Shown here one piece after another: positions 1 to 64,000 of a DNA stretch of 64,000 bases. The notes below the pieces were generated by a model. The model had not been told where the DNA came from. It did no database searches and saw only the letters and a list, made by a program, of their open reading frames with translations. This DNA is from Candidatus Gastranaerophilales bacterium (GTDB lineage: Bacteria > Cyanobacteriota > Vampirovibrionia > Gastranaerophilales > Gastranaerophilaceae). The stretch lies in contig CALVEG010000006.1 in NCBI GenBank assembly GCA_944326525.1, positions 34,366 to 98,365 on the forward strand, read 5' to 3'. Numbering within the stretch: the first letter of the stretch is position 1; every line of letters starts with the position of its first letter. The position numbers and the translations under genes are program-made.

Positions 1-146
1 GTATTGAAAACATACTTTCAAAATCTTTAGGCTCAAAATCACCTTTAAACGCAGCAAATGCAACAATAGCAGCATTAAAAGCGCTTACTCCGTTCAGTGA
101 TGTTGCTAAAAAACGTGGTTTGACAATAGCTGAACTTTTAAACTAA
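1..146 (+). CDS. rpsE: 30S ribosomal protein S5, C-terminal end (partial)
   Basis: The window opens inside this gene. The first full codon is at position 3 and 48 codons including the TAA stop are visible. The fragment begins IENILSKSLGS and ends KKRGLTIAELLN, which fits the C-terminal domain of ribosomal protein S5. Its place directly before rpmD, rplO and secY is the usual order of the spc ribosomal operon. It is a structural protein of the small subunit that contributes to decoding accuracy. The start lies outside the window. Confidence 0.93.
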   Translation, partial: IENILSKSLGSKSPLNAANATIAALKALTPFSDVAKKRGLTIAELLN

Positions 147-208
147 CCTGACGGTTAATTGTTAAAAGAATTTTAGTAATAATTATAAAGATAAAAGGAA
201 TTAGCAAA

Positions 209-391
209 ATGGCAGATAAAAAAATTAAAATTAAATTGGTAAAAAGCCTTATAGGTTCATCTGAAGCTCAGAAAAAAGTAGTAAGAGGACTAGGTTTTAC
301 AAAAAAAGATCAGGTTGTTGAACACTTAGACAGCGCAACAATCAGAGGAATGATCAATAAAGTTCCGCATTTACTAGAAGTAACGGAATAG
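209..391 (+). CDS. rpmD: 50S ribosomal protein L30
   Basis: A 60-residue protein, the normal bacterial L30 length. It begins with a basic beta strand (KKIKIKLVKSLIG), has the central GLGFTKKDQVVEHLD and ends with the helix IRGMINKVPHLLEV. It binds the large ribosomal subunit. The ATG has a good ribosome binding site (aaagga) about ten bases upstream. It lies 62 bases after rpsE and 60 before rplO in the same operon. Family assignment rests on sequence and on conserved gene order. Confidence 0.95.
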   Translation: MADKKIKIKLVKSLIGSSEAQKKVVRGLGFTKKDQVVEHLDSATIRGMINKVPHLLEVTE

Positions 392-451
392 TCACAAATA
401 CTGCGTAAGTTAACGCGAGCGGTACACATTAAAAAATAAAGGAAAAGAAAA

Positions 452-904
452 ATGACAGATACAATTACATTAGAAAATTTGCAACCTGCAGAAGGTTCAA
501 CACACAAAATTAAAAGAGTAGGCAGAGGCCGTTCATCAGGAAGAGGTAAAACTTCTTGCCGTGGTCACAATGGTGAAGGACAAAGATCAGGAAGCTCTTC
601 AAAAAGAGGTTTTGAAGGCGGTCAGATGCCATCATACAGAAGATTACCTAAATTAAAAGGTTTCCAAGTATACAAAAAACCTGTATCAGCAGAAATTAAT
701 GTTGGCAGATTAGCTCAATTAGGTATTAAAGAAGTTACTCTTGCCGCATTAAAAGAAGCAGGAAAAGCTCATCCGTCAGCAGATTTGTTGAGAATATTAG
801 GTAATGGTGAAATTAGTGAAGCAATTACAGTAAAAGCAAATTATGTAACACCATCAGCAAAAGAAAAAATAGAAAAAGCAGGCGGAAAGGTTGAGTTAGT
901 ATAA
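452..904 (+). CDS. rplO: 50S ribosomal protein L15
   Basis: A 150-residue L15. The Gly/Arg/Lys-rich N-terminal extension (VGRGRSSGRGKTSCRGHNGEG, residues about 23-43) threads into rRNA in this family. The C-terminal globular part ends SAKEKIEKAGGKVELV, typical of L15. An aaagga ribosome binding site precedes the ATG. The TAA stop overlaps the secY ATG by one base, which suggests translational coupling. Confidence 0.96.
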   Translation: MTDTITLENLQPAEGSTHKIKRVGRGRSSGRGKTSCRGHNGEGQRSGSSSKRGFEGGQMPSYRRLPKLKGFQVYKKPVSAEINVGRLAQLGIKEVTLAALKEAGKAHPSADLLRILGNGEISEAITVKANYVTPSAKEKIEKAGGKVELV

Positions 905-2241
905 TGGCACAAGGGATGAAAATGCCTACAACCGATGATTTGATGTCAATGTGGCAAGCTTCAGGATTGAAGCAAAAGATCATTTTTACATTTTTAATGA
1001 TAGCCGCATTTCGTTTTGGTGTTCAAATGCCGTTATACGGTATAAACAACCAGGTGTTTTCAAATATTGCGCAAGGAAATAATATCATAGGATTTTTAGA
1101 TTTATTTTCAGGCGGAGCTTTAGGAAAAGTATCAATATTTGCACTTGGTATTGGACCATTCATTACGGCATCAATCATAATGCAGCTTGTTTCTGTTGTT
1201 ATTCCGTCATTGGAAAAACTCCAGAAAGAAGAAGGTGAAGCAGGCAGACGTAAATTATCACAATATACTCGTGTATTTACGGTAGTTCTTGCAGTGTTTC
1301 AGTCAATAATATTTATGTTATTTATGAGACATTTGCCTGGTGCAATTGCGCCGGATGTAAATCATTTTATGTTTTATATAAGTTCAATTGCAGTACTTAC
1401 AGCGGGTTCAGTACTTGTGATGTGGATTTCCGAATTGATAACTGAAAAAGGCATCGGTAACGGAGGTTCATTGATAATCTTTGTTGGTATTTTGTCGGGA
1501 ATTCCGGTATATGCCTCAAGGACATTTGAGATGGTTCAAAAAAGCACACCTATGTTGATGGGATTGATCGGACTTCTAATAATTTTCTTTATAACTATGA
1601 TCTTCATTGTTATAATGCAGGAAGCTATTAGAAAAGTTGTAATTATCAATCCGAAACGTCAGGTCGGAAATAAGGTTTATGGCGGTATGAATTCATATAT
1701 TCCGTTCAAACTTAATCCGGGTGGTGTAATGCCGATAATCTTTGCAATAGCAATATTATTATTTCCGTCAACTGTTTTAAGTTTAGTAGGACAAGCTAAC
1801 TTCAATTCAGTTGCAGTTAAGAATTTTGTTGTCAAATTAACAACAATAATGAGTCCTGACGGAATTGTTTATTACGGATTATATTTTGCATTAATCGTCG
1901 CATTAACATTCTTCTATGCTTCAATAATGCCAAATATGCAGCCCAAAGATATTGCAAACAACCTTAAAAAATACGGTTCTTCAATACCAGGTGTAAAACC
2001 TGGGAAACCAACCGCAGATGCTTTGGATAAGATTTTATCTAAAACAACATTTATCGGTGCAATCGGGCTAGGTGTAATTGCACTTGTTCCATCATTTGCA
2101 AGTTATGTAACGAATATAAAAACACTTCAAGGTATCGGTGCTACATCTTTAATAATCATGGTCGGTGTAGCTCTTGACCTTATCAATCAGGTAAATACTC
2201 ATCTTTTAGCAAGAAATTATGAGTCTTTCTTGAAAGAGTAA
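904..2241 (+). CDS. secY: Preprotein translocase subunit SecY
   Basis: A 445-residue polytopic membrane protein, the central pore of the Sec translocon in the cytoplasmic membrane. Visible family marks are GIGPFITASIIMQL (about residues 82-95), the EEGEAGRRKLSQYTR cytoplasmic loop, ITEKGIGNGGSLIIFVGI (about 179-196) and NPGGVMPIIFA. About ten hydrophobic segments are present. It begins on the last base of rplO and is the last gene of this ribosomal operon, since a terminator follows directly and no adk or map gene is seen after it. Confidence 0.97.
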   Translation: MAQGMKMPTTDDLMSMWQASGLKQKIIFTFLMIAAFRFGVQMPLYGINNQVFSNIAQGNNIIGFLDLFSGGALGKVSIFALGIGPFITASIIMQLVSVVIPSLEKLQKEEGEAGRRKLSQYTRVFTVVLAVFQSIIFMLFMRHLPGAIAPDVNHFMFYISSIAVLTAGSVLVMWISELITEKGIGNGGSLIIFVGILSGIPVYASRTFEMVQKSTPMLMGLIGLLIIFFITMIFIVIMQEAIRKVVIINPKRQVGNKVYGGMNSYIPFKLNPGGVMPIIFAIAILLFPSTVLSLVGQANFNSVAVKNFVVKLTTIMSPDGIVYYGLYFALIVALTFFYASIMPNMQPKDIANNLKKYGSSIPGVKPGKPTADALDKILSKTTFIGAIGLGVIALVPSFASYVTNIKTLQGIGATSLIIMVGVALDLINQVNTHLLARNYESFLKE

Positions 2242-2263
2242 GCCTGTAAAAAATAAAACTAAG

Positions 2264-2297
2264 AAAATAGCCTCATAAACTTTGGGGCTATTTTTTT
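2264..2297 (+). terminator. Rho-independent terminator of the ribosomal operon
   Basis: The 9-bp inverted repeat AAAATAGCC (2264-2272) and GGCTATTTT (2286-2294) runs into seven T residues, 23 bases after the secY stop. This is a typical intrinsic terminator and marks the end of the rpsE-rpmD-rplO-secY transcript. Confidence 0.85.
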
Positions 2298-2391
2298 GTT
2301 GAAAAAATAGCAAGTTTCTGCAATGCAGCCAAAGTGAAAAAACAGTATGATAAACATGTAAATCCTCAACTCTTCTGATTGCTCAGTTTAT

Positions 2392-2416
2392 GCCCCTTTA
2401 GAGGGGCTTTTCTTTT
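2392..2416 (+). terminator. Second strong terminator-like hairpin in the secY-PilZ gap
   Basis: GCCCCT (2392-2397), loop TTAG, AGGGGC (2402-2407), followed by a T-rich run. It is a second intrinsic terminator about 100 bases after the first, with no protein gene between them. It may be a back-up terminator or may end a short RNA transcribed from about 2300. Confidence 0.7.
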
Positions 2417-2433
2417 ACAAATTGTTAATATTT

Positions 2434-2462
2434 TTGCAATTTTACGTGAAATAAGTTATCAT
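2434..2462 (+). promoter_or_regulatory. Housekeeping-type promoter for the PilZ gene
   Basis: TTGCAA (2434-2439), 17-base spacer, TATCAT (2457-2462). Predicted transcription starts near 2469, giving a leader of under 30 bases that contains the gaaaggg ribosome binding site of the PilZ gene. Confidence 0.6.
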
Positions 2463-2495
2463 AGGCATAGATAAGAGCTTTGAAAGGGTAAATAA

Positions 2496-3095
2496 ATGAG
2501 AGAATTAATAGAAAACAATCAGCGTATAACAATGGTTACTTATGATTTTAGAAATGCTAATAAAGGAACTATCGTTGATGTTCAGCCGGATAATTTTACA
2601 ATAGAACTGGATTATGATCCGAAAGGTGTATTAAAGAGTAATTACTGTGAATTTTACACACAGACATCAAATGGCATCTTGTATTTTGATTCATATGCCA
2701 AGGATATAGATGGCAGAAGAGTTACTATTGCAAGCCCTGCAAAGCACAAATTTTTACAAAGAAGACGTTTTACCCGTATAAAATACATGCATGACTTAAA
2801 ACTTGCTTGTGGAGAAGCTTCTTATGACATTTCTACTCTCGATATTTCAGCAGGTGGTATGAAGTTTGTGACAAATAGTAATATTGATATTGATAAAGAA
2901 TACCAAATTACTTTGCCGCTATCTGATGAAGTTAGTGTAGATTGTATTTTCTCACCGATAAGAATAGAAAAGAACTTAAATGGTGAAGAACGAGCTTACA
3001 CTCTTTCCGGTGAATTTAAGTTCTCTGATAATAAGGTAAAACTTACTTTAATACAGTATTGTTCAAAGCGTAGTTTAGAAATAGCAAACAAATAG
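2496..3095 (+). CDS. PilZ domain protein, probable cyclic-di-GMP receptor
   Basis: A 199-residue soluble protein. Residues 89-94 (RRRFTR) followed by DISAGG at 116-121 make the two-part cyclic-di-GMP binding signature of PilZ domains (RxxxR and D/NxSxxG). The N-terminal 80 residues look like the YcgR-N-type beta domain that often precedes PilZ. A gaaaggg ribosome binding site precedes the ATG. Proteins of this design alter motility, adhesion or pilus function when cyclic-di-GMP rises. The target here is unknown. The next gene starts 11 bases downstream and may be co-transcribed. Confidence 0.85.
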   Translation: MRELIENNQRITMVTYDFRNANKGTIVDVQPDNFTIELDYDPKGVLKSNYCEFYTQTSNGILYFDSYAKDIDGRRVTIASPAKHKFLQRRRFTRIKYMHDLKLACGEASYDISTLDISAGGMKFVTNSNIDIDKEYQITLPLSDEVSVDCIFSPIRIEKNLNGEERAYTLSGEFKFSDNKVKLTLIQYCSKRSLEIANK

Positions 3096-3106
3096 AGGCT
3101 AATGAC

Positions 3107-4144
3107 TTGAGTCTTTTGTCATTATTTAGAAAAAAAACAAGAAACGCACTATTTACGACGCCGTCACACGCTCAGAAGTTTTTTATAGTTAATAAGTTCA
3201 GACAATTTTATAAGTTTGACATATCTGAAACGGATACCCATAACCCTGAGGATGCGCTTAATAAAGCTCAGGAGTCAGCAGCAAAGATTTATGGAGTAAA
3301 TTATACCTTATTTTTGACGAATGGATCTTCTAGTGGTGTAATTGCAGCTGTTTTGGCAGCAACAAAAGCCGGAGATAATGTTTTATTGCATGAAGATGCT
3401 CATCCATGTCATATTAATGCTGTAAAATTAGCTGGTTGTAATCCGGTATTTTATAAACTTCCTATAATTAAAGAGTTTGGGGTTTATGGCAGAAATTCGG
3501 TTGAGAATTTAAAGTTATATTTTGAAACTAATAAAATAAGTGCTGCTATAATAACATCGCCGACATATGAAGGTTATGTATCTGATATAAAGGGAATTAA
3601 GGAGCTTTGTCACAATTATGGAGCAAAGCTTATAGTGGATGAAGCTCATGGTGCACTATACCCATTTTCGGATATGCTTCCGCAAAGCGCTATAAAGATA
3701 GCTGACTTTACTGTTCAATCTTTGCACAAGACGGCTGGCGGACTTAATCCGACTGCACTTCTTCATTCAAATTGTGAGATTAATCCTGAAAATGCCTTGA
3801 AAATGATTAATACAACTTCGCCATCATATCCTTTGTTAGCTTCAATTGAAGCTAATATAAATTATTTGAACAGTAAAAAAGGTAAAAATAAAATAGAAGA
3901 ATTAATACAACAAATAGAAGATTTAAAAAATAAATGTCCAAATATTACTTTTGGCGGGGATGACATAGCAAAAATTTTAATAAAGTCTGAGAAATATACA
4001 GGAGATGAACTTTCATCTATCTTATATGAAAAATACGGAATTGAAGATGAAAGAAATAATGAATTTTCATCACTTTTACTTTGTGGAATAGGCACAGATA
4101 TAAAAAAGCTCGAACGTTTAAAAAAAGCTTTATTAAAAATGTAA
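3107..4144 (+). CDS. PLP-dependent enzyme of the Orn/Lys/Arg decarboxylase fold
   Basis: A 345-residue fold-type I PLP enzyme. The sequence TNGSSSGVIAAVLA matches the phosphate-binding loop, IVDEAHGALYPF supplies the cofactor Asp, and SLHKTAGG (Lys208) is the Schiff-base lysine. These are the marks of the Orn/Lys/Arg decarboxylase major domain (SpeA/CadA/YaaO type). The C-terminal part is shorter than in full-size decarboxylases, as in the YaaO-like subgroup. The start is TTG at 3107, with agagg eight bases upstream; the ATG at 3102 meets a stop after two codons. Substrate is not predictable. Confidence 0.8.
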   Translation: MSLLSLFRKKTRNALFTTPSHAQKFFIVNKFRQFYKFDISETDTHNPEDALNKAQESAAKIYGVNYTLFLTNGSSSGVIAAVLAATKAGDNVLLHEDAHPCHINAVKLAGCNPVFYKLPIIKEFGVYGRNSVENLKLYFETNKISAAIITSPTYEGYVSDIKGIKELCHNYGAKLIVDEAHGALYPFSDMLPQSAIKIADFTVQSLHKTAGGLNPTALLHSNCEINPENALKMINTTSPSYPLLASIEANINYLNSKKGKNKIEELIQQIEDLKNKCPNITFGGDDIAKILIKSEKYTGDELSSILYEKYGIEDERNNEFSSLLLCGIGTDIKKLERLKKALLKM

Positions 4145-4245
4145 CATTTTGTAATAAAAGGTTTGAAATTATTAAAGAAACTGTCATGCAAAGCCGATAC
4201 CTAAGATAAGAATAGTACTAACTCGAAAGGAAAAGGCGTAAAACT

Positions 4246-6234
4246 ATGGGAATGGCAGCATCACAAGCCAGATTATTATCAATAACCTCCCGTATGTCAG
4301 ATAATGAATTACGGGCGCAGTTAATTAATAATGCCAAAATACGCCTTACAGAAGATTCATCAAAGGCGAGTGAAAAATATATTAATGCTTTAAATCAAAC
4401 GCAAATGATGATGTCTAATAAAGATTTACAAGGTAATGATCTTTATCAGCAATTAACTTATAACAGTTTGACAGCATACAGCTCTTATAACAACCAATAC
4501 GGATTGATTAATAAGTCAGGAGAAATGGTTGTAACAGAACTTGAAGCTGCAAAATTTGAGCAAGCTCTAGCGGCAGCTGAAGGTAATGAAGATACCGATG
4601 CATTAACTGAGTTTTTAAAACTTTATGGTTTAGAAAAAGATGATACTTCATATTGGGAAACAAACGGTCTCAGTGATGAAATGAGAGCTCGTTTTGAAGG
4701 TGATATAGAATATGACGCTAACGGAAACAGAGTAAGCGGTTATCATTATGGATATGAAATGTCAAAAACATCTACAGAAATGGGTGTTTACGAAAGATTA
4801 TTAGACGATTATACAAAGGCAGATGAAGCATATACAAGTGCCGTAGTCAAAGAGATGAAAAATTATCTATATGGCTACAAACCACAAGGTTTCACAACAT
4901 CATACGAAGACATGTATAATGATGTTGTTGGCGGAACCAAGACAGACCAGATGTCAGGCTCTCAAGAGGCTTTGAATTACCTCAAAACAATGTTTGGCGA
5001 ATTAGTGTCAAATAAATATATTGATACGCAAATAAAAAACCCAGACGGGACAGTTGAACCATCAATATTCTATGAAAACATGGACTATTTACTAAATGAT
5101 ACAATATCATTTAGTGGAGGTAATGCTGTTATATCACGCGAAGTAGGAATAACAGGTACAGATCCAGGTCCATATAGCATTGATGGGAAATTTAATATTA
5201 CAAAAGATCCAAATACAGGTGCTATGACTGTTACAGGCGTATCTGAAGAAGGTAGTTCATACACTTGCGGTGCAGTTACAGGTGCAGGTCCTGAATATAG
5301 CTTTACATATACCTATACAGAGCAAGAAGAGCAAGAAGATGGAACTATTGCAACATCAACCAAAACAGGTACTTGTACATTTAATTTGGATACAAAAAGC
5401 GCAACAATAGAAGAAAATGCAACTGCAGAAGATGTTGCAGGACAAATCCAATATATTTATAAATATTTTAACCAAAACGTCTTGTCTCAAATGGATAGAG
5501 ATAAATTTTCTAATTTAGCTCCAAATGAAAAAGCCGCATATGAGGAAGCTTCAAAACAGCTTTCAATGTTTATTTTTGGTAAAGACATTGGTGCTGAAAA
5601 CTATGAAAATCTTGATGATATGGAATGGATCATTAACGAAAGCGGCATTCCAACGACAAACTTAGATAGCACCACCTCAGTAATTATAAACCAAACAATA
5701 GGCGGTGTTGAACAACCTGTTGAGTATCAAACTAACTTTGAGGCTGTTCTTGATGTTTATTTGATAGAGCAGATGATAGATCAATTTGGTGCTCCTAAAT
5801 ATACCTGGGTTGATAAAACAAATCCGGATGAAAATGCTGAAGCCAAAGCTCAATGGTATACAAACATTTTTAACAAAATGAATGAAGATGGGTATCAGAA
5901 GATATCAGCAGAGCTTGCAAAAAGTGCAGATTGGATTCAGTATGCATTTGAAAGTGGATTATTAAGCATGATACAGGTAGATGATGAATCTCAGTGGGTA
6001 TCAACAATGTACTCAAATTGTAGTGATATAACAGAAGATACAATTGATCTACTTGTAACTCAAGCTGAGGCTGAATATACACGTGAAACAAATAAAATTC
6101 AAGCAAAAGATAAGATTTACGATATGGAACTTAAGAATATCGATACTGAGCACGAAGCTTTGCAGACTGAATATGATTCAATAAAATCAGCTTTAGATAA
6201 GAATGTAGAAAGACATTTTAAGTATTTTAGCTAA
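4246..6234 (+). CDS. Large hypothetical protein with N-terminal MGMAASQARLL motif and C-terminal coiled coil
   Basis: A 662-residue protein that I cannot assign to a named family. It has no signal peptide. The start MGMAASQARLLSIT is followed by a helical region rich in Asn and Gln. The middle (about 300-400) is Gly/Thr/Tyr-rich and probably beta-structured, and the last 60 residues form a charged helix that ends ERHFKYFS. The general layout, helical ends around a variable centre, resembles filament or secretion-substrate proteins, and the N-terminal motif recalls a recurring group in gut cyanobacterial relatives; both are recollection only. A gaaagg ribosome binding site lies about 17 bases before the ATG. 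Confidence 0.6.
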   Translation: MGMAASQARLLSITSRMSDNELRAQLINNAKIRLTEDSSKASEKYINALNQTQMMMSNKDLQGNDLYQQLTYNSLTAYSSYNNQYGLINKSGEMVVTELEAAKFEQALAAAEGNEDTDALTEFLKLYGLEKDDTSYWETNGLSDEMRARFEGDIEYDANGNRVSGYHYGYEMSKTSTEMGVYERLLDDYTKADEAYTSAVVKEMKNYLYGYKPQGFTTSYEDMYNDVVGGTKTDQMSGSQEALNYLKTMFGELVSNKYIDTQIKNPDGTVEPSIFYENMDYLLNDTISFSGGNAVISREVGITGTDPGPYSIDGKFNITKDPNTGAMTVTGVSEEGSSYTCGAVTGAGPEYSFTYTYTEQEEQEDGTIATSTKTGTCTFNLDTKSATIEENATAEDVAGQIQYIYKYFNQNVLSQMDRDKFSNLAPNEKAAYEEASKQLSMFIFGKDIGAENYENLDDMEWIINESGIPTTNLDSTTSVIINQTIGGVEQPVEYQTNFEAVLDVYLIEQMIDQFGAPKYTWVDKTNPDENAEAKAQWYTNIFNKMNEDGYQKISAELAKSADWIQYAFESGLLSMIQVDDESQWVSTMYSNCSDITEDTIDLLVTQAEAEYTRETNKIQAKDKIYDMELKNIDTEHEALQTEYDSIKSALDKNVERHFKYFS

Positions 6235-6369
6235 TTATTGAACTTTATCTTGTTTTGAAGAAATCTTAATATTATACATAAAGATATAAAGATTATGTAA
6301 GGAAATCCTAATAAGCTCAATTTTAGACTATAATAATAATATAGTTAAGAAAAGAAATTGGAGATTATC

Positions 6370-6654
6370 ATGGAATCAGTAAAAGAAATTCTTACAAAAT
6401 TAGAAAATGCAGATAATTCAGTTAAAAACGAAGTAGAAAATATGTTGGTAAAATGTGGAACATCAGCTCTTCCTCAGCTAGTAGACCAACTTCAAGTAGT
6501 AAGAGGTATAAAAAGAGGCGTTGTAGCTATGACTCTTATCAGACTTGGTGATGCTTCAATTAAGTATCTTGAAAACGCTGCAAAACAGAATAAAGATTTT
6601 GAATGGGTTGCTGAATACTTGATTCGTGAAATTAAAGGTGAAATTGCAGCATAA
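6370..6654 (+). CDS. Small HEAT-repeat-like protein
   Basis: A 94-residue helical protein. The segment GTSALPQLVDQLQV plus VAMTLIRLGDASIKYLENAA looks like one to two HEAT-type helix pairs, which usually serve protein-protein contacts. I chose ATG 6370 over the in-frame TTG at 6358 because ttggag (6358-6363) is a ribosome binding site with seven-base spacing. The protein lies alone between a TATAAT box at 6329-6334 and its own terminator. Function unknown. Confidence 0.65.
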   Translation: MESVKEILTKLENADNSVKNEVENMLVKCGTSALPQLVDQLQVVRGIKRGVVAMTLIRLGDASIKYLENAAKQNKDFEWVAEYLIREIKGEIAA

Positions 6655-6679
6655 ATTGCAAGATTATAAAAATATAGCC

Positions 6680-6720
6680 AAAAACACAGTCAAATTGCTC
6701 ATGACTGTGTTTTTGTATTT
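6680..6720 (+). terminator. Rho-independent terminator
   Basis: A 12-bp perfect stem, AAAAACACAGTC (6680-6691) with GACTGTGTTTTT (6703-6714), followed by a T-rich tail. It ends the HEAT-like gene transcript and insulates it from the patatin gene. Confidence 0.85.
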
Positions 6721-6725
6721 ATATA

Positions 6726-6763
6726 AAGACACAATTAAGAATTAGTGATATAATTGTCTTATG
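6726..6763 (+). promoter_or_regulatory. Promoter predicting a leaderless patatin mRNA
   Basis: AAGACA (6726-6731), 17-base spacer, TATAAT (6749-6754), then exactly six bases, then ATG at 6761. No Shine-Dalgarno sequence can fit. Transcription is expected to begin on or next to the A of the start codon. Confidence 0.65.
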
Positions 6764-7978
6764 GAAAATCAGAAATCACTTGAGTATACATGCTTATTTG
6801 GAGGCGGAGCCATAAGAGGAGCTGCTTATGCAGGGACAGCCAAGGCAATGGAAGAACTTGGTATTAACCCTAAAACTCTTGCAGGATCATCTGTAGGTTC
6901 TGTAATTGCCGGTTTACTTGCTGTTGGATATTCGGCTATTGAAATTGAAGAAATCTTTTTAAAAATAAATTTTGAAGTATTTAGAGATGTTCAGTTATCT
7001 CTTGGAGCTAAATTTGCACTAAGTAAGGGTGAATTGTTTTTAGAATGGATAAGAGATTTAATAGAACAAAAATACTATGGTGCTAAGTATAAAAAAGGTT
7101 CGCATAAGGCTGTTACATTTAAAGATATAGGCAAAAATCTTGTTATTATAACAACCGATTTATCAAGTTTTGAATGCAAAGAATTTTCTCGATGGGAAAC
7201 CCCCGATTTTGAGATAGCAGCAGCAATTAGAATTTCTTGTGGAATGCCTGGGCTTATGAGGCCTGTAGAATATAATAATCGTATATTAGTCGATGGCGAT
7301 CTGCAAAAAAGCTGGCCAATGTGGAAACTGTCCAGACACCTTGAACCTGTTGAATCAAGAATTCTTGAGTTTAGACTTGAAGGTGATTTTGAAGGCAATG
7401 ACAAAAACATGATTGAGTATGTAAATTCTCTTTATGCATTTACAACCTCAATGGCTACAAACTTTATAATCGACATTTACGGTCAAAAAGATATGTTTGA
7501 TTATATTGTTATAAACACAGGTGAAACAAATATTGTTGATTTTAATATGCCTGAGGATAAAAGAAAAGACTTAATGGAAATCGGTTACACAAAAACAATA
7601 GAGTATTTTAATAAATATTTACCAGTTAAAAAAGAAAAGTTGTTAGCTATTTATCAAGATATTCAAGATAAACTTGTTAAAATCCAGAAACACTTGAAAC
7701 GTTTGAATATTCAAAAAGCAAAATCACTAACTGCTGAGCTTTTTATAGATTTATGTGATTATAGGGAGCTAATTGAATCAAAAATATATAAAAACATTTC
7801 AGAATTTCAAAAGTATTTTTATAAAAACATAGATTATCCGGCTTTATTTGGTAAAACAACCTTAAATAAGCCTGAAGAAGTATTAGAAAAATTAGATTTT
7901 ACTATTAAATCCCTATATGCTAAAACATCAGAATTAGCGGATTATTTAGAGAAATATAATAAAACTTGTACATTATAG
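6761..7978 (+). CDS. Patatin-like phospholipase
   Basis: A 405-residue serine lipase-type protein. GGGAIRG (14-20) is the oxyanion-hole motif, GSSVG (42-46) holds the nucleophile Ser44, and VDGD (Asp178) is the second member of the Ser-Asp catalytic dyad, where DGA or DGG is more usual. The patatin domain covers about residues 8-200. The C-terminal 150 residues are Lys-rich helices of no known family. There is no signal peptide, so it acts in the cytosol, on the inner face of the membrane, or after export by a non-Sec system. Likely substrates are acyl chains of phospholipids or related esters. Confidence 0.88.
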   Translation: MENQKSLEYTCLFGGGAIRGAAYAGTAKAMEELGINPKTLAGSSVGSVIAGLLAVGYSAIEIEEIFLKINFEVFRDVQLSLGAKFALSKGELFLEWIRDLIEQKYYGAKYKKGSHKAVTFKDIGKNLVIITTDLSSFECKEFSRWETPDFEIAAAIRISCGMPGLMRPVEYNNRILVDGDLQKSWPMWKLSRHLEPVESRILEFRLEGDFEGNDKNMIEYVNSLYAFTTSMATNFIIDIYGQKDMFDYIVINTGETNIVDFNMPEDKRKDLMEIGYTKTIEYFNKYLPVKKEKLLAIYQDIQDKLVKIQKHLKRLNIQKAKSLTAELFIDLCDYRELIESKIYKNISEFQKYFYKNIDYPALFGKTTLNKPEEVLEKLDFTIKSLYAKTSELADYLEKYNKTCTL

Positions 7979-7987
7979 AAATTTATA

Positions 7988-8016
7988 TTGACAATATATC
8001 TTTTTTAAATTACTAT
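7988..8016 (+). promoter_or_regulatory. Strong promoter of tRNA-Leu
   Basis: TTGACA (7988-7993, perfect -35), 17-base spacer, TACTAT (8011-8016). The tRNA begins 17 bases after the -10 box. This is the best housekeeping promoter in the window and is a useful reference for the consensus of this genome. Confidence 0.8.
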
Positions 8017-8032
8017 TAACTAGTGGATAGAA

Positions 8033-8119
8033 GCCCTAATGGCGGAATCGGTAGACGCGTTGGACTTAAAATCCAATTGGGTGAATAACTCAGTGCCAGT
8101 TCAAGTCTGGCTTAGGGCA
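8033..8119 (+). tRNA. tRNA-Leu, anticodon TAA
   Basis: An 87-base class II tRNA. The acceptor stem GCCCTAA (8033-8039) pairs with TTAGGGC (8112-8118), with discriminator A at 8119. The anticodon stem TTGGA/TCCAA encloses a seven-base loop with TAA at 8067-8069, so it reads UUA. A long variable arm typical of tRNA-Leu follows, then the T arm containing GTTCAAGTC. CCA is not encoded. Confidence 0.95.
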
Positions 8120-8123
8120 ATTT

Positions 8124-8152
8124 AAAGGCTTTCTTTTTAGAAAGCCTTTTTT
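8124..8152 (+). terminator. Terminator of tRNA-Leu
   Basis: An 11-bp stem with four-base loop (8124-8134 and 8139-8149, AAAGGCTTTCT and its complement) runs directly into T residues, five bases after the tRNA. Confidence 0.85.
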
Positions 8153-8194
8153 ATTACAATTTGTAAATTTTTATTTATAAATCAAAAAAAACAT

Positions 8195-8225
8195 GCAATT
8201 TAACCTCTTTTATATACTTATTATA
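8195..8225 (+). promoter_or_regulatory. Weak match to a promoter element shared by several unknown genes
   Basis: GCAATT (8195-8200), 17 bases, TTATTATA (8218-8225), six of eight matches to the TTTATATA seen at the same spacing before the genes at 16279, 28564 and 29601. The match alone is weak in such AT-rich DNA. Confidence 0.3.
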
Positions 8226-8251
8226 TATATAGGATACAAAGAGAGTATAAA

Positions 8252-9124
8252 ATGACGTTAAAGTTTGATTTAGAAATATTTGGAAAATGTTTACAAGGTC
8301 TTGGTCAGGGCATGATGCAAGGCGGAATGTTAATGAGTACAACCCGCATGATCCACAGAGGAGGCCTATATGGAGGCATGAGTATATGGGGTTGTGGAAG
8401 TTTTATGGGCTGCCCTCCGCCATTAAATATTTGGCATCCGATGTATGCTGACAATACTACAAATCCGTATTTAATACAGCAAGGAAACAATTACGCATCT
8501 TTGCAAGCACAAGAATTATTTGATAAGGCTTACGAATATTATAAGAAGCAAGAACAGCAATTTGGACCTCAATTCCCGCCCACTGAATCTGAACAAACGA
8601 CTCAAACTGAAATTGGAAAAGAGATTCAAAATGCATTAATTAATGTGAATGGTGAAGCCTCAATAACAACATCACAATATTCAACACTGTTTAATAAAGA
8701 AAATAAAACAGAAGAAGAAAAAGAATTATTAGATAAAGCATACAAAGAATCAATAAAATCTGCAGGAGAATCATATATCAACTTTGCTGACAAAACTTAT
8801 GGTAATGCAGATGGCAGCATGACAACAGATGAATTTACCGAATATTTGATGGGTACAATTACAAGAGATACTGGCTATGAATTAACCGAGAAAGGCAAAG
8901 AGGTTCTTCCAAAAGCATTTAACAAGTTAGATCTGAATGGTGACAATAAAATAAGTAAAGATGAAATGAGTGCCTTACTTGGTTATATTGACATATCAGC
9001 TGATAACCAAAAAGACGGCAAATTAACGAATGCTGGATTTTTCTCTGCCTTACAAGGGTTTGAGTCAGAAGATACCTTTAAAGATACACTTAAAGATATT
9101 CATGATGATTTATACAGTGAATAA
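8252..9124 (+). CDS. EF-hand-like protein with Gly/Met-rich N-terminus
   Basis: A 290-residue protein. Residues 227-238 (DLNGDNKISKDE) form a canonical 12-residue EF-hand calcium loop; a following DISADNQKDGKL and an earlier DKTYGNADGSMTTDEF look like degenerate EF-hands. The first 70 residues are rich in Gly, Met and Pro with three Cys and no signal peptide. Calcium binding is inferred from the canonical loop. The N-terminal composition resembles that of the protein at 17241. The last 15 bases overlap the convergent csaB gene. Confidence 0.7.
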   Translation: MTLKFDLEIFGKCLQGLGQGMMQGGMLMSTTRMIHRGGLYGGMSIWGCGSFMGCPPPLNIWHPMYADNTTNPYLIQQGNNYASLQAQELFDKAYEYYKKQEQQFGPQFPPTESEQTTQTEIGKEIQNALINVNGEASITTSQYSTLFNKENKTEEEKELLDKAYKESIKSAGESYINFADKTYGNADGSMTTDEFTEYLMGTITRDTGYELTEKGKEVLPKAFNKLDLNGDNKISKDEMSALLGYIDISADNQKDGKLTNAGFFSALQGFESEDTFKDTLKDIHDDLYSE

Positions 9125-10132
9125 TTTTTCAATACCGGACCAGTCAAGGTGTTTAGAGGATGCAAAATTACTTAAATCGGAAGGTTTAAGTGATTTTAAT
9201 TGTTCAAAGATTTTACTCCAATCGTTTGCTTGTTTTTCAAGTGAAATAAGCGGGATAGAAGCTTCATCAGCAAGTTTTTCGACCTTCACATCATAATTTA
9301 TACCAGCGACTTTTACACCAGCCTTTAAAGCCGCAATTACTGCATGAAAACGCATAGCCAACATAAAATCCAATTGAGAAATTCTTTTAAAAGTTTCAAC
9401 TCTATTTTTATAATAAATAATTTTCGTTTCTACATTTGGATTTTTGGATTTTAAGATTTTTTCAAAGCGCTTACAAATTTCTTCATCCAAGGATTTTTGG
9501 AAAACAAAAAGTTCAATTTTACGACCGGAAAATTGCTTTAAAATATTATCGGCAAAATCGTTTAAAAACTCATCAGTTAGTGAAGCGAAATTTCTAAGCT
9601 GAATTCCAACCGCATAGTTTTTAGGAACTTCTTTTATATTGATATCAAAAACCGGATCATTAACCAATTCTGCTTCAATCCCCCAGTTATTAAGAAGTTC
9701 AAGACTTTTTCTATCTCTTACTGAAACGTATTTTGCTTTAGACATAAGTTTTTTTACAATAATTTGAGAGATTTTACGATTTAATGGTCCAATACCTTGT
9801 GCAAAAATAACAACATCTTTTTTAAAAAATAGTGCACAATAAATAATAAAAGAATAATATAAAAGGCTTTTAAGACTTGTAACATCCTGCAAAAGACTTC
9901 CGCCGCCTGAAATTAGAATATCCGAAGCCTTAATTGCTTTAATAACATTTTTGAGTTTAAAATTTTTAACCGAGTTAACACGGTAATCGTTTGCAGTTTT
10001 ATTAGGATTAGAAGAAATAACAGTAATATCAGCATGCAAGGCTTTAAGTTTATCGCAAAGAACTGAAAGTATTGCATCATCACCAAAGTTGTCAAAACCG
10101 TAGTATCCTGATATAACTACTTTTTTAGGCAT
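9110..10132 (-). CDS. csaB: Polysaccharide pyruvyl transferase CsaB
   Basis: A 340-residue enzyme that would transfer a pyruvyl group from phosphoenolpyruvate to a cell-wall polysaccharide. It begins KKVVISGYYGFDNFGDDAIL, the family signature at the N-terminus, and has ISGGGSLLQD, FAQGIGPLN and AMRFHAVIAA, all typical of CsaB. Pyruvylated polymer is the ligand of SLH domains, and an SLH protein lies at 33113. I start at ATG 10132, preceded by aggaggg; a longer frame reaching 10168 lacks a site. It overlaps the stop of the upstream kinase by eight bases, so the two are translationally coupled. Confidence 0.9.
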   Translation of the reverse strand: MPKKVVISGYYGFDNFGDDAILSVLCDKLKALHADITVISSNPNKTANDYRVNSVKNFKLKNVIKAIKASDILISGGGSLLQDVTSLKSLLYYSFIIYCALFFKKDVVIFAQGIGPLNRKISQIIVKKLMSKAKYVSVRDRKSLELLNNWGIEAELVNDPVFDINIKEVPKNYAVGIQLRNFASLTDEFLNDFADNILKQFSGRKIELFVFQKSLDEEICKRFEKILKSKNPNVETKIIYYKNRVETFKRISQLDFMLAMRFHAVIAALKAGVKVAGINYDVKVEKLADEASIPLISLEKQANDWSKIFEQLKSLKPSDLSNFASSKHLDWSGIEKLFTV

Positions 10133-11075
10133 CAAGCCCTCCTTTTTCAAAGATTGAATATATTTCATCTTTGTATGGAATAGATTTTATTGCGCCGATA
10201 CCTTTAGCTTGAAGTCCTGCGACAATTGAAGCAAATCTGGTTGCCTCAAAAGGTGTTAACCCGTGAGTTATGGCATGCAAAAATCCACCATTGAAAGCAT
10301 CTCCGGAACAAGTTGTATCAACAACATCATGGGTATAAAATTCAGAAAAAATTATGTTACCGTTGTACCCGGTATAATATCCGCCCGCATTTGAATCTTT
10401 AATAACAATGATACTAACTCCCATGTCCCAAATATTTTTCATAATATTTTCAAGAGAATCAATTTCAAGAATATTAACAGTATCATACTTTGCACTCATA
10501 AACAGAATATCAACATTTCCTATAACACTGTTAAAATCTTCTCTCGCATTTTCTGGAGTTGTAATTTGTAGAGAAAAATTCGGATCATAAGCAGTTATGA
10601 CATCATTATTCTTTGCAAATTTAAAAGCAGACAAGACAGCTTCTTTTGCAGAAATTGAAAGAGATTGGGTTACACCAGAAGCATAAACGACTTTAGAATT
10701 AGCGATGTAATCTTCTGTTATGTCTTCAATAGAAAGTTTAGCAGGCGCTATACGCTTTCTATAATAGGCAAATTCCTTTTTGCAGCCAGTAGGACGAGCA
10801 ATAAAATAAAGCCCATTAGGCTCAGGAGCAGGTTTAACCTTAGATATATCAAGTCCTTCATTTTTCCAACTGGATATAAGATAGTCCTTAAAAACATCTT
10901 CGCCAACTCTTGTAATAAATCCGACTTTTGAACCAGCTCTAGCAGCAGCAACAGCAGTTGCAAGAGCATCTCCGCCGTAATATTTTTTAAGACAATCCGC
11001 CTCACATAAATGAATATCGCTGGAAAGTTCAACAAGACTTTCACCGATAGTTATAATATCAAGTTTTTCTTCCAT
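10125..11075 (-). CDS. kdgK: PfkB-family sugar kinase, probably 2-keto-3-deoxygluconate kinase
   Basis: A 316-residue ribokinase-fold enzyme. KYYGGDALATAVAAARAG (31-48) is the substrate-side signature and DTTCSGDAFNGG (253-264) the ATP and anion-hole motif, with Asp259 as catalytic base. NGLYFI followed by FAYYRK resembles 2-keto-3-deoxygluconate kinases. The gene starts one base after the KDPG aldolase stop, so the pair would phosphorylate KDG and split KDPG to pyruvate and glyceraldehyde 3-phosphate. Sugar specificity is inferred from that neighbour. Confidence 0.8.
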   Translation of the reverse strand: MEEKLDIITIGESLVELSSDIHLCEADCLKKYYGGDALATAVAAARAGSKVGFITRVGEDVFKDYLISSWKNEGLDISKVKPAPEPNGLYFIARPTGCKKEFAYYRKRIAPAKLSIEDITEDYIANSKVVYASGVTQSLSISAKEAVLSAFKFAKNNDVITAYDPNFSLQITTPENAREDFNSVIGNVDILFMSAKYDTVNILEIDSLENIMKNIWDMGVSIIVIKDSNAGGYYTGYNGNIIFSEFYTHDVVDTTCSGDAFNGGFLHAITHGLTPFEATRFASIVAGLQAKGIGAIKSIPYKDEIYSIFEKGGLDA

Positions 11076-11076
11076 A

Positions 11077-11685
11077 CTAATCCTTTAGTTCTTGCAAAGC
11101 CGTTTTTACACGATTTGTAATCTCAGAATAAGAATAACCGCTCATAAGATCTCTACCGACACCTACGGCAACAGCGCCTGCATTGATATAATCTTTAATT
11201 TCTGAAATTTTTGCAGCACCCATTGGAACTATATTAAGAAACGGCATGGGTCTTAAAAGGTTTTCTAAATAAGAAACTCCGCCAAGAGCAGTTATCGGAA
11301 ATATTTTAATTAATTTGACTCTGGCTTTCCAAGCCGAATATGCTTCATTTGCAGTTGAAGCTCCTGCTACAAAGGGAACTTGTCTGTCTTTAGAAAACTT
11401 AACAAGATTCATTTGAAATATAGGACTTGATAAAACTTCAGCTCCTGCGTCAACTGCTGTCTGTGCTTGAAGTGATGTTATTATTCCTCCTGCACAAACC
11501 TTAGCATGCTTTGATATTTCGTCTATTACGTAATAAATCTCAGGATTTACCACATTTATTTCCATAAATTTAATTCCGCCTTCAATTAATGCATAAGCGG
11601 TACTTTTAACTTTTTCCGGATCTCTGCTTCTTAATATCGGTAAAAGTTTTTGTTCTGATAATAATTTTACTAAATTTTCGTTCAT
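11077..11685 (-). CDS. eda: KDPG/KHG aldolase
   Basis: A 202-residue class I aldolase of the KDPG/KHG family. MEINVV (Glu42) corresponds to the catalytic Glu region, CAGGII to the GAGT loop, and IKIFP gives the Schiff-base Lys127. Some consensus glycine motifs are altered (VAGAST, VPMGAA), so the exact substrate could differ from KDPG. It cleaves 2-keto-3-deoxy-6-phosphogluconate to pyruvate and glyceraldehyde 3-phosphate. It is the first gene of an eda-kdgK-csaB operon; the PEP- and pyruvate-linked content of the three genes may be why they are together. Confidence 0.85.
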   Translation of the reverse strand: MNENLVKLLSEQKLLPILRSRDPEKVKSTAYALIEGGIKFMEINVVNPEIYYVIDEISKHAKVCAGGIITSLQAQTAVDAGAEVLSSPIFQMNLVKFSKDRQVPFVAGASTANEAYSAWKARVKLIKIFPITALGGVSYLENLLRPMPFLNIVPMGAAKISEIKDYINAGAVAVGVGRDLMSGYSYSEITNRVKTALQELKD

Positions 11686-11708
11686 AATCTATCCTTTTTT
11701 TGAAATTT

Positions 11709-11714
11709 ATTATA
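11709..11714 (-). promoter_or_regulatory. Minus-strand -10 box for the eda-kdgK-csaB operon
   Basis: TATAAT on the minus strand at 11709-11714, about 24 bases before the eda ATG, with an aaagga ribosome binding site between. No good -35 is seen; it would fall on the start of the divergent adenylate cyclase gene. Confidence 0.4.
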
Positions 11715-11733
11715 TCATAAAATAAGGAGGGGT

Positions 11734-13695
11734 ATGAAAAACTTAAAGTCTAAACTGTTTTTTATATATTCATTTATTTTTTATGTAGTCTTGTCATTTG
11801 TGCTATTGGTAATTTCATGGCAGATTCTTGAACCGAATGCATACAATTTTATGGTTAAGAATTTTAACGCAGTGCAAAACGCATCTGACAGGATTGTAAT
11901 GGTTGTTATAGATGACAAATCAACTTCAAGATATCGCTGGCCATGGAAACGTGATCTATATGCCAAAATTTTTGAATATTTAAATAACTACTGCGATACT
12001 GAATTAATAGGTTTTGATGCTATTTTTACAAGTTTAGACCAAGAGGCTCCTCAGGCAGACAAAGAGCTTTTTAACACTGTAAAAAAGATTAATAATCTGG
12101 TCGTAGGATTTAGCTTGATAGATGAAAAGCCTGCAAATAAAGAGCAAGCTGAATTATATGAGCAAAAATTTTATGACAAATTTGGCACAAACATAGAAGA
12201 TAAACGAGTTAAATATCGTTTTCCTTCAAAATACGGTAGCTTTTCGAAGTATCCACAGGCATATTTTGATTCAGTAAAATATGCAGGATCCGTAAATTCA
12301 ACACGATTACCTGCCAATGGTTATATGGTTTTCAACGATTTAATCGTATCGCTAAATCAAAAATACTACCCATCATTATCATTGAGAATGTATATGCTTT
12401 TAACGGGTGCTGATAAGGTTAGTATGTATGACGATTATGTTTTAGTTGAGAAAACAGGACTTAAAATTCCTACTACCGTAAGTTATAATGGACTTCATAA
12501 CTATATAAAATTTTATAAGATACAAGACAGAACGTCATATTCATTCAAAAAATACTCAGCAGTGGATCTTATAGATTCTCTTGAAAATCTTAAAAACGGC
12601 AAAACTCCGCTTATCAATCCTTCCGAGTTTAAAGACAAGATAGTTTTTGTCGGAGCCAACGCAAAAGCTTCTGCTATAAAAGTTATCGACGCACAGCCGA
12701 CTCCAATGCTTCATGAACATCCTGGGGTCGATATTCAAGCAATTAACCTTAGTAATTTTATAAACAAAGATATTATGAAGATTAGTTCATTAAAATTTGA
12801 TCTTTGCATAATTCTACTGTTAAGTGTGTTAACATTTATAATAATAAGTCGTTTTACGGTCTTTAAATCCTTGTTATTACTAATTTTAACATCATTTTGT
12901 TATTTAACATTTGCGGTATTTTGTTATAGAAATAATTTTGCTGTAAATGTTGTAACGCCATTAGGAATACAGCTTGTGACAATGATATTCGCCTACTCAT
13001 ATCGTTTTATAGTTGAGGGGAAAAACAAAGAAAAAATAAAGCAAGCAATGGGCAAATATCTTTCGCAAGATATTATGAAAAATGTTGTAAAAAACATTGA
13101 TGATATAAAGCTTGGTGGAAAGAGAGCAAATGTAACTGTACTTTTTGCTGATATAAGAGGATTTACCAGTATGAGCGAAAAGATGACAGCTGAAGAAGTT
13201 TCAAAAATTTTAAATGAATATTTTACTGAAATTGAACCTATAATTACTAAATACAATGGAGTTATCAACAAATTTATTGGAGACGCTGTAATGGCGATAT
13301 TTGGTGAGCCGATACAAGACTTAAATCACCCTGTAAATGCAGTAAAATGTGCTTATGAAATGTTAAAAAAGGTTGATGAACTTCGTGACAAGTGGCTTTT
13401 TGAAGGGAAACCCAAAATAGAAATAGGAGTTGGAATTAATACAGGAGATGCATTTGTCGGAAACATAGGTTCCGAAAAGCGGCTTGAGTATACCGTAATT
13501 GGTGACACAGTAAACCTTGCAAGCAGAATTGAAAGTTATAATAAAGTTTACCGCACAAACTTTTTAATAAGCAGCTCTACTTATTCATACGTAAGCAATA
13601 TTGCAGATGTAATAAAAATAAGCGAAGTTACAATCCGTGGTAAAGCTAAAAAGATGGATATTTACGAAGTTTTACGCATAAGCCAAACTGAATAA
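11734..13695 (+). CDS. CHASE2-domain adenylate cyclase, membrane bound
   Basis: A 653-residue class III nucleotidyl cyclase. An N-terminal membrane helix (about 8-28) is followed by an extracytoplasmic CHASE2 sensor (about 35-345), then three membrane helices (about 350-425), then the cyclase domain. Metal ligands are Asp473 (LFADIRGFTS) and Asp517 (FIGDAVM). Lys513 and Thr592 (GDTVNLASR, Arg598) are the residues that select ATP over GTP, so cAMP is the expected product. CHASE2-cyclases are common in cyanobacteria. The aaggagg site sits only three bases before ATG, unusually close. Eighteen bases separate it from recG. Confidence 0.9.
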   Translation: MKNLKSKLFFIYSFIFYVVLSFVLLVISWQILEPNAYNFMVKNFNAVQNASDRIVMVVIDDKSTSRYRWPWKRDLYAKIFEYLNNYCDTELIGFDAIFTSLDQEAPQADKELFNTVKKINNLVVGFSLIDEKPANKEQAELYEQKFYDKFGTNIEDKRVKYRFPSKYGSFSKYPQAYFDSVKYAGSVNSTRLPANGYMVFNDLIVSLNQKYYPSLSLRMYMLLTGADKVSMYDDYVLVEKTGLKIPTTVSYNGLHNYIKFYKIQDRTSYSFKKYSAVDLIDSLENLKNGKTPLINPSEFKDKIVFVGANAKASAIKVIDAQPTPMLHEHPGVDIQAINLSNFINKDIMKISSLKFDLCIILLLSVLTFIIISRFTVFKSLLLLILTSFCYLTFAVFCYRNNFAVNVVTPLGIQLVTMIFAYSYRFIVEGKNKEKIKQAMGKYLSQDIMKNVVKNIDDIKLGGKRANVTVLFADIRGFTSMSEKMTAEEVSKILNEYFTEIEPIITKYNGVINKFIGDAVMAIFGEPIQDLNHPVNAVKCAYEMLKKVDELRDKWLFEGKPKIEIGVGINTGDAFVGNIGSEKRLEYTVIGDTVNLASRIESYNKVYRTNFLISSSTYSYVSNIADVIKISEVTIRGKAKKMDIYEVLRISQTE

Positions 13696-13699
13696 TATA

Positions 13700-13717
13700 T
13701 GTTACAATTCGGATATG
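13700..13717 (+). promoter_or_regulatory. Extended -10 promoter predicting leaderless recG mRNA
   Basis: TGTTACAAT (13700-13708) is an extended -10 element (TGn plus TACAAT). Six bases later comes the recG ATG at 13715. No Shine-Dalgarno sequence precedes the start. The -35 region is poor, as is usual with extended -10 promoters. It lies just after the cyclase stop codon. Confidence 0.5.
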
Positions 13718-16102
13718 ATAGAAGACTTGGAAAAACTTAAACTGGCCATAGATGTAGAGATAAAACATCGTTACATTGACATTCATGGAAAAACCAAGTG
13801 TTTTTCAAAATTTATAGTCTCAGAAGCTAATAAGTATTACAAGCTTTCTAAAAAAAATCCTAAATGGGCAGTTATAGCAGAAACATTCGCACATTATCCT
13901 GTTGCTTCTGTACCTGAAAGAAGGCGTTCAATAGAGCATCTTATTAAAGTTATACGCTCTGAAATAAGCCAATCTAATTCTGATGCAAAATTAGAAAAAA
14001 CATCAAATATAGCTCTAAAAAGTCCATCAGAAACAGATGTAACTTATGTAAAAGGTGTAGGGCCTAAAGTTGCTTATACACTTAACAAACTTGGAATTTA
14101 TACGGCACAGGATTTAATTTTTTATCTTCCGCGAAAACACATTGACTATTCTAGCAGAACCTTAATAAGAGATCTAAAAGAAGGTCAATCGACAACCATT
14201 TTTGGCTATGTAAAGTCTGTTTCAGCATTTAACTCAAAAAACAATTTATCTGTCGTGAAAGTTAAAATAGCCGACGAAACAGGCAGTATTGAACTAGGAT
14301 TTTTTCAAGCAAAAGGTAACAGATTTACTTTAGAGCGAACAAAAGCTCAATTTCCTGTTAATGCTGGAATAATGGTTTCCGGAACAGTAAAAATGAATAA
14401 TTACGATCATCGCCTGACCTTTGATAAACCGTCTTACTCTATAATGACTGGTGAATTTCTGGAAAACAGTTCTTCAAATCTAAATATGGCAAGGATAGTT
14501 CCGATTTATACAGTATGCGAAAATCTTAGCGTTAAAACTTTAAGAAAGGCGATTTATAATGCAATTCAACTTTATAAAGACTCAATAAAAGATATTTTGC
14601 CTGAATTTTTAAGAGAAAAATACGATTTACTAGACAAAAAAACAGCCATAGAACAAATACATTTTCCTGAAAATCAGGAATTACTAGAAAAAGCTCGATT
14701 TAGTTTAATTTTTGAAGAATTATTTATTGTTCAATTAAAAATGGTGCGCCTAAGAAACGAAAATAATAAACATTCTGCGGTCTCTCTTGAAATAAAGCGC
14801 GACGGGCTTGTTCAGAAATTTATAGACAGTCTGCCATTTGAACTAACAGGAGGGCAGAAGCGCGCAGTAAATGAAATTTTAAACGACTTGCATTCAGAAA
14901 AACCTATGGCAAGGCTGCTTCAAGGAGATGTTGGAAGCGGAAAAACAGTAGTTGCGTGCATAATGCTTTTAGCCGGTGTTGAAAACGGATATCAGGGAGC
15001 AATTATGGCGCCAACTGAAATTCTTGCGCAGCAGCACTATAATAATCTTGTAAACTGGCTTACTCCTTTGGGCTTAAGTGTTGGTCTTTTTCTTGGAAGT
15101 CAAGGCAAAAAAGTCAGAGAAAAATTTCAAACCGATTTAAGAAACGGACAAACGAATATTGCAGTAGGAACTCATGCATTAATTCAGGATTCTACAGATT
15201 TTAATAATCTTGGTGCAATAGTAGTAGATGAGCAGCACAGATTTGGGGTAAAACAGCGAAATATCTTAAAGAAAAAATCTCAAAACCCGCAAATGCTTAC
15301 AATGACCGCAACACCAATTCCAAGAACTTTGGCGCTTACAGTTCATGGCGATTTAGACCTAACAATTATAGATGAATTGCCTAAAGGCAGATTACCGATT
15401 AAAACAACGCTCACCTCATCTCATAAAAATGTATATGAACTTATAAAAAACGAGATATCTGCAGGTCGTCAGGCCTATATAGTATATCCTCTAATAGATG
15501 AAAGCGAAACTTTATCAGCAAAAGCAGCAACTCAGGAAGCTGAAAGACTTCAATCAGAGATTTTTCCTGAATTAAATATCGGGCTTCTGCATGGAAAACT
15601 CAAAAACGATGAAAAAGAACAAGTTATGAAGGATTTTAAAGACGGGAAATACCACATTTTAGTTTCAACAACAGTAGTTGAAGTCGGAGTTGATGTTCCG
15701 AATGCAACAGTTATGGTAATTGAAAATGCTGAAAGATTTGGTTTAAGCCAGCTGCATCAGCTAAGAGGAAGAGTTGGCAGAAGTAGTCTGCAATCCTATT
15801 GTATATTAGTATCCTCATCCCGTTCACAAGAAACCCGGGAGCGCTTGGGGATTATGACACAAACTAACGACGGATTTGTAATTGCAGAAAAAGATTTGCA
15901 ACTTAGAGGACCAGGGGAATTTCTAGGTACAAGGCAATCAGGACTTCCTGATTTAATAATTTCAGATATAGTGCGTGATGCCGAAATTTTAGAAAAAGCG
16001 CGCTATGAAGCAATCAATTTTATAAATAACTATGATCTTAATAAATATCCTGAACTTAATAATGCATCAAACCTTCAACTCTTTACAGGATTGGATATAT
16101 AA
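13715..16102 (+). CDS. recG: ATP-dependent DNA helicase RecG
   Basis: A 795-residue RecG, which remodels stalled replication forks and Holliday junctions. A roughly 100-residue N-terminal extension comes before the wedge (OB-fold) domain, as in cyanobacterial and plant RecG. Helicase motifs are GDVGSGKT (404-411), APTEILAQQH, DEQH (505-508), TATPIPRT, and QLRGRVGR in motif VI. The C-terminal region ends in the family's FLGTRQSGLPDL. Expression is predicted from a leaderless transcript that starts at its own ATG. Confidence 0.96.
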   Translation: MIEDLEKLKLAIDVEIKHRYIDIHGKTKCFSKFIVSEANKYYKLSKKNPKWAVIAETFAHYPVASVPERRRSIEHLIKVIRSEISQSNSDAKLEKTSNIALKSPSETDVTYVKGVGPKVAYTLNKLGIYTAQDLIFYLPRKHIDYSSRTLIRDLKEGQSTTIFGYVKSVSAFNSKNNLSVVKVKIADETGSIELGFFQAKGNRFTLERTKAQFPVNAGIMVSGTVKMNNYDHRLTFDKPSYSIMTGEFLENSSSNLNMARIVPIYTVCENLSVKTLRKAIYNAIQLYKDSIKDILPEFLREKYDLLDKKTAIEQIHFPENQELLEKARFSLIFEELFIVQLKMVRLRNENNKHSAVSLEIKRDGLVQKFIDSLPFELTGGQKRAVNEILNDLHSEKPMARLLQGDVGSGKTVVACIMLLAGVENGYQGAIMAPTEILAQQHYNNLVNWLTPLGLSVGLFLGSQGKKVREKFQTDLRNGQTNIAVGTHALIQDSTDFNNLGAIVVDEQHRFGVKQRNILKKKSQNPQMLTMTATPIPRTLALTVHGDLDLTIIDELPKGRLPIKTTLTSSHKNVYELIKNEISAGRQAYIVYPLIDESETLSAKAATQEAERLQSEIFPELNIGLLHGKLKNDEKEQVMKDFKDGKYHILVSTTVVEVGVDVPNATVMVIENAERFGLSQLHQLRGRVGRSSLQSYCILVSSSRSQETRERLGIMTQTNDGFVIAEKDLQLRGPGEFLGTRQSGLPDLIISDIVRDAEILEKARYEAINFINNYDLNKYPELNNASNLQLFTGLDI

Positions 16103-16123
16103 CTAGTATTTTTACATTTATGC

Positions 16124-16158
16124 GCCACAAAAATGTTGAAAAATACGGAATTTGTGGC
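16124..16158 (+). repeat. Inverted repeat after recG
   Basis: GCCACAAA (16124-16131) and TTTGTGGC (16151-16158) form an 8-bp stem with a 19-base loop, 22 bases after the recG stop. No T-run follows, so it is a poor intrinsic terminator; it may protect the 3' end or be an operator. Confidence 0.4.
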
Positions 16159-16218
16159 ATATATATCTTGTGTATCTTCTTTATATGTTAAGTTATGTAA
16201 ATAAAAGATGAAAAAATA

Positions 16219-16249
16219 GCAATATATAAATCAATATATACTTTATATA
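16219..16249 (+). promoter_or_regulatory. Shared promoter-like element GCAATA-N17-TTTATATA
   Basis: GCAATA (16219-16224), 17 bases, TTTATATA (16242-16249), 29 bases before the ATG at 16279. The same two blocks with identical spacing stand before the genes at 28564 and 29601. It does not resemble the TTGACA/TATAAT promoters elsewhere in the window. Confidence 0.5.
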
Positions 16250-16278
16250 TATAAGAAGAAATAACAAAGGAGCTTAAC

Positions 16279-17217
16279 ATGGGAGACTACCCAAACGAAA
16301 TACCTGTATATAAACCCTTAAGATACAATACTGGGCAGGTAAGAGCAGGCCTCAATGGCGTAAGAAGACCTCCTTCAAGTATTAATATCTACCATAAAGA
16401 AACTACTGTAAACAATTTTGGTGGTGGATTTGGGTTTGGATATTATAATTATTGCGACTATGGCTTAACAAAAGCTGAGAAATGGGGTTTGGGTATAACC
16501 GGCGTATTAGGAGCCATCGGAGCATTTGCCAGTGCATTTTTAGGCGCAAAGAATGCTGATGGCAAAGGAGATGTAGATAAACCGGAAAACTCAGAAATTC
16601 AAGCACTTAAAAAACAGATTGAAGAGCTAAAAAATGAAAATAAAGAATTAGGTGATACCTTGGAAAAGCTCCAAGAAGATACAAAAGTTGAGGAACCAGT
16701 TAAAACCGAGGAACCAGCAAAAGTAGAAAGTGACAATAAGCATGTTGCCGATGCTGAAGAAGTCAAACAAGAAGCAAAATTTGCAGAATTTAATGTAACG
16801 GCTCAAAAGATAGGTGATAACTTATACAGAGGCTATACAGGCTATAACATAGTTGCAGCAAAATACAAAGCAGAAGACGGAACGCCGCTTACTCACGGAG
16901 AGATAATGGCAATCTGCAATGATATATTCAAAGGTAAAGCATTACCAACAGGAAAGATACAGTTACCTATTGAAGTAGAAGTAAACGGAAAGAAATATAC
17001 CTATGACAAAAAGGTACCTGACTCAGATGTCAAACCGTCAGAATATTCACTTAAGAAACATGATACATACTCAAGCAGTGCAGTAGCCGTTGGCAGCAAA
17101 TTTGCACCTACAGTAGACGGTAAACGAGTTGGCACCGCACTATATGAAACAAAAGAAGAAGCAATAAAAGCAGCAGAAGCAGAAATAGCAGAACTGGAAA
17201 AAGAAGATAAAAAATAA
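16279..17217 (+). CDS. Hypothetical protein with TTVNNFGG motif, membrane segment and coiled coil
   Basis: A 312-residue protein of no family known to me. Residues about 40-60 carry INIYHKETTVNNFGGG followed by a Gly/Phe/Tyr stretch. Next come a hydrophobic, glycine-rich segment (WGLGITGVLGAIGAFASAFLG, about 74-94), a coiled coil (about 112-145) and a Glu/Pro/Lys-rich linker. The last 130 residues form a globular region with Tyr-rich strands. There is no classical signal peptide. A perfect aaaggag site precedes the ATG. The next gene, 23 bases downstream, repeats the motif, membrane segment and coiled-coil plan, so they are divergent tandem paralogues. Confidence 0.65.
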   Translation: MGDYPNEIPVYKPLRYNTGQVRAGLNGVRRPPSSINIYHKETTVNNFGGGFGFGYYNYCDYGLTKAEKWGLGITGVLGAIGAFASAFLGAKNADGKGDVDKPENSEIQALKKQIEELKNENKELGDTLEKLQEDTKVEEPVKTEEPAKVESDNKHVADAEEVKQEAKFAEFNVTAQKIGDNLYRGYTGYNIVAAKYKAEDGTPLTHGEIMAICNDIFKGKALPTGKIQLPIEVEVNGKKYTYDKKVPDSDVKPSEYSLKKHDTYSSSAVAVGSKFAPTVDGKRVGTALYETKEEAIKAAEAEIAELEKEDKK

Positions 17218-17240
17218 CCCACTCAAAGGAGAAGTATAAA

Positions 17241-17912
17241 ATGGCATGGATGATAGGTCGTAACCATTGCACAGTACCAACAGGAAGATTACAATTAGGC
17301 TCAAGAACGAGCATGAATGTACACTACGAAAAAACTACCGTAAATAATTTTGGTGGTTGCGGCGGAATGGGTATGGGCATGATGGGTATGGACATGTATA
17401 ATCCAATGAACATGGGCATAATGGGCATGGGTATGTACAATCCTATGGGTATGGGCATGATGGGCATGGGAGTGTATAATCCTATGGACATGATGGGTAT
17501 GGGAGTATACGGAGATTGCTACGGAGGCGGTGCTGGAACAACCACTACAATAATAGGAGGTATTTTAAATTCGATAGGACAATTGGCAGGAGTAACCGGA
17601 GGCATAATAAATGCTAAAAAATCAGAATCTAAATCTACAGAAGATGATAGTGCTAGCAGTTCTGAAATAAAAGAATTAAAAGAACAAGTTGAATTATTAA
17701 AGCAAGAACAGCAAAAACGTGTAAAAGAAATAGAAGAATGCAAAGAATTGTCAAAATTATACCAAGAAGGTATATCTAAAGATAATGACGGCAAGTATGT
17801 AGTTAAAGTAAAAGATAAAGACGGTAAAACGATTGAACTAAAAGGCGAAACTCCAGAAGAAGTAAGAAAATTAAAAAAAGAACACGAGGCTAAATTAAAA
17901 GCTGAAGAATAA
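17241..17912 (+). CDS. Hypothetical Gly/Met-rich protein with TTVNNFGG motif
   Basis: A 223-residue protein. The N-terminus has SMNVHYEKTTVNNFGG (residues about 27-43), the motif shared with the protein at 16279. A repeat tract of Met-Gly and YNPM units follows (about 43-91), then a Gly/Ile-rich hydrophobic segment (TIIGGILNSIGQLAGVTGG), then a highly charged helical C-terminus. An aaaggag site precedes the ATG. Met/Gly/Tyr tracts of this sort suggest a surface, self-assembling or metal-contacting segment, but no function can be assigned. A strong terminator ends the two-gene unit. Confidence 0.65.
   Translation: MAWMIGRNHCTVPTGRLQLGSRTSMNVHYEKTTVNNFGGCGGMGMGMMGMDMYNPMNMGIMGMGMYNPMGMGMMGMGVYNPMDMMGMGVYGDCYGGGAGTTTTIIGGILNSIGQLAGVTGGIINAKKSESKSTEDDSASSSEIKELKEQVELLKQEQQKRVKEIEECKELSKLYQEGISKDNDGKYVVKVKDKDGKTIELKGETPEEVRKLKKEHEAKLKAEE
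17367..17513 (+). repeat. In-frame Met-Gly/YNPM tandem repeat
   Basis: Within the gene at 17241 the DNA is built from atggg(c/t) units, and three longer units of roughly 13 codons each contain Tyr-Asn-Pro-Met preceded and followed by Met-Gly steps. The DNA copies are near-identical, so the tract is a candidate for length change between strains. Confidence 0.75.
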
Positions 17913-17934
17913 TAGACAAATAATTAAAACACAT

Positions 17935-17960
17935 AAAAGCCCTTTAAAGAAGGGCTTTTT
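17935..17960 (+). terminator. Rho-independent terminator
   Basis: AAAAGCCCTT (17935-17944), loop TAAAG, AAGGGCTTTT (17950-17959) and T. It ends the 16279-17912 transcript. Confidence 0.85.
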
Positions 17961-17999
17961 GCTGCGTAAAATCTTTGTAACAAAATAACATTACAATAT

Positions 18000-18027
18000 T
18001 TGCAAGAATTTAAAAAGCCATTATAAT
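18000..18027 (+). promoter_or_regulatory. Promoter for rpiB-rsfS
   Basis: TTGCAA (18000-18005), 16-base spacer, TATAAT (18022-18027). It gives a leader of about 50 bases before the rpiB ATG. Confidence 0.6.
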
Positions 18028-18086
18028 AAAAATATAGATTTGATAAGAGCAAGTGTTCTTATAATTAGAGGAAATGAGGTGTTTAT

Positions 18087-18521
18087 ATGGAAGATTTAAA
18101 AGTAGCAATCGGCTCAGATCACGGCGGATTTCAGTATAAAGAAAAGATAATTGACTACCTAAAGGCAAGAAATATTCCTTACGTAGATTTAGGGACTCAC
18201 ACGCCGGAAGCTTGCGATTACCCTGAAATAGCAAGAGCTGTATGCGAAAGAGTTATATCAGGCAAGTCAAATCGTGGTATTTTAATATGCGGAACCGGAA
18301 TCGGAATGTCAATTGCAGCAAACAAGGTAAGAGGAATAAGAGCTGCATTGTGTGGAGATACTTATTCTGCAAGAGTTTCAAGAGCACACAACAATTCTAA
18401 TGTACTTTGTTTAGGGCAGCGAGTAATAGGAGAACATCTTGCGCTTGATATAGTTGACATTTGGCTAAAAACTGGTTTTGAAGGCGGAAGACACAAACGC
18501 CGCGTTGATTTGATAGAGTAA
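18087..18521 (+). CDS. rpiB: Ribose-5-phosphate isomerase B
   Basis: A 144-residue isomerase of the LacAB/RpiB family, interconverting ribose 5-phosphate and ribulose 5-phosphate in the pentose phosphate pathway. SDHGG (10-14) is the phosphate-binding start, and ICGTGIGMSIAANK (67-80) contains the catalytic Cys68. RVIG and the final GGRHKRRVD are family marks. A gaggtg ribosome binding site precedes the ATG. rsfS follows after 12 bases in the same unit. Confidence 0.95.
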   Translation: MEDLKVAIGSDHGGFQYKEKIIDYLKARNIPYVDLGTHTPEACDYPEIARAVCERVISGKSNRGILICGTGIGMSIAANKVRGIRAALCGDTYSARVSRAHNNSNVLCLGQRVIGEHLALDIVDIWLKTGFEGGRHKRRVDLIE

Positions 18522-18533
18522 GGAAGGAATAAA

Positions 18534-18929
18534 TTGGAAGAAATAAATTCACATAAATTGGCCTGTATAATTGCAGCTATGCTAGATGACAAGCTTGGAA
18601 AAGACATTTCTATATTGAACATCAGCCATGTTTCATCATTAGCAGATTATTTTGTAATTGTAACAGGAGATTCAACGCCGCACGTAAAAGCTTTAATGGA
18701 AACCGTTAAAGAGCGTACAAAGAAAGAACTTAACAGAGCGCCGTTAAGAATGGAAAATGATATAAAAAACAGATGGAATTTGCTGGATTTTGGCGACGTA
18801 GTTGTACATATTTTGCATAAGGATGAAAGAGAGACTTATGCAATAGAAAAATTCTGGAGTAATGCATTCAGCGTTCCGGAAAAAGAATGGAGAGAAAATT
18901 CAAAAGGCTTCAGTAAATATAATAATTAG
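18534..18929 (+). CDS. rsfS: Ribosome silencing factor RsfS (Iojap family)
   Basis: A 131-residue RsfS. It binds ribosomal protein L14 on the large subunit and blocks subunit joining when nutrients are scarce. Visible marks are DISILNISHVSSLADYFVIVTG near the N-terminus, then WNLLDFGDVVVHILHKDERETY and IEKFWSNA. The start is TTG at 18534 with aaggaa upstream. Confidence 0.93.
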   Translation: MEEINSHKLACIIAAMLDDKLGKDISILNISHVSSLADYFVIVTGDSTPHVKALMETVKERTKKELNRAPLRMENDIKNRWNLLDFGDVVVHILHKDERETYAIEKFWSNAFSVPEKEWRENSKGFSKYNN

Positions 18930-18935
18930 ATTTAG

Positions 18936-18960
18936 CGGGTATGATTATCATACCCGTTAC
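18936..18960 (+). terminator. Hairpin after rsfS
   Basis: CGGGTATGA (18936-18944), loop TTA, TCATACCCG (18948-18956), a strong 9-bp stem just after the rsfS stop. Only a weak T-rich stretch follows, so termination strength is uncertain. Confidence 0.6.
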
Positions 18961-18973
18961 ATTTCGCAATAGA

Positions 18974-19011
18974 TTTACAAATCTGGACATATAGGTTAAA
19001 ATGAAGACATG
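18974..19011 (+). promoter_or_regulatory. Promoter predicting a leaderless TPR-gene mRNA
   Basis: TTTACA (18974-18979), 17-base spacer, TAAAAT (18997-19002), six bases, ATG at 19009. The start would coincide with the first transcribed base. Confidence 0.6.
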
Positions 19012-20094
19012 GAAAATACAGATAATAAAAAACAGGATTTAAACAAAAAAATAGAAGAAGCCATTTTAGCAATGGCGAAAGACCCGCAAAATATTGCAAA
19101 TTACCATACTTTATCAAAGTTATATCTTGAAATTCAAGATTACGATAAAGTTATGTCAGTTTTGGAAAGTTTGTTAACTATTTCACCAAATGATGTTGAA
19201 GCACTTATTGGAATGGGGACAATGTGGTTTTACGAAAGAGATTTCAGAAAATCCCTTTCATACTACAACAAAGCGTTAGAGATTAACCCTAAAAATTACC
19301 TAATTTACTATAACATTGGTAATGTATTTGCTGAATGGAAAAACTTTTCAAAAGCATTATTTTATTATAACAGAGCAATAGATCTTTGTTCTTCTAATCC
19401 TGAAATTTATAATGCAATTGCGCTTTTATACCAAGATTTTGAAGAGTATGTAGAATCAAGAGCTTATTATGAAAAAGCCCTTTCTTTAGATCCTGAAAAT
19501 ATAACAGCACTTGTTGATATGGGTAATGTTTGTTTCAAACTATTTGATTACCCTAAAGCTTTAGAGTTATACAAAAAGGTTTTTGCTCTTAATCCTGATA
19601 ACAAAATTGTAGCTATTTGTATAGGAAATACTCTTACTTTAATGCGAGAAAGAGAAAAGGCATACAATTACTTTGAAAAAGCACTTCAAATGGAAGGCGA
19701 TAATTACAAAGCTTATATTTGTTATTCAATAGCGCTTTCAGAGTTTAGAGAATATGATATTGCAATAGAAATGTATAAACGGGCAATTGCACTAGAACCC
19801 AAAACAGAAAATGCATATTTACTATTAGCAAATCTTTATACAAACCTTAACAGATTAGATGAAGCAATGGCTTTATACAAAGATGTTTTAAAATTTTCAC
19901 CAAACAGTGCACAGGCGTACATGTTTATGGGTACCTGTCATTATCTTAAAGGTGAGATTGAAAAAGCAATTGCAGCATATAGAGCAGCTATTAAGGTTGA
20001 ACCTGATAACGATGAGCACAAACTTGTTTATATCCAAGTGTTGGATGAATATATTGATAAAAAACGTAATGGTGAAATTGAAGAAAGTGCATAA
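19009..20094 (+). CDS. Tetratricopeptide repeat protein
   Basis: A 361-residue protein made almost wholly of about nine TPR units of 34 residues, for example ALEINPKNYLIYYNIGNVFAEW and the repeated A-x-x-LDPEN steps. It has no signal peptide or membrane helix, so it is a cytosolic scaffold. The first 30 residues are charged. Two bases separate its stop from the ATG of the Tic20-like gene, so the two are probably co-translated. The binding partner is unknown. Confidence 0.85.
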   Translation: MENTDNKKQDLNKKIEEAILAMAKDPQNIANYHTLSKLYLEIQDYDKVMSVLESLLTISPNDVEALIGMGTMWFYERDFRKSLSYYNKALEINPKNYLIYYNIGNVFAEWKNFSKALFYYNRAIDLCSSNPEIYNAIALLYQDFEEYVESRAYYEKALSLDPENITALVDMGNVCFKLFDYPKALELYKKVFALNPDNKIVAICIGNTLTLMREREKAYNYFEKALQMEGDNYKAYICYSIALSEFREYDIAIEMYKRAIALEPKTENAYLLLANLYTNLNRLDEAMALYKDVLKFSPNSAQAYMFMGTCHYLKGEIEKAIAAYRAAIKVEPDNDEHKLVYIQVLDEYIDKKRNGEIEESA

Positions 20095-20096
20095 TT

Positions 20097-20504
20097 ATGT
20101 ATCATGAAAAACCCTTTATGATTGAACGTGTTGTAGCGGGATTAAGTTATTTAACCATGGGACTGGTAGGGTTTATATGGCTTATTATAGGACTTTTGAG
20201 AAGATCAAACCTGACTAAATTTCTTCAATATCACATTTTTCAGTCTATATTCATATCAATTGGTTATGTGTTGTTATGCTTGATATTAGGCTTTGTGTTG
20301 AATATTTTTAGCCTGATTCCAATAATTAACATAGTTGCAGCACAGATTGCATTATTGTTTAATATGCCTTTGATTTTCGGTTATTCCATAATCCAGACAG
20401 TAATTTATATTTTGCTTTTCTATCTTGCAATAACAGCTTTTATGGGATTATATGGCAGAATTCCTGTTATTTCTGATATAATTGAAGAAAATACAAAATA
20501 TTAG
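20097..20504 (+). CDS. Tic20-like membrane protein
   Basis: A 135-residue protein with four hydrophobic segments (about 12-32, 48-70, 76-98, 102-125). ERVVAGLSYLTMGLVG, KFLQYHIFQSIFI and the final GRIPVISD resemble cyanobacterial and plastid Tic20/Ycf60. Plastid Tic20 forms part of the inner-envelope protein import channel; the bacterial role is not settled. Tic20-type proteins are a cyanobacterial trait, and this is one of the better lineage hints in the window. It is coupled to the TPR gene upstream. Confidence 0.75.
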   Translation: MYHEKPFMIERVVAGLSYLTMGLVGFIWLIIGLLRRSNLTKFLQYHIFQSIFISIGYVLLCLILGFVLNIFSLIPIINIVAAQIALLFNMPLIFGYSIIQTVIYILLFYLAITAFMGLYGRIPVISDIIEENTKY

Positions 20505-20532
20505 GATTTACTGTTTCAATTAAAAGCGTCTT

Positions 20533-20817
20533 ATGTTAATACAAAAAATTAATAATCACCAGTCAAAAATTAGCTATCAAAATAATAGTAATAGTGTTAA
20601 TATTTATGCAAACCATAAATTTCAAAAAACAAAGGAAGATAACAGAAATATAAGTAAGCAAACAGTACAAATGATTGGAGCTACGATATTAGCAGGAACA
20701 GTAGCCTTTTTGCTTATAGGTCACCATAAAGGTTGGTTCAAGCCTAATAAAACTAATAGTTTGATTGACGGGAGTAATCAAGCTATAGATTCTGCCGATG
20801 TACTTTTGGACATTTAA
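20533..20817 (+). CDS. Small single-pass membrane protein, unknown
   Basis: A 94-residue protein with a polar Asn/Gln/Lys-rich N-terminus (1-45), one hydrophobic helix (about 47-63, MIGATILAGTVAFLLIG) and a short polar tail. No family recognised. There is no Shine-Dalgarno before ATG 20533; a poor -10 candidate TAAAAG (20521-20526) also ends six bases before the ATG, so it could be another leaderless gene, but evidence is weak. Confidence 0.5.
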   Translation: MLIQKINNHQSKISYQNNSNSVNIYANHKFQKTKEDNRNISKQTVQMIGATILAGTVAFLLIGHHKGWFKPNKTNSLIDGSNQAIDSADVLLDI

Positions 20818-20824
20818 GGCACAA

Positions 20825-20857
20825 AAAAGAAATCCCTGCGGGGTATTGGCGCAGGGA
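20825..20857 (-). terminator. Terminator of the phosphodiester glycosidase gene
   Basis: On the minus strand an 8-bp stem TCCCTGCG/CGCAGGGA (20833-20840 and 20850-20857) is followed by a T-rich run. It lies about 50 bases after the minus-strand gene ending at 20908 and may also stop plus-strand reading. Confidence 0.7.
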
Positions 20858-20907
20858 AGGTGCTAGTTGAGTAAGAATGTAACTTATATGAACAAAAGGT
20901 ATGAGAA

Positions 20908-22224
20908 TTAAGAGTTATTTTCTTCTTTTTGTGTAATTTCAGTATCATTTTCATTATTTTTAGGCTCTTTAACAGATAGAACCAATGCGTTTGAAAGTGG
21001 AATTCCGCCTCTCATTTGAGGTTTATTAACGACAGAGCCGTTGACATACATAACAGTTGATCCGCCACCGTCAAGGTTAATTGCGCCGATACAACCAAGT
21101 GATTGCATAAATCTTGCAAGTTCCATTAATGTCATCCCTATTGAACTTCCTTCACGACCGTCTGCTGTAAGTAAAATCAAATTATTATCTGAAGTATAGC
21201 CTGCGGCAGTTCTGGGGTTTCTGCCACCAATTGCGCCGAGTTTTTGGGCTGTCATATCAACAAATACTTCGCCGTTTTTAACAAGATATGGGCCACCGCT
21301 TATAATATGTTTGACATTTTTCCATTCCGGAATTGTTTTAATATTTAAATCAACATCTTTATCTTTTAAAAGAGGTTGAAGAAGTTTTTTAGGACCTGAG
21401 ATTACGTAACCGTTTTGCGGAATATCGAGCGGGTTAGCGGAGGCTTTTGTAATTTTGCCGTCCGCCACCCTCAAACTCATGCCATACTTCGGAGCATAGG
21501 GAGAAGTTTTACCCCATTCCGGAGTATATACAAGTACGTGTGTTGAAAGCATTCTGGGTTGGTTTATGTTGTCTACTTTAACTTTTGCACCGCTTCCTTT
21601 GATGTTTGCGTTAAGCTGCACTCGTGCAACATCAAATCCGTTATCAAAAATTCCTAATGCAACTCTATCGTAAACCGGACCTGTGTAAACTTTTTCATTA
21701 ATCATCAATGTGCCGAGTGGAACTCCTGATTGAAATTTAAAATATGTTCCGTTAATTGCAGCTATTGCATTCTTTGATTTGGCAATTGTAGTAATTGTTC
21801 GTCTGCTTTGAAGCTTGTCTGATGTTGATAATACAGGCATAACTTCAATATTATTTGCAATTTTTAAATCAGCTTCAATAATATTAATTCTGACAGGTCT
21901 GCCATTGTAGTAATTTGTAAGTTTTATATGTTTAACACCGTCTTGAACATCTGTAATTATGGCTTTTGGGTATTTTTCTTTTATGTATTCGTCAAATTTT
22001 TTCTTTCTGACTTCTGGAGAAAGTTCGATGAGAATTTTTTCCTTCAAATTTTTAACATCAATTGTCTGTACAGCATTATGAGCAACGATTACATCGTCAG
22101 CCATAATTTTTTGCGGCAAAACCATTGCCTGAAGACATACCACCCCTAGAATAACCGAAAAGCAAAAAGCTTTTTCAATTAAATCTGACATAACCAATTT
22201 TTTGCACGACAAAATAGTATCCAT
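20908..22224 (-). CDS. Exported phosphodiester glycosidase (NAGPA domain) protein
   Basis: A 438-residue protein. An N-terminal hydrophobic helix (about 19-37) looks like a signal peptide or anchor. The C-terminal half has the NAGPA-domain marks: AIAAINGTYF, GTLMINEKV, VISGGPYLV, GGRNPRTAAGY, ADGREG and INLDGGGSTVMYV. The family includes the enzyme that uncovers mannose 6-phosphate by cutting a GlcNAc phosphodiester, and bacterial members act on wall-linked sugar phosphodiesters. I start at ATG 22224 with gagaggt upstream; the longer GTG frame to 22290 has no such site. A roughly 115-base structured leader precedes it. Confidence 0.8.
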   Translation of the reverse strand: MDTILSCKKLVMSDLIEKAFCFSVILGVVCLQAMVLPQKIMADDVIVAHNAVQTIDVKNLKEKILIELSPEVRKKKFDEYIKEKYPKAIITDVQDGVKHIKLTNYYNGRPVRINIIEADLKIANNIEVMPVLSTSDKLQSRRTITTIAKSKNAIAAINGTYFKFQSGVPLGTLMINEKVYTGPVYDRVALGIFDNGFDVARVQLNANIKGSGAKVKVDNINQPRMLSTHVLVYTPEWGKTSPYAPKYGMSLRVADGKITKASANPLDIPQNGYVISGPKKLLQPLLKDKDVDLNIKTIPEWKNVKHIISGGPYLVKNGEVFVDMTAQKLGAIGGRNPRTAAGYTSDNNLILLTADGREGSSIGMTLMELARFMQSLGCIGAINLDGGGSTVMYVNGSVVNKPQMRGGIPLSNALVLSVKEPKNNENDTEITQKEENNS

Positions 22225-22340
22225 AGGTCGACCTCTCAGGTTGAAGTATCGGATACCTTTTTTATTTAAGAGTGGTGTGGGGAATAACACTCATCAAGGG
22301 GTGTATAAAAAACCACTTTGAGGGCATTTAACGCCCCTCT
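22225..22340 (-). promoter_or_regulatory. Structured 5' leader of the phosphodiester glycosidase gene
   Basis: From the predicted start near 22340 to ATG 22224 the minus-strand transcript has about 115 untranslated bases. It begins with a stable hairpin (GAGGGGC, short loop, GCCCTC) and contains other possible pairings. I cannot match it to a known riboswitch class. Confidence 0.35.
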
Positions 22341-22346
22341 ACTATC

Positions 22347-22375
22347 ATTGTAACATAAATTTACATACTTCTCAA
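22347..22375 (-). promoter_or_regulatory. Promoter of the phosphodiester glycosidase gene
   Basis: Minus strand TTGAGA (22370-22375), 17-base spacer, TACAAT (22347-22352), with TGT just before the -10, so it is also an extended -10. Confidence 0.65.
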
Positions 22376-22379
22376 TATT

Positions 22380-22401
22380 CTTTGTTGTAAAAACAACAAA
22401 G
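22380..22401. terminator. Perfect hairpin between the two minus-strand units
   Basis: CTTTGTTGT (22380-22388), loop AAAA, ACAACAAAG (22393-22401). A TTTTT follows on the plus strand. On the minus strand it stands 33 bases after the stop of the gene ending at 22435, so it may be that gene's terminator although its T-run is on the wrong side. Confidence 0.45.
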
Positions 22402-22434
22402 TTTTTACAAAACTAAATAGAGGCAATTTTACAC

Positions 22435-23010
22435 TTATTTACCTGAGAACTCCGCAATTACGCTGAGCACACAAAGTAAAAAGAGCGGGGTTAAAAGAAT
22501 TGCCCAGATTGTATTTGCAGTGCTCCAGTTGTTGTGCGGAGCATCAGGAAAATTATTCTTGTTTATCCTGTTAAGCTTTATCTGTATATATACAGGGAAA
22601 GCAATAGTGCCGAATGATATTAACCAGTAATAATCCGGCAGTTTAGATGAAAAATTAATGATAAAATATAAACAGGCTGCTAAAATTCCGATGATTTTTT
22701 TTTCGCCTAATGCGCTGAAATATTTTTCCAGAATCGGGAAGAGCCAAAAGTTCGTAATACACGCAAACAAGCCTCTTGCACCTGCGTGCACTTTATAGCC
22801 GAAATTATTTTTCAGAGTTTTCCACATTATATAAAAGTAGATTATTTCATAAATTCCAAAGGATATAATGCTTAAATATACAATTTTCCAGACCGGTGTA
22901 GACGGGAAACACAACTTGCTGCTGTCAGGATTGTAACCCTGCTGCAAAATCCCGCTTAATTTTCCGGTTATTTCATCAGATTGAGTTTGCATATTAAGTT
23001 CTTCTTCCAT
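22435..23010 (-). CDS. Multi-pass membrane protein, unknown (DUF4234-like start)
   Basis: A 191-residue protein with about four membrane helices. The stretch PVWKIVYLSIISFGIYEIIY then MWKTLKN is reminiscent of DUF4234 and related small integral membrane proteins of unknown function. An aaggagt site precedes the ATG. It starts 13 bases after the helicase stop, so it is the second gene of that operon. No function can be given. Confidence 0.6.
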   Translation of the reverse strand: MEEELNMQTQSDEITGKLSGILQQGYNPDSSKLCFPSTPVWKIVYLSIISFGIYEIIYFYIMWKTLKNNFGYKVHAGARGLFACITNFWLFPILEKYFSALGEKKIIGILAACLYFIINFSSKLPDYYWLISFGTIAFPVYIQIKLNRINKNNFPDAPHNNWSTANTIWAILLTPLFLLCVLSVIAEFSGK

Positions 23011-23023
23011 TTTTCACTCCTTC

Positions 23024-25309
23024 TTAATCAAAATCAACAGGTTCTCTTTGAATTTTGTCGATAGCCTCTCTGGCAGTAAAAACAAGTGCCTCAGGGACAT
23101 TTTCTATTGTAGTGAATTGCCTTAAAACATCGACTACTCGTTTGAAAGCTCTTACAATATCGCCTTCGCCGATATCAATCTGTCCGCAGATTGACTCCCA
23201 TTCCGCTCCTTCAACCCAGAGTTCAATAAGAGATGAAAAATATGGATTTATATACAAAGGAGCATCTACATCATGGTTATTTTGAACTTTTTCAATTTTA
23301 CGGCGGATGTTGCGTATGAGATTAAGTGTTTTTCTTACAGGCTCCGAGAACGGAATATAAGGGATTTCAATTCTCAAATCTTCCGTCACAATAGCGCAAA
23401 TTACAGCAGACAATTGTGATGGAGTAAGGCTTTCAAGAACTCCTGAAAATATAATTTCTGAAATATAAAGTTCATTTTCAGAACGGATTTGGGATGTTGT
23501 AATACCTTTAGAAGTCGGATAATCGTTTTCTAGATATCCAAAATCAGCTAAGACACTCCTATGCGACAAAAATTTATTCCAGAATATGTCACGCTGTTTT
23601 TCAACTTCTTTTTCAAGTTTCTTTTGCTTTATATTTAAGCGTTCAATAACCTCAATATTTTTAGAATGTTTCCTATACATTTTACAAGTATCGCATTGAA
23701 ATTCGTGCATTTTCGCAAGCATTGCTTTTGTTTCACGCCCAAATTGAATTGCCTCAGGCGAAAGCGGACGATTTTTAGCCTTTTCCTGCTTACAGATTTT
23801 TTTGTAAGTTTGGCGGTTTTGAACATATATAAGTCTTATTTTGTCATATTCAATTAAATCACCGTCTGAATATTTATAAGGACAAGCAAAAGTTCTTTCC
23901 TGAATTTCTCGTTTGTTTAGCTCTATCTGCTTCAAAATAGGATGAAGTCTTGTACCTGTTGAAAAATACCCAAAACTCTTTAAAATTAGTTCTTTAGCTT
24001 CATCAAGGCTAAATCTTTGAAGAAGATTTAATACCATTGAATAACTGGGGGAGAATCTGCTTTCGAGTGGATTAGCATCACTTAAAACGAGTTCTGCGAC
24101 TTCTTCAGGTGTTTGAAAAGGAGAGCCGACAATTGTGACGTATCCTACTTCATCCATACCGCGCCTTCCTGCTCTGCCCGACATCTGTAAAAATTCACTT
24201 GCAGTCAGCATTCTGTGCCCGCTATCTGTTCGTTTGCTTGTAGAACTTATTACCGTTGAGCGAGCAGGCATATTTATACCTGCAGCAAGGGTTTCTGTCG
24301 CAAATACAACCTTAATAAGACCTTTTTGAAATAACTTTTCAACCAGAAGCTTCCAAGATGGTAAAAGCCCGGCATGATGCGACGCTACACCGCAAAGTAA
24401 ATATTCTATATGCTTGTTATTATAAAGATACGGGTTTTCTGCAATATATTCATCAATAAACTGCCTAATTTGAGCTCTTTCTGCATTTGTAACAAGTTCT
24501 AAGCCTGCACATTTTTCCATTTGCTCATCACACTTACGGCGAGAAAAAGTAAAATAAATTGCAGGCAGCATATCATTCTGCTGCAAATTTCTTACGACTT
24601 CTTTTACATAAGTTTTTTGCTTCATTTTGCCATGAGCAAATTTCTTTTTCTCAGGCTTAATTTTGTTATTCAAAGCGCCGGATGGCGTAAGAAGAGGTAA
24701 CAGTTTATAAGGCTGAGAACTGTCAAAATAATAGAATTTTAAAGGAACAGGACGAAAATCAGTATTAACAAGCTCTGTTTTTGAGTGAACTGTGTTAATC
24801 CAATCCGTTAATTCATCGGCATTTGCAACAGTTGCTGAAAGCGCAATTATTTGAACATTTGTCGGACAATAAATTATACTTTCTTCCCAAACTGTACCTC
24901 TCTGTTCATCATTCATATAATGAACTTCATCAAGAACCACATATTTTACATCTTTCATATTATCAGCAACGGCGCCGAAATTTGTTCCGTAAAGCATATT
25001 TCTGAATACTTCAGTTGTCATAACGACAATCTGCGCATTTCGATTAATAGAAGTATCCCCTGTCAAAAGCCCGACTTTATCCTGCCCAAATTTTGAAGCA
25101 AAGTCATAAAACTTCTGGTTAGAAAGAGCTTTTAAAGGTGTTGTATAAAAAACTCTTGTACCGTTTTCTAGAGCTCTATGAATTGCGTGTTCAGCTATCA
25201 CAGTCTTTCCCGCCCCAGTAGGTGCGCAGACAACTACACTTTTACCCTCATCAATGTAATTACAGGCATCTTTTTGAAATTTGTCCAATTCAAATGGAAA
25301 TTCGTACAT
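23024..25309 (-). CDS. Ski2/Mtr4-like DExH-box RNA helicase
   Basis: A 761-residue superfamily 2 helicase. Motifs: APTGAGKT (29-36), TTPLKALSNQK, DEVH (127-130), LSATVAN, FSRRKCD, HHAGLLP, FATETLAAGINMPA and QMSGRAGRRG. The C-terminal region fits the DSHCT domain of Ski2/Mtr4 helicases, which feed RNA to exonucleases in eukaryotes. Cyanobacteria and actinobacteria carry bacterial members of unclear role, probably in RNA turnover. The extended -10 (TGGTATAAT, minus strand) and the agggta ribosome binding site support the start. Alone with a small membrane protein in its operon. Confidence 0.9.
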   Translation of the reverse strand: MYEFPFELDKFQKDACNYIDEGKSVVVCAPTGAGKTVIAEHAIHRALENGTRVFYTTPLKALSNQKFYDFASKFGQDKVGLLTGDTSINRNAQIVVMTTEVFRNMLYGTNFGAVADNMKDVKYVVLDEVHYMNDEQRGTVWEESIIYCPTNVQIIALSATVANADELTDWINTVHSKTELVNTDFRPVPLKFYYFDSSQPYKLLPLLTPSGALNNKIKPEKKKFAHGKMKQKTYVKEVVRNLQQNDMLPAIYFTFSRRKCDEQMEKCAGLELVTNAERAQIRQFIDEYIAENPYLYNNKHIEYLLCGVASHHAGLLPSWKLLVEKLFQKGLIKVVFATETLAAGINMPARSTVISSTSKRTDSGHRMLTASEFLQMSGRAGRRGMDEVGYVTIVGSPFQTPEEVAELVLSDANPLESRFSPSYSMVLNLLQRFSLDEAKELILKSFGYFSTGTRLHPILKQIELNKREIQERTFACPYKYSDGDLIEYDKIRLIYVQNRQTYKKICKQEKAKNRPLSPEAIQFGRETKAMLAKMHEFQCDTCKMYRKHSKNIEVIERLNIKQKKLEKEVEKQRDIFWNKFLSHRSVLADFGYLENDYPTSKGITTSQIRSENELYISEIIFSGVLESLTPSQLSAVICAIVTEDLRIEIPYIPFSEPVRKTLNLIRNIRRKIEKVQNNHDVDAPLYINPYFSSLIELWVEGAEWESICGQIDIGEGDIVRAFKRVVDVLRQFTTIENVPEALVFTAREAIDKIQREPVDFD

Positions 25310-25339
25310 CTTTTACCCTTAAAATGCTATTCTATTATT

Positions 25340-25348
25340 ATTATACCA
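25340..25348 (-). promoter_or_regulatory. Extended -10 promoter of the helicase operon
   Basis: Minus strand TGGTATAAT (25348-25340), giving a leader of about 24 bases before the ATG at 25309. No clear -35 hexamer. Confidence 0.55.
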
Positions 25349-25373
25349 TAATTTACAAATAAAAACCTTATTT

Positions 25374-25406
25374 AATAAAAAAGACTCCTTATTTCAAGGA
25401 GTCTTT
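25374..25406 (-). terminator. Terminator of serS
   Basis: An 11-bp stem AAAGACTCCTT (25380-25390)/AAGGAGTCTTT (25396-25406) with a five-base loop, followed on the minus strand by six T residues. Twenty bases after the serS stop. Confidence 0.85.
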
Positions 25407-25426
25407 CACTTAGTCAACTTTAATAA

Positions 25427-26704
<1,278 letters not shown>

Positions 26705-26839
26705 TCATCTTATTTTTTTAGCATAAATATTATAGTTTAAAGAAATATTATAATCAAGATTAAATCACACTATCCTTAAATCTAAAGATTGATTGCATTT
26801 TTGACAAAAAAATGCATAATAAGTATAGGGAGAATGTGT

Positions 26840-27172
26840 ATGCAAATGTTTAAGAAATTGGTTTCTAAAATGAATAATCAAAGAAAACAAAAGGCAATAC
26901 AGGGCATGCTTAACCCGCTTGCTTGCGACTTTGATGAAAACAAAAATGAATTTTTAGACAAACTTTCAAGGCAGGCTGTTCAAATGTTTGAAAAAAAATG
27001 CGACATCAAAAATTTTTCAAAACTTGTTCTTTCTGATCCTGAAAATACTTCTCACATAGAAATGACGCAGGAAATGATTAAACAAGGCAAGATTGTTGAT
27101 CCGTTTGAGGATGAAAAACTTGCCCAGCTTGCTGATAACGAAAAATTTTTAAAAGATCTCGGTCTAATTTAA
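26840..27172 (+). CDS. Small hypothetical helical protein
   Basis: A 110-residue basic then acidic protein, MQMFKKLVSKMNNQ to LKDLGLI, not recognised. I chose ATG 26840 because gggag (26828-26832) stands seven bases upstream. A TTGACA (26801-26806) and TATAGG (26824-26829) 17 bases apart would make that site part of the promoter, in which case the start could be the in-frame ATG at 26834 on a leaderless mRNA. It has no membrane helix or signal peptide. Confidence 0.55.
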   Translation: MQMFKKLVSKMNNQRKQKAIQGMLNPLACDFDENKNEFLDKLSRQAVQMFEKKCDIKNFSKLVLSDPENTSHIEMTQEMIKQGKIVDPFEDEKLAQLADNEKFLKDLGLI

Positions 27173-27222
27173 GTTTATTAGGCTTGAAACAATCAAATCT
27201 ACGTTTTTGCATTATTCAATAA

Positions 27223-28215
27223 CTATAAATTTTTAATAATTTCCTCTGCAAATTCTTTAGTTCCGAGATTTCCGCCTAAATCAACAGTTGTCTTGCCGCT
27301 CTGAAGTGTTTTAAACAAAGCTTTTTCAATTTTTTCTGCATAACCAAACTCATTAATATATTTAAGCATTTCAATAGCAGATAATAGAAGAGCAGTTGGG
27401 TTTGCTTTATTTTGTCCCTTAATATCCGGCGCAGACCCATGAACAGGCTCAAATACTGCACAATCAAGTCCTATATTTGCACCTTGAGCAACTCCAAGCC
27501 CTCCGATTAATCCTGCACAAAGATCTGAAACAATATCTCCGTATAAATTCGGCAAGACCAAAACATCAAACTGCTCAGGCTTTTGAACGAGCTGCATGCA
27601 AAGATTGTCAACAAGAATTTCTCGCTGTTTAATCTGAGGGTAATCTTTTGCAACTTCACGATAAGTATTCAAAAACAATCCGTCAGAAAGCTTCATAATA
27701 TTGGCTTTGGTAACAACGCAAACCTCTTTTCTGCCATTTTTTAAGGCATAATCGAAAGCAAATTTACAAATTCTTTCTGTAGCTTTTTTAGTTATAATTT
27801 TTATGCTTTCCGCAGTATTTTCGTTAACTTGACGCTCGATTCCTGCATATAAATCCTCTGTGTTTTCTCTTACTACTACAATATCAACATTATCAAAGCG
27901 TGTTTTTACATTTGGTAAATTCTTACAAGGTCGAAGATTTGCATATAAATCAAGGTCCTTTCTTAATTGGACATTAACTGATCTGAATCCTTTACCAATA
28001 GGTGTCGTAACAGGTGCCTTCAGGGCAATTTTGTTTTTACGGATTGAATTTAAAACACGCTCAGGCAGCGGAACACCCTCTTTTTCGATAACATCTTCTC
28101 CAGCAGTTTGCAAATCCCAGTTTATTTTTAGTCCTGAAGCTTCTATAATTTTCACTACTGCATCAGATATTTCTGGTCCTATTCCATCACCATTAATTAA
28201 TGTAATATTATGCAT
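27223..28215 (-). CDS. NAD-type isocitrate dehydrogenase
   Basis: A 330-residue beta-decarboxylating dehydrogenase, converting isocitrate to 2-oxoglutarate and CO2. LINGDGIGPEI is the N-terminal mark; SVNVQLRKDLDLYANLRP carries the substrate Ser, Asn and Arg residues in the isocitrate pattern rather than the isopropylmalate one; VVRENTEDLYAGIE and NLYGDIVSDLCAGL hold the metal-binding Asp residues. EPVHGSAPDI is the cofactor loop. The short length fits the NAD-dependent, IDH3-like subgroup. It follows a small Cys protein whose stop lies directly before this ATG. Confidence 0.88.
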   Translation of the reverse strand: MHNITLINGDGIGPEISDAVVKIIEASGLKINWDLQTAGEDVIEKEGVPLPERVLNSIRKNKIALKAPVTTPIGKGFRSVNVQLRKDLDLYANLRPCKNLPNVKTRFDNVDIVVVRENTEDLYAGIERQVNENTAESIKIITKKATERICKFAFDYALKNGRKEVCVVTKANIMKLSDGLFLNTYREVAKDYPQIKQREILVDNLCMQLVQKPEQFDVLVLPNLYGDIVSDLCAGLIGGLGVAQGANIGLDCAVFEPVHGSAPDIKGQNKANPTALLLSAIEMLKYINEFGYAEKIEKALFKTLQSGKTTVDLGGNLGTKEFAEEIIKNL

Positions 28216-28419
28216 TTATTCATCATCCTTTACTATACGCAAATTTCTTTTAAACTCTTTGTAAAAGCCACAATTAGTAACTTGCAGCGAATTTTCAATA
28301 TACACATCTCCAAGCGCAAGAGCTGCCAATAAAGGGCAATCCATCTCTTTTAGATAATTCTCACAAGTTATACACAAATCATCGTCTTCTATAAAAACTT
28401 TTGAATTTTGGCTATACAT
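28216..28419 (-). CDS. Small cysteine-containing protein, unknown
   Basis: A 67-residue acidic protein with CITC near residue 17, another Cys in EMDCPLL and one in TNCGFYKEF, a spacing that could bind a metal. No family recognised. The stop codon abuts the ATG of isocitrate dehydrogenase, so it is the first gene of that unit. Its ATG at 28419 has no Shine-Dalgarno and lies six bases after a perfect TATAAT, so its mRNA is predicted to be leaderless. Confidence 0.6.
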   Translation of the reverse strand: MYSQNSKVFIEDDDLCITCENYLKEMDCPLLAALALGDVYIENSLQVTNCGFYKEFKRNLRIVKDDE

Positions 28420-28454
28420 AGGCCAATTATACAGCGTATTACAGTCTTTGTAAA
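28417..28454 (-). promoter_or_regulatory. Promoter predicting a leaderless small-Cys-protein/IDH mRNA
   Basis: Minus strand: TTTACA (28454-28449), 17-base spacer, TATAAT (28431-28426), six bases, ATG (28419-28417). The cleanest leaderless arrangement in the window. Confidence 0.7.
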
Positions 28455-28498
28455 GGAAAGATTCATTGTAACAATTCGTTACAAATATTAAATTAAAC

Positions 28499-28529
28499 GC
28501 AATTCATTAAAAAGATTTTTTTTTATATA
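28499..28529 (+). promoter_or_regulatory. Shared promoter-like element GCAATT-N17-TTTATATA
   Basis: GCAATT (28499-28504; AACGCAATT with flanks), 17 bases, TTTATATA (28522-28529), 34 bases before ATG 28564. It matches the element before 29601 in the nine-base first block, the second block and the spacing. Confidence 0.55.
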
Positions 28530-28563
28530 GATAAGGTTAGGTTAAAAAACAGGTAGGCTAAGA

Positions 28564-29457
28564 ATGACTGTAACAGTAGATAGTGCAGTAAATAGTGCTT
28601 GGAAGTATATGAAATTATACCCTGATTTTGTATTTGGAACAGGGTATGATGCATTTGCTAACAGGTTCAATGCAAGCTGGGATGTTGGGAAAAAACACAA
28701 TTTACCATTTAAGAAAAGATTTGGCAGAGCATTTAATGCTGGAAAAAATGCTGTAATAAGACATAACGAAAACCTATTAGCCGAAAATAACGGTTCTTTT
28801 TGGAAAGCTACAAAGAAAAGTATAACAAGCATTTGGCCGGACCTAAAAGATGGTTGGAAAACAGCCGGCGAAACAGCAAAAGCAGCAAACAAATCTAAAC
28901 TATGGGCAAGACTTGGCAGTATAGGCAAAGTTTTTGGCAAAAGGATGCCTCTTATAGGAGCAGTAATAACTCTTGCCGTTGAACTACCCAATATTATAAA
29001 AACAACTTACAATGAAGGGTTACTAGCAGGTGCAGCTGAGACCGGAAAGACGGGTGTGAGACTGGGAATAAGCACACTTTGTGGTGCTTTGGCTCAAACT
29101 TTAATACCTGTTCCATTGTTAGGCGGTGTTTTAGGTTTTGCAATAGGTGATATGATTGGAAGATTTGTCGTGGGGAAAAGCTATTCTGATAAAAAAGCAG
29201 AAGAAAAACAAGCAGCAGCAAATACTAAAGGAACAAATCAATTTTCATTTAATCCAACGCAAATACCTTATGGAGGCATTACAAACAACACAAACCCGTT
29301 TGCAACAACACCCCAAACTGGTTCAGGCAGTGGAATGAGTGATCAAGAATTTCAAAAACTTCAACAAATGTATATGCAATATGCAGGCGGAAACAATATG
29401 AATTATAGTTTCCCTAACAGCGCAACCCCTTATAGCAGCTTTAACACAATGGCGTAA
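28564..29457 (+). CDS. Glycine-zipper membrane-active protein, unknown (first of a tandem pair)
   Basis: A 297-residue protein. The N-terminal 110 residues are basic and aromatic without a signal peptide. Residues about 125-205 are hydrophobic with GxxxG-type spacing (RMPLIGAVITLAVELPNII, then LLGGVLGFAIGDMIGRFVVG). The last 90 residues are Asn/Gln/Thr/Gly-rich and end in a Tyr/Met/Asn-rich tail. The next gene has the same core with AVPEII and a Gly zipper, so they are paralogues. Such hairpins occur in pore-forming toxins and membrane-inserting effectors; that role is a guess. The ribosome binding site (aggtagg) is weak. Confidence 0.6.
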   Translation: MTVTVDSAVNSAWKYMKLYPDFVFGTGYDAFANRFNASWDVGKKHNLPFKKRFGRAFNAGKNAVIRHNENLLAENNGSFWKATKKSITSIWPDLKDGWKTAGETAKAANKSKLWARLGSIGKVFGKRMPLIGAVITLAVELPNIIKTTYNEGLLAGAAETGKTGVRLGISTLCGALAQTLIPVPLLGGVLGFAIGDMIGRFVVGKSYSDKKAEEKQAAANTKGTNQFSFNPTQIPYGGITNNTNPFATTPQTGSGSGMSDQEFQKLQQMYMQYAGGNNMNYSFPNSATPYSSFNTMA

Positions 29458-29492
29458 GTTTAACTCCAAATCCCCTGCAACCCTAGGGATGG

Positions 29493-29527
29493 AAGTACTA
29501 AGTTCTTAACAAAACTTAGTACTTTTT
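29493..29527 (+). terminator. Rho-independent terminator between the tandem paralogues
   Basis: A 12-bp perfect stem AAGTACTAAGTT (29493-29504)/AACTTAGTACTT (29513-29524) followed by T residues. It shows that the two paralogues are separate transcription units. Confidence 0.85.
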
Positions 29528-29538
29528 CCATTTATAAC

Positions 29539-29569
29539 GCAATTTTGATTAATAAAAATTCTTTATATA
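29539..29569 (+). promoter_or_regulatory. Shared promoter-like element GCAATT-N17-TTTATATA
   Basis: GCAATT (29539-29544; AACGCAATT with flanks), 17 bases, TTTATATA (29562-29569), 31 bases before ATG 29601. Same blocks and spacing as before 28564. Confidence 0.55.
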
Positions 29570-29600
29570 AATACACGGGGAAAATTACAGAGGAAAAATT

Positions 29601-31385
29601 ATGAGCGACAGCATAAAAGTAAACAGTGATGTCCATTTATTAACAAGATACGCAATGGGGCTTCCAGCAAAAGAACAGAGAATATCAATTATGGATTCCT
29701 CAACAATTCCAATAACTATAGGAATTGAAAAAACATTGCGAGGTGTTAACAGTATTACACCCGATATTAAAGATCCTAAAGCCGCTTGGAATAAAATAAA
29801 AACGACTGAACAATCTTTAAAAGGTGCAAATTTTAGAGAATCATACGATAATTTTCAGAGAAACTTAGAAATAAGAGATCTTGAAAATCGTTTTCGCCCT
29901 GTAACAAATAATCCGACAAGCGAACTTCAAAAATTGCAAAAAGCAGAAAATATAAGAAATTTAGCAAAAGAAACTAAAACTCTTACTGGTGCAGAAAAAA
30001 CAAAAAAATTAAAAGAGCTTCAAAATGCATTCAAAGATTTTCAAACTTCTCAGGGAATGTCAAAAGCAGAAGCGAAAAAGTTTTTAACAGAACTTACTGA
30101 TAAAAAGCTTGCTAAAGAGTTAAAAAAGGTTAAAAAAGCATTAAATGAATTTAACCAATCACAATATTATGACGATGTAAGACGATTAATAAATGAATCT
30201 AAAACGCTTAAAGGTAAAGCTTATGCTGACAAAATGAAAGAAGTTGAAAAAGCAATAGCAGAAGCAAACAAAAAGATTCACATGGAAAAAACAACCGGAG
30301 CACTGAAACCGATAACTAAAAGAGGAAAACTCTGGAACGGTGTAAAAAATGTAACAGGATATAATAAAGCAAAAGGAGCTGTAAATACAGCACTAACCAA
30401 ATCATCAAAATTAAGAACTGCAGCAAAATTCGGAAGAGCGAATGCAATAACAGCAGTCGGTATAGACTTAGCATTAGCAGTACCGGAAATTATAGCAACA
30501 AAGCAAACCTTTGACCAAGTAGACAAAAACGGCAATCCTGTAAAACCAGGAGAAGGCACCGGAACAGAAATGGCATTAAGACAAACCGGACGAGTTGTAG
30601 CGACAGCAGGTGCACAAGTAGCAGCGTATGCAGTCGGAGCCAAAATTGGTACCGCCGCAGTAGCAGCAGCCTGGGCAGCTAAAGGTGCCGCATTAGGTTC
30701 AGTTGCCCCTGGAGTTGGTACAGCAATTGGTGCTGTTGTTGGAGTTGGTGTCGGACTTCTATCTTGCTGGCTTGCAGGAAAAGCAATGGAAAAAGCGATC
30801 GGAAAATCTGAATTGGATCAACTTCAAGACAGAACCGTAAACCAACCAGCTAAAGATCTTGCTTTAAATGCTCAACAGAATGATGAAATATTAGAAGAAG
30901 TTCTTTTGACAACTAAAGCCAGATACGCAGAAGATCCTGATAAAAATGAAGATCTGGAAAAAGCTTATAAAAATGTAGTTACAGCATACCAAAATGGTAC
31001 TATAGGAAGTGCCGCTGAAGCCAGAAATTTAGCAAAAACGGAAAATCCAGAACCAGCTGAGCCTGCTCAAAATACACAAATCACATCACAGCAACAACAA
31101 ACTACTACAGCCACACAAACAGCACAAACAACGCAAACGGATACAACCACAAATCAACCAAAATCTGAAGACTCATCAAAATCAGAATCTGAAACAAAAA
31201 CAAAAACTGATAACAGCGAAAAATATAAAGCAACAATACAAAAACTTGATTATGTATTAAGCATGCTAAATTCTATGAATAATCAAGACAACTCAGGAAT
31301 GCAAGGTATGTACAACAGTTATGCAAATCCAATGATGTTTAATAATCCTTTTGTAATGCCAAACAGTGGAGGATTTTACGCATAA
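29601..31385 (+). CDS. Glycine-zipper membrane-active protein, unknown (second of a tandem pair)
   Basis: A 594-residue protein. Residues about 90-245 are Lys/Glu-rich helices, probably coiled. Residues about 270-400 are a long Ala/Gly hydrophobic region (LALAVPEII, then AAYAVGAKIGTAAVAAAWAA, then GTAIGAVVGVGVGLL), a glycine-zipper hairpin. A Gln/Thr/Ser-rich linker (about 490-535) leads to a Met/Asn/Tyr-rich tail ending NSGGFYA. There is no signal peptide. A gaggaaa site precedes the ATG. It shares core and tail type with the gene before it and is roughly twice as long. Function unknown; surface protein or exported membrane-active effector are possible. Confidence 0.6.
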   Translation: MSDSIKVNSDVHLLTRYAMGLPAKEQRISIMDSSTIPITIGIEKTLRGVNSITPDIKDPKAAWNKIKTTEQSLKGANFRESYDNFQRNLEIRDLENRFRPVTNNPTSELQKLQKAENIRNLAKETKTLTGAEKTKKLKELQNAFKDFQTSQGMSKAEAKKFLTELTDKKLAKELKKVKKALNEFNQSQYYDDVRRLINESKTLKGKAYADKMKEVEKAIAEANKKIHMEKTTGALKPITKRGKLWNGVKNVTGYNKAKGAVNTALTKSSKLRTAAKFGRANAITAVGIDLALAVPEIIATKQTFDQVDKNGNPVKPGEGTGTEMALRQTGRVVATAGAQVAAYAVGAKIGTAAVAAAWAAKGAALGSVAPGVGTAIGAVVGVGVGLLSCWLAGKAMEKAIGKSELDQLQDRTVNQPAKDLALNAQQNDEILEEVLLTTKARYAEDPDKNEDLEKAYKNVVTAYQNGTIGSAAEARNLAKTENPEPAEPAQNTQITSQQQQTTTATQTAQTTQTDTTTNQPKSEDSSKSESETKTKTDNSEKYKATIQKLDYVLSMLNSMNNQDNSGMQGMYNSYANPMMFNNPFVMPNSGGFYA

Positions 31386-31394
31386 GTTTAACAA

Positions 31395-31422
31395 GACACT
31401 ATAGATTAAAATCTATAGTGTC
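31395..31422. terminator. Bidirectional hairpin between convergent genes
   Basis: GACACTATAGA (31395-31405)/TCTATAGTGTC (31412-31422), 11-bp stem with six-base loop, no strong T-run. It overlaps the stop codon of the small minus-strand gene at 31413. Confidence 0.55.
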
Positions 31423-31586
31423 ATAATATTAAAATCCCTTTCTGATACTGAAGCAGTGCATTCAAGAACATTATTCAAAAATTTTTCAATAGCTAATTCC
31501 ATTGAAGAAATTTCTGTTTTTAGATTAGAATAATTCTGCTCTCTGTTTTCACGTAATGCATTTTCAAAAATTTTGTCTTCGTACAT
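31413..31586 (-). CDS. Small acidic helical protein, unknown
   Basis: A 57-residue protein, MYEDKIFENAL to FNIMTL, predicted to be one helical hairpin. I chose ATG 31586 because ggag stands nine bases upstream; an in-frame TTG at 31601 is less likely. No family is recognised. Its short length and lone position make it only a moderate prediction. Confidence 0.4.
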   Translation of the reverse strand: MYEDKIFENALRENREQNYSNLKTEISSMELAIEKFLNNVLECTASVSERDFNIMTL

Positions 31587-31745
31587 ATTTACATACTCCA
31601 ATTATCTCTACATAAGTCAATTACGGATATTCTTCCCACTTCTTTAATTTTTTAAATATTTTTGTTACAAAATTTATAATTAGCGGAAATTAAAAAAGAT
31701 TTAAAGTACAATATTAAAATAAGGTTTTAAAGGTTTAGAGGAACT

Positions 31746-32582
31746 ATGAAAACAGATTTTCAACTAACAAGCTATGATTATTACTCATCAAGACGAGATA
31801 TGGAAATGATATCAACAATCGTTGAAGCATTAAAGAAAATTCTTGAAGAGGATAAGACCCAGCCGCAGCCGCTTTTTTTAAAAACATCAGATAATCTTAT
31901 TTTAAATATTGCGCGCATGGTTGTTCAAGAGAAGAAAAAAACATTTCTTATTGGTATAACAGGTGAGAGCGCTTCCGGTAAAACTGTTTTTGTGGATAAT
32001 ACAATAAAAGCTTGTGTAAAAGAGAAAAAAGAAGGAATTTATACCGTAATTAGATGTGATGATTACTACAAAGACACATCAAAAGAACTTCAAGAAGCAG
32101 GCAGTTATGAAGCACTCTTTAAGACAGGTTTCAGTTTTGACACTCCGGATGCAATAAATCTTGAATTAATGAAAAAGCATCTTATAGATCTTAAAAAAGG
32201 TAAAGAAATCAAATCACCGCTATATGACTTTGTAACCTGCGTAAGCAATCCGGACGGAGATCTTAAAAAGCCTGCTAAAGTAATTTTAACAGAGGGCTTA
32301 TACGTATTAAACGAAGGTTTAAGGGAAATAATGGATGTAAAAGTCTACGTATTTACTCCGTTAGATGTAATCAAAGAACGCTGGTACAAACGAGCTGCAT
32401 TAAGAGGAAAAACAGGTAAGGCTGCAGATTTACAGTTTGCTGATGTAAATAAAACAGCTCAAGAATATATTCGACCGGCATACCAAATTTCAGATGCAGT
32501 AATTAACGGAATGGTCAGCCAAGAATACATAAGACAGATTACAGATAAAATATTTAAAACTCTAGAAGAAATTGTTTACTAA
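31746..32582 (+). CDS. Uridine kinase / phosphoribulokinase family nucleoside kinase
   Basis: A 278-residue P-loop kinase. GESASGKT (73-80) is the ATP-binding loop, IRCDDYYKD holds the catalytic Asp, SFDTPDAINLELM and SPLYDF follow the uridine kinase pattern, and LTEGLYVL is the Walker B-like strand. It would phosphorylate uridine and cytidine for pyrimidine salvage. An extra 60-residue N-terminal helical part precedes the core. The agagga site is good. It forms a single-gene unit with its own terminator. Confidence 0.82.
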   Translation: MKTDFQLTSYDYYSSRRDMEMISTIVEALKKILEEDKTQPQPLFLKTSDNLILNIARMVVQEKKKTFLIGITGESASGKTVFVDNTIKACVKEKKEGIYTVIRCDDYYKDTSKELQEAGSYEALFKTGFSFDTPDAINLELMKKHLIDLKKGKEIKSPLYDFVTCVSNPDGDLKKPAKVILTEGLYVLNEGLREIMDVKVYVFTPLDVIKERWYKRAALRGKTGKAADLQFADVNKTAQEYIRPAYQISDAVINGMVSQEYIRQITDKIFKTLEEIVY

Positions 32583-32610
32583 AAAAATCCCTCTAACAAG
32601 AGGGATTTTT
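32583..32610. terminator. Bidirectional terminator after the uridine kinase gene
   Basis: A 12-bp stem AAAAATCCCTCT (32583-32594)/AGAGGGATTTTT (32599-32610) with a four-base loop, A-rich on one side and T-rich on the other. It serves both the uridine kinase gene and the minus-strand gene ending at 32638. Confidence 0.8.
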
Positions 32611-32637
32611 GGCATATAAAACTGGAAAGAACCAAAG

Positions 32638-32934
32638 TTAATAATCATAAATCATTTGCTGGCAACCGCAAGGTGCATCAGGAAAAGCCTTTACACATTT
32701 ATCGCAAGGATTAATAACCATTCTTGCTCTGCAAGGATCGCAATCTGCTTTTTTCACTTTACAAGGATTGCAATTTTTAAATCCGGTAAAGGGATTCAAA
32801 CTGAACGTACTTGTATTTTGTCCAATTCCAACGTAAGGGAGCGGATTCAACTGGCTAACTTCCCAAGCATTAGCACTTTGAGCAGGAATTAAAAACAATC
32901 CAAATAATGCCATCATCATAAATAATCTTTTCAT
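32638..32934 (-). CDS. Secreted cysteine-rich small protein
   Basis: A 98-residue protein with a clear signal peptide (MKRLFMMMALFGLFLIPAQS, cleavage after SANA, about residue 23). The mature part has eight or nine Cys, largely as CxxC or CxPC pairs (CNPCKVKKADCDPCR, then NPCDKCVKAF, then PCGC), suggesting disulfides or metal binding outside the cytoplasm. The aaaggag site precedes the ATG. No family is recognised. Confidence 0.7.
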   Translation of the reverse strand: MKRLFMMMALFGLFLIPAQSANAWEVSQLNPLPYVGIGQNTSTFSLNPFTGFKNCNPCKVKKADCDPCRARMVINPCDKCVKAFPDAPCGCQQMIYDY

Positions 32935-33056
32935 ACATATTCTCCTTTAAAACAATACGGATAAGAAAGACCTATCCACATTTATATTTTAAAGTCTTTA
33001 AACAAAAATACGATGCCTAATCAGGTAATTAGCCTAATAAAAAGATTTAAGTCAAA

Positions 33057-33091
33057 ATAATAAAAAAGACCGACTTTTATAAGTCGGTCTT
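33057..33091 (-). terminator. Terminator of the SLH protein gene
   Basis: An 11-bp stem AAGACCGACTT (33066-33076)/AAGTCGGTCTT (33081-33091), followed on the minus strand by T residues. It stands 22 bases after the stop codon. Confidence 0.85.
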
Positions 33092-33112
33092 AAAGCTTTA
33101 AAATTTAGAATA

Positions 33113-34384
33113 TTATAAAGCTTGTTTTGCAACTGCAGCATCATCAAGCAAAATAATATAAATTTCTTCGCCAGCTTTAGCGTGGTATTTAAGGCCTTTA
33201 GTAACAAGACCAGTAACCAAACCAACACCAGCACCTACAGGAGTACCAATTGCAACACCGGTACCAACTTTAGCCGGATTCGGGATGAATGAGAATCCAA
33301 CACCTGCACCAGTACCAATAGCAGCACCACCAGCAGTATAAAGCAACAATTTACCGGCTGTCATCCAAGGACCTTCTTTAAGAGCATAATTTTTGTAGAA
33401 AGGTTTAGCATTTAAAGAAGTAGTTTTTCCATCTGGAGTAACAATCTCAGTTAATTGAACATAAACTCTTGCATTTTTGTTGAACCATTTTTCATTTTCA
33501 ATAGCCACAACTGTTCCGTTGAATTTTGAATTAGCCGGAACAATTAAAGTACCTTCTTCAGTGTAAATAGGTTCTTCGTTTACAAAGTAAACAGCCTGAC
33601 CAGCAGAAGCTTCTTCTGATCTAAACTTTTCAGTAAATGCAACTTCAAGTACGTTACCTTCTTTGATTAAGTTTGAATTTTCAAGAACATAAACTTCATT
33701 GTTAGGAGCATTTCTTTTAACTTTCAAATGCTCAATATTTTCACCTTTATATTCTTTCTTAACAAGATCAAGTTTAGCTTTTAATCTTGAAAGCAAAACT
33801 GCAGCTTCAGCTCTTGTAAGGTTGTCATTAGGACGAAGTTCATTTGCATTCGGATAGTTTACATAAATACCGTAATCTAAAGTTTTAGCGTAAACTTGTT
33901 TTGCCCAGCCAGGAACTTTATTTGCATCAACAAATGAATTAAGAGCAGAAGTATCAGAAACTTTATCTTTAGTAATATGGCTAATTACAGACTGAGTTTC
34001 AGCTCTTGTCATTAATTTAGAAGCCTTGAAAGTTCCATCGGGATACCCATAAACAAGACCTAACTGCTGAGAACGTAAAATATCATCATAATTTTTGTCT
34101 GCAGTAGTCACATCAGAAAATGAATTTGAAATAGAAACATTCAAATTGTCATTAGACAACAATTTCAAAAGTGACTTAACAAAACAAATTCTCGGAACAT
34201 CTTTTTCCGGATTAAAATTGCTGTTCTCATCAAGTGACATGATATCGTTAGAAACGACATCAAGAATTTCTTTTTGAGCCCAATAGCCTTCGCTAACGTC
34301 ATTAATTTGAGTAGCAGCGAACACAGGAATGGCAGCAAATGCGACTAAGCACAACGCCATCATAGTTGCTAGAAAATTTTTCAT
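33113..34384 (-). CDS. SLH-domain surface protein with glycine-zipper C-terminus
   Basis: A 423-residue exported protein. A signal peptide (about 1-24) is followed by three S-layer homology repeats (about 25-80, 85-140, 145-195), including FSDVTT, GYPDGTFKASKLMTRAE and RPNDNLTRAEAA. SLH domains bind pyruvylated wall polysaccharide, the product expected of csaB at 9110. The middle is beta-rich; residues about 330-385 are a Gly-rich hydrophobic hairpin (AAIGTGAGVG, VGAGVGLVTGLVT). It lacks the large porin barrel of cyanobacterial SLH-OprB proteins. ATG 34384 is preferred over TTG 34393 because the gagga site is too close to the latter. Confidence 0.82.
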   Translation of the reverse strand: MKNFLATMMALCLVAFAAIPVFAATQINDVSEGYWAQKEILDVVSNDIMSLDENSNFNPEKDVPRICFVKSLLKLLSNDNLNVSISNSFSDVTTADKNYDDILRSQQLGLVYGYPDGTFKASKLMTRAETQSVISHITKDKVSDTSALNSFVDANKVPGWAKQVYAKTLDYGIYVNYPNANELRPNDNLTRAEAAVLLSRLKAKLDLVKKEYKGENIEHLKVKRNAPNNEVYVLENSNLIKEGNVLEVAFTEKFRSEEASAGQAVYFVNEEPIYTEEGTLIVPANSKFNGTVVAIENEKWFNKNARVYVQLTEIVTPDGKTTSLNAKPFYKNYALKEGPWMTAGKLLLYTAGGAAIGTGAGVGFSFIPNPAKVGTGVAIGTPVGAGVGLVTGLVTKGLKYHAKAGEEIYIILLDDAAVAKQAL

Positions 34385-34526
34385 AAATCTCAATTCCTCA
34401 TCTTTACTACAACAAGATTTTTTTTTATGATAACATTGGAATTATAAATAAAATACTTATTTTTGTAAAGTATTTTAAAGTTTATTTTAGATAGTTATAT
34501 AAATAGCGGATTTCCGCAAGAGGAAG

Positions 34527-35969
34527 ATGATGGAAAACTTTAACATGACAAAGATTGTGGCAACCCTCGGGCCTGCCAGCAACACAAAGGAAATGATACG
34601 TACACTTTATAAAACAGGTGTAACAATGTTCAGATTGAACTCTTCGCACGGTGATGTAGAGATGCACAAGCAAAATCTTAAATTCATCCGTGAAATTGAA
34701 AAGGAAGAAGGGACTTTAATTCCCGTGCTTCTTGACCTTCAGGGGCCGAAAATCAGAATCGGGTGTCTTGACAACCCGATTGAATTAAAGAAAGGCGAGG
34801 TTCTTAAATTCCGCCACCAGAACGAAATGACCGGAGATATTATTCCTGTTGATTACAAAGGCATGGCCAATGACGTTAAATCAGGCGAAATGATTCTTAT
34901 TGATGACGGCAAAATTCAGCTTGAGGTTCAAAAAGTTGAAGATGATGTTATCTACGCAAAAGTTTTGACAGACGGGCTTTTAAAACAGAGAAAAGGTATA
35001 AATATTCCCGGTTCAACAGGCAGCATCGATGTCCTGACAGAAAGAGATATTAAGTTCGTTAAATTCGCAGCAGAAAATGACGTAGACTATCTCGGGCTCT
35101 CTTTTGTAAGGCATGCCGATGATGTTGTTCAGTTGAGAGAACTTTTAAAATCTTACAATAACAACGTCATCAAAATTATTTCAAAAATAGAAAAGCCACA
35201 GGCAGTCGAAAACATAGATAAAATCATAGAAGTTTCCGACGGAATTATGGTTGCAAGAGGGGATTTAGGCATTGAGATTTCGACCGAAAAAGTTCCGATT
35301 GTCCAAAAGACAATTATCAGAAAAGCAAATATCAAGCGTAAAGTCGTAATTGTCGCAACCCAGATGCTTGAGAGCATGATAGAAAATCCGATTCCGACAA
35401 GGGCTGAAACCAGCGACGTTGCAAATGCAATTCTTGACGGCACTGATGCAATTATGCTGTCAGGCGAAACTGCTGCCGGTGCTTACCCTGTAGAAGCAGT
35501 TGCTATGATGAAAAAGATATCCGATACCGTAGAAAATTCACCTTTTATGCGCAAAAACAAATTCCCGCGCAAAATGATAGAAGAAGAAAAAGACAGTCAG
35601 GCAATGGCAATAGGCATGTCTATAGCAGATATGTCAAAGAAAATGGATATCAAAGCAGTTGTGGCGCTTACAGGAAGCGGATTTACAGCACAATTTTTAT
35701 CAGAAGGCCGTCTGAGCGTTCCGATTTACGCCTGCTGCCCGAAGAAAAACATTTGCAGGGATTTGAAGCTTTACAGAGGCGTATTTCCTGTTATAGTTGA
35801 TTTTGACGGAAATATAGACCGTGCGGCACTGCAGAGTGCAGACAAATTTATGATACAAAAACTCGGGCTTAAAAACGGCGATACCGTGATATTCTCAGGT
35901 TCTGTTCCCGAGCTTCTTGTAGGCGGCACAAATTTTATTAAAATACACACAATCGGATCTGCCAACTAG
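34527..35969 (+). CDS. pyk: Pyruvate kinase
   Basis: A 480-residue enzyme that converts phosphoenolpyruvate and ADP to pyruvate and ATP. It has MTKIVATLGPAS at the start, FRLNSSHGD, LLDLQGPKIRIG, the ISKIEKPQAVEN lysine motif, MVARGDLGIE, ATQMLESMIENPIPTRAE with SDVANAI, and a C-terminal regulatory domain. An agagga site precedes two adjacent ATGs (34527 and 34530). The gene is visibly more GC-rich than its surroundings (33 of 60 bases are G or C at 35701-35760, hand count), with codons such as CTG, GCC and CCG that neighbours avoid. Confidence 0.97.
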   Translation: MMENFNMTKIVATLGPASNTKEMIRTLYKTGVTMFRLNSSHGDVEMHKQNLKFIREIEKEEGTLIPVLLDLQGPKIRIGCLDNPIELKKGEVLKFRHQNEMTGDIIPVDYKGMANDVKSGEMILIDDGKIQLEVQKVEDDVIYAKVLTDGLLKQRKGINIPGSTGSIDVLTERDIKFVKFAAENDVDYLGLSFVRHADDVVQLRELLKSYNNNVIKIISKIEKPQAVENIDKIIEVSDGIMVARGDLGIEISTEKVPIVQKTIIRKANIKRKVVIVATQMLESMIENPIPTRAETSDVANAILDGTDAIMLSGETAAGAYPVEAVAMMKKISDTVENSPFMRKNKFPRKMIEEEKDSQAMAIGMSIADMSKKMDIKAVVALTGSGFTAQFLSEGRLSVPIYACCPKKNICRDLKLYRGVFPVIVDFDGNIDRAALQSADKFMIQKLGLKNGDTVIFSGSVPELLVGGTNFIKIHTIGSAN

Positions 35970-36003
35970 TCTTAGAAAAATTCGATGTTAAAACAAAAGA
36001 AAA

Positions 36004-36033
36004 AGCCCCTTTTTAGGGGCTATACTTTTTTTT
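36004..36033 (+). terminator. Terminator of pyruvate kinase gene
   Basis: AGCCCCT (36004-36010), loop TTTT, AGGGGCT (36015-36021), then a run of T residues. Strong intrinsic terminator. Confidence 0.85.
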
Positions 36034-36250
36034 AGGAAGGAAGGAATAAACATCTCTCTTTTGTCTTATTTAACGGATAATCTCTTTTCTTTATCTCTCT
36101 TACTTTTATGTCTCTTAATATCACTCGTGTTATTTAAGCTGCTCTCTTTCGTTATTTGTTACATATATATAAAGTATATAGATTTTATTCAATTTCACAA
36201 GTTGCCCAAATCGTTACATAACTTTACATAAAAATTATACAAAAATGTAC
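36034..36250. other. Intergenic stretch with a pyrimidine-rich tract
   Basis: This belongs to the only gene-free gap over 300 bases (35970-36337). At about 36050-36150 the plus strand is strongly C/T-rich with repeated TCTCT and TCTTA words, which makes the minus strand purine-rich. The rest (36160-36250) is plain AT-rich DNA. A 30-codon GTG frame exists on the minus strand but has no ribosome binding site. I see no gene here. Confidence 0.4.
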
Positions 36251-36279
36251 TTGAAAAAATAAAACTTGTGTTTTAGAAT
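36251..36279 (+). promoter_or_regulatory. Promoter of the small gene at 36338
   Basis: TTGAAA (36251-36256), 17-base spacer, TAGAAT (36274-36279). Predicted start near 36286, leaving a leader of about 50 bases with a hairpin. Confidence 0.65.
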
Positions 36280-36295
36280 AAAAAAGTAAGGAATT

Positions 36296-36322
36296 TGATT
36301 TTGGATGGTCTTGCCAAAATCA
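36296..36322 (+). promoter_or_regulatory. 5' leader hairpin
   Basis: TGATTTTGG (36296-36304), nine-base loop, CCAAAATCA (36314-36322). A 9-bp perfect stem in the leader, ending a few bases before the gaggg ribosome binding site of the 36338 gene. It may influence stability or translation. Confidence 0.45.
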
Positions 36323-36337
36323 GGTTAGTGAGGGTAA

Positions 36338-36616
36338 ATGTTAGTTTCATCAATAGTCAGATTTAACGCTGTACAAAGCATGAACAATGCTGCATTTGGG
36401 GTTATGCAGACATACAATCAAATGAATAATGCTCTTTCGCATCACACTTTTGGGGGAGAAAACAACCTTACAATGCTGCATGAAATGGACAAAAAACTAA
36501 GTCTTGATCTTGTATCAAACAGCCTTTTGTATAAAATGGCAAGTTTACAAGAAAAAATGGCTCAGAAACATCAAGCTGAAGATATTAAAAAAGGCAGATT
36601 TTCTGTATTAGCGTAG
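36338..36616 (+). CDS. Small hypothetical protein
   Basis: A 92-residue protein, MLVSSIVRFNAVQSMNNAAF to RFSVLA, rich in Met, Asn, Gln and His. It is predicted mostly helical, with no membrane segment or signal peptide. I do not recognise it. A good promoter, a leader hairpin and a gaggg ribosome binding site support it being a real gene. No terminator is obvious downstream. Confidence 0.6.
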   Translation: MLVSSIVRFNAVQSMNNAAFGVMQTYNQMNNALSHHTFGGENNLTMLHEMDKKLSLDLVSNSLLYKMASLQEKMAQKHQAEDIKKGRFSVLA

Positions 36617-36712
36617 TTTTTGGTTATTTAGTGTATAAAAAGGTTGATTTTTGTGTCAAGTAACATTGATTTACTTAGACGTGGTTTTGTATTGCATATT
36701 TCAACTTAGCCA

Positions 36713-37903
36713 TTATTTTTCGGAAGTTGTGAATAAGTATTTAACAAGTCTTGAGAATAGAACCGGAATAATTGATACAACAAGTAGAACCGGTATAATT
36801 CCGTTTGCCTGAGCAATAAACCCAATAGCAGACATAAATATTGCAACAACGCCCCACGAAAATCCGTTTATAAATCCTCCGATAATACTTTTATATTGAG
36901 GCAAAACACTCTGTGCCATAACCATTGTAACAGGCTGCGCCAGCATGGTTATAAATCCGATTAAAATAAATATTGCAGTTGAAATAACCGGATAAGTTTT
37001 ATAAGTCAAAGCGAATAAAATCATCAGCGGAAATGTAGAAATCATTGATGTATAAAATATGTTTGCGGTACCGACCTTTTGTTCAAAGCTTCTGCTCAGA
37101 GCAGACCCAATTCCGCCGGCAAATATAAACCCGAACAAAATACAACCGATATAAAAAGGCTTGTACCCAATGCTTTTCCACAAAAAAGGAAGCAGTATTG
37201 AACAAGAAGTTGTTATTAAAGTTTTAAGAATTGCAATTAATATAAGAATTTGAAGTTTTTTATTTGCAAAAATATCACGAAATGCTTTTTTAAACTTCAA
37301 ATCGGACTTATCAGAAGTTAACGGTGCTATTTTAGGGACAAAGTAAAACATAGAAAAAGCTGTAACAAGTCCAAGAATTGAAAGATATGGCATATGAGAC
37401 AACCCCCAAAATTGAGTTACATATGCCGACAGTACTGGCCCAAAAGAAAACCCAATTGATCCCATAGCAATAAAAAGTCCCATAATTCGAGCTTTATCAT
37501 TTTCTGCGAATTTTACGACAAGCCCAAGTGCTTGCGGATGGAAAAAGCTTGACCCCAAACTTCCCAAAATTATACATAAAATTAACACCCAAACATCATG
37601 AGAGGCTGGTGCAATAGATATAAAAACGGATGTAAAAATTAATCCCCAAAAAATAAAAACTCTCTTGACAATATTATCAGCAAAAAATCCGAATAACGGC
37701 TGCAAAAGCGAAGAAAAAATATGTGATAAGCTCATAATTACAGTAGCAAATGCCATAGAAATTCCTAGTTTTACGGCTATAAACGGCATAATAGGATTAA
37801 GCATACCCGTATAAATATCATTAATAAGATGAGCTTGATTTAGCCAATAAATAGGATGTCTTGGGGTTAATCTGTTCATAAAAATATAAAACCGTAAAAA
37901 CAT
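36713..37903 (-). CDS. MFS transporter, fosmidomycin-resistance-like family
   Basis: A 396-residue transporter with about 12 membrane helices. The N-terminal HLINDIYTGMLNPIMPFIA and the SLLQPLFGFFADN loop resemble the FSR subgroup of the major facilitator superfamily, which exports fosmidomycin and related compounds. FFHPQALGLV in the first half is typical too. Substrate cannot be read from sequence. It is third in a minus-strand unit after a TPR lipoprotein and lgt, with its ATG seven bases after the lgt stop and no strong ribosome binding site. Confidence 0.8.
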   Translation of the reverse strand: MFLRFYIFMNRLTPRHPIYWLNQAHLINDIYTGMLNPIMPFIAVKLGISMAFATVIMSLSHIFSSLLQPLFGFFADNIVKRVFIFWGLIFTSVFISIAPASHDVWVLILCIILGSLGSSFFHPQALGLVVKFAENDKARIMGLFIAMGSIGFSFGPVLSAYVTQFWGLSHMPYLSILGLVTAFSMFYFVPKIAPLTSDKSDLKFKKAFRDIFANKKLQILILIAILKTLITTSCSILLPFLWKSIGYKPFYIGCILFGFIFAGGIGSALSRSFEQKVGTANIFYTSMISTFPLMILFALTYKTYPVISTAIFILIGFITMLAQPVTMVMAQSVLPQYKSIIGGFINGFSWGVVAIFMSAIGFIAQANGIIPVLLVVSIIPVLFSRLVKYLFTTSEK

Positions 37904-37910
37904 CCTAAAA

Positions 37911-38711
37911 TCAATTATGTTTTAAGTTATTTTTGCAAAGAATAACAACAGCACCAATTATCGCCAACAAAAATATAATTAAAGAAATAATCTGCGCGAT
38001 ATGAAAATCTCCAACATTTAAAGCACTATCCAAGCGAATTCCTTCAATAAAATATCTTACAAAAGAATACAACATCAAATAAGCACAAACCGTAAGCCCA
38101 TGAAATTTCATCCCAAAGCGTTTTATAACAACAAGCAGAATCAAAAATATAACAAAATCAGCCAGACTTTCATATAAAAATGTCGGATGATAATATTCCA
38201 AATTCAAAAACCCTTCCGGTCTAAGTGAAGGCGGTATATAAAGCTTCAAAAAACCGTCGTAAGGAACACCAAAAGCCTCATTATTAAAAAAATTTCCCCA
38301 TCTTCCAAAACTTTGAGCAAGAACGGTTCCTACAGAAAACACATCCAAAAGATTCAAAAACGGGATTTTATATTTACGAGCAGCAAATAAAAGGGCTAAA
38401 ATACCAGCAATCAAGCCACCATGAATAGAAAGTCCGCCACCTCTAATATAAAATATTTCAATAGGATGAAACTGATAATAATCAATATTTACTAAACAAT
38501 AATAAAGCCTTGCCCCTACTATACCTAAAATAACAACAAAAGGCGCAACATCCCAAATTAAATCACTTTTACCGTCACAGTATACCCAAGCATACGTTTT
38601 TTTCGCAATAAATACTGCTAAAAAGCAAGCAAAAGCAAGGATAACACCATACCAATAAACTGGGAAACCAAATATTTGAAACGCCACATCGCCCGGAGAC
38701 TGCAAAATCAT
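37911..38711 (-). CDS. lgt: Prolipoprotein diacylglyceryl transferase
   Basis: A 266-residue integral membrane enzyme with seven helices that moves diacylglyceryl from phosphatidylglycerol to the lipobox Cys of prolipoproteins. The signature GGGLSIHGGLIAG and the Lgt motif FGRWGNFFNNEAFG are clear, and the C-terminal VRYFIEGIRLD holds another conserved Arg. It starts three bases after a predicted lipoprotein gene, its possible substrate. Confidence 0.95.
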   Translation of the reverse strand: MILQSPGDVAFQIFGFPVYWYGVILAFACFLAVFIAKKTYAWVYCDGKSDLIWDVAPFVVILGIVGARLYYCLVNIDYYQFHPIEIFYIRGGGLSIHGGLIAGILALLFAARKYKIPFLNLLDVFSVGTVLAQSFGRWGNFFNNEAFGVPYDGFLKLYIPPSLRPEGFLNLEYYHPTFLYESLADFVIFLILLVVIKRFGMKFHGLTVCAYLMLYSFVRYFIEGIRLDSALNVGDFHIAQIISLIIFLLAIIGAVVILCKNNLKHN

Positions 38712-38714
38712 ATA

Positions 38715-39302
38715 CTAACCTTTGTTATTATTTTGATTTTGCGCTTGTTCATCTAAAAGTTTTTGAATTTTCTGCTTAACTTCATCTTCATCATTAAGAT
38801 TTACGCCCTTAGCGAGATAAAGATTATAGTTGCTGACAGCATCAGCCAGCAGATCGTTAATCATTTTTTGAACTGCGTCAGAAAGAACAACTTTTTCCTG
38901 TTTTATAAGCGTTTCATCATCAACCTTAACAACAGCGCCATTTTCATCAAGCGTCAATGCGCCTTTTGCAAGATCAATTGAAAAATCTTCTTCAGCAACC
39001 GCCAAAGAATAATAAGCATCAGCAAAATCTGGATTAAGCTCTATAGCTTTACGAAAAGAATTAATTGCATTATTATAATCTTCAACCTGAGTATACGCAA
39101 CAGCAAGATTATAATGCGTTTCAAACACGGTATCATCAAGATCAGCGCTTGATTTCAAGCGTTCGATAGCATTTTCATAATCACCTTGTTCTATATACCC
39201 CTTAGCCTTGTTATTAAGCTCCTGAACCGCAAATTTATTAATACAAGCGGTAGAAACAACCGATATAAACAATATACTTACAAGCAAAAGTGCTTTTTTC
39301 AT
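38715..39302 (-). CDS. TPR lipoprotein
   Basis: A 195-residue protein. A short signal peptide ends in a lipobox-like VVSTAC (Cys about residue 19), so it is probably lipidated by the product of the next gene. Two clear TPR units follow (about 27-95, for example NYNLA steps and IELNPDFADAYYSLAVA). The rest is charged and helical. It would sit on the outer face of a membrane as a scaffold. The aggatga ribosome binding site supports the ATG at 39302. Confidence 0.8.
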   Translation of the reverse strand: MKKALLLVSILFISVVSTACINKFAVQELNNKAKGYIEQGDYENAIERLKSSADLDDTVFETHYNLAVAYTQVEDYNNAINSFRKAIELNPDFADAYYSLAVAEEDFSIDLAKGALTLDENGAVVKVDDETLIKQEKVVLSDAVQKMINDLLADAVSNYNLYLAKGVNLNDEDEVKQKIQKLLDEQAQNQNNNKG

Positions 39303-39482
39303 ATACTCATCATCCTCTTATATTAATTGTTGTAAACGAATTATAAAATAAGCATAAAAATTTGGCAAATTTTATAAATTTAAGTTACAATTAACATATA
39401 AAAAAATAACCGTCCATGTAAACTATTTTTAGAAAATACACTTTGTAACAAAATAGTAATATGGACAAAACAGGAGATAGTC

Positions 39483-39761
39483 ATGTCCGATGAAAAAGTA
39501 ATTAAGCTAGGTGAGAAACGCGACCACGCCTCAAAACAAGAGAATGACTTAAAAGATGAAGAAAGTCATTTTGAACCTGTATATTGCAGTTTTTGCGGCA
39601 GACCCAATACGCAGGTAATAAAAATGGTAAAAGGTCCTGGGGTAAATATTTGTTCAGAATGTGCAATGATTGCTGTTCAGTACTTAATATTAAATGACAG
39701 AATGCCTTCAGCTGACGCACAAAAGATACTTGATGCCTTCTGGGGGAAAGCAAAAAGATGA
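39483..39761 (+). CDS. Stand-alone ClpX-type C4 zinc finger protein
   Basis: A 92-residue protein. After 30 charged residues comes CSFCGR with Cys35 and Cys38, then GPGVNICSEC with Cys57 and Cys60, a near-perfect ClpX N-terminal zinc-binding domain, which in ClpX makes dimers and recruits adaptors and substrates. The AAA+ part that should follow is absent: the frame stops at 39761 and the next gene is unrelated. An aggag site precedes the ATG. It is the first gene of an operon that also encodes AAA-less Clp_N domains. Confidence 0.82.
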   Translation: MSDEKVIKLGEKRDHASKQENDLKDEESHFEPVYCSFCGRPNTQVIKMVKGPGVNICSECAMIAVQYLILNDRMPSADAQKILDAFWGKAKR

Positions 39762-41359
39762 CGGGATTTTACAAGCAGTTAAATCCATTTGAAGTTAAAA
39801 CGCTTATTCTAAATATTATCTCGAAATTTAAAGGAATAAGCGATTTATCAGTGCTTAAGAATTTAAACGTTGACCTCTTGGATGCTCAAAATGACAAAAA
39901 AACAATAGTAAAAATATTATACAAAGAATTAAACAACGCAACGCAGGAAAATGAATATATTTTAAGACTTTTATTAGAAAGATACGCACCAAAGGAAGAA
40001 TTAAGCGCACATCTTTGGGCACTGCTTAAAAACCCATTAGCATCAAATGAAACGAAAATTGTAGCGGTAAATTTATTAAGAGATATAGATTCAGGCTATT
40101 CTTACGATGAGTTTGGAAAATATATTGATAATGAAGAAGAACTTATAGACCATGACACTAAGCTTCTGTTAAAAAACGCTATTTTCAATCCTGAAGTTCA
40201 AATAGATTTTTTAGATTTTTTAAGTTCACTTAACACAAAAGATAAAACAACTTTAATAAATTCACTGGGCGAGGACTACACGGAAGATGAGCTTGCAAAT
40301 ATATTAATACCTGTATTTCTATCAGCCCCGGACACCGAAGAAGGGAAATTATCATTGGAGCTTTTAGGAGAATGCAAGTCCCAGTTAGCTTATCACGCAC
40401 TTAATGAAGCTTTAAAATATGCTAAAGAAGAACTTAAGCCTATAATAAAGAAAAATCTTTCGAAATTAAAACTAGCAGGCATAAGAGAAGATAACACCCA
40501 TCTTTTTTACAAAAAGCTTTTATCAGATTCAAAGCCTTATACCTGTTGCCTTACGTATCCTGACGGGCAGGGGAATCAGGCACTTATATTTACAAGAGAA
40601 AAAGAAGACGGCAGAATACAATTTGCATCCGTAGTTCTTGATGACTACAGGGGGATAAAAGATTGTTTTGGCTTCAATGACATTTCCAAATTTGAATGCG
40701 AAAAAATTATTGAAAGATTTTATCAGGACGAAGAAGTCCTTAACATTACACCGGAAGCACTAAAAGCCATACTTTTGAATTCAGAAAAGCTTTCAGACAA
40801 GTTTCCTTATGAATATATTTGCTGGAAAAACCTTTTAGCAGATATTGAACCTGAGTGCATTGATATTCATTGTATTTTAGAAAAACAGCTTTCTCCGCAA
40901 AAGCTTTCTAAAGATGATTTAAAAATTCTTTTAACAGATGAATTTTCAAAACATTGGTTTTTAAATTACGGCTACAGCGACGAATACGATGAGTTAATCA
41001 ACTGTTTAAACAAGAAATTAATCAAGGCCGACTACAAAATTGATTTTGACCAAATAATAGATGAGCATTATGAAACGATATTTGACAAGAGCGAATTTTA
41101 TATTTGGAGTGAAAGACTTTTAATGAGCGGATATTTGAAATTCTTAACAGCCAGAAAAGAATTTGCCGAAAAAATATACGGTTTATATTTTGATGAAGTA
41201 TTGAAAAAAGAATTTTTTAAAAATATTATAAGAAAAAGTATATATGAATATTACTTTGGACTAAAATACAATACAGAATTAAATGACGGCAAGTTCAGCC
41301 TTAATGAGTTAGATTATATAATCAAAATAATTGAGGCAAAGTGGGTGCAGAATGTATAA
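39758..41359 (+). CDS. Hypothetical HEAT-like helical repeat protein
   Basis: A 533-residue cytosolic protein, not recognised. The first 240 residues are repeated amphipathic helix pairs of HEAT or ARM type, for example ETKIVAVNLLRDIDSG and EEGKLSLELLGECKS. A mixed alpha/beta segment (about 245-320) contains CCLTYPDGQGNQALIFT and VVLDDYRGIKDCFGF. The remainder is helical. It overlaps the zinc finger gene (ATGA) and the ruvX start, so it is a core part of the operon. Confidence 0.6.
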   Translation: MTGFYKQLNPFEVKTLILNIISKFKGISDLSVLKNLNVDLLDAQNDKKTIVKILYKELNNATQENEYILRLLLERYAPKEELSAHLWALLKNPLASNETKIVAVNLLRDIDSGYSYDEFGKYIDNEEELIDHDTKLLLKNAIFNPEVQIDFLDFLSSLNTKDKTTLINSLGEDYTEDELANILIPVFLSAPDTEEGKLSLELLGECKSQLAYHALNEALKYAKEELKPIIKKNLSKLKLAGIREDNTHLFYKKLLSDSKPYTCCLTYPDGQGNQALIFTREKEDGRIQFASVVLDDYRGIKDCFGFNDISKFECEKIIERFYQDEEVLNITPEALKAILLNSEKLSDKFPYEYICWKNLLADIEPECIDIHCILEKQLSPQKLSKDDLKILLTDEFSKHWFLNYGYSDEYDELINCLNKKLIKADYKIDFDQIIDEHYETIFDKSEFYIWSERLLMSGYLKFLTARKEFAEKIYGLYFDEVLKKEFFKNIIRKSIYEYYFGLKYNTELNDGKFSLNELDYIIKIIEAKWVQNV

Positions 41360-41759
41360 AATAATGGCGCTTGACATCGGTACAAAAAGAATAGGAGTTG
41401 CATTAAGCGATTTTTTGCTAGTCACAGCAAACGGTCATTCTTGTATTGAACGTACGACAGATGAAAAAGCAATTCAAGAGATTTTAAAAATTGCAAAAGA
41501 AAACCACGTAAAAAAAATTATAGCCGGAGTTCCGATAAATATGGACGGTACAGAAGGATTTCAGGCTGAAGATTGCAAAAATTTTGCATCAAAGCTCACA
41601 GGATATGAAGTAATATTTGAGGATGAACGATTGACATCCTCAGAAGCAGAAGATAATCTTCGCGCAAAAAAAATAGACTTCAGAAAAAACAAAGGACTGG
41701 TTGATATTGAAAGTGCTTGTATTATACTGGAACAATACCTTAGCAGAAAAGTAAATTAA
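41352..41759 (+). CDS. ruvX: Holliday junction resolvase-like RuvX/YqgF
   Basis: A 135-residue RNase H-fold nuclease. MALDIGTKRIGVALSD contains the first catalytic Asp, IAGVPINMDG the second strand, and FEDERLTSSEAE the conserved Glu and Thr/Ser motif. The family works in 16S rRNA 5' processing and perhaps Holliday junction cleavage. I start at ATG 41352, overlapping the previous stop by eight bases; an upstream ATG at 41331 would add seven unrelated residues. Adjacency to a DUF1292 gene repeats the yrrK-yrzB order of Firmicutes. Confidence 0.93.
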   Translation: MYKIMALDIGTKRIGVALSDFLLVTANGHSCIERTTDEKAIQEILKIAKENHVKKIIAGVPINMDGTEGFQAEDCKNFASKLTGYEVIFEDERLTSSEAEDNLRAKKIDFRKNKGLVDIESACIILEQYLSRKVN

Positions 41760-41777
41760 AAATAAAAGGAGAAAATA

Positions 41778-42056
41778 ATGGAAAACGAAGAAAAACAAAT
41801 AATAGAAACAATTGATGAAGACGGAAAAGTAATTAACTTTGAACTTTTTGACATTGTAGAAGTAGATAATCAAGAGTATGCACTGCTTTTACCTGCTGAT
41901 GACGATGAAGACAGCGAAGACAGTGAATTAGTTTTGATGCGTTTAACAAAAGAAGGTGAAGATTACCTTTTTGAAACAATAGAAGACGAAGATGAATTCA
42001 ACAAAGTAGAAGAATACATCAAAACAATGGAAGATGAAGAAGACGAGGAAGAATAA
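41778..42056 (+). CDS. DUF1292 family protein (YrzB-like)
   Basis: A 92-residue very acidic protein. IDEDGKVINFELFDIVEVDNQEY followed by ELVLMRLTKEG is typical of DUF1292, a family of unknown function that is often found next to ruvX/yqgF. A long Asp/Glu tail (last 15 residues) ends the protein. The aaaggag site is perfect. The next gene starts at the base after this stop codon. Confidence 0.85.
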   Translation: MENEEKQIIETIDEDGKVINFELFDIVEVDNQEYALLLPADDDEDSEDSELVLMRLTKEGEDYLFETIEDEDEFNKVEEYIKTMEDEEDEEE

Positions 42057-43430
42057 TTGTTAGAAAAATTTACGGAAAAAGCGGTAAATGTAGTAAGTAC
42101 AGCGCAGAAGTGTGCAAATGAGATGCATTCGGCAAATATAGTTTCTGAGCATTTGCTTTTGGGGCTATATTTGGAGGCAAAGGGAATTCCGCAAAAAATA
42201 TTCAAATCATATAACATAGATTATAAAGATTTGTACAGTGAAGTAGAAGCAAGTCTAAATATAAATCGAAACATCAGCACTGATAAGACACCGGTATTCA
42301 GCACACATTTAAAGGAATTATTAAAAAATGCTCTTGATCTTGCAAATAAATCAGGCAATCCGGCTATATTATACGAACATTTATTTCTTGCCGTAATTAA
42401 TGACAGAAAATCAAATAATGTCAGAATTCTGGAAAAGCTTGGCTTTGACATAGTAAAATCAAAAATACTTCTTGAAAAGCTTGTACAAAGAAAAACCAAA
42501 CGTTTATATCATCCAGAAATAGATGAAAATAAAGATACAGACACAAGTTTATCAACAGAAAAGGATATTTTTGACAGCAAAGAATCAACAGAAATTTTTG
42601 AACGAGCAGTAGCCAAGCTTTCCGCATCAAATTATGAAATTCTTGGAACAGAACAGATTGTATCTTCCATTTTGGAGGATAAAGATTCAGAAATTTCAAA
42701 AATTTTAGCTCAGTTTGGAATAACAGCAGAAAAATTTGATGAAAAACTTTCTAATATACAATCACGCCAAGCAGAGTATGAAAACAAACAAATAATTTTC
42801 ACGCCAAATGCTTTTAGAACAATGAATTTGGCCCTTCAAACAGCAAAAGAATTAGGCTCATCAGTCGTGACTCCGGCTCATATTGTTCTTGGGGTTCTTA
42901 AAGCCAAAAAAGGGCTTGCGTATGAAATTTTAAAAGAAATGAAAATTAATGACGATGATGTAGCACATTCAATTATAAAACCGATAGAAAAGCAAATGCC
43001 TGAAACGCTTACAATTTTAAGGTTAGCCAAAGAAGAGGCCCGAAGACTCGGCAGAAACATAGTCGGAACAGAAATGTTTTTGCTTGGCATAATTGGAGAA
43101 GCAAGCGGTCTAGGTGCGCAGGTTTTAAATGAATTAGAAATAAATATCAAAGATGCAAGAAAAGAAGTTGAACAGCTTATTGGCTTTGGAGATGAATATT
43201 TTGATACAGAAATAGTATTTACCAAAAGAGCCAAAAGGGTTCTTGAAAAGGCTTGGGAGCTTGCCAAATCAGAAAATAAAGAACGTATATGTTCAGAGCA
43301 CATGCTTCTTGCTTTAACTTATGAACCGAACTGTCTTGCGATGAAAGCACTTGAACAACTAGGAGTAGATGCTGTTGAGATAAAAGAAGGGATAAAAATT
43401 CAACAGCGTTTAGCCCCAGAAAATAACTAA
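42057..43430 (+). CDS. Tandem Clp_N repeat protein without AAA+ domain
   Basis: A 457-residue protein made of six Clp_N-type half repeats starting near residues 5, 79, 178, 247, 316 and 386, that is three complete Clp_N domains. Examples are FTEKAVNVVSTAQ, SEHLLLGLYLE, VVTPAHIVLGVLKA and ERICSEHMLLAL. ClpA/ClpC N-domains bind adaptors and substrates; here no Walker motif or Clp ATPase follows. Plant ClpT proteins are known AAA-less relatives that act on the Clp core. The start is TTG 42057, directly after the DUF1292 stop with gagga inside that gene; tilS follows three bases later. Confidence 0.85.
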   Translation: MLEKFTEKAVNVVSTAQKCANEMHSANIVSEHLLLGLYLEAKGIPQKIFKSYNIDYKDLYSEVEASLNINRNISTDKTPVFSTHLKELLKNALDLANKSGNPAILYEHLFLAVINDRKSNNVRILEKLGFDIVKSKILLEKLVQRKTKRLYHPEIDENKDTDTSLSTEKDIFDSKESTEIFERAVAKLSASNYEILGTEQIVSSILEDKDSEISKILAQFGITAEKFDEKLSNIQSRQAEYENKQIIFTPNAFRTMNLALQTAKELGSSVVTPAHIVLGVLKAKKGLAYEILKEMKINDDDVAHSIIKPIEKQMPETLTILRLAKEEARRLGRNIVGTEMFLLGIIGEASGLGAQVLNELEINIKDARKEVEQLIGFGDEYFDTEIVFTKRAKRVLEKAWELAKSENKERICSEHMLLALTYEPNCLAMKALEQLGVDAVEIKEGIKIQQRLAPENN

Positions 43431-43433
43431 TAA

Positions 43434-44747
43434 ATGGAAGAAATTACAGAAAAAGTAAAAACTTTTTTAGAAAAAAATCAACTTTTAAAAAAAGATGCAC
43501 CTATTTTAGTAGCATTTTCAGGCGGATTTGATTCTATGTGTCTGCTTGATATTGTAAAAAAACTTACAGATAACGTTGTTGCAATTCACCTTAATCACAA
43601 TTGGCGCGGGGAAGAAAGCGACAATGAAGAACGAAATTGCAGATTTTTTTGTAAAAACAAAAATATTGAATTTTATTCTGAAAAATTATCTTCAGACATA
43701 AAAAAAACAGAAACAGCCGCACGCGAAGCAAGATACGATTTTTTTGAAAAATGTGCATTAAGATTTAATAGTAAAATTATTTTAACAGCACATAATGCAA
43801 ATGATAATGCTGAAACTTTAATATACCGTATTTCAAAAGGTACCGGATTAAAAGGCTTATGCGGAATTGCAGAAAATAGAGGCATATTTTATCGGCCTTT
43901 ACTAAATATTAAACGAGAAGAAATAGAAGCTTATTGCGCCAAAAATAATCTTACCCCAAATTGCGACAGTTCAAATACAAATACAAAATACAAAAGGAAT
44001 TTAATAAGAAAAAATATCCTGCCCCAAATGGAAAAAATAACAACTTCTGCAATTGATATGATAAATTCACTTTCTGAAAATGCAAAAATTGATTATGAGA
44101 TTATAGAAGAATACTTAAAAACACTTAAAAATCCTTATAAGACAAAGAATTTTTTAAACTATTCTTCAGCACTTCAAACTCGACTAATTTATGAACTTTT
44201 TGAGAAAAATAAGCTGGAAATAGACAAAGGTAAAGTTTTAAGAGCACAAAAATTTATTGAAGAAAACAAAACTTCAAAAAGCGGGAAAACATTGTCTGTA
44301 TCAGATAAGTTTTATCTTTTTGCAAGTGAAAAAGAGATAAAATTTATAGAAAAAACAAACAATTTAAATTTTGAAGCAAAGATTATCAAAGAAGGCGAAT
44401 ATAACATTCCAAACGGGAAATTCTATATTGAAAAATGCAATCACACCCCCGATAGATTTCCCAAAGATAAGGAACTTAAGGCATACGTCAATCTTTCAAA
44501 ATATGATAATCTAATTATAAGAACACGAAAAGAGGGCGATATTATAAAACCTCTTGGAGTTAATGGAAAACAAAAATTAAAAAAATATTTAAATGAAAAA
44601 AAAGTTCCATCGTACTTAAAAGATAAAATAATTTTTCTTGCACAGGACGATGAAATACTATGGGCTCCGGGGCTTGGGATAAGCGATAATATAAAAGTTG
44701 TCACATCCCCCACCCACATGATAAAATTGGTTATTGAGGAGAAATAA
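43434..44747 (+). CDS. tilS: tRNA(Ile)-lysidine synthase
   Basis: A 437-residue N-type ATP pyrophosphatase that turns C34 of tRNA-Ile(CAU) into lysidine so that it reads AUA. SGGFDS (29-34) is the PP-loop. HLNHNWRGEESDNEE and TAHNANDNAETLIYRI are family motifs. The C-terminal TilS domain has RTRKEGDIIKPLG and KKYLNEKKVP. It is followed two bases later by hpt, as in many bacteria. No Shine-Dalgarno is evident, and coupling to the Clp_N gene is likely. Confidence 0.95.
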   Translation: MEEITEKVKTFLEKNQLLKKDAPILVAFSGGFDSMCLLDIVKKLTDNVVAIHLNHNWRGEESDNEERNCRFFCKNKNIEFYSEKLSSDIKKTETAAREARYDFFEKCALRFNSKIILTAHNANDNAETLIYRISKGTGLKGLCGIAENRGIFYRPLLNIKREEIEAYCAKNNLTPNCDSSNTNTKYKRNLIRKNILPQMEKITTSAIDMINSLSENAKIDYEIIEEYLKTLKNPYKTKNFLNYSSALQTRLIYELFEKNKLEIDKGKVLRAQKFIEENKTSKSGKTLSVSDKFYLFASEKEIKFIEKTNNLNFEAKIIKEGEYNIPNGKFYIEKCNHTPDRFPKDKELKAYVNLSKYDNLIIRTRKEGDIIKPLGVNGKQKLKKYLNEKKVPSYLKDKIIFLAQDDEILWAPGLGISDNIKVVTSPTHMIKLVIEEK

Positions 44748-44749
44748 TT

Positions 44750-45295
44750 ATGCAGATAAAAGAAAGTGACTTAAAGGTTTTATTTACAGAAGAAGAAATT
44801 CAAAAAAGAATAAAAGAATTAGCAGAGGAAATGAACAAATTTTACGGCAATGAAGAAGTAACCGCAGTATGCGTTTTAAAAGGTGCCGTAATGTTTGCAA
44901 CTGACCTTGTAAAGCAATTAAAAATGCCTTTAAAAATGGAATTTATAAGACTTTCAAGCTATGGATCCGGAACAGTTTCTAGCGGAAAAGTTAATGCCGT
45001 AGATATAAAACTTCCTGATTTAAACGATAAAAATGTTTTAATAATAGAAGATATTGTTGATAAAGGTTTAACAGCAAAGTTTCTTTTAGACTTTATGGCA
45101 TGCAATTTTAAGACAAAGTCTACAAAATTCTGCTCACTCTTAGATAAAAAATGCACAAGAATTGTTGACGTAGAACCTGATTACTACGGATTTGATGTTG
45201 ACGATCAGTTTTTAATCGGTTACGGGCTTGATTTTGACGGATATTTTAGAAATTTAAAATACATTGGTTATGCTGACAAATCAATCTTGGAGTAG
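44750..45295 (+). CDS. hpt: Hypoxanthine phosphoribosyltransferase
   Basis: A 181-residue purine salvage enzyme that makes IMP or GMP from hypoxanthine or guanine and PRPP. VLKGAVMFATDLV is the N-terminal motif and NVLIIEDIVDKGLTAKFL the PRPP-binding loop, in which Lys replaces the more usual Thr of the DTG part. FVD-type GFDVDDQFLIGYGLD follows. The gaggag site is strong. tilS-hpt order is conserved in many bacteria. Confidence 0.93.
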   Translation: MQIKESDLKVLFTEEEIQKRIKELAEEMNKFYGNEEVTAVCVLKGAVMFATDLVKQLKMPLKMEFIRLSSYGSGTVSSGKVNAVDIKLPDLNDKNVLIIEDIVDKGLTAKFLLDFMACNFKTKSTKFCSLLDKKCTRIVDVEPDYYGFDVDDQFLIGYGLDFDGYFRNLKYIGYADKSILE

Positions 45296-45297
45296 AT

Positions 45298-46491
45298 TTG
45301 GAAAACGAAAGTATAAAAATTCTTAAAAATTTAGAAATCTTTTTCAAAGGTAATTTACAAACTTTTGATGATATTTTTATGGCGCTTAAATCCGTAATTG
45401 ACATTGAAAGTGGCAGCATTTATTATGCAAGCCCTGAACTTTTAAGACTTGAATATACCTTCAAAGACGAATCCGTCCCAAAAGAAATTTCTTTAAGTAA
45501 GTCGGAAAGCCAAAATATTTTCAGTTCAGATAAGCCATTAAATAAAGCTATTCTAAAATATTTTCCCCAAAATACCAATATATATCGACTTGCAATAGAC
45601 AAAACTGTATATGGAATTTTAGCATTTAAACCAAGCAGAAAAAATACACAAGACACAGAAGTTATATATGAACTTTGTGCCCAAATAATATCTAATTTAA
45701 TAAAAGAACTAGAGCTTGGCAAAATAATGAAAATGCAAACAGAATCATTGCAAAAAGGTATTACTGAAATCGAAAAAGCGAATAGAATAATTAAAAAGCA
45801 AAACAAAAAAATAATAGCATCCGACAAAATTAAGACCGAATTTATGTCAAACATTTCACACGAACTGAGAACTCCATTAAATTCAATTATTGGATTTTCA
45901 GAGCTTTTAATGCATCCTAAAACAGGCAAACTAAATAATAAGCAAAAAGAATTTATAAAAGATATTCAATCAGAAGGGATTCAACTTCTTGGAATGATAA
46001 ACGAAATTCTGGATATGACCAAAATAGAATCAGGAACAGTAAAGCTAAACCTAAGAGAATTTGACATTAATCAAGCAATAACAGAAACTCTGAATATTTT
46101 AAAGCCTTTGTACGACAAAAAGCGAATTAAGATTAATTTAGAATGCGAAAATATAATTATTAAAGCAGATTACTTAAAAATAAGACAGATATTGTTTAAC
46201 ATCGTAAGCAACGGAATAAAATACAGTCCCATCGAAGGTATAATTGAAATAAAAGCAAAAGCCTCACGGAAAAATTTACAAATAAGAATAAAAGACAACG
46301 GCTGCGGGATTGAAAAGAAATTTCACAGAAAAATTTTTAAAAAGTTTGAACAAATAGATGCAAAGGAAAATTCGACCGGCTTAGGACTGACAATTACCAA
46401 AGAATTGGTAAAGCTTCATGGTGGGAAGATAAAATTAAACAGTGAAAAAGACAAAGGTGCCGAGTTTCTTATAATTTTGCCTATATCATAG
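45298..46491 (+). CDS. Soluble sensor histidine kinase
   Basis: A 397-residue kinase with no membrane helix. The first 135 residues look like a GAF-type sensor. A coiled linker (about 140-175) leads to the dimerisation box with His188 (NISHELRTP). The ATP-binding half shows NIVSNGIKYSP (N box), KDNGCGIEKKFHRKIFKKF (G1 and F boxes) and STGLGLTITKELV (G2). It begins with TTG two bases after the hpt stop. No response regulator gene is nearby, so it is an orphan and its partner must lie elsewhere. Confidence 0.88.
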   Translation: MENESIKILKNLEIFFKGNLQTFDDIFMALKSVIDIESGSIYYASPELLRLEYTFKDESVPKEISLSKSESQNIFSSDKPLNKAILKYFPQNTNIYRLAIDKTVYGILAFKPSRKNTQDTEVIYELCAQIISNLIKELELGKIMKMQTESLQKGITEIEKANRIIKKQNKKIIASDKIKTEFMSNISHELRTPLNSIIGFSELLMHPKTGKLNNKQKEFIKDIQSEGIQLLGMINEILDMTKIESGTVKLNLREFDINQAITETLNILKPLYDKKRIKINLECENIIIKADYLKIRQILFNIVSNGIKYSPIEGIIEIKAKASRKNLQIRIKDNGCGIEKKFHRKIFKKFEQIDAKENSTGLGLTITKELVKLHGGKIKLNSEKDKGAEFLIILPIS

Positions 46492-46501
46492 GATTAATGT
46501 A

Positions 46502-46530
46502 TTGCCTGCCCCAACCCAATATGGTATATT
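46502..46530 (+). promoter_or_regulatory. Promoter of the membrane protein gene at 46564
   Basis: TTGCCT (46502-46507), 17-base spacer, TATATT (46525-46530) with TG two bases further upstream (extended -10). The leader contains gagagga. Confidence 0.6.
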
Positions 46531-46563
46531 ATTGTAGTATTAAATAAGAGAGGAGCATTAAAT

Positions 46564-47322
46564 ATGGCATCAATTAGAGACGCACTGGAAGAATCACTCA
46601 ATGAACCTCATTCCATACTTAAGTTCATAATATTTACGCTTCCGGTATTCGGCGCAATGTATTGTTACATGAATAAAATGCAAAATAGTATTTGGTTTTA
46701 CATTCTTGCTTTTTTGAGTGTTATTGTAATTATTGGAACAATGGCAAGATGTGCCAACAATGTTATGAATTATCGGGATAACACACTTCCAACATTTAAC
46801 ATTTTTGTAATGTTTTTTGATGCAATTCGAGCTATTATAGCGTTAATTCCTGCATTAGCAATTAACGGTGGTATTGCTTGGTTTGTAATTAACAAATTAG
46901 TTCCTATGATTTCAGTTGATTTTGTAGCCAAAGGGGTAACTTATATCACATATGGAGTATGTTTAGCTATTATAATGACTGTTTTCATGCTTTTTTGCAA
47001 AAAATTCAGTTTCTTTAATGTATTTGACGTAAAAGCAATTTCAGATTCTTGTATGGATGTTTTAATCCAGCTGATATGGATGGCAATACAAATAGCTGTA
47101 ATAGATGCAGTTATAGCAGGAAGTTTAACTTACCTTTTCTGGCTGTTTATAGGGTTAGAAAATGTTGTAATGTATTTTGTATGGTGTATGACTGTTGTGT
47201 TTAATGCTGCGTTAGTCGGAAACTATTTAGGACAACTTAATTACGAAGCATTACACCAAGCAGAAGAAAAAGCTAAAAAGAAAAAAGAGAAAGAAGAACT
47301 TGAGCAGCTTAGGAAGTCTTAG
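46564..47322 (+). CDS. Multi-pass membrane protein, unknown
   Basis: A 252-residue protein with about six membrane helices and a highly charged C-terminal tail ([16 protein letters not shown]). [15 protein letters not shown] with later helices is reminiscent of DUF4013-like proteins, but I do not assign it. A good promoter and an aggag site support the gene. The last 14 bases overlap the convergent uvrB gene. Confidence 0.6.
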
Positions 47323-49309
47323 GATTTACCATTTCTCTCAGCTTTTTCAATTGGTCACGGATCTCGGCCGCACGTTCAAAATCTAGAATTTTAGCGGCTT
47401 TATGCATATCTTTTTCAAGCTTGTCGATTAATTTCGGCAAGTCTTTTTTATCTATACCAAGATCAACCATTTCTTCAGCAACAATATCTTCCAAATCTCT
47501 ATAACTTGCAACAAGTGATAAAAGATTATTTTCAATCGGCTTTTTAATAGTTTGCGGAACAATACCATACTTTTTGTTATGCGCAATTTGAATTTCACGA
47601 CGACGATTAGTTTCTGAAATAGCTTTTTCCATACTCTCAGTCATATTATCTGCATACATAATAACTTCACCGCAAGCGTTTCTTGCAGCACGACCGATTG
47701 TTTGAATCAAGCTTGTTTCACTTCTTAAAAATCCTTCTTTATCGGCATCCATTATGGCAACAAGAGAAACTTCAGGAATATCAAGACCTTCTCTTAATAA
47801 GTTTACACCTATTAGCACATCAAATTCTCCTAGCCTTAAATCTCTTAAAATTTCAACTCTTTCTAACGATTGAATTCCTGAATGCAAATATCTTACTCGA
47901 ATTCCTTCTTGTAAAAAGAAATCCGTTAAATCCTCTGCCATTTTTTTAGTCAAAGTTGTAATTAATACACGTTCATCTTTATCTGTTCGCTTTTTAATTT
48001 CTTCTTTTAAATCATTAATCTGAGTATCTATAGGACGAACACTAATTTTGGGATCAACAAGCCCCGTTGGACGAATAATTTGTTCAACAAGTTGTTCAGA
48101 AGTTTGACGCTCAAATTCTCCTGGTGTTGCGGATATGTAAATCTTTTGATGAACTTTAGAAAAGAATTCTTCATTGGTTAAAGGTCTGTTATCTTTAGCA
48201 CAAGGCAGCCTAAAACCATATTCAATCAGAACATCTTTTCGAGCAGCATCGCCATGCGACATCCCCTTAATTTGAGGTAGAGTAACATGGGATTCGTCAA
48301 TTACAGTTAAAAAATCGCCTTGAAAATAATCCAACAAAGTTGCTGGAGGGCTTCCTGGCGGACGACGTTCTATTATTCGTGAATAATTTTCTATACCCGA
48401 ACAATACCCCATTTCTTTAATCATTTCTATATCATATTTAACTCTTTGTGAAAGTCTTTGAGCTTCAACAAGCTTATTTTCTGATTCAAGCTCTGCAATT
48501 CTAACTGCAAGCTCTTGCCTTATTAAATCCAATGTTTCATCTGTATTCTCGTCATAAGAAAGATAATGAACAGCAGGATAAATCACAACACTTTCCGGAG
48601 TTTCCAAAATTTCACCGGAAACATTATCAATTCTGACAATTTTTTCAATTTCATCACCGAAGAAATAAATTCTCGTAACTATTTTTTCATACGAAGGCAT
48701 AATTTCAACAATATCGCCTCTGGCTCTGAATGTTGCTCTTTCAAGCACAAGGTCATTACGCTTATACTGAACTGACACAAGATGTCTTAACAAATCATCT
48801 CTTTCAACATTATCACCAACCTTAAGTTCAACCGAACCTCTAAAGTAATTTTCAGGAAGCCCCAAACCATAAATACAGCTTACCGATGCAACTATTATCA
48901 CATCATTTCTTTCATACAAACTTCGAGTAGTATTATGACGAAGCCTATCAATTTCATCATTAATTGATGCCGATTTTTCTATATAAGTATCAGTTCTTGG
49001 TATATACGCTTCTGGCTGATAATAGTCGTAATAACTTATAAAATATTCAACGGCATTATCAGGAAACAACTCTTTAAATTCATTATAAAGTTGAGCAGCA
49101 AGTGTCTTGTTATGAGCAATAATAAGTGTCGGCTTTTGAATATTTTGAATAACATTAGCAATAGTAAAAGTTTTACCTGAACCTGTAATTCCGAGTAGAG
49201 TCTGCGTATCATCGCCGTTTAAAACACCCTTAGTCAATGCTTCGATTGCCTTCGGCTGATCCCCTGCAGGTGAATATTTTGAAGAAATTTTAAATTTTTT
49301 CTCAATCAT
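47309..49309 (-). CDS. uvrB: Excinuclease ABC subunit B
   Basis: A 666-residue UvrB, the damage-verifying helicase-like subunit of nucleotide excision repair. GITGSGKT (40-47) is the P-loop. [20 protein letters not shown] is the beta-hairpin region that holds the damaged strand. [10 protein letters not shown] and the helicase motifs in [10 protein letters not shown] are present, and the C-terminal UVR motif ([21 protein letters not shown]) binds UvrC. Full length and typical. Confidence 0.98.
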
Positions 49310-49366
49310 ACCTAAATATTATCCCAAATAATTCAACATAGCAAAAAATATTATTTTTGAATGTTG

Positions 49367-49372
49367 TATAAT
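49367..49372 (+). promoter_or_regulatory. -10 box for the 49405 gene
   Basis: TATAAT at 49367-49372. No good -35 is visible. It gives a start near 49379 and a leader of about 25 bases with ggag. Confidence 0.4.
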
Positions 49373-49404
49373 TGGATAACACGAAACATATCGGGAGCAA
49401 CTTC

Positions 49405-50535
49405 ATGCCCATAAATCCGTTATTAAACTTTACTTCTACCCAAACAGGTACAAATAAAACACTTACACTTGAGGAGAAAAAAACATATAAAGATCCTCTA
49501 AACAGCCGTACAATAAGTGCACTAACTTATTCAAGTGAAATAGGTGCAACAATAAATGAAATTGCACCCAAATTAACTTTTGCATTTTGGGTTCCGTCAT
49601 TTATGTACTTGGGCGCTGATATTTACGACAAATATAAAAATGATAAAAATGAATATTCACCAAGCAGCAAGCGAGCAGTAAAAGAATCAATTCGCCAAGC
49701 TCTTACATTTTTTATACTTCCGTCTGCTGCAACAATAATCGGACAAAAAATGACTTCTCCTATTGGAAAACTTATAAGCGAAAAAATTTCCATTAATGCA
49801 AGAGATGCAATTTACAGACACACGAATAATGCTATTAATCAAGCAACAAATGAAGATTTCTCAAGTAAGGAAAACTTTCAGAGCTTTATAAACAATTCTC
49901 TTAAAAACCACATCAAAGAGCTTGAAAACACAAGAAAAAAGGATAACATATTTAAAAAAGCATACAGATATTTAATTGGCTATTTTGCTCTAACAGATAC
50001 AGACAACGGAAAAATTCAAACATTTTCAAACAAAAATGCAGATAGACTTTTTGAAATTAAAGAAAAGCTTGAAAATGGTATTTCAGACAGAAATATACCC
50101 AAAAGAATAGTCAAAAAATATAAAGCTGACCTTGCAAATGCAAAAGCACTTTACGGATACGACAAAACTGGTAATGCAATTAAAAATGCATTACAAAATT
50201 ACCAAAAGCATTTAATTGTTAAAAATAAAATTCTAAAAACTCTTGGAGGTTTAGCATCTTGTCTTATGTTCACAGAACCTATCGGCTACCTTGTAAACAA
50301 AATTCTTATGCCACAATATATAACTCCAGGGATAAATTTAATAAACGAAACATTCAAAGACAGTAATCTTCTAAAAATACATGTTAAAAAGTTTTCAGAC
50401 ACAGAAGCGAGAAAATCTATTTTTTCAAACGCGAAAGGAAAGTGTCAGAATATAATTTATTCTCGCTCGCTTCACCATCATCAAAAGCCGCAGAATCCTC
50501 AAGATCCTGAACATAAACTCCATCCAGATACTTAA
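49405..50535 (+). CDS. Hypothetical membrane-associated protein with an antisense-overlapping tail
   Basis: A 376-residue protein of unknown family. Hydrophobic stretches at about 50-70, 95-115 and 270-300 alternate with charged Lys/Asn-rich helices. The start ATG 49405 follows ggag by seven bases; an upstream TTG at 49372 lies inside a TATAAT box (49367-49372) and is rejected. The last 40 residues (from about FSNAKGK onward, His/Pro/Gln-rich) lie opposite the CpaF-like gene, overlapping it by 119 bases. They look like an accidental extension after a lost stop codon. Confidence 0.55.
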   Translation: MPINPLLNFTSTQTGTNKTLTLEEKKTYKDPLNSRTISALTYSSEIGATINEIAPKLTFAFWVPSFMYLGADIYDKYKNDKNEYSPSSKRAVKESIRQALTFFILPSAATIIGQKMTSPIGKLISEKISINARDAIYRHTNNAINQATNEDFSSKENFQSFINNSLKNHIKELENTRKKDNIFKKAYRYLIGYFALTDTDNGKIQTFSNKNADRLFEIKEKLENGISDRNIPKRIVKKYKADLANAKALYGYDKTGNAIKNALQNYQKHLIVKNKILKTLGGLASCLMFTEPIGYLVNKILMPQYITPGINLINETFKDSNLLKIHVKKFSDTEARKSIFSNAKGKCQNIIYSRSLHHHQKPQNPQDPEHKLHPDT

Positions 50536-51658
50536 TAACTTCATCCGTCACAAGAGCAGAAGTCTTTTTGGAACTAACCTCCATTACAGATGAAAGACAA
50601 TAATTTTTGTCATTACTTCTTATCACATGAATAATATTGTCATATATAGAAGATAATTTCATTTTTGCTTGTTTTTCCGTACATTTTGAAGCTTTTAAAG
50701 AAATCTCTGTAAGCTTGGAAATAACTTCATTAATACCCTTTGCCGGAACAATTGTAATAAGCCCGCTTGCTAATTCATCGCTATTCAAGTAATAAAAAGA
50801 AAATTTTTGTGAATCATACAATGAAGTAACAAGATTATCCGGTCTTAAGCTAACAACGGTATTTAACAAAGAAACAAATTCTCTTTGCTCAAGTGATGAT
50901 ACAGAAAATACCGAAACATTATCAAATGTGGTTCTAATTGGCATATTGTCTTCAACCACAACAACTCTTAATGAATAATCAACAGAATTAATCATTACCT
51001 GTGCAAAGTCGCTCAGTAAATCAGCATCTTCACCTGTAATTAAAATATTCTTACGTGATATTAATAAATTTCTTAAATACCCCTCTATCTCAGAAGTTAT
51101 ATCACCTTGCAATGTCAAATCCGAAAGATTTTCAGTTACTGTCTTAATTTTTTTTATAATAATAGTATTATTAGAAACAGGGGGTAAGATTATAGTAATT
51201 TGCAGGTCATCCTGACAAATTACAGAAATAGGCTTTTCAGGATTAAAACGTGATATAATTTCACCACTTTGAGCTGAACTTAAAACAATGTCAGATTTAA
51301 CATATATTCCATTTTTCAATATTAAAACGGCCCCGTAAGAATTTACCAAAAGGGCATCTATATCATCATCAGATAAAAGCTTGTCTAATATTCCAAAACC
51401 TCTGTTGTTTTTAAGAAAATCTTCGGCTATTTCTTTTTTTTCAATTTCAGAAAGATGAAGATCTTCAAATTCTGTATTTAATTTATTATCAAGAAAATTC
51501 AAAATAAGCTCAAACTGCTTTGAGTAATCGTAATCATACCAAACCGGGATAGATGAAATTTTCTTAGTCAAAGCCTCTGTAATAAAATCATTAAAAGGCA
51601 TTTCTTCAACAATACTTGGCAAATTATATGTATTTTTTAATCTGTCACTTATACCCAC
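50417..51658 (-). CDS. Degenerate CpaF-like secretion/pilus ATPase homologue
   Basis: A 413-residue protein. GFGILDKLLSDDDIDALLVN (residues about 87-106) fits the N-terminal domain of CpaF/TadA ATPases, and SLRPDNLV (about 270-277) fits the segment next to their Walker B region. The P-loop position reads TGEDADLLS (208-216) instead of GGTGSGKTT, so the Lys and Thr that bind ATP are gone, and the usual Glu of the following GEVRG is also lost. It is therefore probably a catalytically inactive, regulatory homologue. GTG start with gaggg upstream, 14 bases after cpaE. Confidence 0.7.
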   Translation of the reverse strand: MGISDRLKNTYNLPSIVEEMPFNDFITEALTKKISSIPVWYDYDYSKQFELILNFLDNKLNTEFEDLHLSEIEKKEIAEDFLKNNRGFGILDKLLSDDDIDALLVNSYGAVLILKNGIYVKSDIVLSSAQSGEIISRFNPEKPISVICQDDLQITIILPPVSNNTIIIKKIKTVTENLSDLTLQGDITSEIEGYLRNLLISRKNILITGEDADLLSDFAQVMINSVDYSLRVVVVEDNMPIRTTFDNVSVFSVSSLEQREFVSLLNTVVSLRPDNLVTSLYDSQKFSFYYLNSDELASGLITIVPAKGINEVISKLTEISLKASKCTEKQAKMKLSSIYDNIIHVIRSNDKNYCLSSVMEVSSKKTSALVTDEVIKYLDGVYVQDLEDSAAFDDGEASENKLYSDTFLSRLKK

Positions 51659-51672
51659 ATTACCCTCAAAAC

Positions 51673-52848
51673 CTAATCTTCAGCAGAAGAATATTTCTTT
51701 ATTAATTTTTTTCGATACACCATATCAGAAACAGACATCGCAAGCTCCTTATAGCTTTTAGCGACATTTGAATCCGGATTAACTTCGGCAACAGAAATTC
51801 CCTTGTTAATTGCCGCCATAAGAGTGAAGTAATTATTCGGAATTTTCCAATAAATTTCTTTATCCAAAAGTTTTTCAACATCTTCAACGGTTATTTCATC
51901 ATTTTCCATATAACGATTTATAATAATTTGAGTTTTATCATCGTCATAGCCCAATTTCTGAAACAAATCAAGAATTCTTTGACAATTTCTTAAAGCGGGA
52001 AGACTCGCAACTGTCACAAGAAAAACTAAATCAGAATTATCTAAAGCAGTAATAGTTTTACTTTCAAAACCAGCTTCAGCATCTATTACGATATAAGAAA
52101 AAGTGTTTTTTAATATATCAATAAGTTTAGCAATTTGCGATTTAGTAACGGTTTCAGCCTGTTTAAAGCATGGAGGATCCGCTAAAATATACAAACTTGT
52201 ATTTTTATATTTTTCGAGAGTATTAAGCAAAAATTCTGAGTTAATCCTATTCAAATTTTCCAAAACATAAGAAATATTAAAAGAAGGCTTTAAATCCAAG
52301 AAAGTTGTAATATCTCCAAACTGAAAATTTAAATCAACAAGAGCAACATTTTCTTTAGTAATTTTAGCAAGTTCAAGAGCCAAATTTGACGCTATAGAAG
52401 TTTTGCCAATCCCGCCTTTATTGGAAAACAACGTGATCACTCTGGATTTAGTTTCAGAACTACCGCCTGTTTTAAATTGATTATAAATCTTATCCAAAAT
52501 ATCAAACAATTCAGATTTTATAACAGGAGCGGAAATAAAGTCCTTAGCCCCTGCTCTCATAACCTTTACGATCAAATCTACGGAAGGAGAATCCGATACA
52601 GCAATAATTTTACAATCAGGACATGCCGAACTTATTTCTGAAATAAAATCGAGATACTTTTTTGTATTAACAGAAACATCAATAATAAAAACAGATTTTG
52701 ACATTCCGGAAAGTGTATTAAAAATTTCGGACATATCAGCACCTGCATCATAAAAACAGAACTTTCCAAACTCTTCGATATAAAGTTTTAATATATTTTC
52801 TGTTTGTATAGCTTCAGAATAAATAACTGCTGAAATATTTTCTGTCAT
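51673..52848 (-). CDS. cpaE: CpaE/TadZ-like pilus assembly protein, MinD-type ATPase
   Basis: A 391-residue protein. Residues 1-125 form an atypical receiver domain (FIIDVS with Asp57), followed by a MinD/ParA-type ATPase with deviant Walker A KGGIGKT (144-150) and a Walker B-like VIDAEAGF strand. TadZ/CpaE proteins place the Tad pilus machine at the pole. I start at ATG 52848, giving the normal N-terminus MTENISAVIYS; a longer frame to 52902 is Cys/Lys-rich and unlikely. The next gene is a CpaF-like pseudo-ATPase. No pilin, CpaB or secretin genes are in the window. Confidence 0.8.
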   Translation of the reverse strand: MTENISAVIYSEAIQTENILKLYIEEFGKFCFYDAGADMSEIFNTLSGMSKSVFIIDVSVNTKKYLDFISEISSACPDCKIIAVSDSPSVDLIVKVMRAGAKDFISAPVIKSELFDILDKIYNQFKTGGSSETKSRVITLFSNKGGIGKTSIASNLALELAKITKENVALVDLNFQFGDITTFLDLKPSFNISYVLENLNRINSEFLLNTLEKYKNTSLYILADPPCFKQAETVTKSQIAKLIDILKNTFSYIVIDAEAGFESKTITALDNSDLVFLVTVASLPALRNCQRILDLFQKLGYDDDKTQIIINRYMENDEITVEDVEKLLDKEIYWKIPNNYFTLMAAINKGISVAEVNPDSNVAKSYKELAMSVSDMVYRKKLIKKYSSAED

Positions 52849-52900
52849 TTTATACACTTTCTCCCACTTTAAGATTTTATCACAGCAATTACAAACGGGC

Positions 52901-52935
52901 AATAAGTTAACACCCTAAATACGTCTTAACTTATT
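52901..52935. repeat. 10-bp perfect inverted repeat in the cpaE/TPR divergent region
   Basis: AATAAGTTAA (52901-52910) and TTAACTTATT (52926-52935) with 15 bases between. It lies between divergent genes, upstream of both, so it may be a regulator binding site. Confidence 0.5.
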
Positions 52936-52943
52936 TAAGAATT

Positions 52944-52980
52944 TTGATAAATTTTTAGTTTATCGTATAATGAAGCTATG
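52944..52980 (+). promoter_or_regulatory. Promoter predicting a leaderless TPR-gene mRNA
   Basis: TTGATA (52944-52949), 16-base spacer, TATAAT (52966-52971), six bases, ATG at 52978. No ribosome binding site. Confidence 0.65.
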
Positions 52981-53556
52981 AGAAAAATTTTACTATTTTT
53001 TATATTAGGGATAATCCTAACATCCCCGGTATTAGCTGAAGAAAACACAATAAGCGAGCAGGCAAAACTTTTATATGCTGACAACAATATAGAAGGAAGT
53101 TTCAATACACTTTTATCAATCCCTGAAGAAGAAAGAACAGCAGAGAACTGGCTTCTTTTGGGAAATCTCTTACAGGATAAAGGGAAAAATGATGAAGCTG
53201 TATTTATGTATACTAGAGCGATTTTAAAAGACGAAAAATTTTATAAAGCACATTACAATCTTGCAAACTGTTATCTGAATGATGACAAGCCGAATATGGC
53301 GATAGAAGAGTACAAAAAAGTTTTGAAACTTCGCCCTGAATACGCATATGCACACTACAATTTAGGATGTGCATACCTTAAGCTTGGACAATACAGAAAA
53401 GCTAAAAATGCATTTTTAGATGCAGCATACTTTAAGAATACGGAGCCAGATTTCTATTATAATTTAGCATACGCCTACAAAAAGCTTAATAAACCAAAAG
53501 ACGCAGAAGCTTATCTTAAGATATACAACAAACTTATGGAAAACAGTATAGAGTAG
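52978..53556 (+). CDS. Exported TPR protein
   Basis: A 192-residue protein with a signal peptide (MRKILLFFILGIILTSPVLA) and about four TPR units in the mature part (for example NWLLLGNLLQDKGKNDEAV and AYAHYNLGCAYLKLGQYRKA). It would act outside the cytoplasm as a scaffold. The ATG follows a TATAAT by six bases with no ribosome binding site. The HAD and exonuclease genes follow at 6-base gaps in the same direction. Confidence 0.82.
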   Translation: MRKILLFFILGIILTSPVLAEENTISEQAKLLYADNNIEGSFNTLLSIPEEERTAENWLLLGNLLQDKGKNDEAVFMYTRAILKDEKFYKAHYNLANCYLNDDKPNMAIEEYKKVLKLRPEYAYAHYNLGCAYLKLGQYRKAKNAFLDAAYFKNTEPDFYYNLAYAYKKLNKPKDAEAYLKIYNKLMENSIE

Positions 53557-53562
53557 AATAAA

Positions 53563-54264
53563 ATGGATAAAAAGAGATATAAAGGAATAATATTTGATTT
53601 TAACGGAACGCTTCTTTTTGATTCAGAGAAACATCTGGAAGCTTGGAGAGAATACTCAAAACACTTAAGAGGAACACCTTTTAGCGACGAAGAGATGCGT
53701 GATTATATGTTTGGACGAACTAACGAGGATATAATAGCTTACGCTATCGGCAAAAAGCCTGATCCAGAATTAGTAGAAAGACTTGGGCTTGAGAAGGAAG
53801 CTGTTTATCGTGAAATGTGCAGAAGCGATAGAGAAAACTTTAAACTTGCTCCACATGCGGAAGAATTGCTGGATTATTTATGCGCAAACGATATTCCGCA
53901 CACAATAGCAACAATGTCAGGAATTGAAAACGTTGAATTTTATATTGAAGAATTTAAACTTGAAAAATGGTTTGACTTGGACAAAATTGTCTATGCAAAC
54001 GGTAAAATTCCGGGCAAGCCGGCACCAGATATTTACTTAATAGCAGCAAACAATTTAGGTTTAAAGCCGGAAGAATGTATTGTTGTAGAAGATGCGGTAT
54101 CAGGTATAAACGCAGCAGCAAATGCAGGTATTGGGAAAATAATAGCGATAGCATCAATGGAGCCTGTGGAATTGTATAAAAAAATGCCATCCGTTGGAGA
54201 AGTCATAACAGACTTTGAACAACTAGACAGAAGCCAGTTCTTTATAAAAGCGACGACAAAGTAA
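53563..54264 (+). CDS. HAD-family sugar phosphatase or mutase, DFNGT variant
   Basis: A 233-residue haloacid dehalogenase-type hydrolase of the beta-phosphoglucomutase-like group, with helical cap (about 18-90). The nucleophile is Asp12, but the usual second Asp is Asn14 (DFNGT rather than DxDGT). IATMSGIENVEF, GKPAPDIYLIAA and VVEDAVSGINAAANAG are motifs II to IV. The second Asp normally acts as acid/base, so activity may be altered, although I recall DFNGT occurring throughout a known subgroup. Likely substrate is a small sugar phosphate. Confidence 0.82.
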   Translation: MDKKRYKGIIFDFNGTLLFDSEKHLEAWREYSKHLRGTPFSDEEMRDYMFGRTNEDIIAYAIGKKPDPELVERLGLEKEAVYREMCRSDRENFKLAPHAEELLDYLCANDIPHTIATMSGIENVEFYIEEFKLEKWFDLDKIVYANGKIPGKPAPDIYLIAANNLGLKPEECIVVEDAVSGINAAANAGIGKIIAIASMEPVELYKKMPSVGEVITDFEQLDRSQFFIKATTK

Positions 54265-54270
54265 GGCATT

Positions 54271-54828
54271 ATGATTCAGAAAGACTTAATTAATACAGAC
54301 ATAACGGAATTTCCAGATAATTATACTGTAGTGGATATAGAAACAACTGGGCTCTCTCCGTCAAAAGATGAAATTATTGAAATATCAGCATTAAAGGTGC
54401 GGGCGGGCAAGATTTATGACGAATTTTCGCAACTAATAAAACCCCAAGCCACAATTAGCCCTTTCATAACGCATTTGACAGGAATAACAAATGAAATAGT
54501 AGCATCATCGCCGATGATTCAAGAAATCCTTCCAAAATTTATAAAATTCGTGTCCGATGATATAATTTTAGGACATAACATCAAATTTGACCTTAACTTT
54601 ATCAGAACAAACCTTGAAAATTTCGGTTTTGAACCCTTATCAAATAATTCAATTGACACAATGAAACTGGGCAGAAAATATTGTAAGCTCAAAAGCCACA
54701 GTTTAAAAAACCTTGCAATTCACTATAATGTAAGCATTGAAGGCCATCACAGAGCGCTAAATGACTGCCTGATTACGCATAACATTTACCAAAACATAAA
54801 AAAACAATTTGCAGAATTAGAAGTTTAA
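54271..54828 (+). CDS. DEDDh 3'-5' exonuclease (DNA polymerase III epsilon-like)
   Basis: A 185-residue exonuclease. VVDIETTGL (Asp22, Glu24) is ExoI, GHNIKFDLNF is ExoII, and HRALNDC is ExoIIIepsilon, completing the DEDDh set. It resembles DnaQ and the exonuclease part of PolC. A separate proofreading or DNA-repair exonuclease role is likely. It begins six bases after the HAD gene. Confidence 0.88.
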   Translation: MIQKDLINTDITEFPDNYTVVDIETTGLSPSKDEIIEISALKVRAGKIYDEFSQLIKPQATISPFITHLTGITNEIVASSPMIQEILPKFIKFVSDDIILGHNIKFDLNFIRTNLENFGFEPLSNNSIDTMKLGRKYCKLKSHSLKNLAIHYNVSIEGHHRALNDCLITHNIYQNIKKQFAELEV

Positions 54829-54846
54829 TTTTTAACACATATAAAA

Positions 54847-55509
54847 TTATATAAAAAGCTCTGTATATTCAGATGGCAAGACTTCTTTTTTACCCATAAA
54901 AAGCCTATCTCCATCCGCAATTGAAACATTTTCAAAAACATTAAACAGATCTTCCGGCTTTTTAACAAATTTTCTCTGCTTATTTATTGGATCAGTGTAA
55001 CTTGTGCACAAAGTCCAGGTGTCAGCTGGAACAGAATAATGATAAGCCGTTTCTGAATTAGTGAATTTATGCTTCTGAAAAAATGAAACGAATTTAACAC
55101 GATCAAGAAAAACTTTTTTTAAATTTTCGAACTGCTCAATTGAATATGGATTGCTTTTCAGATCTTTACTACCTAAAAGAAGTCCTCTTTGAGGTTCTCT
55201 AACAAAGTGAAAAAGCATATTTACTAATTGAGGAAACCTTTTTTTATTTTTAAGATCATCCCAAAAATGAAACCCTTCAGCTTCGACAAAAGGTTTAACC
55301 AGCCCACCGCCAGTACAGGTTCGAATTTCAGTAGAATAAAACTCATCAGCCTTCAAAATGTTAGGTCTGATATGAGAATAATCAATAAAATTTTGTTTAT
55401 TCATCCTACTAAAGACATGATGCTCTACAAAACGAATATTAGAAGTAAAAGCAATTTGAGAATTCATTTCCATATTTAACATAAAATCCAAGAAAAGATT
55501 TTTTGCCAA
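54847..55509 (-). CDS. Hypothetical protein
   Basis: A 220-residue mixed alpha/beta protein, not recognised. Notable stretches are RTCTGGGLVKPFVEAEGFHFWDD and a Tyr/Thr/Trp-rich segment (HYSVPADTWTLCTSY). There is no signal peptide or membrane helix. The start is uncertain: TTG 55509 has no ribosome binding site, and several in-frame ATGs (55482, 55473, 55467) are equally weak. It is transcribed away from the giant gene at 55630. Confidence 0.5.
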   Translation of the reverse strand: MAKNLFLDFMLNMEMNSQIAFTSNIRFVEHHVFSRMNKQNFIDYSHIRPNILKADEFYSTEIRTCTGGGLVKPFVEAEGFHFWDDLKNKKRFPQLVNMLFHFVREPQRGLLLGSKDLKSNPYSIEQFENLKKVFLDRVKFVSFFQKHKFTNSETAYHYSVPADTWTLCTSYTDPINKQRKFVKKPEDLFNVFENVSIADGDRLFMGKKEVLPSEYTELFI

Positions 55510-55566
55510 TTTAATAGTAATGATTTCAAAAATATTAAAAAATGTAAAAAAAAAAAATAAAATTAC

Positions 55567-55572
55567 TATAAT
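55567..55572 (+). promoter_or_regulatory. -10 box before the giant gene
   Basis: TATAAT (55567-55572) just after a run of 12 A residues (55546-55557), about 58 bases before ATG 55630. A weak TGTAAA lies near the -35 position. Confidence 0.4.
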
Positions 55573-55629
55573 TAATATAAAGAAAACAACAAATTATCCG
55601 ATACATCTAGATAAGAAAATGGTGCGTAG

Positions 55630-58600
55630 ATGTCGGAATACAGTGTACAACAGCAAAAAATAATAAGCCAATACAGGCAAACAAACAATCTTGGCTACGT
55701 CATATCAGATGACGAAGTTGTATCTATTATGCAAAAGGAAATGCAGCAAACAGGGAAAGTATACCCTGGTTTCGAGCATTTAGCAAGCACATCTGCATCA
55801 TCAAAAGCAGAAACCAATCAAAGCAATCCACCATCTCCGATGGCACCAGCGGATAATGTTTTTGGCACTGGCTTTTATCAGGGGGATAATAAAGGAATAA
55901 CAATAGAACGGACAAATAAGAACTACGTAACAGTTCAGCCGACACTGATTCAATTATTTGCTATGAATTTTCTTAAAAACATAATGCTTGAAGGCAATGC
56001 AATTGTATCAGAGAGAGATAAAGAAGCTGGGGTAATGTCTAGATTTGTAAACCTTTGGCAAGAGAACTTTAATGAAGAATATTCACAATCACATGTAAAA
56101 AAATCACTTTCTAAAACGCAACATGATCTGCAAGTTATGGGAAAAGCCGCAAAGGGCGAGCCAATTGGGTATAATTTTTTAGGAGTGCCGATATATCAAA
56201 CATTTGAAGAAGCATTTAAAAGCAAACGCGGGGTAGAATTCAATCCCGAAAACATAGCGGACTGCGCAGAGAAATCACAGACATACGCCAAAGTAAAAAC
56301 CACTGTAGAAATGGTAAACAAAACTAAAGCAATTCTTGCAACAACGACAAAAGGTGATGTAAAAAGCCAGATGAGCCCAGAAGAATCCTCAAAAGCGATT
56401 ATACAGGCATTCAAACTGGCTGGTGTAACTTCAACAAAAGAAATAAACAAAACCTTAGCAGATATAAACGAAAAATATAAAGACCATCAAGATGTATTGA
56501 AGTACGGAGGCAATTTCAGAATAAATAAAAACAAGCAAGGCGAATATGTAATCTACAGAACCGACAAAAACGGCTATCCTGCAGAAGCAACAAACGAAGA
56601 ATTAAGACTTATTGCAAATGAAATGAGCCAAAGATTAGACAGGACATTAGCTGATGCAATAGGAGTAGAATATTCAAATAGCGCAACACCTGAAGAAGTC
56701 GTTTCTTTAACAGAAAAGAAGTTAAAAGAATATCAGGATATCTATGAAAAAAGTTTTAAAAAAGCATATGGTTCAAAAGATTTAAAAATATTATCTGAAG
56801 AATATGTAGCAAAACAGCAGCAAGGTGTAGCAAACATCGAAGTTGGAATAAACATTTTATCAACAGCATTGATGATACTTCCGCCTGCTGCGGTAGCAGC
56901 AAGAGGAACCGCACTCGGTGCAAAACTAGGGCTTGCAAGCAAGGCAAGTATCGGCGGAAAAATAGTACAAGGACTGGAGACTGCACAAAAAGTAAGTACG
57001 CCGCTCGTTATGGCAGCAATGACACTAAGACCAACGGAATTGCTAGAACAGATATTATCCCAAAACGGTATGAGTGCAGAAGAATGGAAAGCATGGGGAA
57101 TAGGAGTTCTACAAAATTCAGCATATATGGCAACAGGTATGAAAGTAAGCCAACTTGCCGAACAGGGTGCTGCGATTTATAAAACAAAGGCTTTAGTAAA
57201 TACACTCAAAAAAGCCGGAAAAAGCACTGATGAGATCATCGCAATGGTAAAAGCAAATCCCGTAAAATTTCCGGATGATATCGTAAAAAGTTTCAAAAGT
57301 ATCGACAAATTAGCAAAGGCATTGCAAGTTACAAGTGAAGTAGCATTAGACATATCAAGCACGTATTTCTTGAATATGGCAATGAGCAATGGCGATATAC
57401 AGATGCAGGATTGGATAAGTTCAATAGCTTTTGCAATTTCAGGCGGAGTATTGCAAAAACAATTTGCACATTTAACAACAGAAGCAAAAGTACAATATCT
57501 TTGCGATGCATTTAAGGATTACGGAGTAACCGCCAAAGATGCAAAGAATATTCTGCAAACAATGGATGACATATCCGAAGGCAAAATTAAATCCCCATCC
57601 CAAAGTCAAAAAACAAATTCAGTAGAAGATTCATCAGCTACAACAACTCAAGAAACAAATGCAACCACTACAACTCAAGCAGATTCTAAAAATTCCGCAA
57701 CACCAGATGATGTTGTAATTACAGATTCAAGACCTTCGACACCAGCCCAAGACGCAGAAACATCAATAAATAAAAGATTAGAAAGTGCAAATTCAAGAGA
57801 AGAATTTGCATCCCTTCGAGATGAAATCAAAAATATGCCGGAAGGAGAAGATAAAAAAGCACTTCAAGAGGAATATCTAAAAAAATATAATGAGTGGTCA
57901 CAAAATCCACAAAGACCAGATATTAAAATGGAATATATACCGGAGAAGAACAACACCGAAACATCTCAAACTACAAACAGTCAAAGACAAAAAGCAGAAC
58001 CTTCATCAACAAAAGCACAAAATGAAGCATCAAATACAAGAGCAAATGCAGAAGAAGCTAAACCTTCAGAAAACATTCCTGCCAAAGAAGCACAAACAGA
58101 AGAATGCATTAGTGATTTTGATGCAGTTATGAAATTCCTTGATTTTTCAAATGAAATTGACAAAGACTATGAAATAGAAGGTATAATAAATGCCTGCACA
58201 CTTGCCCCTGACAAAGTAAGTACAAGACTAATTGATGAAGCCATAAGACTTGTAAAATCAAGCAATAAAGATTTTAATGAAATAGCTGGAATAATCTCAA
58301 ACTTCAAAAACAAAAACAAAGAGATTGATACAGCTAAAATAGAAAAATTTCACGAATTAGTAAATAATGGTCAAACACCAAATGATGCTATTTCTGTAAT
58401 TATAAAAAGCGAAGACAAAAAAGGAAATTATAGAGAAGATTACAACAAAAAGTTATTAACCCTAAAAAAACAGGACAATTATTCAGGAACTCTTTTAAAA
58501 ACCTGCGAAATTAACGGCACCATAAGTAATGAAGTTTGGGAAAAAGTACTGGATTTAGATGCCTTAGGCTATGACAACAGAACTAAAAGTAAAATTATAG

Positions 58601-61600
58601 AAACCTGCTTAAATAAAGAAACCATAGATGCGAACGGATTTACAAAAACAACTGGTTTTAATAATGAAATTTTCTCAAAAATAAAAGAATTAATTACAAA
58701 AGAAAAAATTAGCGCGAATAATGCTGTCGAAATCATGGACGCGTGCAAAAAAGGTAACGAAATTTCAGCAGAATACTACGCTCGCGCATTATACTTAAAA
58801 GACAAGATTAATGAAAATGCAATAAAGGATTTTGTGACCTATGATGATAAAGCTACAAGCTTTATGCTTGAAATTAAGGACAAATATAAAATAGAAGAAC
58901 ACGATCTCAAATACATTATAAAGAGCTGTCACGAAACCACAGACGGCAAAAACATTTTTTCAGACACACTATCATCAAAAGTTGAAGAACTGCTTACAAA
59001 ACATAAAATACCAGCAAGTGAAATAAGCACTATATTAGACAGCTCCAAGGTTGATGGCAAAGCTGATGAAAAACTATACACCGAAATATTAAAGATGCAC
59101 GAAGCAGGTATATACGACATAAAAGCTATAGTAACCGCAAGCAAAATAAAAGACACAGCAAAAAATAAAACAGAAATTAATTACGACTTTATTGATAAAG
59201 CAATAGAGTGGACACAACACGGGATCAGCGAAAATTGGATACAAAATTATATTTATGCAATCAGAGATAAAGAGATAGACATAACAAAAGAAGATTATGT
59301 CCTAGACTTATCAAAAGCTGGATTTCCGTCAAAATCAATTGACGTTATACTATCTGCGAATTTAAAAAAAGACACAGATTTTCAAACATTTACAGACAAA
59401 ATTATAGAAATGAATGAGCTAGGTATAGAAAAAAACGCAATAATAAAAATTATAGAGTCCTTACAAGGCAACATAGCAAACAAAGAAAATTCATATTTAA
59501 GTACAGAAAATCTTGAAATTGCAATAGAAATGTATAAATCAGGAATAAAACATCCTGAAAATATCATTCTAAAAACATACAACAACAAAACAGCAAAAGA
59601 ATCTGCACTACAAGATGCTTACCAAAAAATACAAGAAGGCATATCAGAAGACAGAGTAGAAATACTTCAGAATACAATAAACTATCATCAAAAGAATGAA
59701 AAAATAGAGAAGCTGTCAGCAGAAGTAGCAAAAGCATTACCCGCAGAAAGCAAAGCCCTAAATACAATCATAGACAAAATGTATGAACACGAAAAATTAG
59801 CACCCCAAATAGCTGAAGCGATAAAAGCCGGTGCTGACGAAAATCATGTAATTGCGGTTATAGATATGTTTCAATCCACTCCGCAAAATATAGAGATACA
59901 ATATGCAATAAGCACAATGCAAAGCAAATGTCTAAAAGCAATGCAAGAAAAACCAGAAAAAGCAGAAGCTTTTACAAACATATTAAGATATATTGAACCG
60001 GTCATCGGAATAAGAGTACAAATTCTAGATACATGTTTAGCACATCCGGATAATTGGATGGAAATCGCAGATGCAACAAAAGTTTTAATAAGCAAAAATA
60101 AAGAACTTTATACAGATTCATCAAAAGCCTGCAACTTAATATCAGAATTTACAAAAGCGGAAATACCTCTTGAAGATAATTTAAGAATGGTAAATTTAAT
60201 CTGTGAAGCATCACAAAACCCAAATACAATCTACCCACCTGAATTTACACAAAAAATAATTGATTTGTATAACTCAAGCAAAATTGATGATGCAACACTT
60301 AATTTAATAAATCACTTACCGAAAACAAACGCAAAAGGAGTAGAAATTCTAGACACAATCGTGAAACTTAAAGAGCAAAAACATTTAACAGATGATAATC
60401 TAAATGATCAAACCCTTTCAAAAATTATATATAATGAAAAAACAAATGAATACTATGATAATTATGCAGAAATTCTAGATTTTTACGTTGAAAATAGCGA
60501 AATCATAAATAAACAAAATACAGATTCTAAAGGGACCAAAACGCTTTATAATTTAATTGAAAACTATAGCAGCCAAATAGAAGGTAATTCGCTTGATTTA
60601 CAAGGATTAAAAGCAATAACCAAACTAGCGAAAGAAACTTCGATAAATTTAAACATTATAGATGGCGTAATAGCTAACGGATACGCAGGTAAACTTGCAG
60701 AATTTTTAGACAAGTTTGATTTAAAAACCTATAAAACAGAAGTATTACAAATTTTAAAACTTTTAGAAAATCCTTTTACTCATAAATACAATTCAGACAT
60801 TTTAAGCCCGCAATTAACAAAAGAAAAATTAAATTTCATTCTTGATTTACAAAAACAGTTAAATGAGAAAGACATAAAAGACAAACTAATATTAAATAAT
60901 AATTTTGTAAAAGAAGTTATAAACGAAGGTAAAGATGTACCAGAAGAAGCTTTTAACAAGCTTAGATTTTACATAGAAGCAGAATTATCCACCATTGAAA
61001 AGGGAGAATATTTAAATCCAGGAGCATACTTACATATATTTGAAACATACAAAAAGTCACCGGATCAAATAGATAAAATTGAATCAATAATCTTTGACCA
61101 TGAATGGCATGATTGGATTTCACCAATAGAAATCATGAAAAAATTTTCAACTGACAAAGAAATTTTGCCAAAACAACTTGAACTTATGAACAAGCTTTTT
61201 GAAATATCAGGCAACAGCAAAGATTTATCAATCCAAAACTTAATAATTTCAACTTTAAAACCTGAATCTCCAGAAAATATAGATGCAAAATTAACATTTA
61301 TCGCTCAAAATGAATCAAAAATGAAAATTTCAAATTTTCAAAAAATATTTAATGAAGACAAAACAGATTATAAAATATTACAACTATTATCAATAATTAG
61401 AAACGTCCGCAAAGATAACATAGATATAGCTAATACCTTCATAAATAAAACATTAACTAATAAAAAATTTAACGGAATATTATTAGAATATATAAATGAC
61501 AATAACAAAAAATTTATAAATAAGATATTAGAAGAGAATAAAATAGAAAACTCTGTAACCCTAAGCTCACTAGCACAATCGACAGGAGCCTCAAAGGAAA

Positions 61601-63879
61601 TATGTGAATTTATGGAGAAGAATATTGACATATTTCCCAAGGACATATTAGGTATAATTTCAGAAAATTTAAATGAATATAACAAAGAATTTGCAATAGA
61701 ATTGTTTACTAAAGAATATGCAAACATATCAGAAGCGGAAAAAGTCAATATTTTAAGATTAACAAACAATAAAAATTTGAATTTAATAACCCAACTATGC
61801 GATGATAAAGATACAATATATAAAGGTGAACAAATACAAAAAGTGGCATATCTGACAACATCTTATCCAGAAACATATAAATTAGCAGAAGCATTATACA
61901 CGGACAAAAGTGCAAAATGTCCCCCAGAACAAATTGGGGATATAATAGAAGCTGCAAAACTATTAAATAATGATATTAAAACAATACATTTAAGCAAAAA
62001 AATTAAAATATTTGAAACACTAAACAGCACTCCCAAAACAGTACTTGAATTATGTAAAAAAGTTAGCGGCATCGATTTAGAAAACAAACTAATCCAACTT
62101 ACAACAATCTTGGGCAAAAAGAAAGATACTGTTAAAATTTCAAAAGAACAGCAAAAACAATTTGTCACAAATATTCTGACAAACAATAATCCAATAAGTG
62201 AAAACGTATTAAGAAATTATGATTTCAAACAATACGGAAAAGAGGGATTACCGCTAAAATACACAAGAGCAGAATTTACAAAAAATATAGAAACAATAAT
62301 AAAAAATCTTTCCGAAAAAGAGCAATCAATAATACTGGAACATTTTGGTCTAGAAAGAGGCATTGCAGGATTTGACGGATTACCGAATAACAAACCTTTT
62401 GAAATGCAAGGAGCAAGTGAAGAATTAATAAATACAGCAGCAAAAGTTCAAAGTGAAATTGAAAACTTTACAACAAAAAATTCAATAAACACAGGAGATC
62501 CAGAAGTCGACACAATTCTAAACGGCTTAATATCAGGGCTTCCTGAATTCACCTCTATTGTAGGCAAGGAACAGCACGGAACACACGCCTATAGCGTAGA
62601 CATACACACGCTAAAAGTGCTTCAAAGTGCAATGAATAATCCACTATATGAAAAACTTAGCGATAAAGACAAAACCATATTAAAATTTGCAGCACTTTGT
62701 CATGACTTAGGCAAAAAAGGTGGCACAGTAGACAAAGGTCATGCAAGCGCTAGTGCAGAATACGTAATAGGTATACTGGATAAATTTAACTTTCCTCGCT
62801 CAATTTCAGATAGAATAATAGACATTGTTGACAACCATCACTGGTTTGAAGCATACAACACAGGAACAGCAAGCGCAGAAGATGTAGCCGTAAGATGTCG
62901 CAGACCGGAAGACTTCCTGATATATGAAATTTTAGCAAAAGCAGATTTTGAAAACGTAAATGATAATTTTCATCTTTTACATTCACAAGGAGTAGAAACC
63001 CAAAAAGAATTTGATGATTACATGGCACAAAAAATGGAAGCTATAGGCTTAGTTTTGGATAATATATATTCAAAAGCAAATTTAGTATTTGATACCAAAT
63101 TTATGCACAACGGCGCAAAATTTCCAACAGAATCCGCAAAAATTGGAAAAGAAACAGTAAATTTAAAAGTCCTAGACCTTAATAAGTTAAAAGACAATGC
63201 AAGTTTAGAAGAATACGGATTTGCAAAAGGCACTACCAAAAAGAATGCGCGCTTCCTAATCCATATGACAGCACCCGAAAATAGTTTTATGGAATCGGTA
63301 TACATTTTAACATCTAATTCCTTAAATCAAAGTGCTTGGTCAACATCCTTAATAAAAGCAGACAACAACAAAACGTACGGAGATAGAAAATTTGGCTTTA
63401 TATTTGATATAGACCTTGCAAACATTTCAGAAGCACATTATCTAAACACCAGTTCCGGCGGAAACAAAGATATTAATGTATTTAAAGACATCTTAATTAC
63501 AAAAGATAACGATGTCAGAACATATGTTAAAGATAATTTAATAAAAGATCTTTCATCAAAAGGGATTAAATTAAATGACAAAGAATACGCAATTTTAGCA
63601 AAATATTTAATGTCAAAAAAATATACAACCCAGATTACAAAGGATGTAAAAATAGGCGATAAAGTAATCAATGCAAAAGATTTAGTCGAATGTTTAGAAA
63701 AATCTCGAGACAAATTGTTTAAAGGTTTTGAACACAGCGAAATAGTACCAATAAATCCAAGAATACAAGGTTTAATAGCAAAAGTAAACAGCATTGAAGA
63801 ATGCCCTGAAGAATTTTTACGATTTGCAAAAGAACATAATTTACCAATAGTGTTAATGAAGGCAGCACAAAAAGAGTAG
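55630..63879 (+). CDS. Giant (2749-residue) protein with helical repeats and an HD phosphohydrolase domain
   Basis: One uninterrupted frame of 8250 bases. Residues 1-110 are polar. About 110-620 is a helical region with a hydrophobic Ala/Gly stretch (about 410-440). A Ser/Thr/Gln linker follows (about 660-820). About 830-2280 is a long solenoid of 35-45-residue helical units such as ELxxxGIxxxxIxxII. An HD domain follows, with His2319, His2358-Asp2359, Lys2362, His2371 and His2403-His2404, a full metal-binding set of the HD phosphohydrolase superfamily. The last 330 residues are an unassigned alpha/beta domain with RFLIHMT near its start. No signal peptide and no clear ribosome binding site. 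Probably an exported or cytosolic effector-like enzyme; substrate unknown. Confidence 0.75.
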   Translation: MSEYSVQQQKIISQYRQTNNLGYVISDDEVVSIMQKEMQQTGKVYPGFEHLASTSASSKAETNQSNPPSPMAPADNVFGTGFYQGDNKGITIERTNKNYVTVQPTLIQLFAMNFLKNIMLEGNAIVSERDKEAGVMSRFVNLWQENFNEEYSQSHVKKSLSKTQHDLQVMGKAAKGEPIGYNFLGVPIYQTFEEAFKSKRGVEFNPENIADCAEKSQTYAKVKTTVEMVNKTKAILATTTKGDVKSQMSPEESSKAIIQAFKLAGVTSTKEINKTLADINEKYKDHQDVLKYGGNFRINKNKQGEYVIYRTDKNGYPAEATNEELRLIANEMSQRLDRTLADAIGVEYSNSATPEEVVSLTEKKLKEYQDIYEKSFKKAYGSKDLKILSEEYVAKQQQGVANIEVGINILSTALMILPPAAVAARGTALGAKLGLASKASIGGKIVQGLETAQKVSTPLVMAAMTLRPTELLEQILSQNGMSAEEWKAWGIGVLQNSAYMATGMKVSQLAEQGAAIYKTKALVNTLKKAGKSTDEIIAMVKANPVKFPDDIVKSFKSIDKLAKALQVTSEVALDISSTYFLNMAMSNGDIQMQDWISSIAFAISGGVLQKQFAHLTTEAKVQYLCDAFKDYGVTAKDAKNILQTMDDISEGKIKSPSQSQKTNSVEDSSATTTQETNATTTTQADSKNSATPDDVVITDSRPSTPAQDAETSINKRLESANSREEFASLRDEIKNMPEGEDKKALQEEYLKKYNEWSQNPQRPDIKMEYIPEKNNTETSQTTNSQRQKAEPSSTKAQNEASNTRANAEEAKPSENIPAKEAQTEECISDFDAVMKFLDFSNEIDKDYEIEGIINACTLAPDKVSTRLIDEAIRLVKSSNKDFNEIAGIISNFKNKNKEIDTAKIEKFHELVNNGQTPNDAISVIIKSEDKKGNYREDYNKKLLTLKKQDNYSGTLLKTCEINGTISNEVWEKVLDLDALGYDNRTKSKIIETCLNKETIDANGFTKTTGFNNEIFSKIKELITKEKISANNAVEIMDACKKGNEISAEYYARALYLKDKINENAIKDFVTYDDKATSFMLEIKDKYKIEEHDLKYIIKSCHETTDGKNIFSDTLSSKVEELLTKHKIPASEISTILDSSKVDGKADEKLYTEILKMHEAGIYDIKAIVTASKIKDTAKNKTEINYDFIDKAIEWTQHGISENWIQNYIYAIRDKEIDITKEDYVLDLSKAGFPSKSIDVILSANLKKDTDFQTFTDKIIEMNELGIEKNAIIKIIESLQGNIANKENSYLSTENLEIAIEMYKSGIKHPENIILKTYNNKTAKESALQDAYQKIQEGISEDRVEILQNTINYHQKNEKIEKLSAEVAKALPAESKALNTIIDKMYEHEKLAPQIAEAIKAGADENHVIAVIDMFQSTPQNIEIQYAISTMQSKCLKAMQEKPEKAEAFTNILRYIEPVIGIRVQILDTCLAHPDNWMEIADATKVLISKNKELYTDSSKACNLISEFTKAEIPLEDNLRMVNLICEASQNPNTIYPPEFTQKIIDLYNSSKIDDATLNLINHLPKTNAKGVEILDTIVKLKEQKHLTDDNLNDQTLSKIIYNEKTNEYYDNYAEILDFYVENSEIINKQNTDSKGTKTLYNLIENYSSQIEGNSLDLQGLKAITKLAKETSINLNIIDGVIANGYAGKLAEFLDKFDLKTYKTEVLQILKLLENPFTHKYNSDILSPQLTKEKLNFILDLQKQLNEKDIKDKLILNNNFVKEVINEGKDVPEEAFNKLRFYIEAELSTIEKGEYLNPGAYLHIFETYKKSPDQIDKIESIIFDHEWHDWISPIEIMKKFSTDKEILPKQLELMNKLFEISGNSKDLSIQNLIISTLKPESPENIDAKLTFIAQNESKMKISNFQKIFNEDKTDYKILQLLSIIRNVRKDNIDIANTFINKTLTNKKFNGILLEYINDNNKKFINKILEENKIENSVTLSSLAQSTGASKEICEFMEKNIDIFPKDILGIISENLNEYNKEFAIELFTKEYANISEAEKVNILRLTNNKNLNLITQLCDDKDTIYKGEQIQKVAYLTTSYPETYKLAEALYTDKSAKCPPEQIGDIIEAAKLLNNDIKTIHLSKKIKIFETLNSTPKTVLELCKKVSGIDLENKLIQLTTILGKKKDTVKISKEQQKQFVTNILTNNNPISENVLRNYDFKQYGKEGLPLKYTRAEFTKNIETIIKNLSEKEQSIILEHFGLERGIAGFDGLPNNKPFEMQGASEELINTAAKVQSEIENFTTKNSINTGDPEVDTILNGLISGLPEFTSIVGKEQHGTHAYSVDIHTLKVLQSAMNNPLYEKLSDKDKTILKFAALCHDLGKKGGTVDKGHASASAEYVIGILDKFNFPRSISDRIIDIVDNHHWFEAYNTGTASAEDVAVRCRRPEDFLIYEILAKADFENVNDNFHLLHSQGVETQKEFDDYMAQKMEAIGLVLDNIYSKANLVFDTKFMHNGAKFPTESAKIGKETVNLKVLDLNKLKDNASLEEYGFAKGTTKKNARFLIHMTAPENSFMESVYILTSNSLNQSAWSTSLIKADNNKTYGDRKFGFIFDIDLANISEAHYLNTSSGGNKDINVFKDILITKDNDVRTYVKDNLIKDLSSKGIKLNDKEYAILAKYLMSKKYTTQITKDVKIGDKVINAKDLVECLEKSRDKLFKGFEHSEIVPINPRIQGLIAKVNSIEECPEEFLRFAKEHNLPIVLMKAAQKE

Positions 63880-64000
63880 CTAAAAGAAACAACCCGAGAT
63901 AAAAACCAGATTCAAAAAAACTACTCTTTAGAACTTTTGTATTTGATTGTGACTTATCCGATTTTGAACCGGAAACACATGTTTCTAAAAATGGGGCGCC
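63880..64000. other. Window edge, no gene assigned
   Basis: The last 121 bases have no terminator or start codon with a ribosome binding site that I can support. The minus strand stays open from the edge back into the giant gene (to about 63715), but its composition and antisense location do not convince me. Confidence 0.3.

Follow-up and report, generated by a model that had tools for sequence, protein, structure and literature searches.

TATAAT boxes exactly six bases before ATG form a genome-wide class of predicted leaderless promoters in a Gastranaerophilales bacterium

Published leaderless systems and the five sites in the window

Leaderless genes preceded by a TA-like signal were recognized in 207 of 953 bacterial genomes in the cited part of the survey by Zheng 2011 (PMC3160421), and a figure of 21.6% of bacterial species as predicted leaderless users is given in the cited passage of StartLink (PMC9581028). 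The class described here resembles that of Zheng 2011, as presented in the sections cited, in having a Pribnow-type box ~10 bp upstream of the start in a minority of genes, and its motif resembles that of the low-GC genomes in the survey, where the box reads TAtAAT and is in some cases preceded by a TG peak; a change of mode between orthologues was also already reported there. Another close likeness is found in Deinococcus-Thermus, in which a -10 hexamer lies ~6 to 7 bp before the open reading frame, such genes coexist with genes that carry a Shine-Dalgarno (SD) sequence, and reporters and transcriptome support the -10 motif as the promoter of leaderless genes (PMC12340547, in the text cited; other phyla are surveyed in its figure S7). 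However, the motif in that group is TANNNT and serves ~30% of ORFs, whereas the one described here is TATAAT with an extended TGn and serves ~5 to 10% of genes.

The literature on leaderless genes in cyanobacteria is divided. One of the organisms concerned, Synechococcus elongatus UTEX 2973, belongs to the same GTDB phylum as the genome studied here. In the cited part of the relevant study, 19 transcription start sites of leaderless genes were mapped in that strain (PMC6091082), and a passage of Nakagawa 2017 (PMC5397173) places Cyanobacteria among the phyla for which many leaderless mRNAs have been reported. StartLink, in the passage cited, illustrates a weak signal of unknown kind with the Cyanobacteria (PMC9581028), and Zheng 2011, in the part cited, finds neither SD nor leaderless genes in many cyanobacterial genomes (PMC3160421). 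The group list with leaderless genes in that part of the survey is without Cyanobacteria, whereas the class described here occurs in non-photosynthetic members of the phylum. The preliminary description of this DNA knew of no account for the lineage, and the word "leaderless" was indeed not found in the literature searched together with Melainabacteria, Gastranaerophilales or Vampirovibrionia. Leaderless transcription itself is known; its place in Gastranaerophilales is likely new, as far as the literature was searched.

The starting point was five genes in the window, i.e., the whole stretch of 64,000 nucleotides that was analysed, at which a TATAAT-like hexamer had been described as ending exactly six bases before ATG. 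All five hexamers and six-base spacers are present in the sequence just as they had been given, as are the -35 spacings at four sites (17, 17, 17, and 16) and the extended TGT that takes the place of a -35 box at 13715. The RecG domains and TPR repeats found with Pfam agree with the names given to three of the genes, and the "lipase" at 6761 is corrected to a patatin-like phospholipase. For this phospholipase gene, the -10 box at spacing 6 was also present in one of three best-hit pairs from the family sample. Among 46 orthologue loci of the TPR gene at 19009, judged by eye, the spacing was 6 in 11, 7 in 13, and neither in 22. Elsewhere in the window, an ORF of 2,749 amino acids (55630-63879) had no Pfam match at 1e-5.

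Positions of the five sites and their genes in the window
Feature	Position	Strand	Basis or remark
-10 TATAAT, site of ATG at 28419	28426..28431	-	ends six bases before ATG; read directly
-35-like TTTACA, site of ATG at 28419	28449..28454	-	17 bases upstream of -10
67-aa Cys-containing protein gene, predicted leaderless, predicted operon leader	28216..28419	-	ORF
Isocitrate/isopropylmalate dehydrogenase-family gene	27223..28215	-	Pfam PF00180, 6e-108; ORF positions
-10 TATAAT with TGA before it, ATG at 6761	6749..6754	+	leave-one-out score 11.9
-35-like AAGACA of 6761 site	6726-6731	+	
Patatin-like phospholipase gene, predicted leaderless	6761..7978	+	PF01734
-10 TACAAT, extended form (TGT 13700-13702), ATG at 13715	13703..13708	+	read in sequence
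recG, predicted leaderless in this genome	13715..16102	+	RecG domains
-10 TAAAAT, ATG at 19009	18997..19002	+	leave-one-out score 3.2, lowest of the four scan-scored sites
-35-like TTTACA of 19009 site	18974-18979	+	
TPR protein gene, predicted leaderless or nearly so	19009..20094	+	TPR repeats
-10 TATAAT, ATG at 52978	52966..52971	+	leave-one-out score 7.4
-35-like TTGATA of 52978 site	52944-52949	+	
TPR protein gene, hydrophobic N-terminus, predicted leaderless	52978..53556	+	TPR repeats

A one-base-wide spacing peak and its motif make-up

The genome from which the window derives (1.945 Mb in 27 contigs, ~34% GC, the window covering 34366-98365 of contig C6) was sampled with 40 further stretches, which together with the window comprised 858 kb, or 44% of the genome. 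Genes and their starts were called from coding potential (codon usage) only, and upstream motifs played no part in the choice of start. An exact TATAAT was found at spacing 6 upstream of 21 of the 720 ATG genes, compared to a mean of 2.23 and a maximum of 7 at spacings 14 to 53 (Poisson P = 4.6e-14). The peak was one base wide, with counts of 0, 21, and 2 at spacings 5, 6, and 7. When one mismatch was allowed, there were 51 boxes at spacing 6 against a background of 18.6 (next highest spacing, 28). Dinucleotide shuffling of the upstream regions (200 shuffles) gave 1.02 exact matches (maximum, 4) and 14.4 matches with one mismatch (maximum, 25), and with the window left out an exact box at spacing 6 was still present in 19 of 676 genes versus 2.05. 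Chance in an AT-rich genome was rejected as an explanation on the basis of the other spacings of the same upstream regions, the dinucleotide shuffles, and the window-free sample. Thus, the sharp peak at 6 foreseen in the preliminary description for a scan of -10-to-ATG distances was present across this 44% of the genome, and the proposed excess over shuffled upstream regions held.

An expectation-maximization (EM) fit in which motif and spacing were both free yielded, for this genome, an SD class with the motif AGGAGA, mostly at spacings 4 to 8, and a TATAAT class for which spacing 6 carried 63% of the weight. Five controls with rotated upstream regions gave T-rich motifs with spread spacing and no such peak. 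The fit placed ~9% of the genes at spacing 6; a stricter leave-one-out count found 39 of 720 genes with a score of ≥7 versus 2.96 expected, or ~5% of genes. Small genes are under-counted in these figures because the gene caller missed the 67-codon gene at 28419. The five sites in the window therefore belong to a genome-wide class that comprises ~1 in 20 of the sampled genes.

The make-up of the class was evaluated with the 51 genes of this genome that have TATAAT with at most one mismatch at spacing 6. A TGn preceded the box in 21 of these 51 genes versus 79 of 693 controls (P = 3e-7), and a -35 element within two mismatches of TTGACA was likewise present in 21 of the 51 versus 72 of 343 (P = 0.003). 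The base at -1 was T in 43 of the 51 class genes compared to 291 of 669 other genes (P = 1.5e-8). Bacterial RNA polymerase usually prefers to initiate at an A that is preceded by a T, and the enrichment therefore fits a transcription start on the A of ATG. The pooled sample of this genome, other members of the family, and f6, a family of another order in the same taxonomic class, had the box at 103 of 1,446 ATG starts versus 2 of 109 other starts (P = 0.03), but in this genome alone the preference for ATG was not significant (51 of 720 versus 1 of 35; P = 0.50). Nor was there a clear excess of promoter-proximal positions by the gap rule (39 of 51 class genes versus 456 of 669 other genes; P = 0.27).

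It had also been claimed that none of the five genes has an SD sequence while most other genes in the window do. SD sequences were indeed absent from all 51 class genes, but this is largely forced: the hexamer, at -12 to -7, itself fills the SD position, and where the box lay at spacings 7 to 8 an SD sequence was found in 1 of 23 genes. The absence is therefore not independent evidence. With regard to the other genes, "most" agrees with the EM fit (~70%) but not with the core match, which was found in only 322 of 669 non-class ATG genes. No match to an anti-SD sequence was found in the assembly, from which the 16S rRNA is perhaps missing.

Conservation and turnover of the class

The site at 28419 was compared across the order in the best 30 loci (this genome included) of the 48 genomes with a match. 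Exact TATAAT was present in 29 of these best 30, at spacing 6 in 24 (23 with ATG and one, L247, with GTG), at 7 in 4, and at 9 in 1; an exact TTTACA with a spacer of 16 to 18 bases was present in 26. The locus L256, which belongs to a different family of the order, lacked a box and instead had an SD-like GAGGAA and a TTG start. When 14 of these upstream regions were aligned, the -10 was invariant compared to a mean column identity of 52%. In a separate count of differences per site, the -10 at 28419 had 0.24 versus 0.52 to 0.57 in the flanks. In seven loci of the genus, which were not selected, substitutions in codons 2 to 12 fell on codon positions 1, 2, and 3 in 38, 17, and 84 cases. Because this codon-phase pattern begins directly 3' of the ATG, translation appears to run from this ATG.

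The 67-amino-acid protein had no Pfam hit. A dehydrogenase-family gene begins directly 3' of its stop codon, and a GDGI motif lay within 12 codons past the stop of the small gene in 28 of the best 30 of 48 loci. With the dehydrogenase gene so close, a leaderless first gene would head a tightly packed operon. Just upstream of the -35 lies a perfect inverted repeat (TTGTAAC-GAATT-GTTACAA; window positions 28466-28484), which also occurs in L233, with related TTGTTA repeats at that place in other relatives; it could be a regulator site.

The recG gene provides a natural experiment, in which a single gene in mostly one neighbourhood has switched its start mode many times. The RecG protein encoded in the window shares 95% identity with that of a Candidatus Gastranaerophilales MAG, and of the 80 named RecG hits, 50 are labelled Gastranaerophilales or Melainabacteria and the rest mostly "uncultured bacterium" (counted by eye). 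In 27 of the 80 named loci recG had a box at spacing 6, with ATG in all, TGn in 21, and T at -1 in 24. In 47 loci the gene was coupled, starting within 12 nt of the end of the upstream gene; these starts were ATG in 24, GTG in 14, and TTG in 9, and an SD core was present in 30. The remaining 6 were neither boxed at spacing 6 nor coupled. On a quick RecG tree of 81 rows (the 80 loci and the window), in which 21 of 78 inner branches were left open, the fewest changes of arrangement were 9 when the leaderless type was compared to the coupled type only and 11 when it was compared to all others, the latter figure including rows that are borderline (L125 and L129, whose box is at spacing 7, and L127, whose box has two mismatches). 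Thus, the leaderless-type arrangement of recG appears to be an alternative to the operon-coupled start that has been gained and lost in evolution.

The start codon of recG was ATG in all 28 leaderless-type rows versus 24 of 47 coupled ones, but the classifier accepted only ATG or GTG as leaderless type, excluding TTG, and preferred such a start if one lay within eight codons. Among nine independent pairs on the tree, the start codon differed in three to five, without exception in one direction (sign test, median P = 0.125), so that the link of the leaderless type to ATG at recG is suggestive. For recG, in 12 rows selected because they have the box, substitutions in codons 2 to 12 numbered 96, 56, and 281 at codon positions 1, 2, and 3, which again points to translation from the ATG behind the box.

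Two genes at 16279-17912 without a Pfam match were found in only 13 and 11 of the 80 recG loci (tblastn, E 1e-15), with identities of 33 to 77% and 30 to 75%, whereas the neighbouring rpiB-like gene at 18087 was at least 93% identical in loci of the genus; the pair appears from these identities to be fast-evolving. The stretch TATATACTTTATATATATAAG upstream of 16279 is well kept. The element TTATTATATCATAA (11707-11720), upstream of a CHASE2/adenylate-cyclase gene (11734-13695), is present, as judged by eye, in most of 58 relatives.

The spacing-6 class extended beyond this genome. Boxes at spacing 6 were found in 14 of 327 genes of other genera of the family versus 1.65, although the EM fit to this smaller sample was less clean, with 26 to 35% of the TATAAT class at spacing 6. 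When genes from the order's other families were pooled and scored with a model trained on this genome only, the count was 7 of 230 versus 0.63 (P = 4.5e-6). In f6 (stretches L182-L186, L190-L191, and L212-L231), the counts at spacings 6, 7, 8, and 9 were 13, 5, 7, and 3 versus 0.6; the EM fit assigned ~31% of the genes to the TATAAT class and roughly a quarter to spacings 6 to 9, but TGn, -35, and T at -1 were not enriched. Families f2, f3, f4, and f8 of the same taxonomic class gave 1 of 157 versus 0.19, which was not significant.

Membership in the class was conserved within the family. Among 132 pairs of genes, in which some genes of this genome were counted more than once, 8 had the box in both members, 8 in the member from this genome only, 5 in the other member only, and 111 in neither (P = 7e-6), and 6 of 10 distinct class genes had at least one class orthologue. 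Membership was not conserved between f1 and f6 (2 in both, then 6, 9, and 58; P = 0.33). The class thus persists while its member genes turn over.

Whole-genome counts of TATAATN6ATG relative to TATAATN7ATG, with the reversed patterns as the control, can serve as a rough guide only because the coding frame changes the background. In eight genomes of the genus the N6/N7 ratio was 1.34 (control, 0.69), and in the family outside the genus (11 of 49 genomes summed) it was 1.49 versus 0.63. The order outside the family was mixed (22 genomes; 0.75 versus 0.60): the ratio of the two ratios was 1.98 in family f15, with no excess by these counts in f10 (0.78) and f12 (0.98). Of 38 further genomes of the phylum, 20 were classed as photosynthetic by their photosystem reaction-centre genes and had no excess (485/668 = 0.73 versus 0.69), compared to 0.91 versus 0.61 in the 18 genomes without these genes (Photo_RC). 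In 100 kb of one photosynthetic genome, with only 68 ATG genes, 3 boxes with up to one mismatch lay at spacing 6 versus 1.45. For S. elongatus UTEX 2973, the cited part of the study indicates few leaderless transcripts (PMC6091082). The non-photosynthetic family f18 of the phylum had N6 and N7 counts of 213 and 203, and 73 kb of it gave just 23 ATG genes. A single genome of family f22, G140, which belongs to the same phylum and has no Photo_RC genes, had counts of 24 for TATAATN6ATG, 8 for N7, and 2 for the reversed control, which makes it a candidate carrier of such genes beyond the taxonomic class of the window.

These distributions allow a broader proposal, which we put forward tentatively and with somewhat less than even confidence. 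Leaderless expression may be an old, standing mode of the Vampirovibrionia, with a strict six-base rule for ~5 to 10% of genes in Gastranaerophilales and a relaxed rule of 6 to 9 bases, for perhaps a quarter of genes, in the second order. Individual genes would have switched many times from an operon-coupled SD start to a leaderless one and back, through gain of an extended -10, and the photosynthetic cyanobacteria, which use SD sequences little, would have lost the leaderless mode or never had it.

The leaderless reading, its alternatives, and its meaning

Bacterial RNA polymerase starts transcription approximately seven bases past the -10 hexamer, and a spacing of 6 would therefore put +1 on the A of ATG. 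The boxes at spacing 6 are likely sigma-70-type promoters; the A of the start codon would then be the first transcribed base, and translation would proceed on mRNAs that lack a leader. Beyond the spacing peak, the motif make-up, and the conservation and turnover of the class, which were observed, we infer that the 5' end of the mRNA is exactly at AUG and that ribosomes would start on this 5'-terminal AUG without SD pairing. Genes served in this way would coexist with SD-carrying genes, which make up approximately half of the others by SD core and ~70% by the EM fit.

A neighbouring possibility is that the transcripts are nearly leaderless, starting 1 to 3 nt upstream of the ATG or at mixed positions, or that a second, distal promoter adds leadered transcripts. 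Spacings of 7 to 9 do occur in orthologues (5 of the best 30 of 48 loci for the site at 28419, and spacing 7 in about 13 of 46 for the TPR gene) and f6 has many of them (5 at spacing 7, 7 at 8, and 3 at 9). Because the f6 spacings spread over 6 to 9 without enrichment of TGn, -35, or T at -1, some f6 members may have leaders of 1 to 3 nt instead. In addition, recG and other genes are often just downstream of a co-directional gene, from which read-through could occur. Within this genome, however, the one-base-wide peak and the enrichment of T at -1, as for a start at A, make such an account unlikely for the class.

It seems far less probable still that the start codons are wrong and that the ORFs begin elsewhere, the box being a normal promoter that lies within or before a leader. 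In favour of this, a 93-amino-acid predicted protein, P0001, which is identical to the small protein at 28419 over its 67 amino acids, starts 26 codons farther upstream, so that the -10 is read as coding (TATAAT = Tyr-Asn), and an in-frame upstream ATG, GTG, or TTG is present in 19 of the best 30 of 48 loci. In the same best 30, however, a stop codon ends the upstream frame within 8 codons in 13, the GTG or TTG at codon -5 in 15 is made by the extended -10 itself, and all 30 align from residue 1; the codon-phase substitutions, too, begin directly after the ATG. The P0001 start is likely a mis-call. Nor is the hexamer likely to be an AT-rich enhancer of translation, for instance an S1 site, in place of a promoter. 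Although the cited part of Nakagawa 2017 (PMC5397173) discusses U-rich sites bound by S1 in genes that lack SD sequences, the signal here is a specific TATAAT at a fixed spacing, together with an extended TGn and with a -35 spaced as in a promoter, none of which an enhancer would need, and we regard this as the least probable of the readings. Of the readings considered, leaderless promoters explain the observations best.

The functions of the class genes were assigned with NCBIfam cut-offs for 36 of 39 class genes, the other 3 crossing stretch borders. Ten of the 36 (prfA, smpB, lepA, mnmA, mnmE, tsaD, rsmH, rsmI, rlmD, and rimI) encode translation factors or functions in rRNA, tRNA, or ribosome modification, whereas among 40 promoter-proximal genes drawn at random there was 1 (one-sided P = 0.0019, for a category chosen post hoc, after the gene list had been seen). 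Class genes more often belonged to any known family (28 of 36 versus 20 of 40 controls), and among known-family genes the bias was 10 of 28 versus 1 of 20 (P = 0.013). It was not evident in 23 class genes of other genera, for which first residues only were used, and it runs opposite to the cited part of Zheng 2011 (PMC3160421), in which several information-processing categories were more often leaderless but translation (category J) less often. A bias toward translation and RNA-modification genes is therefore not claimed.

On the leaderless interpretation, a group of core genes of this uncultured lineage of the gut, a neighbour of the photosynthetic cyanobacteria, would initiate translation by a second route that does not depend on an SD sequence. 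A gene-calling model aware of leaderless starts would mend wrong start-codon calls in such genomes, probably including that of P0001, which reads through the promoter.
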